From assembly GCA_020833645.1 (NCBI GenBank), contig JAJHRQ010000004.1, forward strand, positions 1 to 64,000: 64,000 bases of DNA, in the 5' to 3' direction. Each line of letters starts with the position of its first letter. Positions within the stretch are counted from its first letter, which is position 1. Both the position numbers and the translations under genes were made by a program. Below the pieces are notes generated by a model. That model had not been told where the DNA came from and did not search any database. It was given only the letters and a program-made list of their open reading frames with translations. Positions 1 to 64,000 of this stretch are shown here, piece after piece. Origin of the DNA: Thermocrinis sp. GTDB taxonomy: Bacteria > Aquificota > Aquificia > Aquificales > Aquificaceae.

Positions 1-694
1 CCTTTACCTTTAGGTTGCCCTCAAAGTCATAGATGCTAACACCATCCGGAGTAATGTCTGCTATTTCTCCATCCTCCAAAGGTATAACCTTCTTGGTAAA
101 GGGAAGCAAAGCTGGAATGTCCGAAGCAAGAAAGTTTTCACCTTCTCCCAGCCCCACCACCAGAGGACTTCCATACCTTACACCTACTATGCGGTTAGGT
201 TCCATGGAACCGATTACCGCAAAGGCATACGCCCCCTTTAGCATAGGTAGGACCTTCAGCACAGCCTTTAGGAGGTCTCCCTCGTAGTTAAGGGAAATCA
301 AATGCACTATGGCTTCGGTGTCCGTCTCGGAAACGTACTTTACGCCCCTTGAGATGAGATATTCCTTTAGCTCTCGGTAGTTTTCTATAATGCCGTTATG
401 TACCAAGGCAAAACGTTCCTGATCATCGGTGTGAGGGTGGGCGTTTAGCTCGCATACGTCCCCATGGGTAGCCCATCGGGTATGCCCTATTCCAGTGGTG
501 GCGTTGAGCTCCTTTCCCCAAAGGCTCTTTATTAGTTCCCTTATCTTACCTACCTTCTTATCCACGAAGATCTGACCACCTTCCAGAAGGGCAACGCCAG
601 AGGAGTCGTAGCCTCTGTATTCAAGGCGTTCCAAGGCTTCCAAAAGTATAAAGACTGCCCTCCTTTTGCCTGTGTATCCAACTATACCGCACAT
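1..694 (-). CDS. glmS: Glutamine--fructose-6-phosphate aminotransferase, N-terminal part (runs off window)
   Basis: Makes glucosamine-6-phosphate from fructose-6-phosphate and glutamine, the first step towards UDP-GlcNAc for peptidoglycan and lipid A. Reading leftward from the ATG at 694-692 gives MCGIVGYTG, the class II glutaminase start in which Cys2 becomes the N-terminal nucleophile. Further on come the family segments EYRGYDSSG, GHTRWATHG and HNGIIENY. About 231 residues are present; the isomerase (SIS) domains lie beyond base 1. There is no Shine-Dalgarno (SD) sequence; a TAAAAT hexamer sits 10 nt before the ATG. It is divergent from def. Family identity is certain; only completeness is unknown. 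Confidence 0.95.
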   Translation of the reverse strand, partial: MCGIVGYTGKRRAVFILLEALERLEYRGYDSSGVALLEGGQIFVDKKVGKIRELIKSLWGKELNATTGIGHTRWATHGDVCELNAHPHTDDQERFALVHNGIIENYRELKEYLISRGVKYVSETDTEAIVHLISLNYEGDLLKAVLKVLPMLKGAYAFAVIGSMEPNRIVGVRYGSPLVVGLGEGENFLASDIPALLPFTKKVIPLEDGEIADITPDGVSIYDFEGNLKVK

Positions 695-704
695 TTAGGG
701 ATGT

Positions 705-710
705 ATTTTA
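705..710 (-). promoter_or_regulatory. Putative -10 hexamer of glmS (leaderless type)
   Basis: On the minus strand TAAAAT lies 10 nt before the glmS ATG, with no SD between. A start site 5-8 nt after the hexamer would leave almost no leader. The divergent def start (739) has a weaker TAAATT at 724-729, 9 nt before its ATG. Inferred from sequence only. Confidence 0.4.
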
Positions 711-738
711 ACACAGTATGGTTTAAATTATTCACACT

Positions 739-1257
739 ATGGCTGTAAGGAAGATTGTTCGATTTCCAGACCCTATTTTGAAAACCCCCACCCTAAAGGT
801 GGATGTTATAGACAGGGATATAGTAAAGCTTGTAGAGGACATGCTTGAAACTATGTATCATGCAGAGGGTGTAGGCTTGGCGGCAAATCAGATAGGAGAA
901 CCCCTCCGCATAATGGTCATAGATACCTCCCCAAAAAAGGAGTCTCCTCCTATAAAGTTGGTGCTCATAAACCCTGAGCTCTTAGAAGGACAGGGTAGCA
1001 TAAGATACAGGGAGGGTTGCCTATCTTTCCCCGGTCTTACGGTGGAGGTGGAGAGATACCAAAAGGTAAGGTTCAGGGCAATGGACCTAAAGGGAGAGAT
1101 AAAGGAGTATGAGTTGGAGGGATTTCCTGCTATAGTATTCCAGCACGAACTGGACCATTTGGATGGCGTTACCTTTATAGACAGGGTAAACGGTCTTAGG
1201 AGGAGGTTAGCCCTTGAAAGATACGCCAAACTCCAACGACAGGATGCCGGAGGTTGA
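739..1257 (+). CDS. def: Peptide deformylase
   Basis: Removes the formyl group from the N-terminal methionine of new proteins; a metal (Fe2+/Zn2+) hydrolase. The 172-residue product has all three family motifs: GVGLAANQIG (44-53), EGCLSFPG with metal ligand Cys94, and HELDH (136-140) with two His ligands and the catalytic Glu. Length is normal. No SD precedes the ATG. The 3' end overlaps the next gene by 44 bp, suggesting coupled translation. Confidence 0.97.
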   Translation: MAVRKIVRFPDPILKTPTLKVDVIDRDIVKLVEDMLETMYHAEGVGLAANQIGEPLRIMVIDTSPKKESPPIKLVLINPELLEGQGSIRYREGCLSFPGLTVEVERYQKVRFRAMDLKGEIKEYELEGFPAIVFQHELDHLDGVTFIDRVNGLRRRLALERYAKLQRQDAGG

Positions 1258-1513
1258 GCTTCTGAAGTTTTACCCCTTTGAAGTAAGCGCCAAAAGGCCC
1301 CGCCTTTTGGGATATGCGGATGTTAAGGTAGACGAGATAATAATAAGGGGTATAAAGCTCTTTGAGGCAAAAAACGGCGGACTCTTTATCCAACTGCCGG
1401 CCATAAATCAAGGTGGCAAGGACTACCCGGTGGTGGAGATAAAATCTAAGACCCTCCTTGACAGGATAAGGAGAGAGGTAGTAGATTACTATAAGGCTCT
1501 TGAAAATGTTTAA
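1214..1513 (+). CDS. SpoVG-family protein
   Basis: A 99-residue protein resembling SpoVG, a small nucleic-acid-binding regulator found well beyond spore formers. Matching features are the run GYADVKVDEIIIRGIKL, then NGGLFIQLP, and a C-terminal helix ending VVDYYKAL, in the same order as Bacillus SpoVG. The TTG at 1214 is preceded by AGGAGGAGG (1198-1206) at 7 nt, a strong SD, so I chose it; the ATG at 1244 is an alternative that keeps the whole conserved part. It overlaps def upstream and resB downstream, so it is probably translated with them. Its role here is unknown. Confidence 0.7.
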   Translation: MKDTPNSNDRMPEVELLKFYPFEVSAKRPRLLGYADVKVDEIIIRGIKLFEAKNGGLFIQLPAINQGGKDYPVVEIKSKTLLDRIRREVVDYYKALENV

Positions 1514-3143
1514 AGGTTATGCCTTTCTGATCCTCTCCTCAGTATTTTTTGTCGGTGTAGTTATTGCAGGGTTATTTCATCTCAAGCAGGTTGGAATTTA
1601 TTATTTTGCCCTCTTGTTTGTCTCGGGCCTTCTGTTTGCAGTGTCCTTTTTGAAGTTTCTCTGGGATAGCCTGAGGGCACTCTACCGAGACTACAAAAAG
1701 TTCAACAGCCTTCCGGTCTTTCTCTTTGAGTTTTTTGCCAGTCTAAAGCTTGCCATATTTTTGATGATCGCCATAGGCATCCTCTCCATGCTGGGTTCCA
1801 CCTACATAGAACAGAACAGACCCTTTGAGTTTTATGTGAATAAGTACGGTCCGGAGAAGGCGGAGTGGTTCTGGAAACTATGGCTAAACGATGTTTTCCA
1901 CTCGTGGTATTACATACTGTTTGTTGCTCTGCTTGCCCTAAACCTGATCCTCTGCTCTTACAAGAGACTGCCTAGTGTTTGGAAGCATACCTTCTCAAAG
2001 GAGAGGTTTCAAAAATTGGACGAGCACTTAGAAAAACACCTAAAACCCATAGAGGTCAAGACGAACCCGGACAAGGAAAAGGTCATAAGATTTCTCCAGT
2101 CAAAGGGTTTTAAGGTCTATGCGGAGGAAGAAGGAAACAGGATTTACCTTTACGGAGAAAAGGGTAAGTACTCCCGGCTTGGGGTTTATGTGGTCCATAT
2201 AGCCCTCCTTGTGATAATGGCAGGGGGACTAATAGACGGACTCTTTGGAAAGAGGGGCATGGTCATTGTGCCAGAGGGTGCAAGAGAAGACAGAATGACA
2301 AGCCTTAGCCAGGATAAGGTCTATAAGCTTCCCTTTCAAATTAAGGTGAACGCCTTTCACATAGTTTCCTACGAAGAGGAGGCAAAGAGAAAGGGTAAAG
2401 AGTTTAGAGGGGACCCAAAGGTAAAGGATGCCATTGCAAGCTTTGAAAGTGAAATAGAGATCATAGAGAACGGCAGAGTGGTCGCCAAAGGAACAGTGGC
2501 TGTAAACGACCCCTTTGAGTACGGAACCTACAGAATATTCCAAGCTAGCTACGGGCTAACTGGCAGTGCGGGCTATGTCAAGCTCTCTGTCTTTGACAGA
2601 AGGACCCTTCCGGAAGACCCTCAAAGGGCGCTTTTGGGAACGGTGGAGCTCAGGGCTGGGCAGGTGGCAGAGTTCAAAGACATGCTCCTTTCCATTGACA
2701 GGTCTGTGTTGAACTTAGAAAACCCAGAGGACACACAGCAGCTAAAGCCTGCCCTGATGATAAAGGTGCTAAAGGATGGAAAGTCCTACGATGTGCCAGT
2801 TATTTACTCTCCTGAGCTTACCGTCTTTGCCTTCTTTCAACTTAAGGAGCTCGCTGACTTTCCTTACATATTCTTCTTAGAGGACTTTAGACCTCAATTT
2901 TTTAGTGGCCTGCAGGTTTCCTACAGCCCTGGTACCCCTTTGATCTGGGGAGGTTCTATACTTTTGGTTTTGGGACTGATCTTAGCCTTCTACACCATTC
3001 ACCGTAAAGTTTGGGCAAGGATAGAAGGAAACAGCCTTAAAATATCCTTTTGGTCCCACAAGCTACGGGAAGAGTTCAGAAGGAGCTTTATAAAGGACCT
3101 GGAGGAGCTCGGTTATGTGGAAAAGAATCTTGGAGAGCGGTAA
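1506..3143 (+). CDS. resB: Cytochrome c biogenesis protein ResB (Ccs1)
   Basis: Membrane component of System II cytochrome c maturation, which with CcsA/ResC carries heme across the membrane and attaches it to apocytochrome. The roughly 545-residue product has N-terminal membrane helices, the family segment LKLAIFLMIAIG followed by STYIEQNRP, another helix at WYYILFVALLALNLIL, then VYVVHIALLVIMAGGLI before a large periplasmic domain, and a C-terminal helix (SILLVLGLILAFYTI). I take the ATG at 1506 (a TTG at 1500 is also open). It overlaps the SpoVG-like gene and the YqhA-like gene. The partner CcsA is not in the window. Confidence 0.9.
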   Translation: MFKGYAFLILSSVFFVGVVIAGLFHLKQVGIYYFALLFVSGLLFAVSFLKFLWDSLRALYRDYKKFNSLPVFLFEFFASLKLAIFLMIAIGILSMLGSTYIEQNRPFEFYVNKYGPEKAEWFWKLWLNDVFHSWYYILFVALLALNLILCSYKRLPSVWKHTFSKERFQKLDEHLEKHLKPIEVKTNPDKEKVIRFLQSKGFKVYAEEEGNRIYLYGEKGKYSRLGVYVVHIALLVIMAGGLIDGLFGKRGMVIVPEGAREDRMTSLSQDKVYKLPFQIKVNAFHIVSYEEEAKRKGKEFRGDPKVKDAIASFESEIEIIENGRVVAKGTVAVNDPFEYGTYRIFQASYGLTGSAGYVKLSVFDRRTLPEDPQRALLGTVELRAGQVAEFKDMLLSIDRSVLNLENPEDTQQLKPALMIKVLKDGKSYDVPVIYSPELTVFAFFQLKELADFPYIFFLEDFRPQFFSGLQVSYSPGTPLIWGGSILLVLGLILAFYTIHRKVWARIEGNSLKISFWSHKLREEFRRSFIKDLEELGYVEKNLGER

Positions 3144-3576
3144 GGCAATAGCCCTCTTACCGTCCCTTAGTTTGTTTGTGGGCGCAGTCTTTTTGAGTTT
3201 TTACGGCATTTATATCTTGCTTGAGACCCTATACAAGGCATTTACTGACGAAATAGCCAGAGACAGCACCATCCTTGCCACCAAGTTTATATCGGTTATG
3301 GACATTCACCTCCTTTCTGTGGTTCTGTACATCTTTGCGGTAGGGCTCTATGAACTTTTCGTGGGAAAGCTTCAAGTGCCCGAGTGGCTAAAGATAGAAA
3401 ACATAGACCAGTTAAAGTCCAAGCTCGCCAGCGTGATTGTGCTTATCCTTGCCATCACCTTTACAAAGAAATTTGTAGAGTGGAAAAACCCGGTGGATAC
3501 TCTCCTCTTTGGTTTGGCAGTATCTGCGGTTATCGCGGTGCTTATCTTTTACTACAAAATCAAATCGGAACACTGA
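3115..3576 (+). CDS. YqhA/UPF0114 family membrane protein
   Basis: A 153-residue integral membrane protein resembling the YqhA (UPF0114) family, whose function is not established. Four hydrophobic segments are visible: LLPSLSLFVGAVFLSFYGIY, LLSVVLYIFAVGLYELFV, LASVIVLILAITF and LLFGLAVSAVIAVLIFYY. The ELFVGKLQVPEWLKI stretch with its following short soluble loop is typical of the family. It starts inside the resB 3' end (29-bp overlap) and stops 3 nt before ispE, so it belongs to the same transcript. Confidence 0.7.
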   Translation: MWKRILESGKAIALLPSLSLFVGAVFLSFYGIYILLETLYKAFTDEIARDSTILATKFISVMDIHLLSVVLYIFAVGLYELFVGKLQVPEWLKIENIDQLKSKLASVIVLILAITFTKKFVEWKNPVDTLLFGLAVSAVIAVLIFYYKIKSEH

Positions 3577-3579
3577 GTC

Positions 3580-4470
3580 ATGGAGCTTCTGTCCCCTGCC
3601 AAGTTGAACTTGGGACTTTGGCTTTTAGGAAAGCGCCAAGATAACTACCATGAGATTTTTACCATCTTTCAGGCTATAAGCCTCTTTGACAGGATAGAGA
3701 TTTTAGAAAAAGGTCCACTGCGGGTGGAAACCTCCAAAGGCATACCCCAAGAGGAAAATTTGGTTTATAAAGCCCTAAGGCTCATGGAAAGAGCCCTAGG
3801 CACCGACTTGGAGGTACAGGTTTACATAGAGAAGGTTATCCCGATAGGCGGAGGCTTGGGTGGCGGTTCATCTAATGTGGCAACCGTTTTAATGGGCGTC
3901 AACAAACTCTTGGGCGAGCCCCTGAGCTTTGAAGAGCTAAAAGCTATAGCCTCTGCGGTCTCATCCGATGCGGTATTCTTTTTGTACGGTGGTTCTGCTG
4001 TGGGCACTGGTAGAGGAGAAAAGATCCAGCCTATTGACCTTCCCAAGTTTAAGTTTGTGGTGGTCTATCCGGGGGTTGCGGTATCCACTAAGAAAATCTA
4101 CTCCCTGGTAGGTGAAAAACAATTGACACCCAACTTGGACCGTGATAAAATAATAAATTGCTTAGTAAGGGGTGAGCTCGAGGTTCTGGAGAACAGGTTG
4201 GGCGAGCTGTGTGCAGAAGAGGTGCCCCAAGTGGGCGAAGTGGTTAGGTTCTTGAGGAGTGTGGGTAAGAGGCCTCTGGTTAGTGGAAGTGGTTCTTGCG
4301 TGTTCTTTGTGGGAGAATCGGAAGAGAGCCTAAGAAGGGCTTGTCAGCTGAGAGGTTGGCAAGTCTATGAGGTGGAAAGCTTGGGGTGTAGCTCAACTGG
4401 CAGAGCACCGGACTTTGGATCCGGGGGCTCCTGGTTCGAGTCCAGGCACCCCAGCTTTCCCCTCCCATAA
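3580..4470 (+). CDS. ispE: 4-diphosphocytidyl-2-C-methyl-D-erythritol kinase (IspE), frame continuing through tRNA-Gln
   Basis: GHMP kinase of the MEP isoprenoid pathway, phosphorylating CDP-ME. Motifs: SPAKLNLGL (5-13, with the catalytic Lys), the ATP-binding loop PIGGGLGGGSSN (88-99), catalytic Asp130 in VSSDAVFF, and the C-terminal VSGSGSCVF. The family domain ends around residue 267 (RGWQVYEVES). There is no stop codon there: the frame continues through the complete tRNA-Gln gene (4382-4454) and ends at TAA 4468-4470, adding about 28 residues encoded by tRNA sequence. The kinase call is secure; whether the extended tail is ever made is open. Confidence 0.93.
   Translation: MELLSPAKLNLGLWLLGKRQDNYHEIFTIFQAISLFDRIEILEKGPLRVETSKGIPQEENLVYKALRLMERALGTDLEVQVYIEKVIPIGGGLGGGSSNVATVLMGVNKLLGEPLSFEELKAIASAVSSDAVFFLYGGSAVGTGRGEKIQPIDLPKFKFVVVYPGVAVSTKKIYSLVGEKQLTPNLDRDKIINCLVRGELEVLENRLGELCAEEVPQVGEVVRFLRSVGKRPLVSGSGSCVFFVGESEESLRRACQLRGWQVYEVESLGCSSTGRAPDFGSGGSWFESRHPSFPLP
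4382..4454 (+). tRNA. tRNA-Gln (anticodon TTG)
   Basis: A complete 73-nt cloverleaf: acceptor stem TGGGGTG/CACCCCA, D arm GCTC/GAGC, anticodon stem CCGGA/TCCGG with loop CTTTGGA (anticodon TTG), T arm CCTGG-TTCGAGT-CCAGG, discriminator G4454. CCA is not encoded (next bases are CTT). It lies entirely within the ispE reading frame on the same strand and ahead of prs, so it is probably cut from the ispE transcript unless it has its own promoter inside ispE. Confidence 0.97.
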
Positions 4471-4488
4471 AAACTAAGAGGTTTGATT

Positions 4489-5427
4489 ATGATCGGTTCT
4501 ATTAAACTTTTGACCGGTACCAGCAATCAAAATCTGGCAAAGGAAGTTTCTGAGTATTTAAACATCCCTCTCTCTGATGCGATCGTCTCACGCTTTAGCG
4601 ACGGAGAGATAAGGGTCCAGATAAACGAGTCTATGAGGGGCGAGGATGTTTTTGTGATCCAGTCCCTCTGCCCTCCCATAAACGAGAGCATAATGGAGCT
4701 CCTTCTCATCTTGGATGCCATAAAGAGGGCTTCCGCTGGTAGGATTACCGCGGTGATACCTTATTATGCCTACGCAAGACAGGACAGAAAGGACAAGCCG
4801 AGGGTTCCCATAAGCGCAAGGCTTTTGGCAGACCTTATAACGGTTGCTGGTGCCCAAAGGGTGGTGGTGGTGGATTTGCATTCTCCTCAAATTCAGGGGT
4901 TTTTTAACATACCCGTTGATAATTTACACGCATTGGGCGTTCTTTATGATTACCTCAAGGATAAGGTGGATAGTAGTAATACGGTGGTGGTTTCTCCCGA
5001 CGCGGGAGGTGTGGAAAGGGCAAGGCTACTTGCCAACAAAATAGGTTGTCCCATAGCCATAATCTACAAAAGAAGACCCGAACCCAATGTGGCGGAGGTT
5101 CTTGACATAATAGGGGATGTAAAGGGTAAAAGGGCTATAATCGTTGATGACATAATAGACACCGCGGGTACCGTGTGTGCTGCCAGTGAGCTGTTGCTTT
5201 CAAAGGGTGCCAGTAGGGTGGATGTGGTTGCTACCCATGGACTGTTGTCTGGTCCTGCGGTGGAAAGACTAAGGAAATCGTCCATAGAGGAGGTGGTTGT
5301 AACCAACACCATACCAGTAGGACACAAGAACCTTGAAAAGCTCAAGGTTGTATCCATAGCTCCCCTCATAGGGGAAGCCATAAGAAGGATCCACGAAGGA
5401 GAATCTGTTAGCATGCTATTTACATAA
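4489..5427 (+). CDS. prs: Ribose-phosphate pyrophosphokinase
   Basis: Makes PRPP from ribose-5-phosphate and ATP for purine, pyrimidine, His and Trp synthesis. Family motifs: TGTSNQNLA near the N-terminus, FSDGEIRVQI, the Mg/ATP region VVVDLHSPQIQGFF, VVSPDAGGVERA, and the PRPP loop VDDIIDTAGT. About 312 residues, the normal length. The ATG at 4489 has AGAGG 7 nt upstream, preferred over a TTG two codons earlier. It follows tRNA-Gln and precedes rplY by 11 nt. Confidence 0.97.
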   Translation: MIGSIKLLTGTSNQNLAKEVSEYLNIPLSDAIVSRFSDGEIRVQINESMRGEDVFVIQSLCPPINESIMELLLILDAIKRASAGRITAVIPYYAYARQDRKDKPRVPISARLLADLITVAGAQRVVVVDLHSPQIQGFFNIPVDNLHALGVLYDYLKDKVDSSNTVVVSPDAGGVERARLLANKIGCPIAIIYKRRPEPNVAEVLDIIGDVKGKRAIIVDDIIDTAGTVCAASELLLSKGASRVDVVATHGLLSGPAVERLRKSSIEEVVVTNTIPVGHKNLEKLKVVSIAPLIGEAIRRIHEGESVSMLFT

Positions 5428-5438
5428 AGGAGGAAAGC

Positions 5439-6020
5439 ATGAAAAGGATAGAAGTTAAGCTAATTCCCAGAACACTCGGACGCAAAAGTGAGAGAAAGCG
5501 AATGAGAAGAGAGGGTTATATCCCCGTAGAGATCTATGGTAAGGGAGTAGAAAACGCCCACGCATACATGAGCCTGAAGGACTTTTTGGCTTTGCCTCAC
5601 GGTGAGACCTTTCTGATTGTGGCGGATTTGAACGGCGACAAAAGGGTGTGCTTTTTGAAGGAGGTTCAATACGGTTGGCTCGGAGACAATCCCATACACG
5701 TAGACCTTTACGATATTTCTAAGGTCAAGGAGATAGACATAGAGGTGCCTATAGAGTTTGTGGGCGTGCCAGAGGGTGTAGCCTTGGGTGGAACCTTTGA
5801 GATAATTCTTTCAACCCTTACCGTAAGGGCAAGCGTGGAAAACATACCCGACAAGGTCGTAGTGGATGTTAGCAAGTTGGGGCTTGGAGACTCTTTGCAC
5901 GTTAGGGATATACAACCTCCACCTAACTGTATCATACTAGACAACCCCGAGGAGGTGGTGGCGGTAGTCTTAGAACCCGAAGCGGAAGAGACAACCACTG
6001 AAGAAACTACCACCACCTAA
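5439..6020 (+). CDS. rplY: 50S ribosomal protein L25 (CTC form)
   Basis: 5S-rRNA-binding ribosomal protein of the longer general-stress (CTC/TL5) type. The 193-residue product starts with the L25 beta-barrel domain (IPVEIYGKGVENAH, HVDLYDISK) followed by the TL5 C-terminal domain (VPIEFVGVPEGVALGG), and ends in an acidic Glu/Thr tail (EAEETTTEETTTT). GGAGG is well placed before the ATG at 5439. The stop overlaps the pth start (TAATG), so the two are translationally coupled; rplY-pth is a common bacterial pair. Confidence 0.95.
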   Translation: MKRIEVKLIPRTLGRKSERKRMRREGYIPVEIYGKGVENAHAYMSLKDFLALPHGETFLIVADLNGDKRVCFLKEVQYGWLGDNPIHVDLYDISKVKEIDIEVPIEFVGVPEGVALGGTFEIILSTLTVRASVENIPDKVVVDVSKLGLGDSLHVRDIQPPPNCIILDNPEEVVAVVLEPEAEETTTEETTTT

Positions 6021-6592
6021 TGATAAGGCTTTTGGTAGGTCTTGGAAACCCGGGGAAAAAGTACGAAAGAACCCGGCACAATGTGGGCTTTATGGTGGTG
6101 GATGAGTTCTTAAAAAAACTGAGGGTGAAGGACTACAGGGAAGAGTGTCTTTCTCATCTTTATAGGGTTAAGGTTTTTGATAGGGAGGTTTTGGTGGCAA
6201 AGCCACAAACCTACATGAACAACTCGGGGCTTGCGGTTTTAAACATCCTTGAAGAGTACGAAATCCATCCAGAGGAGATGATGGTAATTTACGACGACTT
6301 GGACCTACCCTTGGGTAGGATACGTTTGCGCCTTGAGGGCAGTAGTGGAGGTCACCATGGCGTTGAGTCCATAATAAAGGAAATAAAGTCCGAAAACTTT
6401 GTAAGGCTTAGAATAGGCATAGGAAGACCCAAGGATAAAAGCAAAGTGGTAGAGTATGTGCTCTCTCCCTTTTCCCCCGAGGAGGAGCCCTTGCTGTATG
6501 CGGTTTTAAGCAGGGCTTGTGAGTGTATCCTCAGATGCCTTGAAACCTCTCCTCAGGACTCCATGTCCTTTTGCAACGCACCGCTGGAATAA
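6020..6592 (+). CDS. pth: Peptidyl-tRNA hydrolase
   Basis: Frees tRNA from peptidyl-tRNAs that drop off ribosomes. The 190-residue product has the family signatures VGLGNPGKKYERTRHNVGF near the N-terminus with the catalytic His in HNVG, KPQTYMNNSG, the catalytic-Asp region YDDLDLPLG, and GSSGGHHGVESI. The ATG overlaps the rplY stop. This is the last gene of the rightward block; a convergent TonB receptor gene ends 46 bp away. Confidence 0.97.
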   Translation: MIRLLVGLGNPGKKYERTRHNVGFMVVDEFLKKLRVKDYREECLSHLYRVKVFDREVLVAKPQTYMNNSGLAVLNILEEYEIHPEEMMVIYDDLDLPLGRIRLRLEGSSGGHHGVESIIKEIKSENFVRLRIGIGRPKDKSKVVEYVLSPFSPEEEPLLYAVLSRACECILRCLETSPQDSMSFCNAPLE

Positions 6593-6608
6593 ATCATTTT
6601 TAATAAAG

Positions 6609-6630
6609 CCCGCCCCCCTCTCCCCCCCAC
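6609..6630 (-). other. G-rich tract with G-quadruplex potential between convergent genes
   Basis: On the minus strand this 22-base stretch contains runs of 7, 6 and 3 guanines separated by 1-3 bases. Splitting the longest run gives four G3 tracts with short loops. It lies just after the stop of the copper receptor gene and after pth on the other strand. No hairpin terminator is visible in the 46-bp gap. A role in ending transcription is only a guess. Confidence 0.4.
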
Positions 6631-6638
6631 CAATTTAT

Positions 6639-8621
6639 TCAGAAGGTGTAAGATGCATTTATGTAGAAAGTTCTTCCAGGCTCTGGCACTTTAACACCAG
6701 TTGCGAAAGGACTTCTCCGGTAGGACAGATATTCATAGTACTTTTTGTCAAATACGTTGTCAATGCCGGCGGTAATAGTAAATCCTTTGAAATTCCCACC
6801 CACTTTAACATTTACCACACCATAACCGGAAGTTCTTTGCTCATTTAGGTCAGTATCTACCCTGTACTGAGTTGCAGACAGGAGCGTTTCCACTTCTCCA
6901 AAATATGTACCCTTGTCGTACCTGAGGGCGAGCCTTGTTTTAAGAGGTGGAATTTCTGCAACTCTTGAGCTTCTTATGTTTTTCTCGGGTTTGGTTTCTT
7001 TCCTTGCCTGCACATAGGACATTCCACCAAAGAGAAAGAGCTCTTGAGTTAGAGAGAGCCTTAAATCCACCTCACCACCGAAAAATTGGGCGTTTACGTT
7101 TTCATAGGAGCAGGCATATTTGTTCAGAGTAGGACTGTATTGTTTATGAACTGTTATGTAGTCCTGCACATAGCTGTAGAAGGCTGTTGCTTTTATAAGG
7201 GCTTTGTCGGTGGAGTGCTTTATACCCAGGTCAAGCTCCGTATTCTTGGAGGGCTTGAGTTCTGGATTGCCTACCCAGTCCCGCATCGGGCGTATTAACG
7301 CAAAGTATCTTTCCTGAGCGTCTGGCACTCTCACCGAATGTCCCAAACCTACAAACAGTTCAGTGCCCTTTTGAAGTTCGTAAAAGAGCTGTATGTTTCC
7401 AGAGGGATAGGTGTCTGTTTTTGATGTGCTTCTGGTGTTTTTATAAGCATAGTATAGGTTTGTGTTTGCTTTTGAGCTGTCTGCTCTGGTTTTCGTGGTG
7501 TCAAGCCTTAGTCCTGCTACCAATCTCAACCTGTCCGAAAGGTTCTTTTTGTATTCACCGTAAAGACCAAAGCTTTCAGTATCCACATCGGGTATTGAGA
7601 ACTGAGGAAACCCCAGCGCCTGTAGGAAGGTGACAGCATCCCAGTTTCTCTTGTAAGCCTCAAAGCCTAATGTGAGATCACCCAGGTTAGCTTCCAGCCT
7701 GCCTCCGTATGCTTTTGATTCGGCATCCGTTCGCATATACATACCAGTTCTGAATCTACTATCCATTAAGTGGTCCACTTTTGTATAGTAGAAGTGAAAC
7801 TTCAGGCTTTTTAGCGTGTTTGATATGCCATCTATTTGGTAGTTCATGTTAAACCTATCCGTCTTATCGTAGATGGCGTCCATCATAAGATATGGGTAAA
7901 GGACGTGTTTTGCGTCCTGTTTTGTGTAAGAAAATTCTACGCTGTGATTTTCAATGGGCTTAAAGCCAAGTTTAGTCCAGTATGTGTTAATTTCAAAGGC
8001 TTTTGAGTTTATAAACTGGGGTTTGTAGTTGGCATACTCGGTAATCCTTCTTCCATCGCCATCTTTGTAAGGTTTAGAATACCTGTAAGAGTAGCCCACA
8101 AGGATGCCAAGCTTGTCATCTGCATAAGAAACCACCGGAGAAAGGTTGATAAAGTTAAAAGAACCGGCAGATGCGTTGAGTTTCAAGTGAAAGCCTTTTT
8201 CAGGCTTCTTGGTGATTATGTTTACAAGACCTGCCATAGACCCTTGATGTCTTACGTCAAAAGGTCCTTTGATAACCTCTATCTTCTCCACTTGTGAAAA
8301 GTCCACGTGAAATGCGGGTGGGTCCATTCGGTTGGGACATGCAGCGTACACTCTATCACCGTCTATTAGCACGTTTATGTTGTCCCTGTAAAATCCTCTG
8401 AGGACCACATCGTTTGCTATTCCGCCCTTCCTTACTTTCCAGATACCTTCCAGTTTGGTAAGGGCTTCTCCCACATCCTTTGCAGAGCTTTCCCTTATCT
8501 CTCTTACTTCCAAGCTGTCTTTGAACGTCTCCTTCTTAGCCTTTAACTCCACCTCCTTTAGCAAAATCTCCTGGGCGTAGCCAAAAGATACTATGGCGGT
8601 CAGCAAAAATACCTTCCTCAT
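6639..8621 (-). CDS. TonB-dependent outer-membrane copper receptor (OprC/NosA-like)
   Basis: A 660-residue outer-membrane beta-barrel transporter. After a signal peptide (residues 1-16, ending FGYAQ) come the plug domain (about 40-140, with VVLRGFYRDNINVLIDG and VEKIEVIKGP) and the barrel, ending in Phe as outer-membrane proteins do. The segment ACPNRMDPP (94-102) is characteristic of the copper receptor group. Cys95/Met99 form CxxxM and His284/Met286 in DHLMD form HxM, matching the Cu site known in OprC. GGAGGTAA precedes the ATG. Divergent from mutS2; no other copper gene is adjacent. A TonB-like gene is in this window (20412-21113). Confidence 0.85.
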   Translation of the reverse strand: MRKVFLLTAIVSFGYAQEILLKEVELKAKKETFKDSLEVREIRESSAKDVGEALTKLEGIWKVRKGGIANDVVLRGFYRDNINVLIDGDRVYAACPNRMDPPAFHVDFSQVEKIEVIKGPFDVRHQGSMAGLVNIITKKPEKGFHLKLNASAGSFNFINLSPVVSYADDKLGILVGYSYRYSKPYKDGDGRRITEYANYKPQFINSKAFEINTYWTKLGFKPIENHSVEFSYTKQDAKHVLYPYLMMDAIYDKTDRFNMNYQIDGISNTLKSLKFHFYYTKVDHLMDSRFRTGMYMRTDAESKAYGGRLEANLGDLTLGFEAYKRNWDAVTFLQALGFPQFSIPDVDTESFGLYGEYKKNLSDRLRLVAGLRLDTTKTRADSSKANTNLYYAYKNTRSTSKTDTYPSGNIQLFYELQKGTELFVGLGHSVRVPDAQERYFALIRPMRDWVGNPELKPSKNTELDLGIKHSTDKALIKATAFYSYVQDYITVHKQYSPTLNKYACSYENVNAQFFGGEVDLRLSLTQELFLFGGMSYVQARKETKPEKNIRSSRVAEIPPLKTRLALRYDKGTYFGEVETLLSATQYRVDTDLNEQRTSGYGVVNVKVGGNFKGFTITAGIDNVFDKKYYEYLSYRRSPFATGVKVPEPGRTFYINASYTF

Positions 8622-8747
8622 GCCTTACCTCCTTTGTTAATACTGTCATTATTTTACGTTAATTTCAGTTTAAAGTCAATTTTAATTAACACAAAGAAGT
8701 CTTGGCGGATTTTTATAGAAGGGAAGTTGCATATAAAATTTTTCTCT
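8622..8747. promoter_or_regulatory. Divergent AT-rich promoter region (copper receptor / mutS2)
   Basis: 126 bp between divergent starts. It contains an SD for the leftward receptor gene, a TATAAA at 8732-8737 placed 10 nt before the GTG start of mutS2, and a 7-bp inverted repeat GTTAATT (8658-8664) / AATTAAC (8684-8690) that could be an operator. The repeat is weak in such AT-rich sequence and no known regulator site is recognised. Confidence 0.35.
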
Positions 8748-11009
8748 GTGAGGGAGAAGGACTTTTCCCACTTAGAGCTGTGGAAGGTCTTTGAGAGGCT
8801 CAAGGGATACTTCAATTCAAAGGCAACGGAGAAATTCTTGCAAACTCTAAAACCTTACACAGATGTGGAAGGGCTAAGGCAAGAAATTCAGCTGGTGGAG
8901 GACTTTCTTGCGGTGGAGGAATCTTTGACTCTTTATCCCTTTGGAGACATAGAGCCCTATGTAAAAAAATCCGTCCTGCAGGATGCAACCCTTAGCTTGG
9001 AGGAAATATTAGAGATATACAAAGTTATAAAGCTCATAAGGGACGCAAGAAGGGCCCTTGGTGCCCATGTGCCCCTTAGGAAGAGTTTGGGAAACCTTCT
9101 AAAAACCCTCCACCACTTTCCGCAGATAGAAGGCATCATAGAGAGCACCATAGACCAGAGGGGCTTTGTTAAAGACAGTGCCAGCCCAGAACTATCAACC
9201 ATCAGAAGGAAGATAAGGGATTTAGAAAAGGAGGTCACCAAAAGGTTGGAAAACATCCTCAACCGTCCCGATGCAGACAGGCTTCTCTCAGACAGGATCA
9301 TAACCATAAGGAATAACCGGTATGTTTTGCCCGTAAAGACTACGGAGATCAACAAGATCGTAGGCATAGTACATGGCACTTCGTCTTCTGGATACACCAC
9401 CTACTTGGAACCTCACAGTGTGGTGGAATTAAACAACCGCCTTGTGGTGTTAAAGGAAGAGGAGGAAGAGGAGGTCAAAAAGGTTCTAAAGCGGATAACC
9501 TCCTACATAGGAGAGTTCAGCACAAAGCTTATGTCTGCCTACTACACCCTGCTAAAACTGGATTACCTAAAGGCGGTAGCCCGCTTTAGCAAGGAAATAG
9601 GGGGCAAGTTTCCGAAGCTTTCGCATGATAGGATTTATTTAAAGTCTGTCAGACATCCCCTTTTGATATTCACCAAGGACCATGTGGTGCCCATAGACAT
9701 AAAGATTGAGGGTAAGAAGGGGCTCGTCCTTACTGGTCCCAACACGGGAGGAAAGACGGTTGCCCTAAAAACCCTTGGGCTGTGTGCCCTCATGTTCCAG
9801 TTTGCACTGCCCATCCCTATAGAGGAGGGAGAATTGCCGGTTTTTGAAGGCATATACACAGATATAGGAGATGAACAGAGCATAGAGCAGAACCTTTCCA
9901 CCTTTTCTGCTCATGTCTCAAACTTGGCAGAGTTTTTGCCATTGGTTAATGAAAAAAGCTTGGTGCTTTTGGACGAGCTGGGCGCAGGCACGGACCCCAT
10001 GGAGGGTTCTGCCCTGAGCATAGGTGTCCTTGAGTATTTAAAGAACAAAAAGGCTTATGTCTTTGCCACAACACACCATACGCCCGTCAAGCTTTACGCT
10101 TTGGAGTCTGACTACTACACACCCGCCAGCGTATCCTTTGACAAAGAAACCTTAGAGCCTACGTACCATATTCTTTACGACGCAGTGGGTAGCAGTATGG
10201 CCTTTGAGATCGCCAAAAGGTTTGGTATGCCAGAAGAGGTTTTGGAATACGCCCGCAAAAAGATGCCCGCAGAGTTTGAAAGATTCTCAAAGGCTAAGGA
10301 AGACTTAGAAGAGCTGATAAAGGAATATCAGAGAAAGCTAAAGGAAGTGGAGCAGGCAAAGGAAGAGCTGGAAAGGATGAAGGCGGAATATTCGTCCTTG
10401 CTTGCCCTTTCGGAGGAGATCAAGGAAAAAGCTTACAGGGAGGGAATGTCTAGGGCTTTGCAGTATTTGCAGGAGATAGAAAGGGAGGCAGAGGAGCTTT
10501 TAAAAACTGCAAGGGAAAGGCAGAAGATAAAGCAGTTTGTTAAGGAAAAAAAGCAGGAGGTCATGAAAGAACTGAAGGAGGAACCGGTAAAGGTGGGCGA
10601 TTGGGTGGAGTTTATGGGCTCAAAGGGAAGGGTTCTGGAGGTAAGGGAGGACAAAGTGCAAGTGTCCTTTAGCGGTGTAAAGGCTTGGGTAGAAAAACAA
10701 AAGCTAAAGAAAGCACCTCCACCTGTAGTAGAGCAGGAGGAATACTCCCTTGAGGTCAATAAGAGATTTCCCACGGAGATAAATCTAATAGGACTTAGCA
10801 CGGAGGAAGCCCTTTATAAGCTTGAGGCTTTCTTGAAGGAGGCCAAGGCACTTGGGATAAAGAGCGTAAAGGTTATCCACGGCACTGGAGTTTTAAAAAG
10901 GGTGGTGGAGGACTTTTTAGAAGGTTCAGATCTGGTAGTTTTTCGTAGGGAGGGATACCCAAGGGAAGGGGGAGCGGGCGTCTCGGTGGTCTTTTTGGAA
11001 AAGCCATAA
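8748..11009 (+). CDS. mutS2: Endonuclease MutS2
   Basis: MutS-family ATPase with a C-terminal Smr domain; members suppress recombination and act on collided ribosomes or branched DNA. The 753-residue product has the MutS core and clamp region, Walker A GPNTGGKT, LVLLDELGAGTDPMEGSAL (Walker B/signature), TTHHTP, a long Lys/Glu-rich coiled coil, and a C-terminal Smr domain with HGTG. The Smr LDLRG motif reads INLIG here. The GTG at 8748 (protein VREKDFSHLELW) matches the family N-terminus and has TATAAA 10 nt upstream; further open frame upstream to 8634 looks non-coding. Confidence 0.93.
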   Translation: MREKDFSHLELWKVFERLKGYFNSKATEKFLQTLKPYTDVEGLRQEIQLVEDFLAVEESLTLYPFGDIEPYVKKSVLQDATLSLEEILEIYKVIKLIRDARRALGAHVPLRKSLGNLLKTLHHFPQIEGIIESTIDQRGFVKDSASPELSTIRRKIRDLEKEVTKRLENILNRPDADRLLSDRIITIRNNRYVLPVKTTEINKIVGIVHGTSSSGYTTYLEPHSVVELNNRLVVLKEEEEEEVKKVLKRITSYIGEFSTKLMSAYYTLLKLDYLKAVARFSKEIGGKFPKLSHDRIYLKSVRHPLLIFTKDHVVPIDIKIEGKKGLVLTGPNTGGKTVALKTLGLCALMFQFALPIPIEEGELPVFEGIYTDIGDEQSIEQNLSTFSAHVSNLAEFLPLVNEKSLVLLDELGAGTDPMEGSALSIGVLEYLKNKKAYVFATTHHTPVKLYALESDYYTPASVSFDKETLEPTYHILYDAVGSSMAFEIAKRFGMPEEVLEYARKKMPAEFERFSKAKEDLEELIKEYQRKLKEVEQAKEELERMKAEYSSLLALSEEIKEKAYREGMSRALQYLQEIEREAEELLKTARERQKIKQFVKEKKQEVMKELKEEPVKVGDWVEFMGSKGRVLEVREDKVQVSFSGVKAWVEKQKLKKAPPPVVEQEEYSLEVNKRFPTEINLIGLSTEEALYKLEAFLKEAKALGIKSVKVIHGTGVLKRVVEDFLEGSDLVVFRREGYPREGGAGVSVVFLEKP

Positions 11010-11032
11010 AACCAAAGCTTAGAAATAGGCCT

Positions 11033-11770
11033 TTATCTACCAAGCTTTTTCTTTGCTACCTCCGCTTCCTCCGAAAGGGGGAATTCTTTCAGGATTGCCT
11101 CGTAATACTCCTTTGCCTTCTCACTGTTTCCCTGTGCTTCGTAGAGCCTTGCCAACTGTAAGTAAGCAGAGGGCAGTTTGTTGCAATCCACCATTTCTCC
11201 CCTTTTACACCTTTCTTCCAAGGTGCGCCACACCGCCTCCGCCCTAGCATTATCTCCCAAATCTCTATAAACAACACCTAGCCAAAGGTATGCGTTATCC
11301 GTAAGAGGAGTCTTTGGATGTTTTCTTATGAACTCAATAAACTTCTCCTTTGCCTGATTTAGCTGTCTTAGGTTATACAGGTCAAGGGCGAACTTGTATT
11401 CCCTCTCGTAGTCGGAAGAAGTAGCCTCTACACCTCTTTGTCCTTCTTGGTGTTGCGTTCTAGGCTGTCCTTCTACCTTTGCAGGTTGGGGCGGGGATAT
11501 ATTTTCCGGCTTTGATAGGGTAGGTGGTGGGGAACTGGTTCTTCCCTCTACCCTCAATCTTTCCACCTCAAGCCTTAAGCTTGCCAAATTCTGTGATAGG
11601 GCATCCACTCTCTCTTCGGTCCTTATCTGCTGGGCTCTAATGGTTTTCTGCTCCTCCTCCAGTTTTTCTATACGCCTGTTGATCTGGGCTAATCTGGCGT
11701 TTAGCTCCTCTTGGTTAATCGCACCGCAGGAAGAGAGTAAAAAGCAAAGGAAAAGAATATTCTTTCTCAT
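11033..11770 (-). CDS. YbgF/CpoB-like lipoprotein with coiled coil and TPRs
   Basis: A 245-residue envelope protein. It begins with a lipoprotein signal (hydrophobic FLCFLLSSC, lipobox Cys at 15), then a coiled coil (about 20-75), a Pro/Ser/Gln-rich linker, and tetratricopeptide repeats (about 120-245: EYKFALDLYNLRQLNQAKEK, ending EEAEVAKKKLG). This is the layout of YbgF/CpoB, which works with Tol-Pal, although that protein is usually periplasmic rather than lipid-anchored. Other tol-pal genes are not here. Its ATG has no SD and TAAAAT lies 8 nt upstream. Confidence 0.75.
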   Translation of the reverse strand: MRKNILFLCFLLSSCGAINQEELNARLAQINRRIEKLEEEQKTIRAQQIRTEERVDALSQNLASLRLEVERLRVEGRTSSPPPTLSKPENISPPQPAKVEGQPRTQHQEGQRGVEATSSDYEREYKFALDLYNLRQLNQAKEKFIEFIRKHPKTPLTDNAYLWLGVVYRDLGDNARAEAVWRTLEERCKRGEMVDCNKLPSAYLQLARLYEAQGNSEKAKEYYEAILKEFPLSEEAEVAKKKLGR

Positions 11771-11796
11771 AGGGCTTTATTTTAAACTATTTGGTT
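11771..11796. promoter_or_regulatory. 26-bp divergent gap with two overlapping -10 hexamers
   Basis: The leftward lipoprotein gene and rightward ATPase gene start only 26 bp apart. TAAAAT on the minus strand (11784-11779) lies 8 nt from the lipoprotein ATG, and TAAACT on the plus strand (11783-11788) lies 8 nt from the ATPase ATG; the two hexamers share two bases. Neither gene has an SD. The arrangement implies two leaderless transcripts whose promoters exclude each other. Confidence 0.45.
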
Positions 11797-12561
11797 ATGT
11801 TTGAAGAGTTTTTAGCCTTCAGGTTCAAAGATGGTAAACTCCAGCCTATAGCACATCCGCATCTACCAAGCTTTGAAAGCCTTCTCTTCATAGACAGACA
11901 GAAGGAGGAGCCTAAAAGAAATACCCTACAGTTTGTAAAGGGCTATCCTGCCAACGACGTCCTCCTTTGGGGAGACAGGGGAACAGGGAAGTCCTCCCTT
12001 GTGAAATCTATGCTAACACTCTTTGGCAAAGAAGGATTAAGACTCATCCAAGTTTATAAAGCTCAGGTGGAAGACCTATCACAGCTTTACGAAGTGCTCA
12101 GAGACAGTAAAAAACGCTTTATTCTCTTCTTTGATGACCTTTCCTTTGAACCTGAGGAAGACCAATACAGGCTCTTAAAGTCCATGCTGGATGGGGACTT
12201 AGAAGAAAGGCCAGAAAACGTGCTTGTGTACGCTACATCCAACCGCAGAAACATTGTAGCAAACAGGGAAAGGGATGGAAAGTTCCCAGAAGAAGACCAC
12301 AGAGAGATGATATCGTTGGTAGAAAGGTTTGGGCTTAGGCTTGGCTTTTTCTCCTTTGACAAAGCACAGTATCTAGAGATCGTGAAGGCTTACGCAAAGG
12401 AGAGGGGAATATCTATTCCTCAGCAGGAGTTGGAAGAGAGGGCGCTCCTTTGGGCTACCGAAAGGAGCAGTTTTTCCGGAAGGACCGCTTATCAGTTTAT
12501 AAAAGATCTGGAGGGAAGGCTGAAGCTCAGCCAAACCTTCCCGTCACATAGTCCTCCGTGA
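11797..12561 (+). CDS. DUF815-family AAA ATPase
   Basis: A 254-residue cytoplasmic AAA+-type ATPase of the DUF815 family, of unknown physiological role. Visible are Walker [11 protein letters not shown], the Walker B-like [11 protein letters not shown], and the sensor-like [11 protein letters not shown] followed by the conserved [20 protein letters not shown]. The ATG at 11797 is preferred over a TTG two codons earlier. No SD; TAAACT 8 nt upstream. The last 35 bp overlap the 3' end of pstB on the opposite strand. Confidence 0.85.
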
Positions 12562-13294
12562 GCTTTTCGTCGGGCTTGGTGAATATCTTTTCTGTGGGGT
12601 TGAACTCTATGAGCTCACCCAAATACATAAAGCCCGTATAGTCAGATATCCTCGCAGCCTGTTGCATGTTGTGGGTGACGATCACTATGGTGATCTTCCT
12701 TTTGAGCTCCACTATGAGCTCCTCTATTTTGGCGGTGGATATGGGGTCCAGGGCGGAGGTAGGCTCGTCAAAGAGCAATACTTCAGGCTCCACTGCAATA
12801 GCCCTGGCTATACATAGCCTTTGCTGTTGTCCTCCCGAGAGGGAAAAAGCACTGTCTTTGAGCCTGTCTTTGACTTCGTCCCAGAGGGCAGCGTCTTTTA
12901 AGGCCTTTTCCACCCTGTCCTTTAGTTCGGTGCCCTTTATGCCCTTTAGTCTTAGACCAAAGGCTACGTTGTCAAAAATGGACATGGGGAATGGTGTGGG
13001 CTTTTGGAAAACCATACCCACCTTACTCCTGAGGTCTATGACGTCCATGTTGAATATACTTTCGCCGTCAAGGAGGATATCTCCCTCGTATCTGTTGTTA
13101 GGATACAGGTCGTGCATACGGTTAAGACATCTCAGAAGGGTGGTCTTTCCACAGCCGGAGGGTCCGATGAGGGCGGTTACCTTCCTGTCGTATATAGGCA
13201 TGTTTATGTTTTTGAGGGCTTGAGTGGAGCCGTAGTAAAAGTTGAGGTTTTTAACTTCCATGCGGGTCTTTAAAGCGGTTTGAGTCTCTACCAT
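12527..13294 (-). CDS. pstB: Phosphate ABC transporter ATP-binding protein
   Basis: ATPase of the high-affinity phosphate importer. The 255-residue product has Walker [10 protein letters not shown], the Q-loop [11 protein letters not shown] typical of PstB, signature LSGGQQQRL, Walker [14 protein letters not shown] and the H-loop IVTHNMQQA. It is the last gene of a leftward operon (small exported protein, pstS, pstC, pstA, pstB) and starts 3 nt after pstA. No phoU follows. Its 3' end overlaps the DUF815 gene head to head. Confidence 0.97.
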
Positions 13295-13297
13295 AGC

Positions 13298-14194
13298 TTA
13301 TCCTCCTTTCTTACCTGTTATGGAACGCACTATATAAAAGAGAGGTTCAAGTAGATTTCTGTGGAGTAAAACCCTTGCTATTATGGAAAGAAGCAGGACA
13401 CCCATGGTCAGTATAAACGCCGCAGCCCAAGATTGTTGGTGCCAGTAGTGGTAAGGTCCCATCACGTAGTTGAACATGGTTACAGTCAGGGATGCCATCG
13501 GGTCCCTAAGGTCAAAGGTCAAAACGTTGTTGTTGAAGGAGGTAAAGAGCAGGGGTGCAGTTTCTCCTGCAATACGGGCAACGCCCAGGAGCACTCCCGT
13601 CAGTATTCCCACCTTTGCTGCCCTCATGACCACATCCTTTATAACTTGCCACTTGTATGCACCTAAAGCGTATGCCGCTTCTCTCAGTTCTTTTGGGACC
13701 AACTTTAGCATCTCGTCGGTGGTGATGGCAATAACGGGTAGCATCAAAAGGGCCAAGGCAACTGCACCAGAAAAGCCGTTAAAGTGTCCTACAGGTTTTA
13801 CCAGCACCGCATAAACCACAGCGCCCATCAAGATTGAGGGGGTGCTAACCATTATGTCCGTGATCTGTCTGAGGGTCATAAAGAACTTGCTATGCCTTCC
13901 GTATTCCGCAAAGTATATACCAGCCATTATGCCTACGGGGACTCCCATTATAGTGGCAAGGGAGGTGATGATAAGGTGTCCCACAAAGGCAGGTCTTAGA
14001 CCTCCTCCCTCCTGTCCGGCTGGTGTAGGGTCCAAATAGATGAGCTCGGGACTAAGATACTTAAAGCCATTTATAAAAAGACTGCCAAGGATCCAAAATA
14101 GCCAAAAAATTCCATAGGCGGCGGTGAGGAAGGATACAAAGAGCATAAAGTTGCTAAAGAGCTTCCTAAGGGTTTTCCTGCTCATGTCTTCCAC
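13298..14194 (-). CDS. pstA: Phosphate ABC transporter permease PstA
   Basis: Inner-membrane permease of the Pst importer. The 298-residue product has about six hydrophobic helices and the permease EAA-type loop (KELREAAYALGAYKWQVIKDV) that contacts PstB. Also visible are VGIMAGIYFAEYG and GETAPLLFTS, typical of PstA. Its start overlaps the pstC 3' end by 13 bp, indicating coupling. Confidence 0.95.
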   Translation of the reverse strand: MEDMSRKTLRKLFSNFMLFVSFLTAAYGIFWLFWILGSLFINGFKYLSPELIYLDPTPAGQEGGGLRPAFVGHLIITSLATIMGVPVGIMAGIYFAEYGRHSKFFMTLRQITDIMVSTPSILMGAVVYAVLVKPVGHFNGFSGAVALALLMLPVIAITTDEMLKLVPKELREAAYALGAYKWQVIKDVVMRAAKVGILTGVLLGVARIAGETAPLLFTSFNNNVLTFDLRDPMASLTVTMFNYVMGPYHYWHQQSWAAAFILTMGVLLLSIIARVLLHRNLLEPLFYIVRSITGKKGG

Positions 14195-15159
14195 CTCTTT
14201 TCAAGCCTTAGCACCATAAACTTGGCAATACCGAGCATGGTAAAAGATACCAAGTAGAGCAATAGCCCCGCATAGTAAAGGGCGGAGAGATACACATCCG
14301 TGTCTGCTTCGGTGAATTGGTTTGCCAGGGCAACGGTTATGGTGGTAAATGGCTCCAACAGGGACTTGGGGATCTGTGGGTTATTTCCTGCCAAAAAGGT
14401 CACCGCCATGGTCTCTCCCAGCGCCCTTCCTGCGGAAAGAATTAAACCGCCCGCTATGCCCGATGCGGTGTAGGGAATTACCACCTGCCTTATAACCTCC
14501 CACTTGGTAGCCCCAAGACCGTAGGCGGACTCCTTCATTATGGGAGGGACCATGTTAAAGGCATCCCTCACAACCGCGGCCATAAAGGGTATGATCATTA
14601 TGGAGAGCACAAGGCTGGTGGTCAATACATCAACGCCAGTGGGCGCACCCTGAAAGAGCTTTCCTATGAGGGGCACATCTCCCAGCTTGTCTTGGAGCCA
14701 AGGCTCCACTTTGGTTGCCATTATGGGGGCAAGGATAAAAAAGCCCCAAAGCCCGTATATGATGCTTGGAATGGCTGCCAGGAGCTCCACCGCAGTGGAT
14801 ACTATGGGTTTAAACCAATTGGGTGCCAACTCGGTGATAAATATGGCTATGCCTATGGCAACGGGTGCGGCAATGAGCATGGAGAGAAGAGTGCTAACCA
14901 CCGTACCAAAGATCATGGTGGCGGCGCCAAAGTCCTCTTGCACAGGGTCCCAGTTGGTGTAGGTCAAAAAGTGTATAAAGCCAAACTTTTCTATGGCGAG
15001 CCTTGCTTCGTAGAGAAGGATAACTCCCGCAAGTATTGGAAAGAGGAGCCCCGCGAAGAGGGCCCAAAAACCGAGACTAAGCTTTAAAAACCTCTCTAAG
15101 AACTCTCCGCGGGTTTTGATCTCCCTTAGGCTCTTCTGTACTTCCGCCACCTGCTCCAT
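14182..15159 (-). CDS. pstC: Phosphate ABC transporter permease PstC
   Basis: Partner permease of PstA. The 325-residue product has a hydrophilic N-terminus (about 1-30), then six hydrophobic segments, the PstC signature VELLAAIPSIIYGLWG, the EAA-type loop ESAYGLGATKWEVIRQVV, and GRALGETMAVTFLAGN. It lies 13 nt downstream of pstS in the same leftward operon. Confidence 0.95.
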   Translation of the reverse strand: MEQVAEVQKSLREIKTRGEFLERFLKLSLGFWALFAGLLFPILAGVILLYEARLAIEKFGFIHFLTYTNWDPVQEDFGAATMIFGTVVSTLLSMLIAAPVAIGIAIFITELAPNWFKPIVSTAVELLAAIPSIIYGLWGFFILAPIMATKVEPWLQDKLGDVPLIGKLFQGAPTGVDVLTTSLVLSIMIIPFMAAVVRDAFNMVPPIMKESAYGLGATKWEVIRQVVIPYTASGIAGGLILSAGRALGETMAVTFLAGNNPQIPKSLLEPFTTITVALANQFTEADTDVYLSALYYAGLLLYLVSFTMLGIAKFMVLRLEKRWKT

Positions 15160-15172
15160 AGTTATACCACCC

Positions 15173-16168
15173 TTATGGTGCTACGCCATTATCCTTCCAG
15201 TATTCAGCGGCGAGCTTTTTGACGTTTTCGGGCATGGGTATGTATTGGAGTTCTTGGGCATACTTGTCTCCCTTTTCAAAAACCCACTTGAAGAAGGTAG
15301 TAGCTTTCTTAGCCCTCTCGGGTTGGTCTTTGGGAATCAGTATGAATACTGCGCCCGTTATTGGGTAGGCATCTTTACCGGGTTGGTCTGTGAGGACCTC
15401 ATAGAAGTGCTTGGACTTATCCCACTTGGCATTCTTTGCAGCCTCTTGCATGGTTCTTACGCTTGGCTCCACAAAGTTTCCTTCCCTGTTTTTGATCCTT
15501 GCAACGGGTAGGTTGTTTTGCTTGGCGTAGATGTATTCCACATATCCTATACCGCCCTGGGACCTCTTCACGTAGTTTGTTACACCTTCATTTCCTTTTG
15601 CACCAACGCCCGTGGGCCACTTGACGGAGGTTCCAAATCCCACCTTTTCCTTCCACTCGGGGCACACCTTAGACAGCCAGTTGGTGAAGATCCAGGTGGT
15701 TCCAGAACCATCAGACCTGTGCACTACCACTATGGGTCTGTCGGGGAGCTTTACGTTGGGGTTGAGCTGTTGCAGGTATGGGTCGTTCCATTTTGTGATC
15801 TTGCCCATATAGATATCGCAGACCGCCTTTTGGTCCATGTTTAATACAGTTTTTCCTATTTCTGGCACGTTGTAGGTAACCACAACTGCGCCCATAACCA
15901 CGGGGAATTGGAGGAGTTTATTCTTTTCCACCTCCTCGGGTGTTAGGGGTGCGTCAGAAGCTCCAAAATCCACCGTCCTGTTGATGGCTTGCCTGATGCC
16001 ACCACCGGAGCCTATAGACTGGTAATTTACCTTGTCTCCCGTCTCCTTGTTATACTCGTAGGCCCACTTAGACATGATTGGATAGACAAATGTGGACCCG
16101 GCACCCGTGATCTCAAGAGCTAAAACTGTTCCGCTGAAAACTGCAGTGGCTAAAAGCACTTTCTTCAT
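15173..16168 (-). CDS. pstS: Periplasmic phosphate-binding protein PstS
   Basis: Captures phosphate in the periplasm for PstCAB. The 331-residue product has a signal peptide (MKKVLLATAVFSGTVLALE), then the binding fold with GAGSTFVYP, IGSGGGIRQ, FGASDAPL and HRSDGSGTTWIFT, the loops that hold phosphate in this family. GGAGG precedes the ATG. It sits 12 nt downstream of the small exported protein gene, so both should respond to the Pho box at 16429-16471. Confidence 0.97.
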   Translation of the reverse strand: MKKVLLATAVFSGTVLALEITGAGSTFVYPIMSKWAYEYNKETGDKVNYQSIGSGGGIRQAINRTVDFGASDAPLTPEEVEKNKLLQFPVVMGAVVVTYNVPEIGKTVLNMDQKAVCDIYMGKITKWNDPYLQQLNPNVKLPDRPIVVVHRSDGSGTTWIFTNWLSKVCPEWKEKVGFGTSVKWPTGVGAKGNEGVTNYVKRSQGGIGYVEYIYAKQNNLPVARIKNREGNFVEPSVRTMQEAAKNAKWDKSKHFYEVLTDQPGKDAYPITGAVFILIPKDQPERAKKATTFFKWVFEKGDKYAQELQYIPMPENVKKLAAEYWKDNGVAP

Positions 16169-16180
16169 GGCTTCACCTCC

Positions 16181-16402
16181 TTACTTGGATTTTTGTTCCA
16201 TAGCTTTTTTGATCATGGACTCAATTTCTTTGTTTCTTTCGGCCATGTTCTTTCTGAGCTCTTTGGCATACTCTTGAGCTTCCTCGGGTGTTATCAGGCC
16301 CTTGTCCATGAGTATGTAGAGGATCGTGTCAATGGCGGGATGGTCCGTGCCCGCGAAGGCAAAGGTGGAAAGGGCTAAAACTCCCAACGCAAGCTTTCTC
16401 AT
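16181..16402 (-). CDS. Small exported protein heading the pst operon
   Basis: A 73-residue protein not recognised as a named family. Residues 1-18 form a signal peptide (MRKLALGVLALSTFAFAG). The mature part contains LYILMDKGLITPEEAQEYA, similar to the short N-terminal region that precedes the barrel in some porins, then a charged Lys/Glu helix ending KKAMEQKSK. I chose the ATG at 16402, which has GGAGG at 8 nt. It is the first gene after the Pho box and 12 nt before pstS, so it should be made under phosphate starvation. A stand-alone porin-derived fragment or an assembly factor are possibilities. Confidence 0.75.
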   Translation of the reverse strand: MRKLALGVLALSTFAFAGTDHPAIDTILYILMDKGLITPEEAQEYAKELRKNMAERNKEIESMIKKAMEQKSK

Positions 16403-16428
16403 ATCACACACCTCCTAATGGTTTTGTT

Positions 16429-16471
16429 GTTTAAGATTTTAGAAAAGAATTGTTAAGATTTTGTTAAGAAG
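16429..16471 (-). promoter_or_regulatory. Candidate Pho box (11-bp direct repeats) for the pst operon
   Basis: On the coding strand of the pst operon, CTTAACA occurs at 16470-16464 and 16459-16453 exactly 11 bp apart, with a third CTTAAAC-type copy a further 22 bp on (16436-16431 reads TTAAGA on the plus strand). This matches the 11-bp spacing of PhoB/PhoP direct repeats and the TTAACA half-site used by PhoP. The block ends about 27 bp before the first ATG, leaving room only for a -10 and SD. It overlaps the last codons of the upstream permease gene. Confidence 0.6.
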
Positions 16472-17693
16472 CACTCCTGAATATATCCACCGGGTTCAGC
16501 CTGCTTGCCCTGTAGGAGGGATAAAGGCTGGCAAGCACCGCAAAGAGGACAGAAAAGATTCCGCCGTAGATGTAAAGGCTAAAACTCCTATATAGCACAA
16601 AGCCCTGAGTCCTTATGAGCCCCTCCACATCCAACTTCACAGATGCCAAATACTCTTGCAAGCCATAACCTATTATGGAGCCAAGCACCGCACCCACCAA
16701 GCCCACAAAAACCCCCTGCACCAAAAAGATCAAAAGTATGTCTCTCCTTGAATAGCCCATAGCCATCAAAATGGCAATATCCCTTTTCTTTTCCAGCACG
16801 GTCATCATTATTATGTTGAAGATCCCGAAGGCAGAAACCAGCAGTATTGCAAAGACAATGAGGTAAGTTATTATGTTCTGAATTTTAAAGATGCTCAAAA
16901 AGTTCCTGTAGGCCCTCTGCCAGCTTTCCACTTCGTAGTTGAGCCCTGCACTGAAGACTTTGGCTAACCTTTCTGCCCTCTCTGGGTCCTTTAGCTTTAT
17001 GACGATCTCGTTTACCTGCCCCTCTTTGCCCAAGATAGATTGCAAGGTGTTTATGTGCATATACACCCTTGTGTCGTCCAAGTTGGTAATGCCAGAGTCA
17101 AAGATGTCTATTACACGAAAGGTGGAAGATACGCCGTTGGGTGTGGTGATCACCACCTTTCCGCCCAGCCCTTTTATACCCAAGCTTTTGGCAACTAACA
17201 CTCCGAGGATAACTCCATCCCTTCTGTTTTCCAAGCTTTTAAGGTTTTTATAGACCAAGAACCTCTCTATTATGGATGCCTTGGGCTCTCTTGTTGGGTC
17301 TATGCCAAGCAAATTGACGGGCTTTTCTTTGGTGCCGTATTGAACAATGCCCCTGCTCACTAGCCTTGGCGCAGAGCCCACCACTTCAGGGTGCTTGTCT
17401 AACCCCTGCATCAGGTCCCTCCAGCCCAGAATTTTTTCCTCCTCCTTTGGCTTTGCCCCAAGGACCACAGAAAAATCCTGCCTTAGGCGGTCCTCCGCAC
17501 TCTCCTTGGGTTTTATCCTTATGTGAGGCTCCAAGTCTATGACCTGTTGGATAAAGTAAGACTGAAAGCCCAGCATCAGAGAACTCATCACCACAAAGGC
17601 GGAAACTCCTATGCTAACACCCAAAAAGGATATGACTGTCTGACGCTTTCTCTCCAGAAGGAGCTTTAGTGCCAAAAAGAGTACATGGTTCAT
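16464..17693 (-). CDS. FtsX/MacB-type ABC transporter permease
   Basis: A 409-residue inner-membrane permease without its own ATPase domain. It has one N-terminal transmembrane helix (about 18-40, VISFLGVSIGVSAFVVMSS), a large periplasmic MacB-core domain, and three C-terminal helices (ITYLIVFAILLVSAFGIFNII, FLVQGVFVGLVGAVLGSIIG, IYGGIFSVLFAVLASLYPS), ending SYRASRLNPVDIFR as in LolC/MacB permeases. It overlaps the adaptor gene by 4 bp. The cognate ATPase is not nearby, so export of a lipoprotein, drug or peptide cannot be told apart. Confidence 0.85.
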   Translation of the reverse strand: MNHVLFLALKLLLERKRQTVISFLGVSIGVSAFVVMSSLMLGFQSYFIQQVIDLEPHIRIKPKESAEDRLRQDFSVVLGAKPKEEEKILGWRDLMQGLDKHPEVVGSAPRLVSRGIVQYGTKEKPVNLLGIDPTREPKASIIERFLVYKNLKSLENRRDGVILGVLVAKSLGIKGLGGKVVITTPNGVSSTFRVIDIFDSGITNLDDTRVYMHINTLQSILGKEGQVNEIVIKLKDPERAERLAKVFSAGLNYEVESWQRAYRNFLSIFKIQNIITYLIVFAILLVSAFGIFNIIMMTVLEKKRDIAILMAMGYSRRDILLIFLVQGVFVGLVGAVLGSIIGYGLQEYLASVKLDVEGLIRTQGFVLYRSFSLYIYGGIFSVLFAVLASLYPSYRASRLNPVDIFRSAS

Positions 17694-18796
17694 CGCAAAA
17701 TCACCCTATCACCTTCCTTGAGCCCTTCCAAGACCTCCACGTAGCCCTCATACTCTCCACCCAACTTAACGGGCACCTCCACTGAACGGACTCTTTCATA
17801 TCTCAGCACCTTTCCATCTTTGACCGCTTCCTTTGGCACCAGTAGGGCGGACTTTTCTTCCACCAAGACCTTACCCTCCACTGTGGCAAAGGCGGGCGTG
17901 TTGGGTGGAAGGTTTGCCCGGACTTTCACCTTTATGGTTTTCCTCGTCCTGTCCAGCTGTCCCTCTTTGGAGTAGATGGTGCCCTCAAAGGTTTGCCCTG
18001 GGAAGGCATCAACGGAAAGAAAGACCCTTTGTCCCTCTTTTATCAGCCCCACATACTCCTCGTCTATTTCTAAGACCACTTCCAACCTGCTTGGGTCTCC
18101 CACACTAAACAGGACATTCTCTTGGGAGAGGTGGTTTATGTAGCTTCCCTCCTTTACAAACTTGGACAGGACCACTCCGTTAATTGGACTTCTTATGAGA
18201 TACTTTTCCCTCTGGGTGTTCAGCCTTTCTATCTGTGCCCGTAAGCTTTTGCTTTCCGTTTGTAAACCTTTTATAGCATCCCTGTATTGGCTTAGGTTTG
18301 CTTCGTACTCCTTGCGGTGGATTTCGTAGGTGGTTTTGAACTTTTCAAGTTGTTCCTTTGGAATTAGCCCCCTCTCGGCCAAATCCCTTCTCCTTTCATA
18401 CTCCCTCTCCGCCTGCCTGAGCTGTAGCTCGGAGGCTTCTACCTTCTCCTTCAAGGACCTAAGGTAAGGAGAGTCTTCTCTCAGCCGCTCTTCCACCAGG
18501 CTAAGCCTTGCCTGAAGGTCCTTTATGGAGCTTTCCAGCTCTTGGGCGGAAATCTTTGCAAGCACCTGACCCTTCTTTACCTTGTCCCCCTCTTTTACAT
18601 AGACCGCCTCTACTATCCCAGAGACCTCTGACTTTACCAGCACAAAGTCCTCGGGCTCCACATATCCGGACGCATACACGAACTTTTTAACTTCTTTTAT
18701 TTGGGCAACCGCAGTTTTTGGCTCACGATATAGATAGGACCATGTCAGAAAGATTAAGGGCAAAGCCAACAGTGGGATAAGAAACCATTTTTTCAT
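17690..18796 (-). CDS. MacA/HlyD-family periplasmic adaptor
   Basis: A 368-residue membrane-fusion protein bridging the adjacent FtsX-like permease to an outer-membrane channel. It has an N-terminal anchor (WFLIPLLALPLIFLTWSY), a lipoyl half-motif (VSGIVEAVYVKEGDKVKKGQVL), a long coiled-coil hairpin (about 90-200), the second lipoyl half (SPINGVVLSKFVKEG), and a beta-barrel domain with FPGQTFEGTI. The stop overlaps the permease start and its start overlaps the fabI stop, so it is in the leftward operon. Confidence 0.88.
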   Translation of the reverse strand: MKKWFLIPLLALPLIFLTWSYLYREPKTAVAQIKEVKKFVYASGYVEPEDFVLVKSEVSGIVEAVYVKEGDKVKKGQVLAKISAQELESSIKDLQARLSLVEERLREDSPYLRSLKEKVEASELQLRQAEREYERRRDLAERGLIPKEQLEKFKTTYEIHRKEYEANLSQYRDAIKGLQTESKSLRAQIERLNTQREKYLIRSPINGVVLSKFVKEGSYINHLSQENVLFSVGDPSRLEVVLEIDEEYVGLIKEGQRVFLSVDAFPGQTFEGTIYSKEGQLDRTRKTIKVKVRANLPPNTPAFATVEGKVLVEEKSALLVPKEAVKDGKVLRYERVRSVEVPVKLGGEYEGYVEVLEGLKEGDRVILR

Positions 18797-19611
18797 TCAC
18801 TTTTGCCAAAAACTTCCTTTTTGATCTCTTCTTCTCTACCAAAGACGCCCATAATGTGATAGCCATTATCCACATGGATAACTTCTCCCGTTATAGCCCT
18901 TGCCCAATCACTGCACAGAAAAACTGCAGTATCTCCCACATCCTCTATGGTTATTGCCCTACCAAAGGGATTAACCTTTGTGGTGTGTTCCATCAAAAGG
19001 TGAAAGCCGGTAATACTGTACGCAGCGAGGGTCTTTACTGGTCCTGCGGATATGGCGTTTATTCTGTGTCCGTGCTTGGCAATATCGTAAGCCAGGTATC
19101 GGACTGCGCATTCTAAGGCTGCCTTTGCTATACCCATAACATTGTAGTGTGGCACCACCTTCTCCGCTCCGTAGTAGGACAGAGTTATGATACTTCCGTT
19201 TCTTCCCTCCATCAAGGGCAAAAGTTCCCGTGTAAGGGCTATTAATGAGTAAACAGATATGTCCATTGTGATTTTAAAGCCCTCCCTGGAGGTGTCTATT
19301 ACTCCACCCTTGAACTCCTCCTTTGGTGCGTACGCTATGGAGTGGACTATTATGTCAAGGCTTCCCCAGTTTTTTTCAAGCCACTCCCTTAACGCCTTGA
19401 TATGTTCGTCCTTGGACACGTCGCACTCAAAGGTCAAGTTTGAGCCAAACTCACTGGCAACCTCCTCCACCCTCTTTTTTAGCTTTTCGTTGGCATAGGT
19501 AAAGGCAAGCTCTGCACCTTCCCTGTGAAAGGCTTTAGCTATGCCGTAGGCTATACTCCTTTCGTTGGCAACGCCCATAATAAGTGCCCTTTTGCCCTCC
19601 AAAAGTCCCAT
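18793..19611 (-). CDS. fabI: Enoyl-[acyl-carrier-protein] reductase (NADH)
   Basis: Last reductive step of each fatty-acid elongation cycle. The 272-residue short-chain dehydrogenase has the FabI-type cofactor motif MGVANERSIAYGIA, HSIAYAPKEEF, and the catalytic pair in SYYGAEKVVPHYNVMGIAKA (Tyr-x6-Lys). C-terminal VDNGYHIMGV is typical. It starts directly after the aldolase-like gene stop and overlaps the adaptor gene by 4 bp. Confidence 0.96.
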   Translation of the reverse strand: MGLLEGKRALIMGVANERSIAYGIAKAFHREGAELAFTYANEKLKKRVEEVASEFGSNLTFECDVSKDEHIKALREWLEKNWGSLDIIVHSIAYAPKEEFKGGVIDTSREGFKITMDISVYSLIALTRELLPLMEGRNGSIITLSYYGAEKVVPHYNVMGIAKAALECAVRYLAYDIAKHGHRINAISAGPVKTLAAYSITGFHLLMEHTTKVNPFGRAITIEDVGDTAVFLCSDWARAITGEVIHVDNGYHIMGVFGREEEIKKEVFGKSE

Positions 19612-20409
19612 TCATTTACCTCCTTCCAACAGGCTAAGAGCCTCCTCCACGGAGGCGTTCTCATGAACTAACTTATACAAAGCTTTTACCATTTGAACCC
19701 TGTTCTTGGCTTGAAAGACGTTCCTACCAATTGAGAGCCCCTTTGCACCCGCCTGCAGGGCACCGTAGACCATTTCAAGGACCTCCCTTTCCGTCTTCAT
19801 CTTGGGACCACCCGCAATAACCACCGGCACTGGACAACCCTCCACCGCTGGAGCAAAGGTTTCTGGAGAGCCCGTATAGGGAACCTTCACTATGTCCGCC
19901 CCAAGCTCCGCCCCCAGCCTTGCACAGTGGGCTACTACCTTTGGGTCATACTGGTTCATATCCTTTCCCCTGCCGTAAACCATTGCCAAGAGGGGCATGC
20001 CCCACTCTTCACAAGCTTTGGAAACTATGCCAAAGTCCCTGAGCATCTCCCTCTCTAAGTCCGCCCCGATGTTTATGTGGATGGAAACTCCGTCCGCTCC
20101 AAGCTTTATGGCTTCCTCCACGGTGCACACCAAGGTCTTGTCATTTCTTGTGGGAGCCCAGTCTGTGGAGGCAGAAAGATGCACTATGAGCCCTATGTCT
20201 CTGCCGTGCCCCCTGTGTCCCGCCTTTACCATGCCCTTGTGGAGGACCACCGCATCTGCACCCCCTTCCGCTACATCCTCCACAGCCTTTTTAATATCCA
20301 CTATACCCTCTATGGGACCAGAGCTCACCCCATGGTCCATGGGCACTATTATTGTTCTGCCTGTCTCCCTGTTTATGATCCTCTCAAGCCTTACCAACTT
20401 ACCGATCAT
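19612..20409 (-). CDS. ADTH synthase / DhnA-type class I aldolase
   Basis: A 265-residue TIM-barrel aldolase forming a Schiff base. It resembles archaeal MJ0400 (2-amino-3,7-dideoxy-D-threo-hept-6-ulosonate synthase) more than archaeal fructose-bisphosphate aldolases: [13 protein letters not shown] at the start, [48 protein letters not shown] with the likely Schiff-base Lys, and VIAGGPK. If it is ADTH synthase it opens the alternative shikimate route; if a class I FBP aldolase it serves gluconeogenesis. The aroD gene three genes upstream fits the first reading but does not prove it. Family certain, substrate not. Confidence 0.8.
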
Positions 20410-20411
20410 CC

Positions 20412-21113
20412 TCAGCCTCCTTTAAACCTAAAGGTTATAATGCCTGTTTGTATTATATTACCTTCTATGGGTTCAAACTTTATACCCCTTAAAAGTTGCA
20501 CCAAGACGCTGTCTATCTCCGGCACACCACTCCTTTTTAGGACCTCAACTTTAGAAACGCTACCCGAAGGCTCCACCCAGAGCTTAGCCTGAAAGGTGGA
20601 GGGCAGTTCAGTAGCCCTAAGCTGTGGAAAGGGAGGAATGTACAAGATTTTTCTCGTGGTACCTTTTGCCAGATCCACCCCACTTCCTGAGACCACTCCG
20701 CTGAGCTCACCAAAGCTCTCGCTAACAGTAGGTTTGCCCTGAGTAGCTTCCGCTTTTTGGCTTTTGACCTTCCTTTCTATCTCCGAGAGAATGGACTTTT
20801 CGGTGGTTTCTTTTGAGGCTACTGGGACATCCCCACTCTTGGTTGTCGCTGGAGGAAGGGAAGGGACAGGCTTACCTCCCTTAGCCTTTTCAAGCTTCTC
20901 TTTAATTCCTCCCGCCTTTTGTGTTCTCTTCTCAAAGATTACCTTCTCCTCTCTGGGTATTTCTTCCAAAAGCAAGGTAATGGGTTTATTTACCTCGTAG
21001 TTAAGTCTTGCAAACAAAAGGTAGGTGGAAAGCAGTGTAAAAAGGATAAGATTTATAACGAGCGCAGTTAAAAAGTAAAGACCCTTTTCTAAGAGGCCCT
21101 CTTCTTTTGTCAT
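20412..21113 (-). CDS. TonB-family energy-transducing protein
   Basis: A 233-residue protein with TonB layout: one N-terminal helix (about 12-35, [21 protein letters not shown]), a long charged Lys/Glu/Pro-bearing periplasmic linker (40-150), and a TonB C-terminal domain (about 160-233: [38 protein letters not shown]). It probably powers outer-membrane receptors such as the copper receptor in this window. exbB/exbD are not nearby. It lies 2 nt before the ADTH synthase-like gene and 15 nt after lpxC. Confidence 0.8.
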
Positions 21114-21128
21114 GGATGGAAAGAAATA

Positions 21129-21926
21129 TTATAACTCAGAAAGAGCTTTCACCAGTTGATAGTTAAGACTGTGCCCTCCGTAATGGGATACAACTTTGCC
21201 CTGTAGCCTTTTGCCTAAAAGGGAAAGGTCTCCTATTAGGTCCAGAAGCTTATGCCTTATGGGTTCATCCTTGCATCTTAAACCCTCTCGGTTGTAAGGT
21301 TTGCCCTCTTTGGTCAGCACTACTGCGTTTTTCAAACTGCCACCCTTCGCCAAGCCCATGTTCCTGAGGGCTTCCACTTGATAATCGTAGCAAAAGGTTC
21401 TGGCAAAGACTATGTCCTTGGCGTTTCCCTTGAACTTAACCCGATGGTCCTTGAGGGCACCCTCCACGCTCCCGATGTACTCCACCAAAAAGTCTTTACT
21501 CGGTAGGGCATCAATCTTTGCGGTGCAGTTTTTAACGCTTATGGGCTTTTCTATCTTTAAAAATTCCCTCTCTTGGTCAATCTCATAGACCAAGCCCTTC
21601 AGAGACTTGTAAAAGTAATAACCACTGCCGTCCATGGCGGGCACTTCAAAACCTTCTAAGAACTCTATCACCACGCTGTCTATACCGAGGATGTAAAGGA
21701 CTGCTAGAAGATGCTCCACCGTTTTTACCACCACGCCGTTTTTCCCCAGGTCGGTGGAGTAATTGGTGTTCACCACATACTGGTAATGGGCATGAATCAT
21801 TTCACCCTTTATCAAAAACCTAACAGAGCCACCATCATCTGGGTGCAGAACGATCCTTGAAAACTCACCAGAATGAAGTCCTATACCTTCAAAGGTAACC
21901 TCTTGTTTTATGGTGGCCTTCTTCAT
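21129..21926 (-). CDS. lpxC: UDP-3-O-acyl-N-acetylglucosamine deacetylase
   Basis: Zinc hydrolase catalysing the committed step of lipid A synthesis, showing that this organism makes LPS. Motifs: TFEGIGLHSGE at the N-terminus, zinc His in KTVEHLLAVL, VPAMDGSG, LARTFCYD, GLAKGGSLKN, PIRHKLLDLIGDL (second zinc His and Asp), and the C-terminal HYGGHSLN with the catalytic His. Length 265 is typical of the Aquifex form. I use the ATG at 21926; a TTG at 21947 would add seven unconserved residues. It follows hemD by 24 nt. Confidence 0.96.
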   Translation of the reverse strand: MKKATIKQEVTFEGIGLHSGEFSRIVLHPDDGGSVRFLIKGEMIHAHYQYVVNTNYSTDLGKNGVVVKTVEHLLAVLYILGIDSVVIEFLEGFEVPAMDGSGYYFYKSLKGLVYEIDQEREFLKIEKPISVKNCTAKIDALPSKDFLVEYIGSVEGALKDHRVKFKGNAKDIVFARTFCYDYQVEALRNMGLAKGGSLKNAVVLTKEGKPYNREGLRCKDEPIRHKLLDLIGDLSLLGKRLQGKVVSHYGGHSLNYQLVKALSEL

Positions 21927-21950
21927 CTCCTCATTTTTTATATGCAAAAA

Positions 21951-22649
21951 TTATGCCAATTTCTTTAGGAGCCTTAGAATATCTTCCATTGTTGGTTTTT
22001 CTGGGGTTTCACAGGGGGTACCAAAGGTCTTTTCCCACTCTCCTTTGGTAGTTTTGCCAATGCATACAACTTTTTTATCCTTTAAAAGGCTTTTGTCTCT
22101 TAGCTTTTGCAAATTTGCAAAAAAGCCCTTAACTGCGGACGGACTGGCAAAGACTAAAAAGTCTGAGGGTCTTACCTTGGCTTCAAACTCCTCCGGTGGA
22201 TAGTCTAAAAGCTTGGTTTCGTAAACGTCAAGGGGGACCACCTCAAAGCCAAGCTTCCTTAAGCTTTCGATTGCCTCCTCCCTTCCTGCAGAGGATCTTG
22301 GGATCAGAACCCTTCCACCGTAGCCCTGCAAAAGCTTTGCGACCTCCTCCGCGTAAAACTTGGTGGGAACTGCCCAGACATTGTAGCCATGCTTTTCCAC
22401 CTCTGCCTTTGTCTTTTCTCCCACCGCCAAGATCTTTTCTTTCCCTGTTAAAGAACACTTAGCGAAAAAGTACTTTACCGCCTTTTGGCTCTGAAAGAGC
22501 ACAAAGTCAAAGGGACCTTCTGGCACGTCAAAGTCCAAGGGCACATCCTGTATGAGTGGCAAAGCTATAACCTCAAAGCCCTCCTTTTCAAAGAGCTTTC
22601 TGTCCCTCTCTATATCGTCCTTTGAACGGGTAAGGAGAACTTTCTTCAA
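21951..22649 (-). CDS. hemD: Uroporphyrinogen-III synthase
   Basis: Closes and inverts ring D of hydroxymethylbilane to make uroporphyrinogen III. The family is poorly conserved; the 232-residue product shows its typical features: a start like LLTRSKDDIERD, PLIQDVPLD, FVLFQSQKAVKYFF, VLIPRSSAGREEAIESL followed by GFEVVPLDVYET, and DFLVFASPSAVKGFF. Its start overlaps the aroD stop by 4 bp. hemE is also in the window (59017-60018) but not adjacent. Confidence 0.85.
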   Translation of the reverse strand: MKKVLLTRSKDDIERDRKLFEKEGFEVIALPLIQDVPLDFDVPEGPFDFVLFQSQKAVKYFFAKCSLTGKEKILAVGEKTKAEVEKHGYNVWAVPTKFYAEEVAKLLQGYGGRVLIPRSSAGREEAIESLRKLGFEVVPLDVYETKLLDYPPEEFEAKVRPSDFLVFASPSAVKGFFANLQKLRDKSLLKDKKVVCIGKTTKGEWEKTFGTPCETPEKPTMEDILRLLKKLA

Positions 22650-23305
22650 GAGTAAAACTCTCTCTTTAGTCTTACCATCTCCTCCAGGGAGAGCTGACCT
22701 TCTGCGGTGGCAGACCGGTAGAAGGCGTAGCTTATCACACTACCAAAAATGTATCCTGCCAAGCGAGAGATTTTTCCGTATTTGCCCATGGCTATTATGA
22801 CCTTTTCTCCCTCCTCCTTTTCGCAAAGGCACAAGAGCCTTGCAGTGTCCTGGTAGGAGTTGGCTTTTACCGCCACCTTTACTATGTCCGCGGACCACCT
22901 TCTAGCTTGTCTGAAGACCTCCCTCAAGATCCAATTGGCGGGTGTTAGCTCAAAGTTGTGGTAAGAGATGATGAGTTTTTTCCCTGAGCCCTTCACTAAA
23001 TCCCTTACAGAGGGAAGGAGGTCTTGGGAGGAAAGTTCAATGTCTGTGTAATCTGAATGGTGGCAAGCCCTCTCAAAGAGCTCTCTCCTGTTTGGCACCT
23101 CTTTGCCACCTTCCTGCGGGCTCCTTATGGTCAGAATGGTCAAAAGACCTAAGGACTTTGCCTTTTGCAAACACCAAAGGACCTTTTCTGGACTTTTGTC
23201 CTCAAAGAGGTCCACCCTAACCTCTACCGCATCCGCACCTAAATCTTTTATAGCCCTTGCGTCCTCTTCAAAGTTTTTATCTGTCAGAGGGACCGCTATG
23301 AGCAT
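22646..23305 (-). CDS. aroD: 3-dehydroquinate dehydratase, type I
   Basis: Third step of the shikimate pathway, via a Schiff base with Lys. The 219-residue product has DAVEVRVDLFED, TILTIRSPQEGG, the catalytic His region ISYHNFELTP, the Schiff-base Lys in DIVKVAVKA, and IAMGKYGKISRL. Its start overlaps the argG 3' end by 29 bp. An ADTH synthase-like gene is nearby, which could make this the shared third enzyme of an archaeal-type route. Confidence 0.93.
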   Translation of the reverse strand: MLIAVPLTDKNFEEDARAIKDLGADAVEVRVDLFEDKSPEKVLWCLQKAKSLGLLTILTIRSPQEGGKEVPNRRELFERACHHSDYTDIELSSQDLLPSVRDLVKGSGKKLIISYHNFELTPANWILREVFRQARRWSADIVKVAVKANSYQDTARLLCLCEKEEGEKVIIAMGKYGKISRLAGYIFGSVISYAFYRSATAEGQLSLEEMVRLKREFYS

Positions 23306-24494
23306 TCCTTACCCTCCCAAGGACCTTTAGGGGAAGTCCAAAGACCTTTGTAAATTGGGCTCCCGCCCTGTGGTCAAAGGCATCCCTTTCCGAGTAGGTT
23401 GCCAAATCCTCCAAATACAAGGAGTTGGGGGATTTCCTTCCCACCACCTGGGCATTACCTTTGTATAGCTTGAGCCTTACGGTGCCATTAACAAACTGGG
23501 CTATGCTTTCTGTGAAAGCATCCAAGGCAGTCCTCAGGGGAGAAAACCAGAGGCCCTCATAAACAAGCTTGGCATACTCGTGGGGTATGTGGGTCAGGAA
23601 GTAGTGAAAGGTCCATCTGTCTGTGGTCAAAGAAAGAAGGTCTTGGTATGCCTTGTATAGAACCGTTGCCCCTGGTGCCTCATAAACCTCCCTGCTCTTT
23701 ATACCTACAAGGCGGTTTTCTACCATGTCTATGCGTCCCACACCGTGCCTTCCTGCAATCCGGTTCAGTTCAAGGATCAGGTCGCTGAGCTTTTCGTAGG
23801 TTTTTCCGTTTAACTGGGTGGGAACTCCCTTTTCAAAGGTGATCTCCACATACTCAGGCTCGTTGGGGGCTTTCTCTGGAGATACGGTCCATTCAAAGGC
23901 GTCCTCGGGAGGCTCTGTCCATGGGTCCTCCAAGGGTCCGCACTCTATGGAGACGCCCCAAAGGTTTTTGTCTATGGAGTAGGGCTTATCCTTGGTAGCC
24001 TTAACGGGTATCTGATGACGTAGGGCATATTCCACCTCTTCCTCCCGAGATTTGAACTCCCACTCCCTCACTGGTGCCAGAACCTCTAAGTTTGGGTTTA
24101 GAGCCCAAACAGACAGCTCAAACCTCACTTGGTCGTTTCCCTTTCCTGTGGAGCCGTGGGCTACAAAGTCCGCCCCAAACTTTTCCGCATACTCCACCAA
24201 CTTTTTGGCAATGAGCGGTCTTGAGAGGGATGCGGTTAGAGGATACCTTCCCTCGTAGAGGGCTAAGGCCCTTAGGGTGGGCAGGCAGTACTCCCTTGCA
24301 AACTCCTCCTTTAGGTCCTCCACTATGGCATCCACCGCTCCAGAAGCCTTAGCCTTCTGTGGGATTTCTGTGAGTTCCTCTCCCTGTCCCACGTCGGCGG
24401 TGTAGGTGATCACATCGTAGCCCCTTTCCGATAACCAACGCACTATTACGGAGGTGTCCAGCCCTCCCGAGTAGGCTAAGATGACCCTCTTCAT
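23277..24494 (-). CDS. argG: Argininosuccinate synthase
   Basis: Joins citrulline and aspartate with ATP to form argininosuccinate. The 405-residue product begins MKRVILAYSGGLDTS (PP-motif ATP binding) and contains ADVGQGEE, AHGSTGKGNDQVRFE and YSIDKNLWGVSIECG. The ATG at 24494 has GGAGG nearby and overlaps the gltB stop (ATGA), so I reject the longer 423-residue reading from 24548. It is in the leftward operon between gltB and aroD. Confidence 0.97.
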   Translation of the reverse strand: MKRVILAYSGGLDTSVIVRWLSERGYDVITYTADVGQGEELTEIPQKAKASGAVDAIVEDLKEEFAREYCLPTLRALALYEGRYPLTASLSRPLIAKKLVEYAEKFGADFVAHGSTGKGNDQVRFELSVWALNPNLEVLAPVREWEFKSREEEVEYALRHQIPVKATKDKPYSIDKNLWGVSIECGPLEDPWTEPPEDAFEWTVSPEKAPNEPEYVEITFEKGVPTQLNGKTYEKLSDLILELNRIAGRHGVGRIDMVENRLVGIKSREVYEAPGATVLYKAYQDLLSLTTDRWTFHYFLTHIPHEYAKLVYEGLWFSPLRTALDAFTESIAQFVNGTVRLKLYKGNAQVVGRKSPNSLYLEDLATYSERDAFDHRAGAQFTKVFGLPLKVLGRVRNAHSGPSDR

Positions 24495-27400
24495 GACTTT
24501 ACCTCCACCTCGCAAACATCGGTAGCTCCAAAGGCGTCCCTCTTGCAAGCCTCTAAGGGAACCACCTTGTAGAACTTCTCCGCAAACTCCTCAAAGTTTT
24601 CTAGGATATACTTTGCCCACTGGCTTTGGGTGTATTTGTAGTGCTTGTCTATCAGTTCCTTTAACTCTTCCCTTTCCGCCTCGGAGATGAGCCTTCTTGC
24701 CAACACGTAGGAGGTGTTGATCTTCTTTGGCAATTCTGGGTCCAACACATAGGCATAGCCTCCGGTCATGCCCGCACCAAAGTTGTAGCCCACAGAACCA
24801 AGGACAACCACTATGCCCCCAGTCATGTACTCACAGCAATGCATACCAGCTCCTTCCACAACTGCGATGGCTCCGCTGTTTCTTACTCCAAAGCGTTCTC
24901 CTGCCCTTCCCGCCGCAAAGAGTTCTCCGCCCGTTGCACCATAAAGGCACGTGTTGCCCATGATCACGTGGTTTTGGGTGTCCTCCACATCCAAAGGTTT
25001 TAGGACGATCCTTCCCCCATACATACCCTTGCCCACATAGTCGTTGGCATCGCCCAGAAGGGTCAAAGACATACCCCTGTGGTTGAAGGCACCAAAGCTC
25101 TGTCCTGCGGTGCCCACAAAGACCAAGTTTATGGTATCCTCCGGAAGTCCTTCGTCCCTGTATTTTAGGGCTATGTAGTAGGCAAGGCGCGTGGGCACGC
25201 TCCTGTCTATGTTTCTTATGGTGTATTCTCTGTAGACCTTCTGCCCTTTTTCTATGTAAGGAACAATCTCCTCCTCCAACTGCTTGGCTAAGGTGCTCCT
25301 GCGTGGGTTGTCGTTTCTTTCCACCAAACACCTGAGGGGTTTGTCCTTTGGATAGTCTTCCTTCAAAAACTCCTCAAGCTTTACCCGCTTGGAGCCGGGT
25401 ATGTGGTCAAAGCTAACAACCTCCAAGAGGTCCCGCCTTCCTATGATCTCATCCAGGCTCCTAAAGCCCATCTCCGCAAGGATCTCCCTCACCTCCCTTG
25501 CCACTGCCTTAAAGTAAGCCATCACATTTTCCACCTTGCCCTTGAACTTTTCCCTGTATTTGGGGTCTTGGGTGGCAACGCCAGTAGGACACTGATTTGT
25601 GTGGCACAACCTTGCCATTACGCACCCTTCCGCTATCATGGCAGCGGTGCCAAAGCCAAACTCCTCCGCACCCAAAAGGGCGGCAATGATCACGTCCTTG
25701 CCCGTTCTCATGCCCCCATCCACCCTCACCCTTATCTTGTCCCTCAGGTTGTTTTCCATCAAAACCCTTTGGGTTTCTGCAAGTCCGATTTCCCAGTAGT
25801 TGCCCGCGTTCTTGATGGAGCTGTAGGGGCTTGCACCGGTGCCACCTTCCGCACCACTAATCTGGACTATATCTGCGTACGCCTTGGCTACTCCTGCTGC
25901 AACTGTGCCCACTCCTGTTTCTGCCACAAGCTTTACGCACACCTTGGCTTGGGGGTTTGCCTCCTTCAGGTCGTTTATTAGCTGTGCCAAGTCCTCTATG
26001 GAGTAAATGTCGTGGTGGGGTGGGGGAGATATCAGGGTTATACCCGGCTGGGAGTACCTGAGCTTTGCGATGTATTCGCTGACCTTGTGCCCGGGCAGTT
26101 GCCCACCTTCCCCGGGCTTTGCCCCTTGGGCAATTTTAATCTCCAAATCCTTGGCAGATGCCAAGTAGGTGGGCGTTACTCCAAACCTACCGGACGCCAC
26201 CTGCTTTATGGCAGAGTTCTTTATGGTCCAGTATCTTGCTGGGTCCTCTCCACCCTCTCCTGAGTTGCTCTTCATACCAAGCCTGTTGCAAGCCTCCGCC
26301 AAAACCTCGTGGGCTTCTGGAGAGAGTGCTCCCAAGGACATGCCACCGGTGACGAACCTCTTTAGAATGCTCTCCTCGGGCTCCACCTCCTCCAAGGGAA
26401 TGGGCTGGTCTGCCTTTTTGTAAGTTAGAAGGTGTCTTATAAAGGTTGGTCTTTCTTCGTTGGCGATCCTTGAAAATTCTTTGTAATCCTGATAGTCTTT
26501 TGTTTCCAAGAACTTATGAAGTGCCCTTACCACAAAGGGCGACCAAGCGTGCCACTCTCCACCCTTGCGGAACTTCATATGTCCCCCATAGTCAAGCTGA
26601 GGCTGATCCACCTCGTATCCCGCATCGTGTCTTATCAGCAAGCTCTCTTGCACTTCAAAGATGCCATCTGCCTCCAAGGTAACGGGAGTACCCGGGAAGT
26701 ACTCTTCCACAAAATCTTTATTTAGACAAACCGTGTCAAAGATCTTTGCACCATGATAGGAGTTGAGGGTGGATATACCCATTTTGGACATGATCTTCAA
26801 AAGCCCATCCTCCAAAGCCTTCTTGTAGTTAAGAATTGCCTTCTCAAAGGGCTGCCTGATCTCTCCCTTTTGGCAGAGGTCCTTTATGGTTTGGTATGCC
26901 AAGTATGGATACACTGCGGACGCACCGTAGCCTATCAAACAGGCTATGTGATGAGGGTCCCTTGCCTCTCCCGTTTCTACTATTATGGAAACCTTGTTGG
27001 AAAGCCGTCTTTCTGATAACCATTTAAAGACTGCAGAGACAGCCAAAAGGCTTGGCACCGCCAAACGGTATTTATTTATGTTCCTGTCCGAAAGCACCAC
27101 AATCTCCGCACCCTCGCGCACCGCGGATTCCACCCTTCTGCACACAATCTCCACACCCATCCTCAGGTCGCATATGCTAACGCCCTCATACATGGCGTCG
27201 TACAAAATGTCCGTGATCCGACGCTCACCTGCCAGATCCTGAAGTTCCACAACGCAGTAGCTTCTTTCCTTGGGATAGGTCATGGGCACCCAGGCAACCT
27301 TAAAGTCCTTCTGCTCAAGGATAGCCTTAAACTCCCCTGGTAGTAAAATGGGACTCTCTATTTGAAGCCTCTTTGCGTGTTCTGGAGTTTCCTTGAGAAA

Positions 27401-28981
27401 GTTCCTCTTGTAGCCCAGGTTCATACGCAAGGACATTACCACCCTTTCCCTTATTGGGTCTATGGGTGGGTTGGTAACCTGGGCGAACCTCTGCTTGAAG
27501 TACCTGAACAAAAGCACGGGCTTTTCAGAAAGTGGTGGTATGGGCGTGTCGTCTCCCATAGAGAAGGTCAGCTCCTTTCCCTCCTCCGCCATGTAGGAAA
27601 GAACATTCTTTATCTCCTCCTGCGTGTAGCCAAAGGCTACTTGCTTTCTTATAAGCTCTTTGTCCTCTTCTATGTCAATGGCTTGACCTTTAACAAAGTC
27701 CCTTAGCCTTTTGAGGTGTCTTTCGAGCCACTCGCCGTAAGGCTTTTGGCTTGCAAGCCTTTTAAGTATTTCTTCTGTTTTTTCTATCTTTCCCTCTTTA
27801 GGGTTAACCAAAAGGGTGTCTCCGGGACCGAGCCTTCCCTTTTCCTTAATCTTTCTCCCAGAGAGGTCTATCATTCCCACCTCGGAGCCAAGGACCAGTA
27901 TGTGGTCCTCGGTAAGGATGTAGCGGGAGGGTCTAAGACCGTTTCTGTCCAAGTGGGCACCGATCACCTCCCCATCGGTGAAGGCAATGGCGGCGGGTCC
28001 ATCCCAGGGCTTCATTAAAAGGGACTGATACTCAAAGAACTGAACAACCTCCTTTGGTAGCCAGGGCACAGACTCCCAGGCGGGTGGGATGAGCATGTTT
28101 ATGGCATGTTCGGGCGAGTAGCCCGCCAAAACCAGAAGCTCAAAGACCCTGTCCAAAGAGGCAGAATCGCTTTCATCGTAAGAGACCAAAGGTTTTACAA
28201 GCTTTATACGTTCTCCAAAAAGTTCGTGTTCAAGCTCGTGTTGAAGGGCAAGCATCCAGTTTCTGTTTCCCAAAAGGGTGTTTATCTCGCCGTTATGGGC
28301 AAGGTATCTAAGGGGCTGTGCCAAGTTCCAGTTGGGAAAGGTGTTTGTAGAATATCTTTGGTGAAAGAGGCAAAACCAAGAGGTTAGCCTTTCGTCCAAG
28401 AGTTCTGGATAAAACACATCCAACTGAGGGGCCACAAGCATCCCCTTATATACCAGCTTCTTGGAAGACAAAGAGGCAAAGTAAAGCTTGTTGCCAAGCT
28501 TTTTGTCTGTTTCTATGGACCTTCTCAAAAGGTAAAGCTCCAGTTCCCTGAGGGAGGGTTCCACCTTCTCGCAATCCAAGAGGAGGTGAAAGATCTTTGG
28601 CATGACCTTTAGGGCGGACTCTCCCACCGCAGACTTATCCACGGGCACTTCCCTCCAGCCCACAAGCTTGAAGGGAGACTTTTTGATGTGCTCCTCCACC
28701 GCGGAGCGCACGTCTTCATAAAGAAAGACCGCACCCACAGCCAAATTGTCCAAAGAGCTTATGGAGAGTCCCTTTTCCTCTATGTAATCCGCAAAGAATT
28801 TCTTGGGAATTTCCAGCATAATGCCCGCACCGTCTCCAGTTTTGCCGTCTCCACCCACTGCACCCCGGTGGGTGAGGTTTTTGACCGCCTCTATACCCCA
28901 CCTAACGATCTGATGGCTTCTTTCACCCTTTGTGTGGCATACAAATCCAACTCCGCATGAATCATATTCCCACACCGTCAT
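24491..28981 (-). CDS. gltB: Glutamate synthase large subunit
   Basis: Converts glutamine plus 2-oxoglutarate to two glutamates. The 1496-residue product has an eight-residue propeptide before Cys9 (CGVGFV), the N-terminal amidotransferase nucleophile; HNGEINTL and GLRPSRY of that domain; the FMN synthase domain (VKLVAETGVGTVAAGVAKA, GGTGASP, RVDGGMRTGKDV); the 3Fe-4S cysteines C-x5-C-x4-C in EGCVMARLCHTNQC; and the C-terminal beta-helix with repeated G-G-x-G turns. GGAG precedes the ATG. The electron-supplying small subunit (gltD) is not in the window, so donor specificity is unknown. Confidence 0.97.
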   Translation of the reverse strand: MTVWEYDSCGVGFVCHTKGERSHQIVRWGIEAVKNLTHRGAVGGDGKTGDGAGIMLEIPKKFFADYIEEKGLSISSLDNLAVGAVFLYEDVRSAVEEHIKKSPFKLVGWREVPVDKSAVGESALKVMPKIFHLLLDCEKVEPSLRELELYLLRRSIETDKKLGNKLYFASLSSKKLVYKGMLVAPQLDVFYPELLDERLTSWFCLFHQRYSTNTFPNWNLAQPLRYLAHNGEINTLLGNRNWMLALQHELEHELFGERIKLVKPLVSYDESDSASLDRVFELLVLAGYSPEHAINMLIPPAWESVPWLPKEVVQFFEYQSLLMKPWDGPAAIAFTDGEVIGAHLDRNGLRPSRYILTEDHILVLGSEVGMIDLSGRKIKEKGRLGPGDTLLVNPKEGKIEKTEEILKRLASQKPYGEWLERHLKRLRDFVKGQAIDIEEDKELIRKQVAFGYTQEEIKNVLSYMAEEGKELTFSMGDDTPIPPLSEKPVLLFRYFKQRFAQVTNPPIDPIRERVVMSLRMNLGYKRNFLKETPEHAKRLQIESPILLPGEFKAILEQKDFKVAWVPMTYPKERSYCVVELQDLAGERRITDILYDAMYEGVSICDLRMGVEIVCRRVESAVREGAEIVVLSDRNINKYRLAVPSLLAVSAVFKWLSERRLSNKVSIIVETGEARDPHHIACLIGYGASAVYPYLAYQTIKDLCQKGEIRQPFEKAILNYKKALEDGLLKIMSKMGISTLNSYHGAKIFDTVCLNKDFVEEYFPGTPVTLEADGIFEVQESLLIRHDAGYEVDQPQLDYGGHMKFRKGGEWHAWSPFVVRALHKFLETKDYQDYKEFSRIANEERPTFIRHLLTYKKADQPIPLEEVEPEESILKRFVTGGMSLGALSPEAHEVLAEACNRLGMKSNSGEGGEDPARYWTIKNSAIKQVASGRFGVTPTYLASAKDLEIKIAQGAKPGEGGQLPGHKVSEYIAKLRYSQPGITLISPPPHHDIYSIEDLAQLINDLKEANPQAKVCVKLVAETGVGTVAAGVAKAYADIVQISGAEGGTGASPYSSIKNAGNYWEIGLAETQRVLMENNLRDKIRVRVDGGMRTGKDVIIAALLGAEEFGFGTAAMIAEGCVMARLCHTNQCPTGVATQDPKYREKFKGKVENVMAYFKAVAREVREILAEMGFRSLDEIIGRRDLLEVVSFDHIPGSKRVKLEEFLKEDYPKDKPLRCLVERNDNPRRSTLAKQLEEEIVPYIEKGQKVYREYTIRNIDRSVPTRLAYYIALKYRDEGLPEDTINLVFVGTAGQSFGAFNHRGMSLTLLGDANDYVGKGMYGGRIVLKPLDVEDTQNHVIMGNTCLYGATGGELFAAGRAGERFGVRNSGAIAVVEGAGMHCCEYMTGGIVVVLGSVGYNFGAGMTGGYAYVLDPELPKKINTSYVLARRLISEAEREELKELIDKHYKYTQSQWAKYILENFEEFAEKFYKVVPLEACKRDAFGATDVCEVEVKS

Positions 28982-29031
28982 CGCGCACTCCTTTAAAAAA
29001 AGAGTATAATATTTTAAACTTACACTTTAAG

Positions 29032-29562
29032 ATGGAAAAAGCGAAGTTTGGCGTGCTAACAGTATCAGATAGGGCAAGCAGAGGAGAATACGAAGACATA
29101 AGCGGAAAGTACATAATAGAGTATCTCCACGAGGTGGTTTCTTCGCCCTTTGAGGTCGTTTACCGCATAGTCCCCGACGAGAGGGAGCTCATAGAGGGTG
29201 CCCTCATACACATGGCGGATGTGGAAGGGTGCTGTTTGATACTTACCACCGGTGGCACTGGACCCGCACCAAGGGACGTAACGCCGGAGGCTACGGAGGC
29301 AGTTTGTCAAAAGATGCTTCCGGGCTTTGGTGAGCTGATGAGACAGGTCTCCCTCCAGCAGGTGCCTACCGCCATCCTCTCAAGGCAGACAGCGGGCATC
29401 CGAAACTCCACCCTGATCATAAACCTTCCCGGAAGACCTCAGTCTATAAAACTGTGCCTTGACGCAGTATTTCCTGCGGTTCCTTACTGCATAGAACTCA
29501 TTGGCGGTCCATACATAACCACCTATGAACATCGCCTAAAAGCCTTCAGACCTCAGAAGTAA
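29032..29562 (+). CDS. mogA: Molybdopterin adenylyltransferase (MogA/MoaB type)
   Basis: Adenylates molybdopterin before molybdenum insertion. The 176-residue product starts MEKAKFGVLTVSDRAS and has the family loops LTTGGTGPAPRDVTPEA, RQTAGIRNSTLIINLPGRP and the terminal EHRLKAF. The ATG at 29032 gives the conserved N-terminus; longer readings upstream overlap the divergent gltB. TATAAT lies at 29005-29010. The last 10 bp overlap the 3' end of the SAM hydrolase gene on the other strand. MogA and MoaB cannot be fully separated by eye. Confidence 0.88.
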   Translation: MEKAKFGVLTVSDRASRGEYEDISGKYIIEYLHEVVSSPFEVVYRIVPDERELIEGALIHMADVEGCCLILTTGGTGPAPRDVTPEATEAVCQKMLPGFGELMRQVSLQQVPTAILSRQTAGIRNSTLIINLPGRPQSIKLCLDAVFPAVPYCIELIGGPYITTYEHRLKAFRPQK

Positions 29563-30305
29563 AAGACAACCCTTTCCCCCAACTCCAAGTTGAAGAGTTC
29601 TCTGGCACTTGCCAGTGGGACAAAAAGCTCCATATAGCCAAAGCTACCGCACAGACTGTTTAGTTTTCCTCTTTCCCCCGCCAAAAAGTGGCTAACTACC
29701 TTTATTTCCTCTCCCCTGAAAACAGCCTTAGAGTAGCCCATGCATGGCACGTTGGTTATAGCGTTTCCATATCTGTCAAAGTATGTTAGCTTTCCCTCCA
29801 CTCTGTCCTCAAACTCCACCGCCTTCTCCCACTTGAGCAAAAACTCGTATTCTATTTTCCTGCCCACCAACTCCAAAGGCACACCCTTTGAAAGGTAACC
29901 GCAGACCGGTGCAAACACATCCCTCCCATGAAAGGTTTCGTTGACCCTCGGTAGTGTAAAGTTTTCAATCAATCTACACTCTATAGGTTTTCTTATGTCC
30001 TCCAAGGCAAGGTCAAAGAGACCGTTCATAGGACCCACAAAAAAGTAATCGCCACAACGGACAGCTACCGCCTTCCTTTGGGAGCCAACCCCCGGGTCCA
30101 CCACGCCGAGGAATATGCTACCCTTTGGAAAATACCTGTAGTGCGCCTTCAACACAAGGGCGCCTTCTGTTATGTTAAAAGGTTCTATGTGGTGGGTGAG
30201 GTCTACAAACTTTAGGGAGGGATTTATGGAAAGCATTACCCCCTTTAAAACGCCCACAAAGCCGTCCCTTTCGCCAAAATCTGTTAGCAGGACTACCAAG
30301 CTCAA
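29553..30305 (-). CDS. SAM hydroxide adenosyltransferase (DUF62 family)
   Basis: A 250-residue member of the DUF62 family, which hydrolyses S-adenosylmethionine to adenosine and methionine using hydroxide. Motifs: [60 protein letters not shown], and [13 protein letters not shown]. The TTG at 30305 gives the conserved start and overlaps the lysC stop (TTGA). Readings starting further upstream lie inside lysC and are not conserved. Confidence 0.87.
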
Positions 30306-31540
30306 CTGTTTATAACCTGCACCTCTTCCCCTTCTTCTATAAAGGCAGAGTGTAGCTCTCTTACCGCCAACTCTCCGTATTTTTCCTCTATGAGGCACGA
30401 GATCTTTATCTCGGAGGTGGATATAGCCATTATGTTTATGTTGTTTTTAAAGAGCACCTCAAACATCTTTGCAGCGGTGCCATAAGAGCTCTTCATACCT
30501 ATGCCCACCACGGAGACCTTTGCCACATCGTCATCCCTCTCCACACCTTCTGCGCCTATCTCCTTTGCCACCCTTCTGACGATCTCCTCCGCCTTGTCCG
30601 CATCAGCCTTATTTACCGTAAAGGACAGATCCGTGTAGCCCTGATGGGACACGTTCTGAACGATCATATCCACCACTATGTGAGCATCCCCAAGGGCTTT
30701 AAAAAGGCTATAGGCTATGCCCGGTCTGTCGGGCACCCTAATCACCGTAAAACGGGACTCATTGGTGTCCAAGGTTATAGCCCTAACTTCCACCTTCTCC
30801 ATGACTTCCTCCTCCGGTACTATCCATGTTCCCTCCTCTTCAGAGAAGGAGCTTCTAACATGTATTCTAACACCGTACTTCATGGCAAACTCAATACTCC
30901 TTGCCTGCATTACCTTTGCTCCGAGAGAAGCCATTTCCAACATCTCTTCGTAGGATATGTAGGGAATCTTTTTAGGTTTGGCAACGATTCTTGGGTCTGC
31001 GGTAAAGACACCGGGCACATCGGTGTATATCTCACAGTCGCAGTTTAGGGCGTACGCCAAGGCTACTGCAGAAAGGTCAGAACCACCTCTACCGAGGGTG
31101 GTGATCTCCCAATCCTCCGAGACCCCCTGAAAACCCGCCACCACCACCGTGTATCCTTCCTCAAGGAGGTTCTTGATCCTCTGAACGCCGATCCTTTTTA
31201 TTCTTGCCTTGGTATGCACCTTGTCGGTGATTATGGGAACCTGCCATCCGCAGAGGCTAACCGCGGGCACCCCCAGCTTGTTTAAGGTGAGGGCAAAGAG
31301 GGCAATGGCTTGCTGTTCCCCGGTGCTTATGAGCATATCCACCTCCCTCTCCGAGGGAAAACGGTCTATTTGCTTGGCTAAGTTTATAAGCCTGTCCGTT
31401 TCGCCCGCCATGGCGGAAGAAACCACCACTACCCTGTAGCCCTCCTGTAGTCTTTTTATCACCCGCCTTGCAGCGTTCTCTATTCTTTCCAAACTTCCCA
31501 CCGATGTTCCGCCAAATTTCATCACCAAAGTTTTGCTCAT
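30302..31540 (-). CDS. lysC: Aspartate kinase
   Basis: First step of the aspartate-family pathway (Lys, Met, Thr). The 412-residue product has the kinase motifs [38 protein letters not shown] and [14 protein letters not shown] with the Asp-binding region. Two C-terminal ACT domains follow (about 265-335 and 345-410), the usual sites for feedback by Lys and/or Thr. No SD; TAAAAT lies 9 nt before the ATG. It is divergent from tRNA-Ser and overlaps the SAM hydrolase gene. Confidence 0.95.
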
Positions 31541-31549
31541 GGGACTTTT

Positions 31550-31574
31550 ATTTTAAATGAAGAAAGGTTATAAT
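31550..31574. promoter_or_regulatory. Divergent -10 elements of lysC and tRNA-Ser
   Basis: On the minus strand TAAAAT (31555-31550) lies 9 nt before the lysC ATG. On the plus strand TATAAT (31569-31574) lies 11 nt before the mature 5' end of tRNA-Ser. No clear -35 boxes are visible. The two start sites would be within about 45 bp. Confidence 0.5.
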
Positions 31575-31585
31575 ATTCCTCGTTA

Positions 31586-31675
31586 GGAGAGGTGGCCGAG
31601 AGGCCGAAGGCGGCTCCTTGCTAAGGAGTTGTAGGGTTTACAGCCCTACCGCGGGTTCGAATCCCGCCCTCTCCG
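31586..31675 (+). tRNA. tRNA-Ser (anticodon GCT)
   Basis: 90-nt class II tRNA: acceptor GGAGAGG/CCTCTCC, anticodon loop TTGCTAA (GCT) on a GCTCC/GGAGT stem, long variable arm GTAGGG/CCCTAC, T arm GCGGG-TTCGAAT-CCCGC, discriminator G31675, CCA not encoded. Its 3' end is one base from the stop codon of the ferredoxin gene on the opposite strand. Confidence 0.97.
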
Positions 31676-31676
31676 T

Positions 31677-31964
31677 TTAATCCGTTTCAAGCTCTATCTC
31701 GCAACCTTCTTTTTCTATCACAAGCTGACAGGTTAGCCTTCTGTTCTCTTCGTATTCGCCGATCCTCCAGAGGGTTTCCTCTTCCGTGTCCGAGGGCTCC
31801 GCAAGACACTCTAAGCCCTTCTTCACAGTGCAGACGCACACACCACATTGTCCGTCGGTGCATCCAAACTCTACGCCTGCCTTTTCTATCTCATGGTGCA
31901 GTTCTCCAAACCTAACACCCGCTGGAATCTCAAAAGTCTTATTGTTAATCTTCACCTTAGCCAT
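31677..31964 (-). CDS. [2Fe-2S] ferredoxin
   Basis: A 95-residue plant-type electron carrier. The cluster cysteines are visible as FGCTDGQCGVCVCTV (C-x4-C-x2-C) plus the distal Cys in RRLTCQLV. Low-potential ferredoxins feed reductive carboxylases in this kind of autotroph, but the partner is not shown by the context. No SD: TATAAAAT on the minus strand (31978-31971) ends 6 nt before the ATG. The gene ends against tRNA-Ser. Confidence 0.93.
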   Translation of the reverse strand: MAKVKINNKTFEIPAGVRFGELHHEIEKAGVEFGCTDGQCGVCVCTVKKGLECLAEPSDTEEETLWRIGEYEENRRLTCQLVIEKEGCEIELETD

Positions 31965-32022
31965 AGGGAAATTTTATACCTATTTTGGTAAGGCATGGAT
32001 GATAATAGTCAAACAGACTTAG

Positions 32023-32028
32023 TATAAT
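32023..32028 (+). promoter_or_regulatory. Putative -10 box of the restriction-modification operon
   Basis: TATAAT 13 nt before the ATG of the endonuclease gene; no SD is present in the short space between. The -35 region is weak. The divergent ferredoxin promoter lies about 45 bp to the left. Confidence 0.45.
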
Positions 32029-32041
32029 AAAGAACTGAGAT

Positions 32042-32995
32042 ATGCTAAAGCAGAACTTGAATTATTGGGAGATATCCCTGAAAAATCCCGAGCCAATAAT
32101 AGACGAGTATTACACCTTTAACAAGCTAATCGTCCAAAATCAAAATCTAATTCAAAAAGTAGAAAGACTGCGAGAGTTGATAACCACCTACTGCGTGCTT
32201 TTGGAGATTGACAGGCAAGCGTTAGGCAAGGTTTTAGATGAAATATATATGATAGCCTTACATAAGAACATACAATACACGGAGTTTATAGCCTTTTGGA
32301 AAACCTTGGACCTTTCTTATTCATCCTTCCGTCAGCTACCAGAACGGGATAGAAAGTTAATGCTACACAAAATATTAGAAGAGTATTGTGAAAAAAGGAA
32401 AAAACTATACGATGAGCTCGGATATTCGAACATTGTGGTTCAAGCCTTATACGACAGTGGAGTATCAAGAAAAAAGGGAAAAGCTGGAATAGAAAAAATC
32501 ACAAATCTAATTCTTCAGAAGTTAAAAGGTTCTCAAATATTTAGGACTATTGATGAACTGAAAGACCAGATCTTGGGATACTTCCTGCCAGATCAAAACA
32601 AAGTTCTTTTTGATAAATTTATAGCAAACTATAACATTGAATACAGATTTAGCCAGACGTATCAAGGCAAGTTGCCTGATGTTGTTTTAAAAGCAAAGGA
32701 TCACTTTTTTATCATAGAGGCGAAACACATAAACGAAACAGGAGGAGCTCAAGATAAACAAATAGCCGAGTTGATTAGCTTTATAAATCAACGGGAGCCA
32801 TTTCAAAATATACACTATGTAGCATTTCTTGACGGATTATATTTCAACTATTTTATAAATCCACCTCAAGGAAGTAAAGTGTACCAACAGAAGGAAGACA
32901 TTGAGAATTGTCTAAAGCGCAATCAGAACAACTTTTTTGTGAATACCGCAGGGTTTGTAAATCTGTTGCAGGACTTAGGTGAGGGACGATTATGA
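32042..32995 (+). CDS. Putative type II restriction endonuclease (PD-(D/E)xK)
   Basis: A 317-residue protein whose specificity family I do not recognise. A nuclease core is visible near residues 220-245: LPDVVLKAKDHFFIIEAKH, a PD...ExK signature, followed by a Gln/Glu-rich helix (AQDKQIAELISF) often seen in type II enzymes. The N-terminal 200 residues are helical and charged. It overlaps the following methyltransferase gene by 4 bp (ATGA), the classic restriction-modification pairing. Base composition is visibly more AT-rich than the neighbours and the codons favour A/T, suggesting acquisition. Nuclease role is inferred from the motif and context. Confidence 0.75.
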   Translation: MLKQNLNYWEISLKNPEPIIDEYYTFNKLIVQNQNLIQKVERLRELITTYCVLLEIDRQALGKVLDEIYMIALHKNIQYTEFIAFWKTLDLSYSSFRQLPERDRKLMLHKILEEYCEKRKKLYDELGYSNIVVQALYDSGVSRKKGKAGIEKITNLILQKLKGSQIFRTIDELKDQILGYFLPDQNKVLFDKFIANYNIEYRFSQTYQGKLPDVVLKAKDHFFIIEAKHINETGGAQDKQIAELISFINQREPFQNIHYVAFLDGLYFNYFINPPQGSKVYQQKEDIENCLKRNQNNFFVNTAGFVNLLQDLGEGRL

Positions 32996-34410
32996 AATAT
33001 AGGCATGAGGATAAAAGGAGAATATACGGAGAGCATTTAACATCCATTCAAGTATTTGAAAGGTATATCTTGCCAGAAATAAAGGATAAACTTTACAGCT
33101 ACCTTTGGGCAGACCTTTTCTGTGGAGAGGGCAACCTTATCCTACCAATTCTTAATCTTGTCCCTCCAAAGAAGAGGGAAACCTTCTTTTTGAAACACAT
33201 AATTCTTTTTGATATTCAGGAGGAGATGGTGGAAAAAGCGGTGAAAAAAGCATGCAGTTATGGAATTCCGGAGGATATAGCCCGTCAAAGGATCATGATC
33301 AGGGACACCATTAAAGACTATCCAACATTTATTCTCAACAGTGAGTTCCCAGTATTTCATATAACTAACCCACCCTACCTTTACAAAGGCTATATTGCAA
33401 AACAAAAGTCTAACAAAAGGTTATTGGAATACTTCAGCGGAGATTTTGAACCCTACCAAGACCTTTATCAGTTGGCAATGATGAACGACCTAAAGCATGG
33501 AATAAAACACATGATCTACGTTATTCCTTCAAACTTTCTTTTCGGTTCTGCTATTTCAAATAAAATTAGGGAGGACTTTCTCAAGTTCTACACAATAAAA
33601 AGGGCTTACATTTTTGAGAGAAAGATTTTTGAACATACGGGAACTAATGTATGCATATGCTTTTTTGAAAGGAAACCTGAGCCCAAAAAAGAAACTCTCA
33701 CCTTTGAAGGGATAAAAATAAACAGTGAAGAGAAAAGAAAAATCTATGTACTTGAACCTAAAAACCACTTTAGGGCGGGCAATGATTTTGATGAGTTTGT
33801 CTCTAAATACAAATCTAACAAGCCTTTAAAATTTTCCTTTTATCTAACAATGGATGAAGTGGAAAAGAATAAGGGAACGAATGAGGTTTCTGTAATAGAT
33901 GTTAGCGTTTTTGATGGCAAAGAATATGAAAAGAAAATACTGTATGTTAATGATAAACTTTATGAGAAGATAAAATCAAACATTCTCTTTGTCAGAACCC
34001 TTGATACGGGAAGGCAGGAGGGAAGGGCGGGGCTGTATATTATCAAAGATGTTTATGGAGTAGATGGGATTTTGGTTTCAAAGGAAAAATACAGAACGCA
34101 CCCAATTCAGCTCTTTTTTTCTCCATCTATCCCAGTAGATGTCCAACTACTTCTAAAAGATTACTTCAACATGGTGTTGGAATACTTTAGGACTTTAACT
34201 GATAGTGAATTTATGACAACCTACAAGTATTCAGAGAGCGAATACACAAGGAAATATTTGGGACTTTCTCAGGTAAAGGCTATAATAGAGACTTTCCCCT
34301 ATGAAAGGGATAAATTAAAGGAGCTTGCTGAGATCGTCAAAAACAAAAACGCAGAGGAGTTAATTTCTTTTATTAAAAACACGCACAGTAAGCGAAAGCT
34401 ATTACTCTAG
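32992..34410 (+). CDS. Adenine-specific DNA methyltransferase (type II, N6)
   Basis: A 472-residue DNA N6-adenine methyltransferase. Motif X-like YGEHLTS is near the N-terminus, the SAM loop (motif I) is ADLFCGEGN (about 41-49), and the catalytic motif IV is NPPY (about 124-127). The order X, I, IV with a long C-terminal region is that of the TaqI/Eco57I (gamma) group; the C-terminal half is presumably the target-recognition part. It shares the AT-rich composition of the preceding endonuclease gene and protects its site. Recognition sequence cannot be deduced here. Confidence 0.85.
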   Translation: MKYRHEDKRRIYGEHLTSIQVFERYILPEIKDKLYSYLWADLFCGEGNLILPILNLVPPKKRETFFLKHIILFDIQEEMVEKAVKKACSYGIPEDIARQRIMIRDTIKDYPTFILNSEFPVFHITNPPYLYKGYIAKQKSNKRLLEYFSGDFEPYQDLYQLAMMNDLKHGIKHMIYVIPSNFLFGSAISNKIREDFLKFYTIKRAYIFERKIFEHTGTNVCICFFERKPEPKKETLTFEGIKINSEEKRKIYVLEPKNHFRAGNDFDEFVSKYKSNKPLKFSFYLTMDEVEKNKGTNEVSVIDVSVFDGKEYEKKILYVNDKLYEKIKSNILFVRTLDTGRQEGRAGLYIIKDVYGVDGILVSKEKYRTHPIQLFFSPSIPVDVQLLLKDYFNMVLEYFRTLTDSEFMTTYKYSESEYTRKYLGLSQVKAIIETFPYERDKLKELAEIVKNKNAEELISFIKNTHSKRKLLL

Positions 34411-34418
34411 AGGTATGC

Positions 34419-34424
34419 TATAAT
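34419..34424 (+). promoter_or_regulatory. -10 box of frr (leaderless type)
   Basis: Perfect TATAAT 8 nt before the first ATG of frr, starting 9 nt after the methyltransferase stop. No SD is present, so transcription would start within about 2 nt of the ATG. Confidence 0.55.
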
Positions 34425-34432
34425 CATTAAAC

Positions 34433-34975
34433 ATGATGGAGGAGATTTTTAAAAGCACAGAAGAGGATATGAAAAAGGCGGTTCAGTATTTCAAGAATGA
34501 GATAGGTGGCTTGAGGACAGGAAGGGCAAGCACCGCCTTGGTGGAGGAGATTAAGGTAGATTATTACGGCTCAAAGGTTCCCATAAAACAGTTGGCTTCC
34601 GTAAGCGTCCCGGAGGCAAACCAAATAGTCCTGCAGGTTTGGGACAAGGGAGCGGTGGACCTGGTGGAAAAGGCAATAATAGAAAACCTAAACATAACAC
34701 CCCAAAAGCAAGGAAACGTCCTAAGGCTAACTCTACCACCTCTAACGGAAGAGAGAAGAAGAGAATTGGTGCGCATGCTCCATAAGATGGCAGAAGAAGC
34801 AAGGGTAGCGGTCAGAAACATAAGGAGGGACGCAAAGGAACTAATAGAGGATCAGGAGGGCGTTTCTGAGGACGAAATAAAGAGGGCTTTGGAAAGACTC
34901 CAAAAGCTAACGGACAAATACATAGAGGAAATAAACCAGTTAACGGAAGCCAAAGAAAAGGAGATCCTTGGCTAA
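34433..34975 (+). CDS. frr: Ribosome recycling factor
   Basis: With EF-G, splits post-termination ribosomes. The 180-residue protein shows the family core: GLRTGRASTALVEEIKVDYYG, VWDKGAVDLVEKAI, LTLPPLTEERRRELVR, VRNIRRDA and the closing DKYIEEINQ. Length is slightly under the usual 185. Two ATGs are adjacent (34433 and 34436); I take the first because TATAAT is 8 nt before it. It is usually next to pyrH; here it borders the acquired restriction-modification pair. The last 4 bp overlap the convergent glycosyltransferase gene. Confidence 0.97.
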   Translation: MMEEIFKSTEEDMKKAVQYFKNEIGGLRTGRASTALVEEIKVDYYGSKVPIKQLASVSVPEANQIVLQVWDKGAVDLVEKAIIENLNITPQKQGNVLRLTLPPLTEERRRELVRMLHKMAEEARVAVRNIRRDAKELIEDQEGVSEDEIKRALERLQKLTDKYIEEINQLTEAKEKEILG

Positions 34976-36195
34976 GGCTCACACATGTAAAGTCTGTAGT
35001 TGCCGTCAAACTCCCTTGCCTTCAAAATTTCCCTGCATTCCTTTATGTCCTCTTTGCTTATGAGCATTGCCCTGTGATTGGGAACATGGTCTATCTTGGG
35101 CACGCATCTTTTCAGATAAAAGGGAATGGAGGATATCTCTGCCCCTCTGTAGAAATATACGGGTCCGTCAAAATCCTTTAGAAAGGGCAGTGCCTTCGTT
35201 TGAAACCGGTTTTTTTCATAAAAATACACACCCACGTTTAAACCTAAGAGGAAGACAACGGCCATCACCAAAACCCTCTTTATGTAGTTCATGGAAAGCT
35301 GGTAGGCGAAGGCTATGGAGAGGGCAGGATAGGAAAAGATTATGTAGTGGTGCAGTTTGTTTTTGGCAAGGCTGAAAAAAGCAACCACAAACACAGCCCA
35401 AAGCAAGAAGGGAAGGATTTTTGGCTCCTTTTTAAAGAGCTCTGGAATGGCTGGAAGGTAGAAAATGAAGGCAATGGCGAGCACAATAAGATAGTAATAA
35501 AAGGGGTAAGGATGGATGATAGTTTGCCCTGTGTATCTCATTATGTTTTCATAAATGAAAAACTTTTGAAAGTATGCCCAGCCAAAGTTATAGAGCATGA
35601 GATAATACCAGCTTCCTCCCACCAACATAAAAAGAAGGATGCCCCTTAATTGAAGAAATGCAAGATCCCTTCTGAGGATCAAGTAAGCACCCAGAGGTAA
35701 AAACACGCCCACCGGTCCCTTGGTTAAAAAGGCAAAGGCTAAAAAGAGCCATCCCAAGGTGGTTCTGTTCGTTAAGAAAAAGTAAAAACCTCCCAGCATA
35801 AAAAAGTTAAGAAGCATCTCGGGGACAAAAGCCCTTGACTCCACCCACATGTGGGGCAAGGTAGCAAGCACCAAAAAGGATTTAAGGGCAGTTTCCCTGT
35901 CAAAGAATAGCTTTGCCATAAGATATGTGAAAATTCCTACACCAAAGGCAGAAAGCCCGGAGACCAACCTAAGGGAAAACTCGTTCAATCCAAAGAGTTT
36001 GGCAAAGACCAATCCAAAATAGTAAAGCATGGGTGGCTTCTCAAAACGCACCTGACAGTTGTAGTAGGGCACCAAAAAGTCTTTGGAGCTTAACATGTTT
36101 AAAACCGCTGAGGCGTTTCTACCCTCATCCAAAGAGGTCAGTCCCAAAAACCAATTGCCAAAGATGAAAAAGAAGAGACCAACCAAGAACCACAT
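34972..36195 (-). CDS. GT39/ArnT-like membrane glycosyltransferase
   Basis: A 407-residue polytopic membrane protein with about ten hydrophobic segments. It carries the family acidic motif SLDEGRNAS (about 21-29) in the first periplasmic loop, EKPPMLYY, AFLTKGPVG, and KLHHYIIFSYP near residue 282, matching polyprenyl-phosphate-sugar transferases of the GT39/ArnT (PMT) superfamily. Such enzymes move a sugar from undecaprenyl-phosphate to lipid A or to proteins. It lies 6 nt after a PAP2 phosphatase gene, which suits envelope lipid modification. The sugar is unknown. Confidence 0.82.
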   Translation of the reverse strand: MWFLVGLFFFIFGNWFLGLTSLDEGRNASAVLNMLSSKDFLVPYYNCQVRFEKPPMLYYFGLVFAKLFGLNEFSLRLVSGLSAFGVGIFTYLMAKLFFDRETALKSFLVLATLPHMWVESRAFVPEMLLNFFMLGGFYFFLTNRTTLGWLFLAFAFLTKGPVGVFLPLGAYLILRRDLAFLQLRGILLFMLVGGSWYYLMLYNFGWAYFQKFFIYENIMRYTGQTIIHPYPFYYYLIVLAIAFIFYLPAIPELFKKEPKILPFLLWAVFVVAFFSLAKNKLHHYIIFSYPALSIAFAYQLSMNYIKRVLVMAVVFLLGLNVGVYFYEKNRFQTKALPFLKDFDGPVYFYRGAEISSIPFYLKRCVPKIDHVPNHRAMLISKEDIKECREILKAREFDGNYRLYMCEP

Positions 36196-36201
36196 AATCC
36201 T

Positions 36202-36708
36202 TTATGCAAGGCGTAGGGCAAGCAAGAAGGAGAAAATGCCTATGAGGGCTCCCGCAAAAACATCAAGGGGAAAGTGTGCTCCCACATATACTCTGCCGTA
36301 GGCTATCAGGAGGGCATAGACCAAAAAGATAAAACCTAGCTTTGGATTGAGCCAGAGGAAAAAGCTAGCCAAGGCAAAGGCCATCGCAGTATCTCCCGAG
36401 GGGAAGGAACTTAGATGCAAGGGCTCCATAAGATAAACATCCTCTAAAAGGGTTGCGGGTCTTGGTTGTTTGGTGAGGCGCTTTAAAACCTCCACCAAAA
36501 CGGTGGATATGCCCATGGTGTATAAAAACACCTTAAGGCTTGCCTTTTGAAAAATAAACAAACCGATAAAGATCGGGATTAAAACCCAACCTTTGCCCAA
36601 AAGGTAGAATTTAGAAAAGAACGCATCCAAAAGGGGATGCCTGTTATGGTTTATGAGATAAAAAAGCTCTTTGTTAAGGTAGAAGTTCTCAAAGACAACC
36701 CTAAACAC
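36202..36708 (-). CDS. PAP2-family membrane phosphatase (variant motif)
   Basis: About 168 residues with four to five hydrophobic helices and the three PAP2 motifs: KRLTKQPRP (KX6RP), FPSGDTAMAFA, and AYGRVYVGAHFPLDVFAG (RX5HX3D). The second motif has Asp where most members have the catalytic-site His (PSGH). The first motif and the nucleophilic His of the third are present. Lipid phosphate or undecaprenyl-diphosphate are likely substrates. I use the GTG at 36708, which overlaps the ilvN stop with a purine-rich SD; a TTG at 36726 is the alternative. It precedes the GT39-like gene. Confidence 0.8.
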   Translation of the reverse strand: MFRVVFENFYLNKELFYLINHNRHPLLDAFFSKFYLLGKGWVLIPIFIGLFIFQKASLKVFLYTMGISTVLVEVLKRLTKQPRPATLLEDVYLMEPLHLSSFPSGDTAMAFALASFFLWLNPKLGFIFLVYALLIAYGRVYVGAHFPLDVFAGALIGIFSFLLALRLA

Positions 36709-37264
36709 CTTCCCTCTCCAGGGCAACCTTTCCAGTCCTTGCCATCTCCTTTATACCAAAGGGTCTGACCAACTCCACAAAGGCGTTTATCTTGTCTTCG
36801 TCCCCCGTGATCTCCACCGTGTAGGTATCTGGAGAGACGTCCACGATCTTGCCCCTAAAGATCTCTGTAAGTCTGAGAACCTCATCCCTTGCCCTTGGAG
36901 TGGCGGTATATACCTTTATCAGGGCAAGCTCCCTCTCCACATGGGGGCTATCTGTTAGGTCTCTAACCTTTATGGTATCTATGAGCTTTCTTAACTGTTT
37001 TACCACCTGCTCTATTACCACATCGTCTCCTATTACCTCTATGGTCATCAAAGAAAAGCCTTTCTCATGGGTCTCTCCCACCGACAATCCCTCTATGTTG
37101 TATCCCTTGCCCGCTATGAGGGTTGCGATCCGGGCGAGAACTCCAAGTTCATTGCGCACAAGCACAGATATTATGTGCCTCCTTGTCTCTCCCTTCTTTA
37201 CTTCCCTAAACAAAGGTGCCTTTATGGCAGACAGCTCGTTCTTTCCACCTACCGTATCACTCAT
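36701..37264 (-). CDS. ilvN: Acetolactate synthase small (regulatory) subunit
   Basis: Regulatory partner of acetolactate/acetohydroxybutyrate synthase in Val, Leu and Ile synthesis. The 187-residue product has an N-terminal ACT domain ([33 protein letters not shown]), then [14 protein letters not shown] and the C-terminal domain ([24 protein letters not shown]). The catalytic subunit (ilvB) is not in the window. It overlaps the surE remnant by 4 bp upstream and the PAP2 gene downstream. Confidence 0.95.
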
Positions 37265-37882
37265 TTTTCCACCTTTGTAGTAAATTTTAAACGCTTTTTA
37301 AGGACCTCCATAGCCCTGTAGTTGGTTAAGTCCAGTTGCAAGGGTGTTATGGACACGTAGCCGTGATAAACAGCCCAATAGTCGGTGCCCTCCTCCAGGT
37401 GCCATCCAAACTTGGTGGCGGTGATCCAGTAAAGGGGCTTTTTGCCCGGGTCAAGGAGTTTTAAAACCTTTTCTTTGTATGCCCTCCTGCCCTGCTTGGT
37501 GATCAGAAAGCCCTTTATAGGGTATTCCGAGAATTCGGCCTTCCATGGCACCGGAGACAGTGCCCGAGTAAGTTATGTCCTCGCCCAAGTTGGGACCCTC
37601 GTTTATACCCGAGCATACCATGTCCGGTTTTTTACCATCAAGCAAAACGTAGTAGCCCAAATGCACGCAATCTGCGGGAGTTCCCCCTATAACCGTCCAA
37701 AAGTCCTCATCTACCCTTCTGATCCTCAAGGGCATGCTGAAGGTCAAAGAGTGTCCCACACCACTGAGATTTCTATCAGGGGCAACCGTTATAACCCTTC
37801 CAAGACTTTTTAACTCTTCCCTCAGGGCCCTTATACCCTCTGAAAAGTATCCATCGTCGTTAGTTAGCAGAAATACCGACAT
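37261..37882 (-). pseudogene. surE: surE (5'-nucleotidase) with internal deletion and frameshift
   Basis: SurE removes phosphate from nucleoside 5'/3'-monophosphates. The first 121 residues (frame from 37882) are intact: LLTNDDGYFS with the metal Asp pair, [51 protein letters not shown]. Right after GIP, near 37518-37524, the SurE sequence resumes in another frame at [18 protein letters not shown] and runs to [10 protein letters not shown]. The segment that normally joins them, about 45-50 residues in Aquifex-type SurE, is missing. The first frame ends at 37451 after 143 codons. The active-site residues survive but part of the fold is lost, so the product is probably inactive. A sequencing or assembly error is possible. 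Confidence 0.85.
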
Positions 37883-39137
37883 GTCTACCCTTGAGGCTGA
37901 TCCTTAGCATGGAGATAACAAAAATAACGCCACCGATGACTGCAAACACAGTACCCACCATCATCAAACCCAGGGACAAGAGCACAAAGGGGTCGTCGGT
38001 AAAGCCTGTGCCGTAGGTTTTCCTTGGGGCACCCTTAAAGCCCGCAAAGTAAAGTCCCAGAACAAAGAGCACCGTACCAAACCCATACATGAAAAGCTGA
38101 AACCTTGCGGTCTTTGGAAAATCCCTTACCCAACCATACTCCTTTACCAAGTGGTAGGAGATGCCCATTAGGGCTAAGGTCAGGCTAGTTACCGCACCAT
38201 GATAGTGGGCGGGAACCCTAAGGTCTGACTCCAGTCCTGCGTAAGCAATAAGGATTCCAAGAAAGTAAAGGAGCATAGAAAGCCAAAGGGTAATGGAATA
38301 AACAGAGTAGTTAAAGACGGGTCTTCTTAGGATGTTAAAGGCGTGTAAAAAGATAGGAATGCCAAGTCCTATGGCGTAGGATATCTCAGTGAAAACCTTT
38401 GCAGACCTTGAGACAGGGTCCTCAAAGATCACGGGCACAAGTACCAAAAGTACTGAAAAGAAAATAAAGGAGAGGTTCGCATATCTCAAGAGTTTTAGTT
38501 CGTGTTCAACTCCCAAGAGTTTAGCTAAGAAGTACCACGCAAACAGCAAAACCGCACCGTTCAGAAACTGATGGATGTGCCCGGGTGCCCAATAGAGCCT
38601 TTCGTAGAAGAGGTAAAGCTCCGAATGACTGCCCGTTTTAGGTATGGAGGTCAAGGTTGCCAAGAGCATCATAAGGGCTAAGACTACGCTTGTGCTTAGG
38701 CTATTAATCAGTGGATCCTTGGAGAATATGTTCTTTACGGCTAAATCAAGCCTAACGAGGCTTGCAAGCCAGAAGCCCGAAAAGAAGAGTATAGCACCTG
38801 CAAAAAAGAGAGGATGGTCTATGGTAGGAAGGTAATTGTTAGAGACCGCCGTTCCCTTACCGGAGAAGGAAATAAGGGCTATACCCAAGAAGCCCAAAAG
38901 GGCAAGATAGAAGCTAATAGGGTCCCTCTTTGGCATAAACCTGTTCCAAAGGAGCACGGTAAAGGTGAGCAAAAAGACCACAATAGCCAAATCCACATGT
39001 CCCACCAACGCATGGTAAAAGTACCCGGGAGGGAAGAGTTTATAGAGAATTGGCGTGCGCGCCAGCGCCACCAAAAAAGCCAAAAGACCACCAAGACCCA
39101 AAGAGACAATAGAAAGTAAAAAGAGCGATCTTTCCAT
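37860..39137 (-). CDS. Heme-copper oxidase subunit I-like membrane protein (divergent)
   Basis: A 425-residue polytopic protein (about 12 hydrophobic segments) related to subunit I of heme-copper oxidases. Candidate heme or metal ligands are His42/His47 (FYHALVGHVDL, helix II position), His187/His189 in WAPGHIHQ (helix VI), and His311/His313 in VPAHYHG (helix X heme pair). The His-His pair normally supplying CuB in helix VII is not visible between 190 and 300, where only His212 and His265 occur. It lies 3 nt after ctaB, in the heme A synthesis cluster; no subunit II gene is adjacent. Function (oxidase, NO reductase-like or heme-related) is unknown. Confidence 0.7.
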   Translation of the reverse strand: MERSLFLLSIVSLGLGGLLAFLVALARTPILYKLFPPGYFYHALVGHVDLAIVVFLLTFTVLLWNRFMPKRDPISFYLALLGFLGIALISFSGKGTAVSNNYLPTIDHPLFFAGAILFFSGFWLASLVRLDLAVKNIFSKDPLINSLSTSVVLALMMLLATLTSIPKTGSHSELYLFYERLYWAPGHIHQFLNGAVLLFAWYFLAKLLGVEHELKLLRYANLSFIFFSVLLVLVPVIFEDPVSRSAKVFTEISYAIGLGIPIFLHAFNILRRPVFNYSVYSITLWLSMLLYFLGILIAYAGLESDLRVPAHYHGAVTSLTLALMGISYHLVKEYGWVRDFPKTARFQLFMYGFGTVLFVLGLYFAGFKGAPRKTYGTGFTDDPFVLLSLGLMMVGTVFAVIGGVIFVISMLRISLKGRHVGISAN

Positions 39138-39139
39138 TA

Positions 39140-40018
39140 CTACCTCCTCATATCAAAGACCATGACGGTAAATAGAAGGGCTAAGTATATGATTGAATAG
39201 AAAAACAAAAAGCCACCCTTTGGCTCCTTTGAAAAAACAAACATCAAGGTTATGGCTAAATAGATCAAGCTCAGCAAGGATGCGGACAGAAAGTATACCT
39301 CACCAGCCATTCCGTAAAAGTAGGGCAGAAGGCTTACGGGCAAAAGCCCAGCGGTGTACAGAAGGGTTCTAACCTTTGTATGCTCTATACCTCTTGCAAC
39401 AGGCATGGTGGGAATGCCAGCCACTTTGTAATCTTGGGCGTACTTTATAGCCAGAACCCAAAAGTGGGGAGGTTGCCATACGAACATGATCAGAAAGAGG
39501 ATGAGGGGTTCAAGGCTCAGACTTCCAGTAACTGCAGTATAGCCTATAACCGGGGGCATTGCACCGGCAACACCCCCTATTTCCGTAGCCAAGGGGCTCT
39601 TTCTTTTAAGGCTAAGGGTGTATACAGAAACATAAAAAAAAGACGCCAAGGCGGTAAAGAAGGTGGCTATAGGGTTTGTAAAGAAGAACATGATCAAGAA
39701 AGAGAGGGAAAGTAGAGATACTCCAAACCAGAAGGCATGAGATGGAGCCACACTGCCAAGGGGAATGGGTCTTGATTTAGTGCGTTCCATAAGGGCGTCA
39801 AGGTCTCTATCAAAGTATTGGTTCAGAACTGCAGAGCCTGCAGAAGCCAAGCCGGTGCCAAGCAAAGTCCAAAAAACAAGCTCCGCTGGAGGCATACCCC
39901 TCTGTGCAAAATACATACCCGTTAGGGTGGTTATTAGCACCAAAAGGACAATACCCGGCTTCGTAAGGAGTATGTAATCCTTAAGAGAAGCCATTTTTAC
40001 TAAGGTCTTTACTGCCAT
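39140..40018 (-). CDS. ctaB: Protoheme IX farnesyltransferase (heme O synthase)
   Basis: Adds a farnesyl group to heme B, giving heme O. The 292-residue UbiA-family membrane protein shows the Asp-rich prenyl-diphosphate motif NQYFDRDLDALMERTKSRP, a second loop LAIKYAQDYKVAGIPTMPV, and about nine hydrophobic helices. Its start overlaps the ctaA stop (10 bp), so heme O and heme A enzymes are made together. Confidence 0.96.
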   Translation of the reverse strand: MAVKTLVKMASLKDYILLTKPGIVLLVLITTLTGMYFAQRGMPPAELVFWTLLGTGLASAGSAVLNQYFDRDLDALMERTKSRPIPLGSVAPSHAFWFGVSLLSLSFLIMFFFTNPIATFFTALASFFYVSVYTLSLKRKSPLATEIGGVAGAMPPVIGYTAVTGSLSLEPLILFLIMFVWQPPHFWVLAIKYAQDYKVAGIPTMPVARGIEHTKVRTLLYTAGLLPVSLLPYFYGMAGEVYFLSASLLSLIYLAITLMFVFSKEPKGGFLFFYSIIYLALLFTVMVFDMRR

Positions 40019-40866
40019 GCGGTCCTCAGGCTCGGTTGTGGTTCTGCTAACTTTAGGTGATAGGTTAGCCAGGCAAAGAGGAAAAAGCCAGAGGCAACGT
40101 CAAGAAAAGCCAGAGGAAGGAAGAAACCGCTCAAAACCATGGAGATGGCAAAGACAAACTGAAGGTTTATCAAAGCAAAGGCATAGAGGGCAAGCCGGCT
40201 CCTTGAAACTACCAAGTAAAGCAAGAAAGCCAACCAGGTTAAGTAAGAAATGTTCCTGTGGATAAATTGCAGGGCGATTTGCCAGTTGGAAAGGTCTGGG
40301 ATCAAGGCACCAGCGCATGTGGGCCACTCATGACCGCAGGCGTCGCCAGAGCCCGTGTATCTAACTAACACACCCGTGATCATTGTTGCAAGGGCAAAGG
40401 CGTAAGCCCAAAGGGGAATACCATCACCAGTAGGTCTGTCTTTTTGGATGAACCTGTAAGTTAGCACAAGGGAGCCCAGGATGAGCATGGACTCGTATAT
40501 GTGAAGGGATTCCAAGAGCATATGGCTAACGTATTTAAGGCTGGGAGCCTCCGATGTTATCATCTTCATGCCCGTAAGGGCAGCGCTCACAGTAAAGAGC
40601 AAAGCCAAAGCGGAGGTAAGCCTAGGCAATCCTTTGAAACGCTTCCAAACATAGATAAAGGTCAAGAGCACAAAGAACCCTGCAAGGCTACTGACCGTTC
40701 TGTGCCCCATTTCTAACTTGGCTGAAATATCTTTGGGTGGACTAAAATCTCCGTAGCAGAGGGGCCAACTAGGGCACGCCAGACCCGAGTCCGTGTTCCT
40801 TACCACCCCTCCCCAGATCATTACTAAATAGGTAAAAAGTATGGCAAGACCTAAGACCAGTCGCAT
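40009..40866 (-). CDS. ctaA: Heme A synthase
   Basis: Oxidises heme O to heme A for aa3/ba3-type oxidases. The roughly 285-residue product has eight hydrophobic helices in two repeats, with VVRNTDSGLACPSWPLC, the heme His regions EMGHRTVSSLAG and SHMLLESLHIYES, then VRYTGSGDACGHEWPTCAG and FIHRNISYL in the second repeat. Both extracytoplasmic cysteine pairs are present. Two in-frame ATGs are created by a tandem duplication: 40866 (product MRLVLG) and 40899 (11 residues longer). I give the shorter because it starts at the first helix, though the promoter-like box before 40899 is the better one. Confidence 0.93.
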   Translation of the reverse strand: MRLVLGLAILFTYLVMIWGGVVRNTDSGLACPSWPLCYGDFSPPKDISAKLEMGHRTVSSLAGFFVLLTFIYVWKRFKGLPRLTSALALLFTVSAALTGMKMITSEAPSLKYVSHMLLESLHIYESMLILGSLVLTYRFIQKDRPTGDGIPLWAYAFALATMITGVLVRYTGSGDACGHEWPTCAGALIPDLSNWQIALQFIHRNISYLTWLAFLLYLVVSRSRLALYAFALINLQFVFAISMVLSGFFLPLAFLDVASGFFLFAWLTYHLKLAEPQPSLRTAWQ

Positions 40867-40922
40867 GGTTCCAAAGTTATACCTCAAAGCGTGTCGCATA
40901 GTTCTAAAATTATATCTCAAAG
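40861..40922. repeat. 33-bp-period tandem duplication of a promoter/start unit
   Basis: Bases 40861-40889 and 40894-40922 match at 25 of 29 positions; all four differences are transitions. On the minus strand each unit reads TTTGAG, TATAAY, nine bases, then ATGCGAC. The left-hand (older or newer) unit carries the real queD stop codon; both carry an ATG in the ctaA frame. The period of 33 keeps the frame. Confidence 0.85.
40909..40914 (-). promoter_or_regulatory. Putative -10 box for ctaA (leaderless type), upstream copy
   Basis: TATAAT on the minus strand, 9 nt before the ATG at 40899, overlapping the queD stop codon. The duplicated copy (TATAAC, 40881-40876) stands in the same position before the ATG at 40866. 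Confidence 0.4.
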
Positions 40923-41257
40923 TATTCCGCGCCACAGTCCTCTGTTTCCCAAACCACCACCTTTTGGACAGTTGGGTATCTTTCTTTAACCCTTTCGTAG
41001 AGCCATTTTGCCACATTCTCCGCACTGGGAGAAAAGTCAAACACCTCGTTCAACAGTTTGTAGTCTGGAAGGATTTCATCGAGAAACTTAGAGATCTCCA
41101 CAAAGTCCTCACCCATACCACCCTCATCTAATGTATCTACTTTTAAAAAAACCTCCACCGCCCAGGTATGACCGTGCAGAGGTTCTGGCTTTCCATGGTA
41201 ATTGGTCAAAAAGTGCGCCGCGTTAAACTTCTTTTTAACTCTCAACAGCCAAGGCAT
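40910..41257 (-). CDS. queD: QueD/6-pyruvoyl-tetrahydropterin synthase family protein
   Basis: A 115-residue member of the 6-carboxytetrahydropterin synthase family, second step to queuosine and 7-deazaguanine. Zinc His ligands are His15 (NAAHFL) and His28/His30 (LHGH), and the C-terminal Glu occurs in VWETEDCGAEY. The catalytic Cys of the usual CxxxHGH motif is replaced by Pro24 (KPEPLHGH), with Glu25 beside it, so the chemistry may differ. tgt is in the same window, which fits queuosine synthesis. TATAAA lies 9 nt before the ATG. Confidence 0.8.
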   Translation of the reverse strand: MPWLLRVKKKFNAAHFLTNYHGKPEPLHGHTWAVEVFLKVDTLDEGGMGEDFVEISKFLDEILPDYKLLNEVFDFSPSAENVAKWLYERVKERYPTVQKVVVWETEDCGAEYFEI

Positions 41258-41266
41258 GCCTTTTAT

Positions 41267-41272
41267 TTTATA
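41267..41272 (-). promoter_or_regulatory. Putative -10 box of queD
   Basis: TATAAA on the minus strand 9 nt before the queD ATG. The rest of the gap to the oxidoreductase operon (41273-41357) is AT-rich, with TAAAAT at 41315-41320 as a possible -10 for that operon. Confidence 0.4.
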
Positions 41273-41357
41273 TCCTAAACAAAGCTGAGTAAAATCATAA
41301 TGGAAATGCGCTCTTAAAATACATTTAACTTAAATTTTTTAGGTAAGGAGGTGCAAT

Positions 41358-42566
41358 ATGGCACAAGTTTCTACAGAGAAGGTTATATACAACAGGGCAG
41401 GCCAAAGGGTGGTCTCACCCGACTATTTGCTTTTTGAAGCCCCGAGGACCAAGCATTTTATGACCGGTTCCGAAGTGGTCAAAGAGGCAGTCAAAAGGTC
41501 CTCTGTGGATGCATCTGTTTCTTATCCCATAACTCCTCAGTCTGAAGCGGCGCACCTGATCGGTGAACTGTGGGTAGAGGGCTATGTGGGCGTCTATTTC
41601 AGGGGTGAGTCTGAGTTTGGCGTTATGTCTGAGCTGGCAGGATGTGCTATGGCTGGGGCAAGGTGTATAACCACCACCTCCGGACCGGGAACCCTCAGGG
41701 CAATGGAAAACTTTCCTATGTGGGCTGGTACCAGAATTCCTATCCAGTTGGTTTTGATGGCAAGGGGTATAAACTCTCCACTTTCCATACAGCCTGACAA
41801 CTTGGAGGTCTCTTTCCTTCTGGATACAGGATGCATGATCTGGTATGCAGAAAACGCCCAAGACCTCTTTGATATGATCATAGCGGGCTTTGTGGTGGCA
41901 GAAAAGCCCGAAGTCCATGTGCCACTCATTACCGTAGTAGACGGCTTTTTTGTCTCCCACACCAGAGAAGCGGTGATGTTGCCTCCAGATGATATAGCTT
42001 TGCCTCCATACGATCCATACAAGGCTCCAATGCCGGTCATAGACGCAGAGGTTCCTCCCGGAAGGTTCCTCAGGGACCCTTTTGTTATGAAATCCAACTA
42101 TATCTCTTACGCCACCCATGCCAGCTGGCAGTTTGAAGTAAGGGCTGCCATAGAAAGGTCCAGACCTTACGCAAGGCACTACCTCAGAGGTCTTATAGAA
42201 GAGTTTGGGGACCCAGAGGCGGAAATTGTGTTTGTTGCCTGTGGAACCGCCGCAGCCCAGTCCAAAGAGGCGGTAAGACTTCTTGAGGATGAAGGAATAA
42301 AGGCAAAGGTGGTAAAGCTAAAAACCATAAGACCTTTCCCTGTTGAGGAGTTGATAAACGCCACAAAGAATGCCAAGACCATCTTCGTACCCGAGTTCAA
42401 CGTGGTGGGATGGCTTGAGAGGGAGGTCAGAAGGTATCTATACAAACGTTCCGACGCGGATATAATTGGAACCCCAAGGGTGGCAGGTGGTATGACAATG
42501 CCTCCCGAAGTAATAGTTAAAGAAGTCTTAAAAATACTTGGAAAGGAGGTAAAGCATGTCATATAA
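41358..42566 (+). CDS. 2-oxoacid:ferredoxin oxidoreductase, alpha subunit
   Basis: The 402-residue alpha subunit of a pyruvate/2-oxoglutarate-type ferredoxin oxidoreductase, which in Aquificales runs as a CoA-dependent reductive carboxylase in the reductive TCA cycle. Conserved features: DASVSYPITPQSEAAHLI, ESEFGVMSELAGCAMAGAR, TTTSGPGTL, and a C-terminal transketolase-like domain (VFVACGTAAAQSKEAVRLL, KLKTIRPFPVEEL). AGGAGGTG precedes the ATG. It overlaps the beta gene by 11 bp. Pyruvate versus 2-oxoglutarate cannot be decided from the sequence. No delta (ferredoxin) gene precedes it. Confidence 0.92.
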   Translation: MAQVSTEKVIYNRAGQRVVSPDYLLFEAPRTKHFMTGSEVVKEAVKRSSVDASVSYPITPQSEAAHLIGELWVEGYVGVYFRGESEFGVMSELAGCAMAGARCITTTSGPGTLRAMENFPMWAGTRIPIQLVLMARGINSPLSIQPDNLEVSFLLDTGCMIWYAENAQDLFDMIIAGFVVAEKPEVHVPLITVVDGFFVSHTREAVMLPPDDIALPPYDPYKAPMPVIDAEVPPGRFLRDPFVMKSNYISYATHASWQFEVRAAIERSRPYARHYLRGLIEEFGDPEAEIVFVACGTAAAQSKEAVRLLEDEGIKAKVVKLKTIRPFPVEELINATKNAKTIFVPEFNVVGWLEREVRRYLYKRSDADIIGTPRVAGGMTMPPEVIVKEVLKILGKEVKHVI

Positions 42567-43416
42567 GATCTATCAAGTAAACGAAGCACTTAGAGAATTT
42601 GTTCCAAGAGAAGTAATAGACCTTGAGGAAAGGGCAACCTGGGGCAACCCCAAAAGGGGTGTTATGGACCTGCCCTACGCCAAGGAACTGATAGAGGAGC
42701 ACTCCCTGTGTGCAGGTTGTCCCGAGTCAATGGCTTTTAGGTATATCCTTGCGTCCCTTCCTAACCCCGAGGACACTATAATCGTCAATTCCACCGGTTG
42801 CACCTCCTTGGTGTTCCCACACATAGCCCTTCATACTGTTCATTCCCTCTTTGGGAACCAAAACGCAGTAGCAAGCGGTATAAAGAGGGTCCTTGAGTGG
42901 AGATTTCCAGAAAAGGTAAAGGATGTGGTGGTTTTGGCTGGCGACGGTGCCATTGTAGACATAGGTCTTGACTGTACACTGCATTCCTTCTTCAGACAAG
43001 AGAAGATCACCACCATATGCTTTGACAACGAGGTTTATGCAAACACAGGAGGTCAGGAGAGCGGTTCTACCGTCAAAGGGCATGTCTTTAAGATGGCACC
43101 CAAAGGCAAGCAGTATGAAAAGGTCCCGATGTGGCAGTTGGCAATAGACGCCGGTTGCCACTACGTGGCAAGGCTAACTGTATCTTCTCCAAAGAGGGTA
43201 GAGCAGGTAGTCAAAAAGGCCATATATGTAGCAAGGGAAGTGGGACCCACTTACATACACCTTTATACTCCTTGCATACTTGAGATAGGTTTGAACTCCG
43301 ACGATGGCTTGGAGGAAGCAAGGGCAAGGGACAAAGAAAGGTTCGCCTTCTTTGAGTACGCAACCCCAGAAGCCCAAGAGGTTATAAACCGCAAGAAGGA
43401 GGAGGGATTACTATGA
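42556..43416 (+). CDS. 2-oxoacid:ferredoxin oxidoreductase, beta subunit
   Basis: The 286-residue TPP- and [4Fe-4S]-binding subunit. Four likely cluster ligands are seen: Cys52 and Cys55 (LCAGCPES), Cys82 (NSTGC) and Cys240 (YTPC). The TPP motif runs from GDGAIVDIG (129-137) to DNEVYANTGGQ (157-167). The first cluster motif reads CAGCPES rather than the commoner CAGCGE or CPGCG. It is flanked tightly by alpha and gamma genes. Confidence 0.92.
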   Translation: MSYKIYQVNEALREFVPREVIDLEERATWGNPKRGVMDLPYAKELIEEHSLCAGCPESMAFRYILASLPNPEDTIIVNSTGCTSLVFPHIALHTVHSLFGNQNAVASGIKRVLEWRFPEKVKDVVVLAGDGAIVDIGLDCTLHSFFRQEKITTICFDNEVYANTGGQESGSTVKGHVFKMAPKGKQYEKVPMWQLAIDAGCHYVARLTVSSPKRVEQVVKKAIYVAREVGPTYIHLYTPCILEIGLNSDDGLEEARARDKERFAFFEYATPEAQEVINRKKEEGLL

Positions 43417-44126
43417 CAAGAAGAAGATTAAACATAAGGATGCCTGCTTTGGGCGGTCAGGGTGCGGTTACCGCCGCCCATATAATAGCCACCGCAGCGG
43501 ACTACGAAGGATACTATGCGGTCTCGAACCCCTTCTTTGGTGCAGAAAAGAGAATGGCACCCGCCGAAAGCTACGCCCGTATTGGCGTAGAGCCCATCTT
43601 TGATAGAGGAGAGGTAGTCTATCCAGACATTATCATGGTCTTTCACCCGCAGGTGATCACCATGGGTAAATCCTACACCATGCCCTTCTACTCTGGCATA
43701 AAAAGGAACGGTTTGATCATCATAAACTCGGAAGAAGACCTCCTCACCGAGGAGGACAAGGAGTACCTGGAGAGCTTGGAGGTAAAGGTTTTGAACTTCA
43801 ACGCCACCAAGTTTGCCATAGACATAGCGGGTACTGAGCTTGCCACCAACATGGCTATGATTGGAGCCCTCTTTGGTGCCATAGGTGTGGTAAGTGTGGA
43901 AGCCATAGAGGAAGGTATAAAATCCAGGTTCCTCAAAAAGTTCGTGGCATCCGGTGGAACCGCATCCTTGGACTCCGCCTTGGAAAGGAAGTTCAAAAAG
44001 AAATTAGAGCTCATACAAAAGAATTTGGACACCGCTAAGGCAGCATATGAGATGGCTCAAAGGTGGGCACAGGAGCAGGGACTTGAACCATTTTTGCCAC
44101 CGCCTCCAAAGAAGGCTTTAGTATAA
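43413..44126 (+). CDS. 2-oxoacid:ferredoxin oxidoreductase, gamma subunit
   Basis: The 237-residue gamma subunit, usually involved in CoA binding or complex assembly. Family features: MPALGGQGAVTAAHIIATAA, the GAEKRMAPAESYARI stretch typical of gamma subunits, INSEEDLL, and ATNMAMIGALFGAIGVV. It overlaps the beta stop by 4 bp. A proline-rich C-terminus (PFLPPPPKKALV) ends it. The stop codon overlaps TATAAT of the next gene. Confidence 0.92.
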   Translation: MTRRRLNIRMPALGGQGAVTAAHIIATAADYEGYYAVSNPFFGAEKRMAPAESYARIGVEPIFDRGEVVYPDIIMVFHPQVITMGKSYTMPFYSGIKRNGLIIINSEEDLLTEEDKEYLESLEVKVLNFNATKFAIDIAGTELATNMAMIGALFGAIGVVSVEAIEEGIKSRFLKKFVASGGTASLDSALERKFKKKLELIQKNLDTAKAAYEMAQRWAQEQGLEPFLPPPPKKALV

Positions 44127-44127
44127 T
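44122..44127 (+). promoter_or_regulatory. Putative -10 box of the 138-residue unknown gene
   Basis: TATAAT with exactly 6 nt to the ATG at 44134, overlapping the gamma-subunit stop codon. No SD. This would make the next gene partly independent of the oxidoreductase operon. Confidence 0.45.
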
Positions 44128-44133
44128 AGGTTT

Positions 44134-44550
44134 ATGCCCATAGAGGAGAGCTACAGAGAGCAGGCCCTCGAGAAGGTCCAAAGGTTAGGAAAGGTTCTTG
44201 AGGAGGAACTGCAGAACCTTTTAAGGGAAGTGGAAGAGGAAGACCTTGACTTTGGTGTAAGCGCAAGCCTCCCCGGTGGCCTGCTCTCCTCCCTTTGGAA
44301 AGAGTGCGTAGAAGACAACAACTACATGGAAGTTTCCTTTGTGGAGGTTATGGAGCACCACGACGGTGCCTATCTAAAGGCAACCTTTAGAAATTCCACG
44401 CAAAATTACACCGCAGAGCGTTATGTTAGCGTCAGAAGTTCTGGAAGGGTGGAGATAAGCTACGCCTTTTTTGTGGAGAGGGACGGTGTGGTGGGTAGAG
44501 TGGAAAGGGAGCGGGACGGAGGTTTTAAGGTCTTTCTAAAGGCTAAATGA
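44134..44550 (+). CDS. Uncharacterised 138-residue protein after the oxidoreductase genes
   Basis: Not recognised. The N-terminal 45 residues are an acidic helix (EQALEKVQRLGKVLEEEL, LREVEEED), followed by a mixed alpha/beta part with EVSFVEVMEHHDGAYLKATF and a Lys-ending beta-rich tail (GRVEISYAFFVERDGVVGRVE). There is no signal peptide, membrane helix or Cys cluster. In Hydrogenobacter, five-subunit forms of these oxidoreductases have a small epsilon subunit encoded next to gamma, so an accessory subunit is possible, but I could not compare sequences. It overlaps lpxB by 4 bp. Confidence 0.7.
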   Translation: MPIEESYREQALEKVQRLGKVLEEELQNLLREVEEEDLDFGVSASLPGGLLSSLWKECVEDNNYMEVSFVEVMEHHDGAYLKATFRNSTQNYTAERYVSVRSSGRVEISYAFFVERDGVVGRVERERDGGFKVFLKAK

Positions 44551-45632
44551 AGGTTTTTGTTTCTGTAGTGGAAAGGTCTGCCAGCAACTACCTACAGTCT
44601 ATATTCAAAGACTTTGACTCGGTGGAGTTTTTTGGTTTAACCGATGAAAACTTAGAAGCCCTTGGTTTTAAAAGCGTTGCAAGGTACGAAGACATTTCCG
44701 TGGTGGGCATATGGGAAGCCATTCCAAAAATTCCAAAGGTTTTAAGGCTTTACTCCAAGATAGAGAGCCTTGCAAAGGATATGGACGCCTTTATCCTATG
44801 CGATGCACCCGCCTTTAACATTCCCCTCCTGAAGAGGATAAGGGACAAAGTAAAGAAGGTCATATACTTTATATCCCCTCAAGTTTGGGCTTGGAAGGAA
44901 GGTAGGGCGGAGGTGATCTCAAAGCTCACGGACCACCTTGTGGTTATCCTACCCTTTGAGGTGGAGTTTTACAAAAAATACGGAAAGGAGGCCCTATTTG
45001 TGGGACATCCTCTCACCGATTTAGCCAAACCTACACTGCCAGAGGAAAAGGTAAAGGGTTTGGTGGAGTGGGAAGATTATTTGGTGATCCTGCCCGGTAG
45101 TCGTTGGAGTGAGATAAAAAATCACGGCGAATACATCAAAAGGGCTTACAAAGCCCTGTATGAAAAAACCAAACTGCCCGCAGTTATTCCCACCTTTGAA
45201 CCCTTCAGAAGAAAGTTGGAACAGCTTTTTAAAGGTTTGCCCGTGAAGGTTTTTACCCCCTTAGACTTAGAAAAGCCAAACTACAACCTTTCCTTTTATG
45301 CCAAGTTTGGGCTTGTGGCAAGCGGGACTGCAGAGCTGGAGCTTAGCCTTTTGGAAGTTCCCCATGTGGTCTTCTATCGGGTTAATCCTATTACCTATTG
45401 GGTGGGCAAGAGGCTGGTAAAAGTTCCCCACATAGCCCTAACCAACTTAACACTAAAGGAGGGTGTGATCCCGGAGGTGATTCAAAGACCGTGGCAAGAG
45501 CTTGTATCTGTAGCCCTCAACATAGACACTCAAAGGCAAAGGGAAGCTTTCGCAAGGTTAAAGGCTGAACTGGGTGGAGAGGGTAGTATAAACCGCCTTA
45601 GGGCACTCTTTAGGAAGCTCTTAAGTAGTTGA
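44547..45632 (+). CDS. lpxB: Lipid-A-disaccharide synthase
   Basis: Joins UDP-diacylglucosamine and lipid X into the lipid A disaccharide at the inner membrane face. The 361-residue GT19 protein has CDAPAFNIPLLKRI, YFISPQVWAWKEGR, LFVGHPLTD, LPGSRWSEIKNH and ASGTAELELSLLEVPHVVFYRVNPITYW, all family hallmarks. The N-terminal glycine-rich segment is shorter than in E. coli. It overlaps the preceding unknown gene and, by 23 bp, the convergent pseudouridine synthase gene. Confidence 0.93.
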   Translation: MKVFVSVVERSASNYLQSIFKDFDSVEFFGLTDENLEALGFKSVARYEDISVVGIWEAIPKIPKVLRLYSKIESLAKDMDAFILCDAPAFNIPLLKRIRDKVKKVIYFISPQVWAWKEGRAEVISKLTDHLVVILPFEVEFYKKYGKEALFVGHPLTDLAKPTLPEEKVKGLVEWEDYLVILPGSRWSEIKNHGEYIKRAYKALYEKTKLPAVIPTFEPFRRKLEQLFKGLPVKVFTPLDLEKPNYNLSFYAKFGLVASGTAELELSLLEVPHVVFYRVNPITYWVGKRLVKVPHIALTNLTLKEGVIPEVIQRPWQELVSVALNIDTQRQREAFARLKAELGGEGSINRLRALFRKLLSS

Positions 45633-46572
45633 GCACTTTACTGAAAGGCTCCACATCCTCCACCTCAAACTCAAGCCATTTCTTATCTACCGGATGGAAA
45701 AAGCCAAGTTTGTAGCTCAAAAGCATATGGCAGTTTCCCATCAACTCAAGGATTTCCTTTGAGACGCTCGTTGGTTTAAAACCGTAAGTTCTATCTCCCA
45801 GTATGGGATGCCCAAGGGCAGAAACATGCACCCTGATTTGGTGAGTTCTTCCCGTGTGGAGTCTCACCTCAAGAAGGGTGGCATTGTGTTTTGGAAACCT
45901 TTCCTTTACGAAAAATTCACTCTTGGCATACTTTCCGCCTTCCACTATCGCAAATTTTTTCCTGTCTATGGGATGCCTTCCTATGCTACTTTCCACCACT
46001 TTGTGTTCCCAGCTTACTATCCCTTGAACTATTGCCCTGTAAAGCTTAAAGACCTCTCTTTCTTTGAACTGTTCCGCCAAACTTCTGTGCACTTGGTCGC
46101 TCTTTGCCACCACCATAAGCCCCATGGTATCCTTGTCCAACCTGTGGACTATCCCCGGTCTTTCTACGCCACCAATGGAAGAAAGGTCTTTTACATGATA
46201 GAGAAGGGCATTCACAAGGGTTCCAGTAGTATAACCGGGCGAAGGATGAACCACCATACCACAGGGCTTGACAACCACCAAAAGATGGGCATCTTCATAG
46301 ACTATCCTTATGGGAATGTTTTCGGGAGGGATTTCCAAGGGCTCGGGCTCTGGCACCAAGAGTAAAACTTTTTCCCCCGGCTTTAGCCTTTTTGAAGGTT
46401 TCGTGATAACTTGGTTCTCCACTAAAACATACCCCTCCTCTATTAGCCTCTGCAGATAGCTCCTTGAAAAGTCCGGATAAGACCTTGCCAAAAATCTGTC
46501 CAAACGGTCTTCTTCTTCCACAAGAAATTCAAGGATTTCTTGGATACTTCTTTTCTTCAAATCAGCTATCAC
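45610..46572 (-). CDS. RluD-type ribosomal large subunit pseudouridine synthase
   Basis: A 320-residue pseudouridine synthase of the RluA/RluC/RluD group. An N-terminal S4 RNA-binding domain (RFLARSYPDFSRSYLQRLIEEG) is followed by the catalytic domain with RPGIVHRLDKDTMGLMVVAK (catalytic Asp in HRLDK), ALLYH, and TGRTHQIRVHVSALGHPILGD. The S4 domain argues for RluD or RluC. The exact rRNA site cannot be told. It starts where the 53-residue gene stops. Confidence 0.93.
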   Translation of the reverse strand: MIADLKKRSIQEILEFLVEEEDRLDRFLARSYPDFSRSYLQRLIEEGYVLVENQVITKPSKRLKPGEKVLLLVPEPEPLEIPPENIPIRIVYEDAHLLVVVKPCGMVVHPSPGYTTGTLVNALLYHVKDLSSIGGVERPGIVHRLDKDTMGLMVVAKSDQVHRSLAEQFKEREVFKLYRAIVQGIVSWEHKVVESSIGRHPIDRKKFAIVEGGKYAKSEFFVKERFPKHNATLLEVRLHTGRTHQIRVHVSALGHPILGDRTYGFKPTSVSKEILELMGNCHMLLSYKLGFFHPVDKKWLEFEVEDVEPFSKVLNYLRAS

Positions 46573-46733
46573 TATGTTTTTTCTTCTTCCACCTCAAGCT
46601 TCAAAACCGCTTCCTTTGGCTCCTCCTCCAGCTTTAGGCTTTTCAAAAAGCCAAGGACCACGTCGTAAAGAGCCCTCTTTGGAAAGTCCTTAAGCTTTAC
46701 CTCCTTTCCATTAACCAATATTTGCACCTTCAT
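46572..46733 (-). CDS. Small unknown protein (53 residues) after purA
   Basis: Not recognised. Begins MKVQILVNGKEVKLKDFP and ends in an acidic stretch (KLEEEPKEAVLKLEVEEE). The ATG at 46733 has GAGGAG at a good distance inside the purA 3' end, supporting translation by coupling; a longer reading from 46802 would be out of frame inside purA and unlikely. Probably a small cytoplasmic protein. Confidence 0.6.
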   Translation of the reverse strand: MKVQILVNGKEVKLKDFPKRALYDVVLGFLKSLKLEEEPKEAVLKLEVEEEKT

Positions 46734-48006
46734 AGCTCTCCTCTTCCAACCAGATGTACTTATCCTTTTCTGGGCTTGTGGATAGCATGACCACCGGCAC
46801 ACCCACGTACTCTTGGATAAAGTTTATGTAATCCCAAGCCTTTTTTGGGATCTCCCTTCTATCCACCGCACCGTATGTGCTTTCTTTCCATCCTTCAAAG
46901 CTTTTGTACACGGGCTTGACCTTTTCCAAGAGTGTAAGGCTGGCAGGGAAGTTCTCTATTATTCTACCCTCCAGCTGGTACGCAACGCAGACCTTTATCT
47001 CATCAAAGGCATCCAAAACATCCAGCTTTGTAAGGATTATGCCGTCCAGGCCGTTTAGTCTGACCGCATGCTTTAGGGCTACCAAGTCCAACCAACCGCA
47101 CCTTCTTGGTCTTCCGGTGGTGGAACCGTACTCACCACCCCTTTCCCTCAACAGCTCCCCTGCGGAGTCCTTCAGCTCGGTGGGAAAGGGACCCTCTCCT
47201 ACCCTTGTGGTGTAAGCCTTAGAAACTCCGTAAAATTTGGCGTTGGAGAAAAACTTTGGTGGTAGTCCCGTTCCAGCAGATAGTCCCAAAGCGGAGGAGT
47301 TGGAGGAGGTTACGTAAGGGTACGTTCCAATATCCACATCCAAAAGGGTTCCCTGGGCACCTTCAAAGAGGATGCCCTCTCGCTTTTCAAGGAGATACTG
47401 GGAGGTGTCTATTACACAATCTTTGATCTCCTCAAAGTTTTCAAGGCTACGATCTACAACCTCTTCTATCTTTAGTTCAAAGTTCTCACAGTAGACCTTC
47501 TTACAAAGCTCTTCCACAAACTCCAAGTTGTCCTTTACCAAAGAGTAAAAGCGGTCCTTGTCCCAAAGGTCGCAGACCCTTATGCCCTTCCTTGCGTACT
47601 TTAGCATGTAAGCGGGACCTATGCCCCTCAAAGTGGTGCCGATTTTCCCCTTTCTCTCCAGAAGAGAATCCAGAATCTTGTGATAGGGAAGCACCAGGTG
47701 TGCCCTGTCGCTTATGAATAGCCTGTCCCTTACCCTTAGCCCCTTACTCTCTATCTCTTTGATCTCCTTTACCAAGAGCTCCAAATCAACCACCATACCT
47801 TGGGCTATGACGCCCACCGTGTGAGGATGCAGTATGCCCGTGGGTAGCAGGTGCAGGATAAACTTTTCCCCGTTTATGACTACCGTGTGCCCCGCGTTGC
47901 TACCCCCTTGGTAGCGTACCACCACTTCATAATTTTCCGAAAGCAAAGCAACCACCTTTCCCTTTCCTTCATCGCCCCACTGGGCACCTAAAATCACCAA
48001 GTTCAT
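46711..48006 (-). CDS. purA: Adenylosuccinate synthetase
   Basis: First step from IMP to AMP, GTP-dependent. The 431-residue protein has the family start ILGAQWGDEGKGKVV, GGSNAGHT, GTTLRGIGPAY, EGAQGTLLDVDIGTYPYVTSS, TRVGEGPFPTE and GRPRRCGWLDLVALK. It overlaps the hflX stop by 4 bp and the small downstream gene by 23 bp; hfq-hflX-purA follow each other as in several Gram-negatives. Confidence 0.97.
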   Translation of the reverse strand: MNLVILGAQWGDEGKGKVVALLSENYEVVVRYQGGSNAGHTVVINGEKFILHLLPTGILHPHTVGVIAQGMVVDLELLVKEIKEIESKGLRVRDRLFISDRAHLVLPYHKILDSLLERKGKIGTTLRGIGPAYMLKYARKGIRVCDLWDKDRFYSLVKDNLEFVEELCKKVYCENFELKIEEVVDRSLENFEEIKDCVIDTSQYLLEKREGILFEGAQGTLLDVDIGTYPYVTSSNSSALGLSAGTGLPPKFFSNAKFYGVSKAYTTRVGEGPFPTELKDSAGELLRERGGEYGSTTGRPRRCGWLDLVALKHAVRLNGLDGIILTKLDVLDAFDEIKVCVAYQLEGRIIENFPASLTLLEKVKPVYKSFEGWKESTYGAVDRREIPKKAWDYINFIQEYVGVPVVMLSTSPEKDKYIWLEEESYEGANIG

Positions 48007-49115
48007 AGGCTAGCTCCCGCCAATTCTTCCACCTTTTCCCTTATGGCCTTTAAAAGTTCTCCAAGCCCCCACCCAAGCTTGCTGGAGACTACCACACACC
48101 TACCCTCCAAAAAGGCGGGCTCTGTCAAAAGCTTTATATCTTCCTCTTTGCTTACCACCTTGTCCGCCTTGTTAAAGACGTATATGGTGGGCTTGTCCTC
48201 CGCGGAGAGCTCCCTAAGAATGCCCTGCACCACTTTTACCTTTTCCAACCACTTTGGGTCCGAGATGTCTATCACATGCAAAAGTATGTCCGCCTCTTGA
48301 ACCTCCTCCAACGTTGCCTTAAAGGACTCTATAAGCTCTGGAGGTAGCTTTCTTATGAACCCTACTGTGTCTGTAATGAGTATTTTGATGTCTGGGAAAA
48401 GAAATTTGGCGGAGGTTTTTGTGTCTAAGGTAGCAAAGGGCATGTCTTGTATGTAGGTCTCCCTTCCCGTCAAAGCCTGCATTAAACTGGATTTTCCTAC
48501 GTTGGTGTAGCCCACCAGGGCAACCTTAACCACCTTTGTATCTCCAAGCGGTCTTTCTCTGCGTTTCCTCTGCTCCCTTCTCTGTCTTTTTATTTCCTCA
48601 AGCTCCCGTTTTATCTGCTCTATCTTTCTCTTTATTGCCCTTCTTTTAATCTCCACCTCTTGCTCACCGGGACCCCTTGTACCCACTTTACCACCCAGAC
48701 GGGAGAGCTCTTTTCCCCTTCCATAAAGTCTTGGAAGTTCATGGGTGAGCCTTGCCAGTTCCACCTGAAGCTTGGCGGTCTTGCTCCTTACCCTTCTTGA
48801 GAAGATCTCAAGCACCAAGTCCGCCCTGTCAAAGACCTTTACCTTCAGAAGTTCCTCCAAGTTTGCCACCTGAGAGGGAGAGAGGAAGCTGTCAAAGACC
48901 ACACAGTCCGCACCGGTTCCACCGATAACTTCCTTTAGTTCCTGAGCCTTTCCTGCACCTATGTAATACCTTGGGTCCGGAGAGTGCCTTCTTTGATAGA
49001 TGTAACCCAGAACTTTACCACCTACAGCCCTTACCAGCTCCTTTAGTTCCTCTAAATATTCCTTAAACTCCTCCTTTGTCTCCGAGGAAAGAAGAAATAC
49101 CAGTATTGCTTTCAT
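48003..49115 (-). CDS. hflX: GTPase HflX
   Basis: Ribosome-associated GTPase that splits stalled or heat-damaged ribosomes. The 370-residue protein has an N-terminal domain ending in the conserved GAGKAQEL and VVFDSFLSPSQVANL, LGGKVGTRGPGE, then a G domain: GYTNVGKSSL (G1), ITDTVGFIRKLP (G3) and VFNKADKV (G4). It starts directly after hfq, the usual partner. Confidence 0.96.
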   Translation of the reverse strand: MKAILVFLLSSETKEEFKEYLEELKELVRAVGGKVLGYIYQRRHSPDPRYYIGAGKAQELKEVIGGTGADCVVFDSFLSPSQVANLEELLKVKVFDRADLVLEIFSRRVRSKTAKLQVELARLTHELPRLYGRGKELSRLGGKVGTRGPGEQEVEIKRRAIKRKIEQIKRELEEIKRQRREQRKRRERPLGDTKVVKVALVGYTNVGKSSLMQALTGRETYIQDMPFATLDTKTSAKFLFPDIKILITDTVGFIRKLPPELIESFKATLEEVQEADILLHVIDISDPKWLEKVKVVQGILRELSAEDKPTIYVFNKADKVVSKEEDIKLLTEPAFLEGRCVVVSSKLGWGLGELLKAIREKVEELAGASL

Positions 49116-49328
49116 TCACCCACCGACTACTATGGTGCTTATGGCGTGTTTGTAAATCAAGTTTTGCTCTCCTTCCACTTCCAAAAGCACCGTGTATTTG
49201 TCATGGTCAATAATCTTGCCGGTTATTCTGTTTCCCCTTGTTAAAAAGACCGTTACGGTGGCGTTCTTTCTCTTCAGTTCTTCAATAAACTCATCCTGCA
49301 CGTTGCCGTTTTTTTCGATGGGAATCAT
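49116..49328 (-). CDS. hfq: RNA chaperone Hfq
   Basis: Sm-like hexameric protein pairing small RNAs with mRNAs. The 70-residue product has the Sm1 motif (QDEFIEELKRKNATVTVFLTRG) and the Sm2 motif with IYKHAISTIV, the family YKHA. GGAGG precedes the ATG, and a TATATT box lies upstream on the minus strand, so unlike many neighbours it has a normal leader. It is divergent from tRNA-Leu and leads hfq-hflX-purA. Confidence 0.97.
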   Translation of the reverse strand: MIPIEKNGNVQDEFIEELKRKNATVTVFLTRGNRITGKIIDHDKYTVLLEVEGEQNLIYKHAISTIVVGG

Positions 49329-49350
49329 CTTCGCCTCCTGCTTAATATAA

Positions 49351-49356
49351 TATAAT
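49351..49356 (+). promoter_or_regulatory. -10 box of tRNA-Leu
   Basis: TATAAT 10 nt before the mature tRNA-Leu end, within the divergent hfq/tRNA-Leu gap. The AT run here also gives TATATT on the opposite strand for hfq. Confidence 0.55.
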
Positions 49357-49366
49357 ACAAGATAGA

Positions 49367-49450
49367 GCGGGTGTGGCGGAATTGGCAGACGCGCGGGACT
49401 CAGGATCCCGTGGGCTTACGCCCGTGAGGGTTCAACTCCCTCCACCCGCA
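49367..49450 (+). tRNA. tRNA-Leu (anticodon CAG)
   Basis: 84-nt class II tRNA: acceptor GCGGGTG/CACCCGC, anticodon loop TCAGGAT (CAG), variable arm around TGGGCTTACGCCCG, T arm GAGGG-TTCAACT-CCCTC, discriminator A49450, CCA not encoded. Transcribed rightward between hfq and ymdB; the next promoter hexamer starts 2 nt after it. Confidence 0.97.
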
Positions 49451-49451
49451 T

Positions 49452-49457
49452 TATAAT
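49452..49457 (+). promoter_or_regulatory. -10 box of ymdB (leaderless type)
   Basis: TATAAT immediately after tRNA-Leu with 6 nt to the ymdB ATG at 49464. A start site 7 nt after the hexamer would be the ATG itself. Any -35 element would lie within the tRNA T arm. Confidence 0.5.
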
Positions 49458-49463
49458 AGCCTT

Positions 49464-50261
49464 ATGAAATTCTTGGTTGTAGGAGACATAATAGGGAAGC
49501 CCGGAAGAAAAGCCCTAAAGTACTACGCCATATCCAACCAAGGAACCTTTGATGTGCTGGTGGTTAATGTGGAAAACTCCGCAGGAGGCTTTGGCATAAA
49601 CAGAAAGGTCTATGAGGAGCTAAAAGCTATCGGTGTGGATGTGATGACCTCTGGCAATCACATATGGGACAAAAAGGAAGTTTTGGAGTTTATAAACACG
49701 CCCGACCTTTTGAGACCTGCCAACTACCCAGAGGGAGTACCGGGAAGGGGTTATGGCATTTACGAAAAGAAGGGTGTAAAGTTTGCGGTGATAAACCTTA
49801 TGGGAAGGGTCTTTATGGACCCAAACTTGGAAAATCCCTTCTCAACCTTTGACAGGATATACGAGGAAATCAGAGAACAAACGCCTATAATTCTGGTGGA
49901 TTTTCACGCGGAGGCAACCTCCGAGAAGACCGCCTTTGGCATATACGCAGACGGAAGGGCAAGCTTGGTTTATGGCACCCACACCCATGTGCCCACCGCA
50001 GACCAGGTCATACTAAAGAAGGGCACAGGCTATGTTAGCGACGTGGGCATGTCTGGATGCTGGTATTCTGCCATAGGCATGAAGTCGGAGGATGTGATAA
50101 GGAAATTCCTTACAGGACTGCCCCAGAGGTTTGAGGTGGAAGAGAAAGAAGATGTGGTCTTTAACGGCATTTTGGCGGAGATAGACGAAAGCTCGGGCAA
50201 ATGCTTGCGCATAGAAAGAGTTCAAAAATACCTCACCCGGGAGGAGCTCAAGGAATTATAA
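49464..50261 (+). CDS. ymdB: YmdB-family metallophosphoesterase
   Basis: A 265-residue two-metal phosphoesterase; Bacillus YmdB hydrolyses cyclic nucleotides and affects motility and biofilm choice. Metal-binding segments: VGDIIGKPG (Asp), VVNVENSAGG (Glu/Asn), TSGNHIWDK, LVDFHAEATSEK, YGTHTHVPTAD. The end DVGMSGCWYSAIGM is typical. No SD; TATAAT 6 nt upstream. Its stop codon region contains the TATAAT of fabG. Confidence 0.92.
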   Translation: MKFLVVGDIIGKPGRKALKYYAISNQGTFDVLVVNVENSAGGFGINRKVYEELKAIGVDVMTSGNHIWDKKEVLEFINTPDLLRPANYPEGVPGRGYGIYEKKGVKFAVINLMGRVFMDPNLENPFSTFDRIYEEIREQTPIILVDFHAEATSEKTAFGIYADGRASLVYGTHTHVPTADQVILKKGTGYVSDVGMSGCWYSAIGMKSEDVIRKFLTGLPQRFEVEEKEDVVFNGILAEIDESSGKCLRIERVQKYLTREELKEL

Positions 50262-50262
50262 T
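50257..50262 (+). promoter_or_regulatory. -10 box of fabG (leaderless type)
   Basis: TATAAT overlapping the ymdB stop codon, 6 nt before the fabG ATG at 50269, with no SD. Same layout as at 44122 and 49452. Confidence 0.5.
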
Positions 50263-50268
50263 TTTTTC

Positions 50269-53127
<2,859 letters not shown>

Positions 53128-53152
53128 AGCAGTTCTGATAAGCTTAGAAATA

Positions 53153-53600
53153 TGAAGGCAAGACAAGTAATAGAAGAAATACTAAGCAGAGTTTTTAAGT
53201 GGCACAGGTTTCCTGTAAGCCTAAAAGCAGAAGCTGTGCTCCTCTACTTTAAGGGACTTTCCCCAAGAGCAGTAAGGGAGTTCCTACTTCACAAGGGTTA
53301 TTAGGGAAAGCTCTTCAGGCAATATATACGATTGCTATTTGGGTCTATAAGGTTTGCCTGTGTTTGTGCATCTTTCAAGAAGAAGGGACGCCTGGACAGC
53401 TAAATTGGTTCTTCACAACACAAAGGCAAAGGGATGCACCACTGACAAGGGACCTTGGTATGTGAGTGCGGTCAAAGGGCTTGCAATGGAATGGCTACAT
53501 GAGACTTTTGGGAAGAGGAATGAGGTTTCCTTGGAATGCTAAGTATGAAACCGTCTATAGATGGTTAGCCTCCTTTATTGTCATTTATACGATCATGAAC
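53153..53600 (+). pseudogene. Transposase remnant (DDE type), several frames
   Basis: An N-terminal piece (53153-53302, 49 codons then TAG) reads MKARQVIEEILSRVFKWHRF and YFKGLSPRAVREFLLHKG, a helix-turn-helix start. A second piece in another frame (about 53354-53542) reads HLSRRRDAWTAKLVLHN, CTTDKGPWYVSAVKGLAMEW and HETFGKRNEV, containing a probable catalytic Asp (TTDKGPWY). A short C-terminal trace (SFIVIYTIMN) follows. Frameshifts, a stop and a missing middle show it is dead. Confidence 0.75.
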
Positions 53601-53603
53601 CTA

Positions 53604-53616
53604 AAAAGTTGACATC
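53604..53616 (+). repeat. Right terminal inverted repeat of the IS
   Basis: AAAAGTTGACATC, exact reverse complement of 53076-53088. Confidence 0.75.
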
Positions 53617-53797
53617 CTCGGTAGAACAGTTGTTAGGTAGCATGAAGCAGAAGATTGGTTCAAGCTTTAAATTGCTGAGGGAGGACTTAGCAAGAAAAGC
53701 ATCCGTTGCTTGTGCTATTCTTTGGAACTTCTGGGTGCTTGCAACTTACTTATTTTTGTTATTTCTGTCTGGTATCTTGCACTATAGCTATGCTTAA
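53617..53797 (+). pseudogene. Fragment of a second transposase (C-terminal part)
   Basis: Just outside the right end of the IS, an open frame reads [40 protein letters not shown] and a hydrophobic tail ending at a TAA near 53797. The pattern (Val-Glu...Lys-x-Lys-x-Gly then a helical tail) resembles the C-terminal end of IS4/IS5-type transposases. There is no N-terminal part. The stretch from here to the cimA start (53871) has nothing else recognisable. Confidence 0.5.
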
Positions 53798-53870
53798 GGG
53801 CTATGGTAGATTTTTAGAACAGCCTCCTGAGAACTATTGCCTTTTGCAAACTATTAGCTTAAACTTTCTT

Positions 53871-55460
53871 ATGAATATGAGTGAGAAGGTTTATATCTAC
53901 GACACCACCCTAAGGGATGGTTCCCAGGCGGAAGGAGTGAGCTTTTCTATAGAGGATAAGCTCAGGATTATAAAAAAGCTTGATGAGTTTGGTATAGATT
54001 ACATTGAGTGCGGTTGGCCAGGTTCAAACCCAAAGGATACACTGCTCTTTGAAAAACTAAAAAACATTAAGCTAAACCACTCAAAGATTGTGGCCTTTGG
54101 TGCCACAAGGAGACCGGGAAAAAGGCCAGAAGAGGACCCTCAGCTTGAGAACCTGATAAAAGCCCAACCACAGGTAATAACCATCTTTGGAAAGAGCTGG
54201 GACCTGCATGTGTTAGAAGCCCTCAGAACCACCTTGGAAGAGAACTTGGACATGGTGGCTGAAAGCATAGCCTACCTAAAAAGGTACGTGCCGGAAGTGA
54301 TCTTTGATGCGGAGCATTTTTTTGATGGATACAAGAGAAATCCCGAGTATGCCCTAAAGGTAATCCGGTATGCCCTTGAGGGTGGAGCAGATTGGATAGT
54401 TTTGTGCGATACAAACGGAGGATGTTTGCCCCACGAAGTTTATGAGATCACAAAAAAGGTGGTGGAGAGTTTCCCTGAGGCAAAGATAGGCATACATGCC
54501 CACAACGATACAGACACCGCTGTTGCAAATTCTATAATGGCAGTTTTGGCTGGAGCAAGGCAGGTACATGGCACCATAAACGGCATAGGTGAAAGGACGG
54601 GCAACGCCAACCTCTGCTCCATAATACCCAACCTTCAGCTAAAGCTTGGCTTTAAGGTGGTGCCCGAGGAAAACCTCAAAAAACTCACTGAACTTTCCCA
54701 CTTTGTGGCAGAAATATCCAACATGCCCGTGCCCAGAAACATGCCCTACGTGGGAGAAAGTGCCTTTGCCCACAAGGCGGGCGTGCATGCATCGGCGGTA
54801 ATGAAAAGGAGCGATACCTACGAACACATAGACCCATCTTTGGTAGGCAACAGAAGAAAGATCACCGTCTCGGACCTCTCCGGAAAGAGCAACATAGTCT
54901 ATAAGCTCAGAGAAATGGGCATAGAGGTAGACGAGAGGTCTCCAGAGGTTCTAAAGCTGGTGGAAAAGATCAAGGAGTTGGAAAAGGAAGGCTATCACTT
55001 TGAGGCGGCAGAGGCATCCTTTGAACTCCTCTGCAAAAGGCACTTTGGACTTGTTAGAAACTACTTTGATTTGGATGCCTACAGGGTCCTAATAGCCAAA
55101 AGGAGCACCGACGAGCTACCAGTTTCCGAGGCAACGGTGAGGCTCTCTGTGGGTGGTGTGAAGGAACACACCGCATCTTTGGGCAACGGTCCCGTCAATG
55201 CCTTAGACAGAGCCCTACGGAAAGCCTTAGAGGAGTTCTATCCAAACCTAAAAGAGGTGCAACTTATAGACTACAAGGTTCGCATTGTCAACGAATCTGA
55301 GGGCACGTCCGCCAAGGTGAGGGTTCTCATAGAATCCACCGACGGCAAAAGAAAGTGGGGCACGGTGGGCGTCTCGGAGAACATCATAGAAGCCTCTTGG
55401 ATCGCATTAACAGACAGCATCGTGTATAAGCTAATGAAGGATGAGGAGGAAATGGAGTGA
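53871..55460 (+). CDS. cimA: (R)-citramalate synthase
   Basis: Condenses pyruvate and acetyl-CoA to citramalate, the threonine-independent entry to isoleucine. The 529-residue DRE-TIM metallolyase has [17 protein letters not shown] (metal Asp and catalytic Arg), GWPGSNPKD, the HAHND metal motif ([15 protein letters not shown]), [12 protein letters not shown], and a C-terminal LeuA-type dimer/regulatory domain. GSNPKD and DGSQAEGV point to the CimA/LeuA-like group rather than LeuA. No SD: TAAACT (53860-53865) lies 5 nt before the ATG at 53871; a second ATG is at 53877. Its upstream region is now transposase debris. ilvN in the window serves the same pathway. Confidence 0.88.
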
Positions 55461-56335
55461 AATGGGTAAGGCTAAAAAGGTCAAAGATAAAGGTCTTTGG
55501 TAAAAAAGGTAAAACTCTACCAAAGGGCTTTCAGGAGGAACACACCTCCTTCTTACACAGCCTGCTAACCAACGACATAAGAGGTCTAAAGCCCTTTAGC
55601 TTTAACTACAACCTTTGGCTTAGGCAAAACGGTTCCCCCATAGAGGATTTCTTTGTGTATAAGCTGGATGATGCATACCTTTTGGACGCAGAGGGAGAAG
55701 CAAAAAAGATCATAGAGGAGTTTGAAAGGTTAAAGCTCTCTCTGAAGGTGTATTTTGAAGACCTAACTACACTTGAACACATTTTTGTCTTTGGAGAATC
55801 CGCCAAAGATTGGGTGGAGAAGACCTTTGGCATGGTGCCAGAAGAGGGCAAGTTCTTTGAAAAGGATGGTGTTTTTGTGGCAAACAATCCATTAAGGATC
55901 AGAGAAGAGGGCTTTGATATTTTTGGCAAGCTGGACGGACTTGAACTTCCCAAGGAAGGAGAGATCACCGAAGAGGACTTTGAAGACATAAGGATAGAGA
56001 GAAAGGTCCCGAGGATAAGAAAAGAGTTAAGAGAGGGCTACTCACCCCTTGAGGCTGGACTTTTGAACGTTGCCATAAGCCTAACAAAGGGCTGTTATGT
56101 GGGACAGGAGGTTATAGCAAGAATTCACTACAAGGGCAGGCTTCCCAGAACCTTGGTGCTTTTCAAAGGAGAAAACCTTCAGGAGGAACAAAAAGTATTT
56201 GACGGAGAAAAGGAGGTGGGTCTGATAACATCCGTGTCCAGGAAAGGCTTGGCGTTGGGCTATATCCTTACTACCAAGCTGGAAGAGAAAAGGGAGTTTT
56301 CCACAGCCACTGGAAAGGTTGTTGTTTTAGATTAA
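55457..56335 (+). CDS. YgfZ/GcvT-like folate-binding protein
   Basis: A 292-residue member of the YgfZ family, which uses a folate to help make or repair certain iron-sulfur enzymes. Visible features: an N-terminal GcvT-like part ([11 protein letters not shown]), and the signature [21 protein letters not shown] near 207-227 with the conserved Cys. The C-terminal beta-barrel ends with GLALGYIL. The GTG at 55457 overlaps the cimA stop (GTGA). Overlaps the convergent reductase gene by 9 bp. Confidence 0.87.
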
Positions 56336-57382
56336 GTGAAGCCAAGCTTTAAAAAATAGCTTTTTGTAGCTTTCCTCTCCCCTTAAAAGCCTGTAGTAAG
56401 CCTTCAGTGCCCCCTTCTTTCCCAAATTGTAAAAAAACCTCTGAAAGCGGTAGGCTATCTTTGCGATCCTTCCTGCGTAGACAAGCTCTTCTATCATGGG
56501 TTTTGAAAGTCTGAAATACTCCTCCACCGGATCGTTTGGGCAGTTAAGGATAGCTTGCACTGCATTTTTTGCTCCCCAAAGGGCGTAGTATATACCCTCC
56601 CCTAAAAGCGGGTCCACCGAGTTGGACGCATCGCCCACCAGGAGAATTCTGCCCCTTCCAGTGTGAAAATCCTTTTTATTTTCTAAATAGGGTATGTGCC
56701 AGCCATGAACCTTGCCTTCCATCTTCAGACCCAATTTAGTTGAATAGTCCTTAAGTAGTTCCAGAAGGTTTTCTTTCCCTATGGAAGTGATGCCTACATT
56801 GGTGGGAAAAACCCATGCGTAGCCCTTTTCCACGAGCCCCACATCTATGCGCACGCCCTCTTTGAGGTTTGTAAAGCATTGGAATTCTAAGGACCTAAAG
56901 AATTTCTTCTTTTTATAGCCCAAAAGGTCAGCGGTCTTTGAATAAAAGCCGTCTGCACCTATTAGAAAGTCCGCCTCCACTTCCCCTTTGGAAGTGTAAA
57001 CCTTTATCCTTTCTCCCTCTTCAAAGCCCAAAAGTTCGCACTCTTGCCAGAGCTCCACGCCTACCTGCTGAGCCTTCTGCACCAAAAAGTAGTCAAACTC
57101 CGCCCTGTCTACTACGTATGCCAATGGCTTTTCACTTGTAAGACTAAAGCTTTCCTCTCCACGGTAGCCAAGGGTTCCCTCCCTTATTATTGCCTTTACC
57201 AAACCTTGCCAGCCTTCCGGTAGGAGAGAGACAACCCTTGCAGAAAGACAACCTCCGCAAAGCTTGAACCTGGGAAGCGGTTTCTTTTCCAAAAGTAAAA
57301 CCTTTAAGCCGTTTTTTGCAAGCCAGTAGGCGCTGAAGGCTCCACCTGGACCTGCACCTACAACTACCGCATCAAAGTTCAT
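56327..57382 (-). CDS. Geranylgeranyl reductase-family FAD oxidoreductase
   Basis: A 351-residue flavoprotein of the geranylgeranyl reductase family, which saturates isoprenoid chains of lipids, quinones or chlorophyll side chains. It has the N-terminal FAD fold VVVGAGPGGAFSAYWLA, the Cys-bearing PRFKLCGGCLSARV, FLIGADGFYSKTADLLG and the second FAD motif GRILLVGDASNSVDPLLGEG. In Aquificales a plausible target is a menaquinone or methionaquinone side chain, which is inference. It overlaps the 180-residue unknown gene by 4 bp. Confidence 0.85.
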   Translation of the reverse strand: MNFDAVVVGAGPGGAFSAYWLAKNGLKVLLLEKKPLPRFKLCGGCLSARVVSLLPEGWQGLVKAIIREGTLGYRGEESFSLTSEKPLAYVVDRAEFDYFLVQKAQQVGVELWQECELLGFEEGERIKVYTSKGEVEADFLIGADGFYSKTADLLGYKKKKFFRSLEFQCFTNLKEGVRIDVGLVEKGYAWVFPTNVGITSIGKENLLELLKDYSTKLGLKMEGKVHGWHIPYLENKKDFHTGRGRILLVGDASNSVDPLLGEGIYYALWGAKNAVQAILNCPNDPVEEYFRLSKPMIEELVYAGRIAKIAYRFQRFFYNLGKKGALKAYYRLLRGEESYKKLFFKAWLHLI

Positions 57383-57921
57383 CTTTCCTCCACAAAAAGG
57401 GAGAACACACCAAGCCCAAACTTCTTTCTAAGCTCACCTTTTATCATAAAACTAAGGGCGGTTTTATCCTGCTTAAACTGGGCATACTTTTTAAGAAGGG
57501 CTTTCTTTTCTTCCTCTGGCAAGTTCTCCCAGAGGTGTTTGTACAGTTTGCTCTCCAAGTCTGCCAGAATTTCCTCTGCGGACATTTTGTCCTTTGGTTC
57601 CACCTTTGGCACCTCAATATACTTTCCCAGCTTTTCCAAAAGACTCTTGAACCTTTCCCTCCAGTTATCCTCTTTCCCTGCAGAGTTTTTTATTGCTTTT
57701 TTTCTTAACCTTTCAATCTCAGCAAGGGCAAAGAAGGCGGGGGTCTTTTTTCGTCTCTCCGGCGGGAGCTTGGCGTAAAACCTCTTTATCCCCTCCTCCA
57801 CCAACTGCCAAGGGTAGGCGGACTCTTCCAACCTCTTCAGAAACCACCTTTCCCTCGGAGACAAAAAGAGTTCTCCCTTTAACTTAAGGATTAGTTCTGC
57901 CACTTCTCTGTATGAACTCAT
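57379..57921 (-). CDS. Uncharacterised 180-residue protein
   Basis: Not recognised. A very charged, helical cytoplasmic protein with no Cys cluster, signal or membrane segment: FLSPRERWFLKRLEESAYPWQ at the start, then YAKLPPERRKKTPAFFAL, a linker, and LPEEEKKALLKKYAQF near the end. It overlaps trm1 by 38 bp upstream and the reductase gene by 4 bp downstream, so it is translated with them. Its helical Arg/Lys-rich nature would suit a protein or nucleic-acid partner, but this is a guess. Confidence 0.7.
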   Translation of the reverse strand: MSSYREVAELILKLKGELFLSPRERWFLKRLEESAYPWQLVEEGIKRFYAKLPPERRKKTPAFFALAEIERLRKKAIKNSAGKEDNWRERFKSLLEKLGKYIEVPKVEPKDKMSAEEILADLESKLYKHLWENLPEEEKKALLKKYAQFKQDKTALSFMIKGELRKKFGLGVFSLFVEER

Positions 57922-59020
57922 GCAATCTCCTTAAAAACTCTCCATGCTCAAGGGATGTCCTAAAGCCCTCTGGGCTAAAGTGGGTGGGTGTGCCCTCAAA
58001 GAATTTTAAGAAAAATTTCTTTGGAGGTAGTTGGGCAAGTTTGAAAGCCCTTGCTATGTAGGAGGGACTGTAAAAGCCAAGGCTGTTGATTTCTGATTCT
58101 CGCCTGATCTTTTTTAACAGCTTAGCTGTTTCCTCAGAAAGTTCTATGGCACCCCTTAAACTCCAAACCCTCTCCACTGTTTCCTTCTCCCAAAGCTCTC
58201 CAAGCCAAAGGGGACCTGCTATCAAAAGTTTATGCCCGCAGTGGGGACATTGCCCTTTTATGCCTTCAAGGGAAACGCCCTCCCTGTATAAACAATGGGT
58301 GCAGTAAAGCAGGTAGCCTATTTTTTCAATGAGCTTGTCTGTCCTCCTTGCCCCTATGTCCTTTCTGAAAAAGACCTTAAAGTGGTGCTTGTAAGAGTAT
58401 GAAAAGATAGGCTTTAGAGCATAATCGTGCTTGGCACCTTCCTCCACCACCTTCTTTATAAGGATCCTTATACCCACCTCGTGGTAAAACTCACACTCCA
58501 ACAGAGGCTTGCTAGAGTACCTCCTCTGGCACGTGCTGGGGTAAGTGCCCGAGAGCACCGCAGTATCCGTTGCGGTAACAGACAGAACGCCACCTCTCCT
58601 AACGGGAAAGACTGCAGAATCCAAAAAAGGAATGGGTGAGCCATAGGGGTCTATATCCACATAATGGCAATTTCTTAGCCTCCTTAAAAGCAGGCTGGCG
58701 TCTTCAGAGTATATCTCCACCTTCTCCTCCGGCACTTGGTTGAACCGCAGATGATCCTTGAAGCTTTCTACCGCCCTTTGGTCTATATCGTTGTATATGA
58801 CCTTTTTTACCTTTGGCACCTCCAACAAAAACCTCAAAGACCTAACACCGCTCGCACCCATAGGATCACAGACCACAAGCTCCTCACCTTCCATAGCCCA
58901 AACAATAAGTAGGCTTATGTCTCTGTTTACGACCATAGCTGGGTTGTAAAAAACGGGCATTTCTGAGGAGACAACTTCAGGAACTTCCACCTTGAGAAGG
59001 ACCTTCCCCTCTCTTATCAT
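57884..59020 (-). CDS. trm1: tRNA (guanine-N2)-dimethyltransferase Trm1
   Basis: Methylates G26 of tRNA to m2,2G. The enzyme is general in Archaea and eukaryotes but rare in bacteria; the Aquifex enzyme is known and also acts on G27. The 378-residue product has VFYNPAMVVNRDISLL, the SAM loop CDPMGASGVRSLRF, YNDIDQRAVE, the catalytic YVDIDPYGSPIPFLD, VTATDTAVLSGTYP, and a zinc-finger-like CTHC...CPHC. Overlaps hemE by 4 bp. Identity is strong from the conserved motifs. Confidence 0.93.
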   Translation of the reverse strand: MIREGKVLLKVEVPEVVSSEMPVFYNPAMVVNRDISLLIVWAMEGEELVVCDPMGASGVRSLRFLLEVPKVKKVIYNDIDQRAVESFKDHLRFNQVPEEKVEIYSEDASLLLRRLRNCHYVDIDPYGSPIPFLDSAVFPVRRGGVLSVTATDTAVLSGTYPSTCQRRYSSKPLLECEFYHEVGIRILIKKVVEEGAKHDYALKPIFSYSYKHHFKVFFRKDIGARRTDKLIEKIGYLLYCTHCLYREGVSLEGIKGQCPHCGHKLLIAGPLWLGELWEKETVERVWSLRGAIELSEETAKLLKKIRRESEINSLGFYSPSYIARAFKLAQLPPKKFFLKFFEGTPTHFSPEGFRTSLEHGEFLRRLHEFIQRSGRTNP

Positions 59021-60018
59021 CCGACCCTGTAGCCTTTAACCGTATCCACCAAAAGCTTTACCTTTTTTAGCTCCATATCGGGCGAAAGCCCATGTCCCAA
59101 ATTGAATACGTATTTGGTTTTCCTTGGCACCCTCTTTAAAAACTCCAAAACCTTACGCTGGATAACATCCTCTGTGCAGTAAAGAAGGGATGGGTCTATG
59201 TTTCCCTGAAAGACCCTGTCCTCCTTTTCCATCCAAGAAAACATATCCACCGTCCAATCCACCGAGAAGGCATCCGCGGGCACATGCCTGAGCAGTTCCA
59301 AATACTCTCCAGAACCTCTGTAAAAGTATATAACGGGTACTCCAAGTTCCCTCTTTAGTCTCTCAAAGAAAGCCTTCAGTAGGACTGCATACTCCTTTAA
59401 ATCCTCGTAGGGCATATGCATGAGCCAGCTGTCAAAAACCTGAACCAAGTCCGCACCTGCTTTAACCTGCCCTTTTAAGTACTCCACTAAGTTATCCGAC
59501 AGTAACCCAAGAAACTCAAAGTATTCTTCCCTTCTTTCCCACATAAAGAGTTTGGCTTTTTTGAAGTCCGCCTTTCCTTTGCCCTCCACCGCGTAGGCAA
59601 AAAGGGTCCACGGTGCACCGCAAAAGCCAATAACAGGTACCCGATCCTGCACCCTTTTAACTTCTCTTATTATTTCATTAACAAACTCTGTGTCCTTGCT
59701 TGTGATTCTCCTGAGCGCCCTGACATTTCCATCCCACTCCAAATGGGGGCCTTCCCCCTCTTCAAAACGCACGTTTATGCCCATAGGCTCAAGGGGAACC
59801 AAAATGTCTGAAAAGATGATAACAGCATCCACATCCAAAAGCTCCAAGGGAAGCAAAGACACCTTTACCGCAAGCTCCACATTTTTACAAAAGCTCAAAA
59901 AATCCTTCTCCTTTGCCCTAAGCTCTCTGTATTGGGGCATATACCTGCCCGCCTGACGCATAAGCCAAACGGGAAATCTCTCTATCCTTTCGCCTGATAG
60001 ACTTTTCAGAAGAAGCAT
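59017..60018 (-). CDS. hemE: Uroporphyrinogen decarboxylase
   Basis: Converts uroporphyrinogen III to coproporphyrinogen III in heme synthesis. The 333-residue TIM-barrel protein has the signature PVWLMRQAGRYMPQYRELR with the two substrate Arg residues, IIFSDILVPLEPMG (catalytic Asp), GFCGAPWTLFAYAVEG, VFDSWLMHM and FNLGHGLSPD. No SD; TAAAAT lies 7 nt before the ATG. hemD is elsewhere in the window. Confidence 0.97.
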   Translation of the reverse strand: MLLLKSLSGERIERFPVWLMRQAGRYMPQYRELRAKEKDFLSFCKNVELAVKVSLLPLELLDVDAVIIFSDILVPLEPMGINVRFEEGEGPHLEWDGNVRALRRITSKDTEFVNEIIREVKRVQDRVPVIGFCGAPWTLFAYAVEGKGKADFKKAKLFMWERREEYFEFLGLLSDNLVEYLKGQVKAGADLVQVFDSWLMHMPYEDLKEYAVLLKAFFERLKRELGVPVIYFYRGSGEYLELLRHVPADAFSVDWTVDMFSWMEKEDRVFQGNIDPSLLYCTEDVIQRKVLEFLKRVPRKTKYVFNLGHGLSPDMELKKVKLLVDTVKGYRVG

Positions 60019-60025
60019 TTTGAGT

Positions 60026-60031
60026 ATTTTA
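60026..60031 (-). promoter_or_regulatory. Putative -10 box of hemE
   Basis: TAAAAT on the minus strand 7 nt before the hemE ATG, in the 16-bp gap after the DUF29 gene; no SD. Confidence 0.45.
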
Positions 60032-60034
60032 CCA

Positions 60035-60571
60035 CTAAGGCTGTTGTGTTTCTGTGTTCTCCCTTATTTCCTCAAGCCAAGGTTCGTATTCCATAATTTG
60101 TTCAAAGGTATAGGGACATTCCTTTGGAAAATCTTCTTCTGTGGGAAACCTGCCAAAGTACTTTTGGGCTAAATCCTCTTCCTCTTTAAACCAAGTAATG
60201 AGGCTATTAACCGCCCTTCTCCAAGCCTTATTTAAGCTCTCTTTTTCTTGGGCTATCCTTTTCAACGATGGCATTTCATCAAAGAGGTCTATTAGTTCCC
60301 TCCTTGCGTTGAGGATACTCTTTTTCCAACCACTACCCATATAAGCGGACTCCCTATATTTTTCCCATTTGTAAAGGTGTTCCATTATGACCGCCATAAG
60401 GCTTATTACACTTCTCAGTTCTTTCCTTGCCATATACTCTATCTCCTCTAAAAGGTTCTCCCAATCTACAAGCTCATACTCTTTGTTTTTGAGAAGCCTT
60501 AGGTTCTCCAACACCCAAAGATAAAAGTCCTTTTCATAAAGTTCTTTTAGGCTTTTTACCTTTAGTTCCAT
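60035..60571 (-). CDS. DUF29-family protein
   Basis: A 178-residue protein of the DUF29 family, common in cyanobacteria and some thermophiles, function unknown. The family start is clear: LKELYEKDFYLWVLENLRLL, ELVDWENLLEEIEYMARKE with a conserved Trp and acidic pair, then LMAVIMEHLYKWEKY. The ATG at 60571 is chosen; TATACT lies 8 nt upstream and there is no SD. It may be transcribed separately from the operon behind it. Confidence 0.82.
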   Translation of the reverse strand: MELKVKSLKELYEKDFYLWVLENLRLLKNKEYELVDWENLLEEIEYMARKELRSVISLMAVIMEHLYKWEKYRESAYMGSGWKKSILNARRELIDLFDEMPSLKRIAQEKESLNKAWRRAVNSLITWFKEEEDLAQKYFGRFPTEEDFPKECPYTFEQIMEYEPWLEEIRENTETQQP

Positions 60572-60579
60572 AGAATTTA

Positions 60580-60585
60580 AGTATA
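60580..60585 (-). promoter_or_regulatory. Putative -10 box of the DUF29 gene
   Basis: TATACT on the minus strand 8 nt before the ATG at 60571; no SD in the gap. Confidence 0.4.
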
Positions 60586-60615
60586 AGCACAAAAGGACAA
60601 ACGGCTTGGCACTGT

Positions 60616-61701
60616 CTAATACACCTTCACCGCCACGATCCTTTTGTATAGATTGGTAAGCCCATCCCTTTCCAAAAGGTTTTTAACCACCGCCTTTGGA
60701 TAAACCATTTTTCCATCGTCCCTTTTTATGCCATAGACCGCATGATAGATCACCGGGTCCTCTCCCTCAAAGCCCCCAAAGATCATTATGTGTCCTTTCA
60801 TGTATAACACGGTTCGGTAGGGTGGAAATGTTTTCAAGAGTTCCTTTAGTTCTTTGTAGCTGTTAAAAGTTCTCTCCACACCCATTCCGACGGTAGCTTG
60901 CTGGCTGGAGTTTCTTGGAAGTTCTATACCAAAAACACCAAAGAAGGCACGCACCAATGCGGAACAATCATAAAAGCCTCCCCACTCGTAAGGCATACCA
61001 AGAAGGCTATCAAGGAGAAGCTTTGCCTCATCTTCTGAAAATTGCCAGTAGCCTTCTATAACGCCTTCTCCCTTTATCCACTCCACACTCCCATCGGGCA
61101 TCAAAACCAAGTATCTGTCCTTTTCCTTTGAAAGATAGGGAATTTTTGCGGACATTGGGTATTCAAGCCCTCCTATCTTAAGCTTGGGCTTTATAACCAC
61201 CAAAAAAGGAAGGTCAGGAAGTCTAAAAAATTCCTCCTCATTCAACTCTCTCACGTCCTCAGCTTTGAGCCATCCCCTCATTATAGGACTTTGAACATAG
61301 AGCCATCTTCCATCCTTGGACCGGTGGAGCACTGCCAAAGGGGTAAGAGGGTCAAGGGCGGTGTACTGATTGTAATCTATCTCCGGGTTTCCCTTATGGA
61401 CCGCCAGCCCTGTGGGAAGGAGCTTTAGGTCTGCCCTCCTTAGGGTTATGCCGTACTTTACATCCACCTGTTGGGGAACTGCATCCAAATTAGCATTTTC
61501 AAGGAGTTTTTTCATAAGGCTTTCCGTTAAGGGAACATTGCCCAGGTAAAGCTTGGTTTTTGGATAGCTATCCTCCAAGAGCCAAGCCTTGAGCCTTTCT
61601 CCTTCCAACTGACGGGGGAAGCTCCTCAGGTTTGCCATCTGAGGGAAAAGCTCAAGGGAAAAGGCAAAGGAAAGGCTCAAAAGAAGGATCAAAAGCCTCA
61701 T
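60616..61701 (-). CDS. Exported NlpC/P60 peptidase with SH3-like domains
   Basis: A 361-residue periplasmic cysteine peptidase likely cutting peptidoglycan stem peptides. A signal peptide (LLILLLSLSFAFSLE) is followed by SH3-like regions (about 90-200, including VKYGITLRRADLKLLPT and GWLKAEDV), and an NlpC/P60 domain with the nucleophile in YDCSALVRAFF (about 238-248), the base His in KGHIMIFGG and a third polar residue region IYHAVYG. The layout resembles YkfC-type gamma-D-glutamyl-diamino-acid endopeptidases. It starts 39 bp after lgt. Confidence 0.85.
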   Translation of the reverse strand: MRLLILLLSLSFAFSLELFPQMANLRSFPRQLEGERLKAWLLEDSYPKTKLYLGNVPLTESLMKKLLENANLDAVPQQVDVKYGITLRRADLKLLPTGLAVHKGNPEIDYNQYTALDPLTPLAVLHRSKDGRWLYVQSPIMRGWLKAEDVRELNEEEFFRLPDLPFLVVIKPKLKIGGLEYPMSAKIPYLSKEKDRYLVLMPDGSVEWIKGEGVIEGYWQFSEDEAKLLLDSLLGMPYEWGGFYDCSALVRAFFGVFGIELPRNSSQQATVGMGVERTFNSYKELKELLKTFPPYRTVLYMKGHIMIFGGFEGEDPVIYHAVYGIKRDDGKMVYPKAVVKNLLERDGLTNLYKRIVAVKVY

Positions 61702-61740
61702 ACCTTTCGTTCAAACTTGATCTTTTTTGTTAGCAACTGC

Positions 61741-62547
61741 TCAAGTCTTTTTAACCTTTCCCTCATGTCTCAAAACAAACATCAGGGCAAAGGAAGATAA
61801 AACCATAAGAAGAGATACAATTTGATTCCATGTTAGCCCTATGGGTTCTATGGGTGGAGTAACGCCCCTGTAAAACTCCAAAAAGAACCTGAGGGCACCG
61901 TAAAGAAGAAGGTAAAGGCTAAAAACCGCACCATCAAAGGGTTTTCTCCTGTAAAAGAAAAGCAGAATAAAAAAGATCACCAACAGTCCGAAAAACTCCA
62001 TAAGCTGTGTGGGATAGAGGGGCATATAGGGAGGTGCCACAGCACCCTCCGGAAACACCACATAAAAGAAGGGGAACTTGCTTGAGAGATGTATGCCGGG
62101 TGTAACGTCTTCCGCAAAGAAGGGTTTTCCATAACAGCATCCCGCTGAGGTGCATCCAAGCCTCCCTATGCTGTGGGCTACGGCTAAGGCTATGGCGCTG
62201 AGGTCTGCGGTCTTCCAAAGGGGCAGTTTGTATCTGTGTATGCTAAAGAGGGCACCCAAAAGACCACCAATCAGACCACCAAAGAAGGTAAGCCCCCCTT
62301 GCCATATGGCAAATATGTCCAATATTTTCCCTACCTGCTCTGGATGTTCCAAGATGTAGGTGATCCTTGCGAAAGCTATACCAAAAAACAGCGTAATGAG
62401 CAGGCCATTTTCTAAATGGGTTGTATTTAAGCCCTCTTTTTTGCCAAGTCTCAAAAGCAAAAAGTAGCCAACAAAAACACCAAGGGCAACCAAAACTCCG
62501 TAAGTGTATATCTTTATACCCAAAAATTCAAAGAGCACAGGGAACAT
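61741..62547 (-). CDS. lgt: Prolipoprotein diacylglyceryl transferase
   Basis: Transfers a diacylglyceryl group to the lipobox Cys of prolipoproteins. The 268-residue membrane protein has seven hydrophobic segments, the His region in [27 protein letters not shown], and [16 protein letters not shown], the Lgt signature in the Cys-containing variant found in many thermophiles and proteobacteria, followed by [10 protein letters not shown]. Its start overlaps the lipoprotein gene stop by one base; a lipoprotein next to lgt is fitting but coincidental. Confidence 0.93.
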
Positions 62548-63101
62548 TAGAACTTAACCTCCTCCACGTTTATAGTGAAGGTAAAATCTTCCCAATTGAC
62601 TTTGACCCTTCTGTAGTAACCCTCGGGTGCCTTCTGTCCGTAGGTAAGGGTTATCAGTCTATCCTTTTTCTTGTCAAGAACTTCCACCTTGGCAAGTTGG
62701 TTATTCACAAAGTAGTGTTTAACCAGGTAAGCATCCGTATCCCTACTCAACACTAACCCCTCAGAGGTGCAACTGGGCTTTTCCTCACCCGTTAGCATTC
62801 TTCCAAAGATGATGCCGTCTATACTGAAGGGTAGGTCAATGCATACACCGTTCAAACATAGACCCTTTTTGTCAAAGCTAAACCCTCCAAACCTCGTAGA
62901 TTCCACCCTGTATTTATCTTTGTCTTTTTCTACCTTTACGGGCACCTTTAAAACACCGTAGGATATGAGGAGTTGGCTTGTGTATTTTTCTGGCGCTCGG
63001 TCCTCCAAATGGTTAAGAAGGAGGGCTTGATCCGGTTTGCATAGCAAAGGTGCACAGGATAAGACAAGACCAAAAGCCAACAACAGGGCGAGCTTTTTCA
63101 T
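62547..63101 (-). CDS. Lipoprotein of unknown function
   Basis: A 184-residue protein with a lipoprotein signal ([12 protein letters not shown], lipobox Cys16). The mature part is beta-rich: [55 protein letters not shown] and [16 protein letters not shown], recalling LolB-like or DUF4292-type outer-membrane lipoprotein folds, but I cannot assign a family. Its start overlaps the hisD stop by 4 bp. Five further Cys are present, some possibly in disulfides. Confidence 0.75.
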
Positions 63102-64000
63102 TGCTTCCTCCTAACCTCTACCGCCCCATAGTGGGCTATGAGTCCCTCTGCCTTTGCTATGTGTTGGGCATACTCCGCCACCCTTTCAAAACCCTCCTTT
63201 GACACATACATCAAAGAGCTCCTTTTCAGAAAGTCATATACTCCAAGGGGCGAGAAAAACCTAGCGGTACGCCCTGTGGGCAGTGTATGATTTGGTCCAA
63301 GGAGATAATCTCCCAAAGGTTCTGTAGTGTATTTACCCACAAACACTGCGCCCGCATGCTTAATCTTGGGTAGGAGGGCAAAGGGCTCTTCCACCATCAA
63401 CTCCAGGTGCTCCGGTGCTATGTAGTTGGCAACCTCACAAGCCTGCTCCAAGTCCTCCACCAAAAATATGGTGCCAAACCGCTCAAGGGATTTTTGGGCT
63501 ATGTCCTTTCGGGGGAAGTTATCAAGGATCTCTTCCAGTTTTAGCTTAACCTCCTGGGCGTGCTTTGGGTCTGTGGTGATCAGAAAGGCACCCGCAAGTT
63601 CATCGTGCTCCGCCTGAGAAAGCAGATCCCAAGCCACCCAACTGGGGTCTACGGAGCCATCGGAGATCACAAGAACCTCAGAGGGTCCAGCGATCATGTC
63701 AATGTCTACCACTCCAAAGAGTAGTTTTTTTGCGAGGGCTACGTATATGTTGCCCGGTCCTACTATTTTATCCACCTTTGGCACCCGCTCGGTTCCATAA
63801 GCCAATGCCGCAACCGCCTGAGCACCACCCACCCTAAAGACCCGGCTAACACCTGCAATGAAGGCAGACGCCAAAGTGTATTTGTTGGGCTTTGGAGAAA
63901 CCATAATCACCTCTTCCACACCAGCCACAACCGCCGGCACCGCGTTCATAAGGACGGTGGAAGGGTAAGATGCCTTGCCTCCGGGCACGTATATACCAAC
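63098..64000 (-). CDS. hisD: Histidinol dehydrogenase, C-terminal part (runs off window)
   Basis: Last two oxidations of histidine synthesis. About 300 residues are present, entering at base 64000 in the frame [18 protein letters not shown]. Family motifs: [64 protein letters not shown], zinc-ligand region [24 protein letters not shown] and [14 protein letters not shown]. The N-terminal third lies beyond the window. Overlaps the lipoprotein gene by 4 bp. Confidence 0.97.

Follow-up and report, generated by a model that had tools for sequence, protein, structure and literature searches.

The ispE reading frame crosses a complete tRNA-Gln gene in Thermocrinis and ends within or beyond that tRNA in related Aquificaceae

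The closest described bacterial system is that of selB and selC: in Alphaproteobacteria and others the tRNA-Sec gene (selC) lies in the selB reading frame, an arrangement described there as the first case of a tRNA lying within a protein ORF of bacteria (Mukai 2021, PMC8124441). The same paper cites tRNA-Lys in Armadillidium cox1 as a mitochondrial overlap of a tRNA with a coding sequence, and PMC10941002 cites Ojala 1981 for tRNA punctuation in mitochondria. A further point of reference is AntiFam, a collection of spurious protein translations (PMC9710616). Our literature search found no publication treating ispE, prs, tRNA-Gln and operon together.

The window analysed here is a stretch of 64,000 nucleotides from Thermocrinis sp. 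(assembly GCA_020833645.1, contig JAJHRQ010000004.1, positions 1 to 64,000, forward strand). Its ispE ORF at 3580–4470 (plus strand) encodes 296 amino acids without an in-frame stop codon until the TAA at 4468–4470, and a whole tRNA-Gln(UUG) gene is nested in it on the same strand. The tRNA spans 4382–4454 (73 nt) according to Rfam and 4382–4455 according to ARAGORN, and the TAA starts 14 nt past its last base. The initial annotation had described a frame open across all 73 nt and an IspE domain ending near residue 267, and both descriptions hold. The protein matches the NCBIfam IspE profile TIGR00154 above the cut-off (180.8 bits), and the solved A. aeolicus IspE (PDB 2v2q) aligns over residues 2–266 (E = 2e-77), its last residue matching E266; across the core, the protein thus agrees with IspE in both family profile and fold. 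In an AlphaFold model with 28 relatives in the alignment, the folded core extends to residue 267 and residues 271–296 are disordered (pLDDT about 36). We therefore regard the enzyme as otherwise normal, with a tail that is predicted to be disordered and that was correctly placed in frame by the initial annotation, although it has 29 residues (268–296) and not 28. The spacer ahead of the tRNA is one nucleotide long rather than 2 or 5, which puts the UAG at U8-A9-G10 of the tRNA out of frame and carries the ispE frame across the entire gene; once RNase P cuts, position 4381 would be the in-frame 3′-terminal U of the ispE piece. This tRNA-Gln(UUG) is the sole tRNA-Gln found in the incomplete assembly, as it is in the surveyed complete relatives.

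Table 1. Features of the ispE junction in the window and of the other overlapping loci in the same genome
Feature	Position	Strand	Basis or remark
UPF0114 membrane protein, 3 nt ahead of ispE	3115..3576	+	PF03350; same operon by spacing
ispE core, residues 1-267, 4-diphosphocytidyl-2-C-methyl-D-erythritol kinase	3580..4380	+	TIGR00154, PDB 2v2q, predicted fold
5′ leader arm GAGG-(T)-GGAAAGC, in last ispE codons	4369..4380	+	Pairs with 3′ trailer, z -4.75
One-nt spacer, T, between codon S267 and tRNA-Gln nt 1	4381	+	
29-codon extension of ispE frame across tRNA-Gln, ending in TAA 4468-4470	4381..4470	+	Predicted disordered
tRNA-Gln(UUG), no encoded CCA, U1-A72	4382..4454	+	Rfam, ARAGORN
TAG at U8-A9-G10 of tRNA-Gln, out of ispE frame here	4389..4391	+	ispE stop in 39/47 Aquificaceae
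3′ trailer arm G73-CTTTCC-CCTC	4454..4464	+	Pairs with leader arm
AAGAGGT, Shine-Dalgarno-like, for prs	4476..4482	+	Sequence
prs, ribose-phosphate diphosphokinase, ATG 18 nt past ispE stop	4489..5427	+	NCBIfam NF002320, 449.6 bits
tRNA-Pro(CGG), wholly in amidohydrolase (deaminase family) frame	L417, G000 C39:69500-73500	minus	
tRNA-Leu(UAA), wholly in pabC-like class IV aminotransferase frame	L158/L418, G000 C21:12393-12477	minus	
pnp stop at U8-A9-G10 of tRNA-Thr(CGU)	L135/L416, G000 C41:3092-3163	minus	

We compared the ispE junction in the 129 of 136 phylum genomes that had a match, with G000 denoting this genome, g1 its own genus (inferred to be Thermocrinis) and f1 its own family (inferred to be Aquificaceae). 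No stop codon precedes the tRNA at 4382, and ispE reads through tRNA-Gln in all seven g1 genomes; two of the six others are single-contig, and the six have IspE proteins 64–98% identical to that of the window. Sequencing error as the source of the read-through was rejected on this agreement. Comparison with related Aquificaceae, as the initial annotation had proposed, extends the overlap to the family: in 47 of the 47 f1 genomes that keep a tRNA-Gln behind ispE, the ispE stop falls within the tRNA or past it. The stop is the UAG at U8-A9-G10 (the conserved U8-A9 followed by G10) in 39 of these, giving protein ends such as SYGV and SWLGV, while the other eight (the seven g1 genomes and G046) have a 1-nt spacer and read through completely. 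In every U8-stop genome the spacer measures 2 or 5 nt (2 modulo 3), which brings that stop into the ispE frame, a regularity to be expected if the phase in which the tRNA is entered matters to translation. Outside f1 the overlap occurs in 1/40 genomes of family f2, 0/6 of f3 and 0/20 of f5, and so in 1/60 of those from the families with RNA-based RNase P; in these outgroups ispE has its own stop codon 0–17 nt ahead of tRNA-Gln (39/40, 6/6 and 20/20, respectively). In the genera g2 (Aquifex-like) and g5, ispE is not followed by a tRNA, and the IspE proteins end normally. G046 branches in the IspE tree as the sister of the remaining g7 genomes (plus g6), with g1 sister to that group. Read-through would thus have arisen either twice or only once, in the latter case with a single-nucleotide change restoring the U8 stop in the remaining g7 genomes.

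The neighbourhood itself is, on sequence comparison, ancient and widespread: among 80 IspE loci chosen by sequence from many phyla, a tRNA-Gln lies at most 400 nt downstream of ispE in 52. Ten of the 80 overlap, including one from Aquificaceae and four from Acinetobacter with an overlap of 2 nt; in the Acinetobacter loci, the ispE stop codon takes in bases 1 and 2 of the predicted tRNA-Gln. An independent parallel is found in Aminicenantes (contig JAGLQA010000482.1, L484), where ispE reads across the whole tRNA-Gln. Being so old and so common, adjacency alone is no sign of a metabolic connection. This frequency, together with further overlapping pairs of which none is isoprenoid-related (pnp/Thr, deaminase/Pro and pabC-like/Leu), leads us to regard the earlier suggestion that an isoprenoid enzyme is coupled to tRNA supply as unsupported.

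The tRNA surveys drew on loci and regions and covered, in this genome, 33 tRNAs with upstream sequence. Four of them, Gln, Pro(CGG), Leu(UAA) and Thr(CGU), are overlapped by a verified upstream coding sequence. At the tRNA-Pro(CGG) locus the ATG of a waaA-like gene, identified by eye, starts on the discriminator base A73 in the four out of four genus genomes with sequence, so that cutting out the tRNA would cost a stop codon as well as a start codon; here the protein frames overlap, unlike the ispE stop and the prs start codon, which are separated by 18 nt. In g7, tRNA-Pro begins immediately after the stop codon of the deaminase gene (11/11 genomes). The nesting of tRNA-Leu(UAA) in the pabC-like frame recurs in G053 and G056; a dcd-like gene comes next downstream. 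The pnp/tRNA-Thr overlap is seen in g1, g4, g7 and g9 (L239, L243–L246, L234); the stop is at U8-A9-G10 in most genera, but g4 and G051 have it at tRNA positions 36–38, where it takes in the final base of the anticodon. In this genome pnp/tRNA-Thr(CGU) is followed by a dut-like gene. As for the other surveyed genomes, G036 has three verified overlaps (ispE, pnp and lpxK), the Aquifex-like G001 at most one, of a single nucleotide, G099 one (M16 peptidase) and G122 one (a tadA-like deaminase stop within tRNA-Ser(CGA), L366) plus IS481-type run-ins; the survey of G107 gave no verified tRNA/CDS overlap. In G036 the lpxK stop lies within tRNA-Lys(CUU) (L271). Whole tRNAs enclosed by verified ordinary genes occur only in this genome among the six surveyed. 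Three long overlaps in G122 (f5) were rejected as ordinary coding sequences, being IS481-type transposase frames that enter tRNAs (two were scanned, and the third was judged alike by its start). These near-identical transposase genes stand directly 5′ of three tRNAs (L367, L370 and L300), a placement that suggests insertion beside tRNA genes. Several short ORFs in tRNA clusters were dismissed as chance.

The housekeeping RNase P of Aquificaceae is probably the protein-only HARP, judging by its presence: this genome has a TIGR03875 match (G000:C15:87948-88505), and a search of it for RNase P RNA (RF00010) found none. HARP is present in f1 and f3 and RNase P RNA in f2, f4 and f5, and no genome is over the cut-off for both. 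HARP as the sole cause of the overlap is not supported, since f3 has HARP without an ispE overlap and G104 has RNase P RNA with one, and since the surveyed f2 and f5 genomes each have one overlap elsewhere. The initial annotation had argued that RNase P cleavage leaves an ispE mRNA without a stop codon. This does follow from the sequence, and a possible rescue system is encoded in the genus, with tmRNA over the cut-off in G051–G054; a tmRNA search of the present assembly (88% complete) gave no hit above the cut-off. The loss is not special to this genome, however, because tRNA excision would have the same effect in every one of the 47 Aquificaceae with an ispE stop in or beyond the tRNA.

The order UPF0114-ispE-tRNA-prs-rplY-pth runs in one direction with tight packing, and a consensus scan of the ispE–prs junction detected no recognisable promoter or terminator; together these features favour co-transcription of ispE, tRNA-Gln and prs. 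On this basis the reading that we prefer, and hold to be probable, is that an ancient ispE–tRNA-Gln–prs operon lost its spacer in Aquificaceae, and that one transcript would now become either an intact ispE mRNA or a tRNA precursor, with nonstop fragments left to rescue. Spacer erosion would have let the ispE frame enter tRNA-Gln, with U8-A9-G10 of the tRNA becoming the stop; in g1, a spacer of 1 nt would then put ispE out of phase with this stop and extend it to the TAA. Should translation be completed ahead of processing, IspE would be made with a harmless disordered tail (3–4 extra residues in the relatives). Should the tRNA fold and HARP cut at 4381/4382 first, tRNA-Gln would be produced, and the ispE piece, ending GAA AGC U without a stop codon, would go to tmRNA rescue or degradation. 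Cleavage may be slowed by a leader–trailer helix that spans the cut site. Rather than a regulatory link under selection, the overlap is most likely a tolerated by-product of compaction, as erosion of a spacer in a compact genome would be tolerated given a harmless tail and a means of rescue.

The helix consists of 7 bp plus 4 more with a single bulged U and extends the acceptor stem over the cut site (fold z-score −4.75, for the window sequence alone). The pairing is the strongest among the 33 tRNAs here (−10.9, versus −3.4 for the next), and native leader–trailer pairs do better than inter-genus swaps (−7.2 versus −4.2). The codon of Ser267, which lies in the helix, is AGY in 36/36 genomes (gene body, 40%), and conservation is higher over the last 30 nt of ispE than over the sequence ahead of them; part of both effects may reflect protein constraint and shared descent. 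At the sequence level, the conserved end, the codon choice and the helix hint at selection beyond tolerance. We hypothesise that the helix is a brake, with HARP cutting inefficiently as long as the trailer is untrimmed and the helix closed; the HARP of Thermocrinis ruber leaves a pre-tRNA uncut when its acceptor stem is 9 bp long (PMC9051087). Overlap and helix could then amount to a selected switch, making IspE synthesis and tRNA-Gln maturation alternative fates in a ratio set by translation load or tRNA folding. We regard such a switch as rather unlikely. The helix is clear in f3 and most genera of f1, both HARP clades, whereas f2 and f5, the clades with RNase P RNA, lack it (P 0.001 for genus means, uncorrected for phylogeny), but this contrast is possibly one evolutionary event, and f3 combines helix and HARP with no overlap. 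In addition, some genera (g10) have a weak helix, its arms bulge at −1 or more, and the brake is not general, as the overlapping tRNAs Thr, Pro and Leu of this genome are without a helix. General leader–trailer pairing in all HARP pre-tRNAs is likewise unsupported for f1 as a whole (P 0.17), a tendency being seen only in the Aquifex-like G001 and f3. In G001, the leaders of 20% of tRNAs pair well to the 3′ CCA region, compared to 4% in shuffles and 2–3% in two genomes with RNase P RNA, perhaps a consequence of HARP not reading the CCA end.

The unusual conservation of the last 30 nt of ispE would also suit a promoter inside its 3′ end, an alternative that the initial annotation had put forward: such a promoter would make most of the tRNA-Gln and prs transcripts, leaving the ispE mRNA often uncut and its tail translated. 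By eye, TTGTCA at 4341 followed by a TAT/TCT-rich stretch is a possible weak promoter. However, the consensus promoter scan found none, the TATGAG-like element is not kept in relatives and the flanking genes are packed in one direction, and we judge independent transcription to be unlikely, even if an internal promoter of a type outside the simple scan could make tRNA-Gln and prs separately from ispE. The ispE product itself might end otherwise than by read-through. A −1 slip on GGGG (tRNA nt 2–5), with the tRNA as a downstream roadblock, would lead to termination at U8-A9-G10 and an ancestral-like end, ...VESLGV; GGG re-pairs perfectly, the codons GTG TAG follow, and SYGV and SWLGV are the ends of the relatives' proteins. 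But re-pairing is possible for the P-site tRNA only and it is the tRNA that fixes the G-run, rather than any selection for slippage, which makes this the most improbable of the endings considered, barely credible in our view. Hardly more plausible is a bacterial form of tRNA punctuation, in which HARP excision would leave an in-frame U (g1) or UA (sister genera), 3′ adenylation would complete it to UAA, and the helix would time the cut for a set product ratio. In 20/20 g1, g6 and g7 genomes versus 1/27 other f1 genomes, a cut ispE message would indeed finish on an in-frame U or UA, but in this genome the junction ends in CA for pnp, in A for the deaminase and in a complete codon for the pabC-like gene, and these genes would gain no stop by adenylation; we thus rate it very unlikely.

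A whole bacterial family carries stop codons of housekeeping genes inside tRNA genes that are apparently single-copy, with some tRNAs wholly within frames. One RNA would be forced to choose between message and tRNA, a situation otherwise known mainly from mitochondria and selB–selC. Since HARP, a minimal protein enzyme, has taken the place of RNase P RNA in this family, junctions of the ispE type are natural substrates for studying competition among HARP, ribosome and rescue. They are also of practical concern, as annotation pipelines are likely to mis-end genes such as this ispE.

Among known systems, the tail (GCSSTGRAPDFGSGGSWFESRHP) resembles the peptides obtained by conceptual translation of tRNA genes, which AntiFam reportedly includes; it differs in continuing a verified coding frame rather than forming a stand-alone ORF. 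The likeness to mitochondria lies in tRNAs between or inside the coding sequences of a polycistronic RNA, a protein-only RNase P and message ends made by tRNA excision. Unlike in mitochondria, most overlapping loci here would gain no stop codon by polyadenylation, and tmRNA rescue is available. The selB/selC system is closer: in both cases a whole tRNA lies in the 3′ end of a coding sequence on the same strand, the tail corresponds to a translation of the tRNA, relatives terminate within the tRNA or at a new codon ahead of it, and processing would leave a nonstop message. The ispE/tRNA-Gln pair shares its core features, a tRNA inside an ORF and recurrence (in 7/7 genomes of the genus and in G046). 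It departs from selB/selC in that the tRNA is an elongator and the only tRNA-Gln found, the neighbours are unrelated housekeeping genes and the ispE stop does not overlap the next start. What is new relative to selB/selC is the type of tRNA, the recurring stop at U8-A9-G10, which is the commonest state here, the presence of several loci per genome and the background of a protein-only RNase P, HARP.
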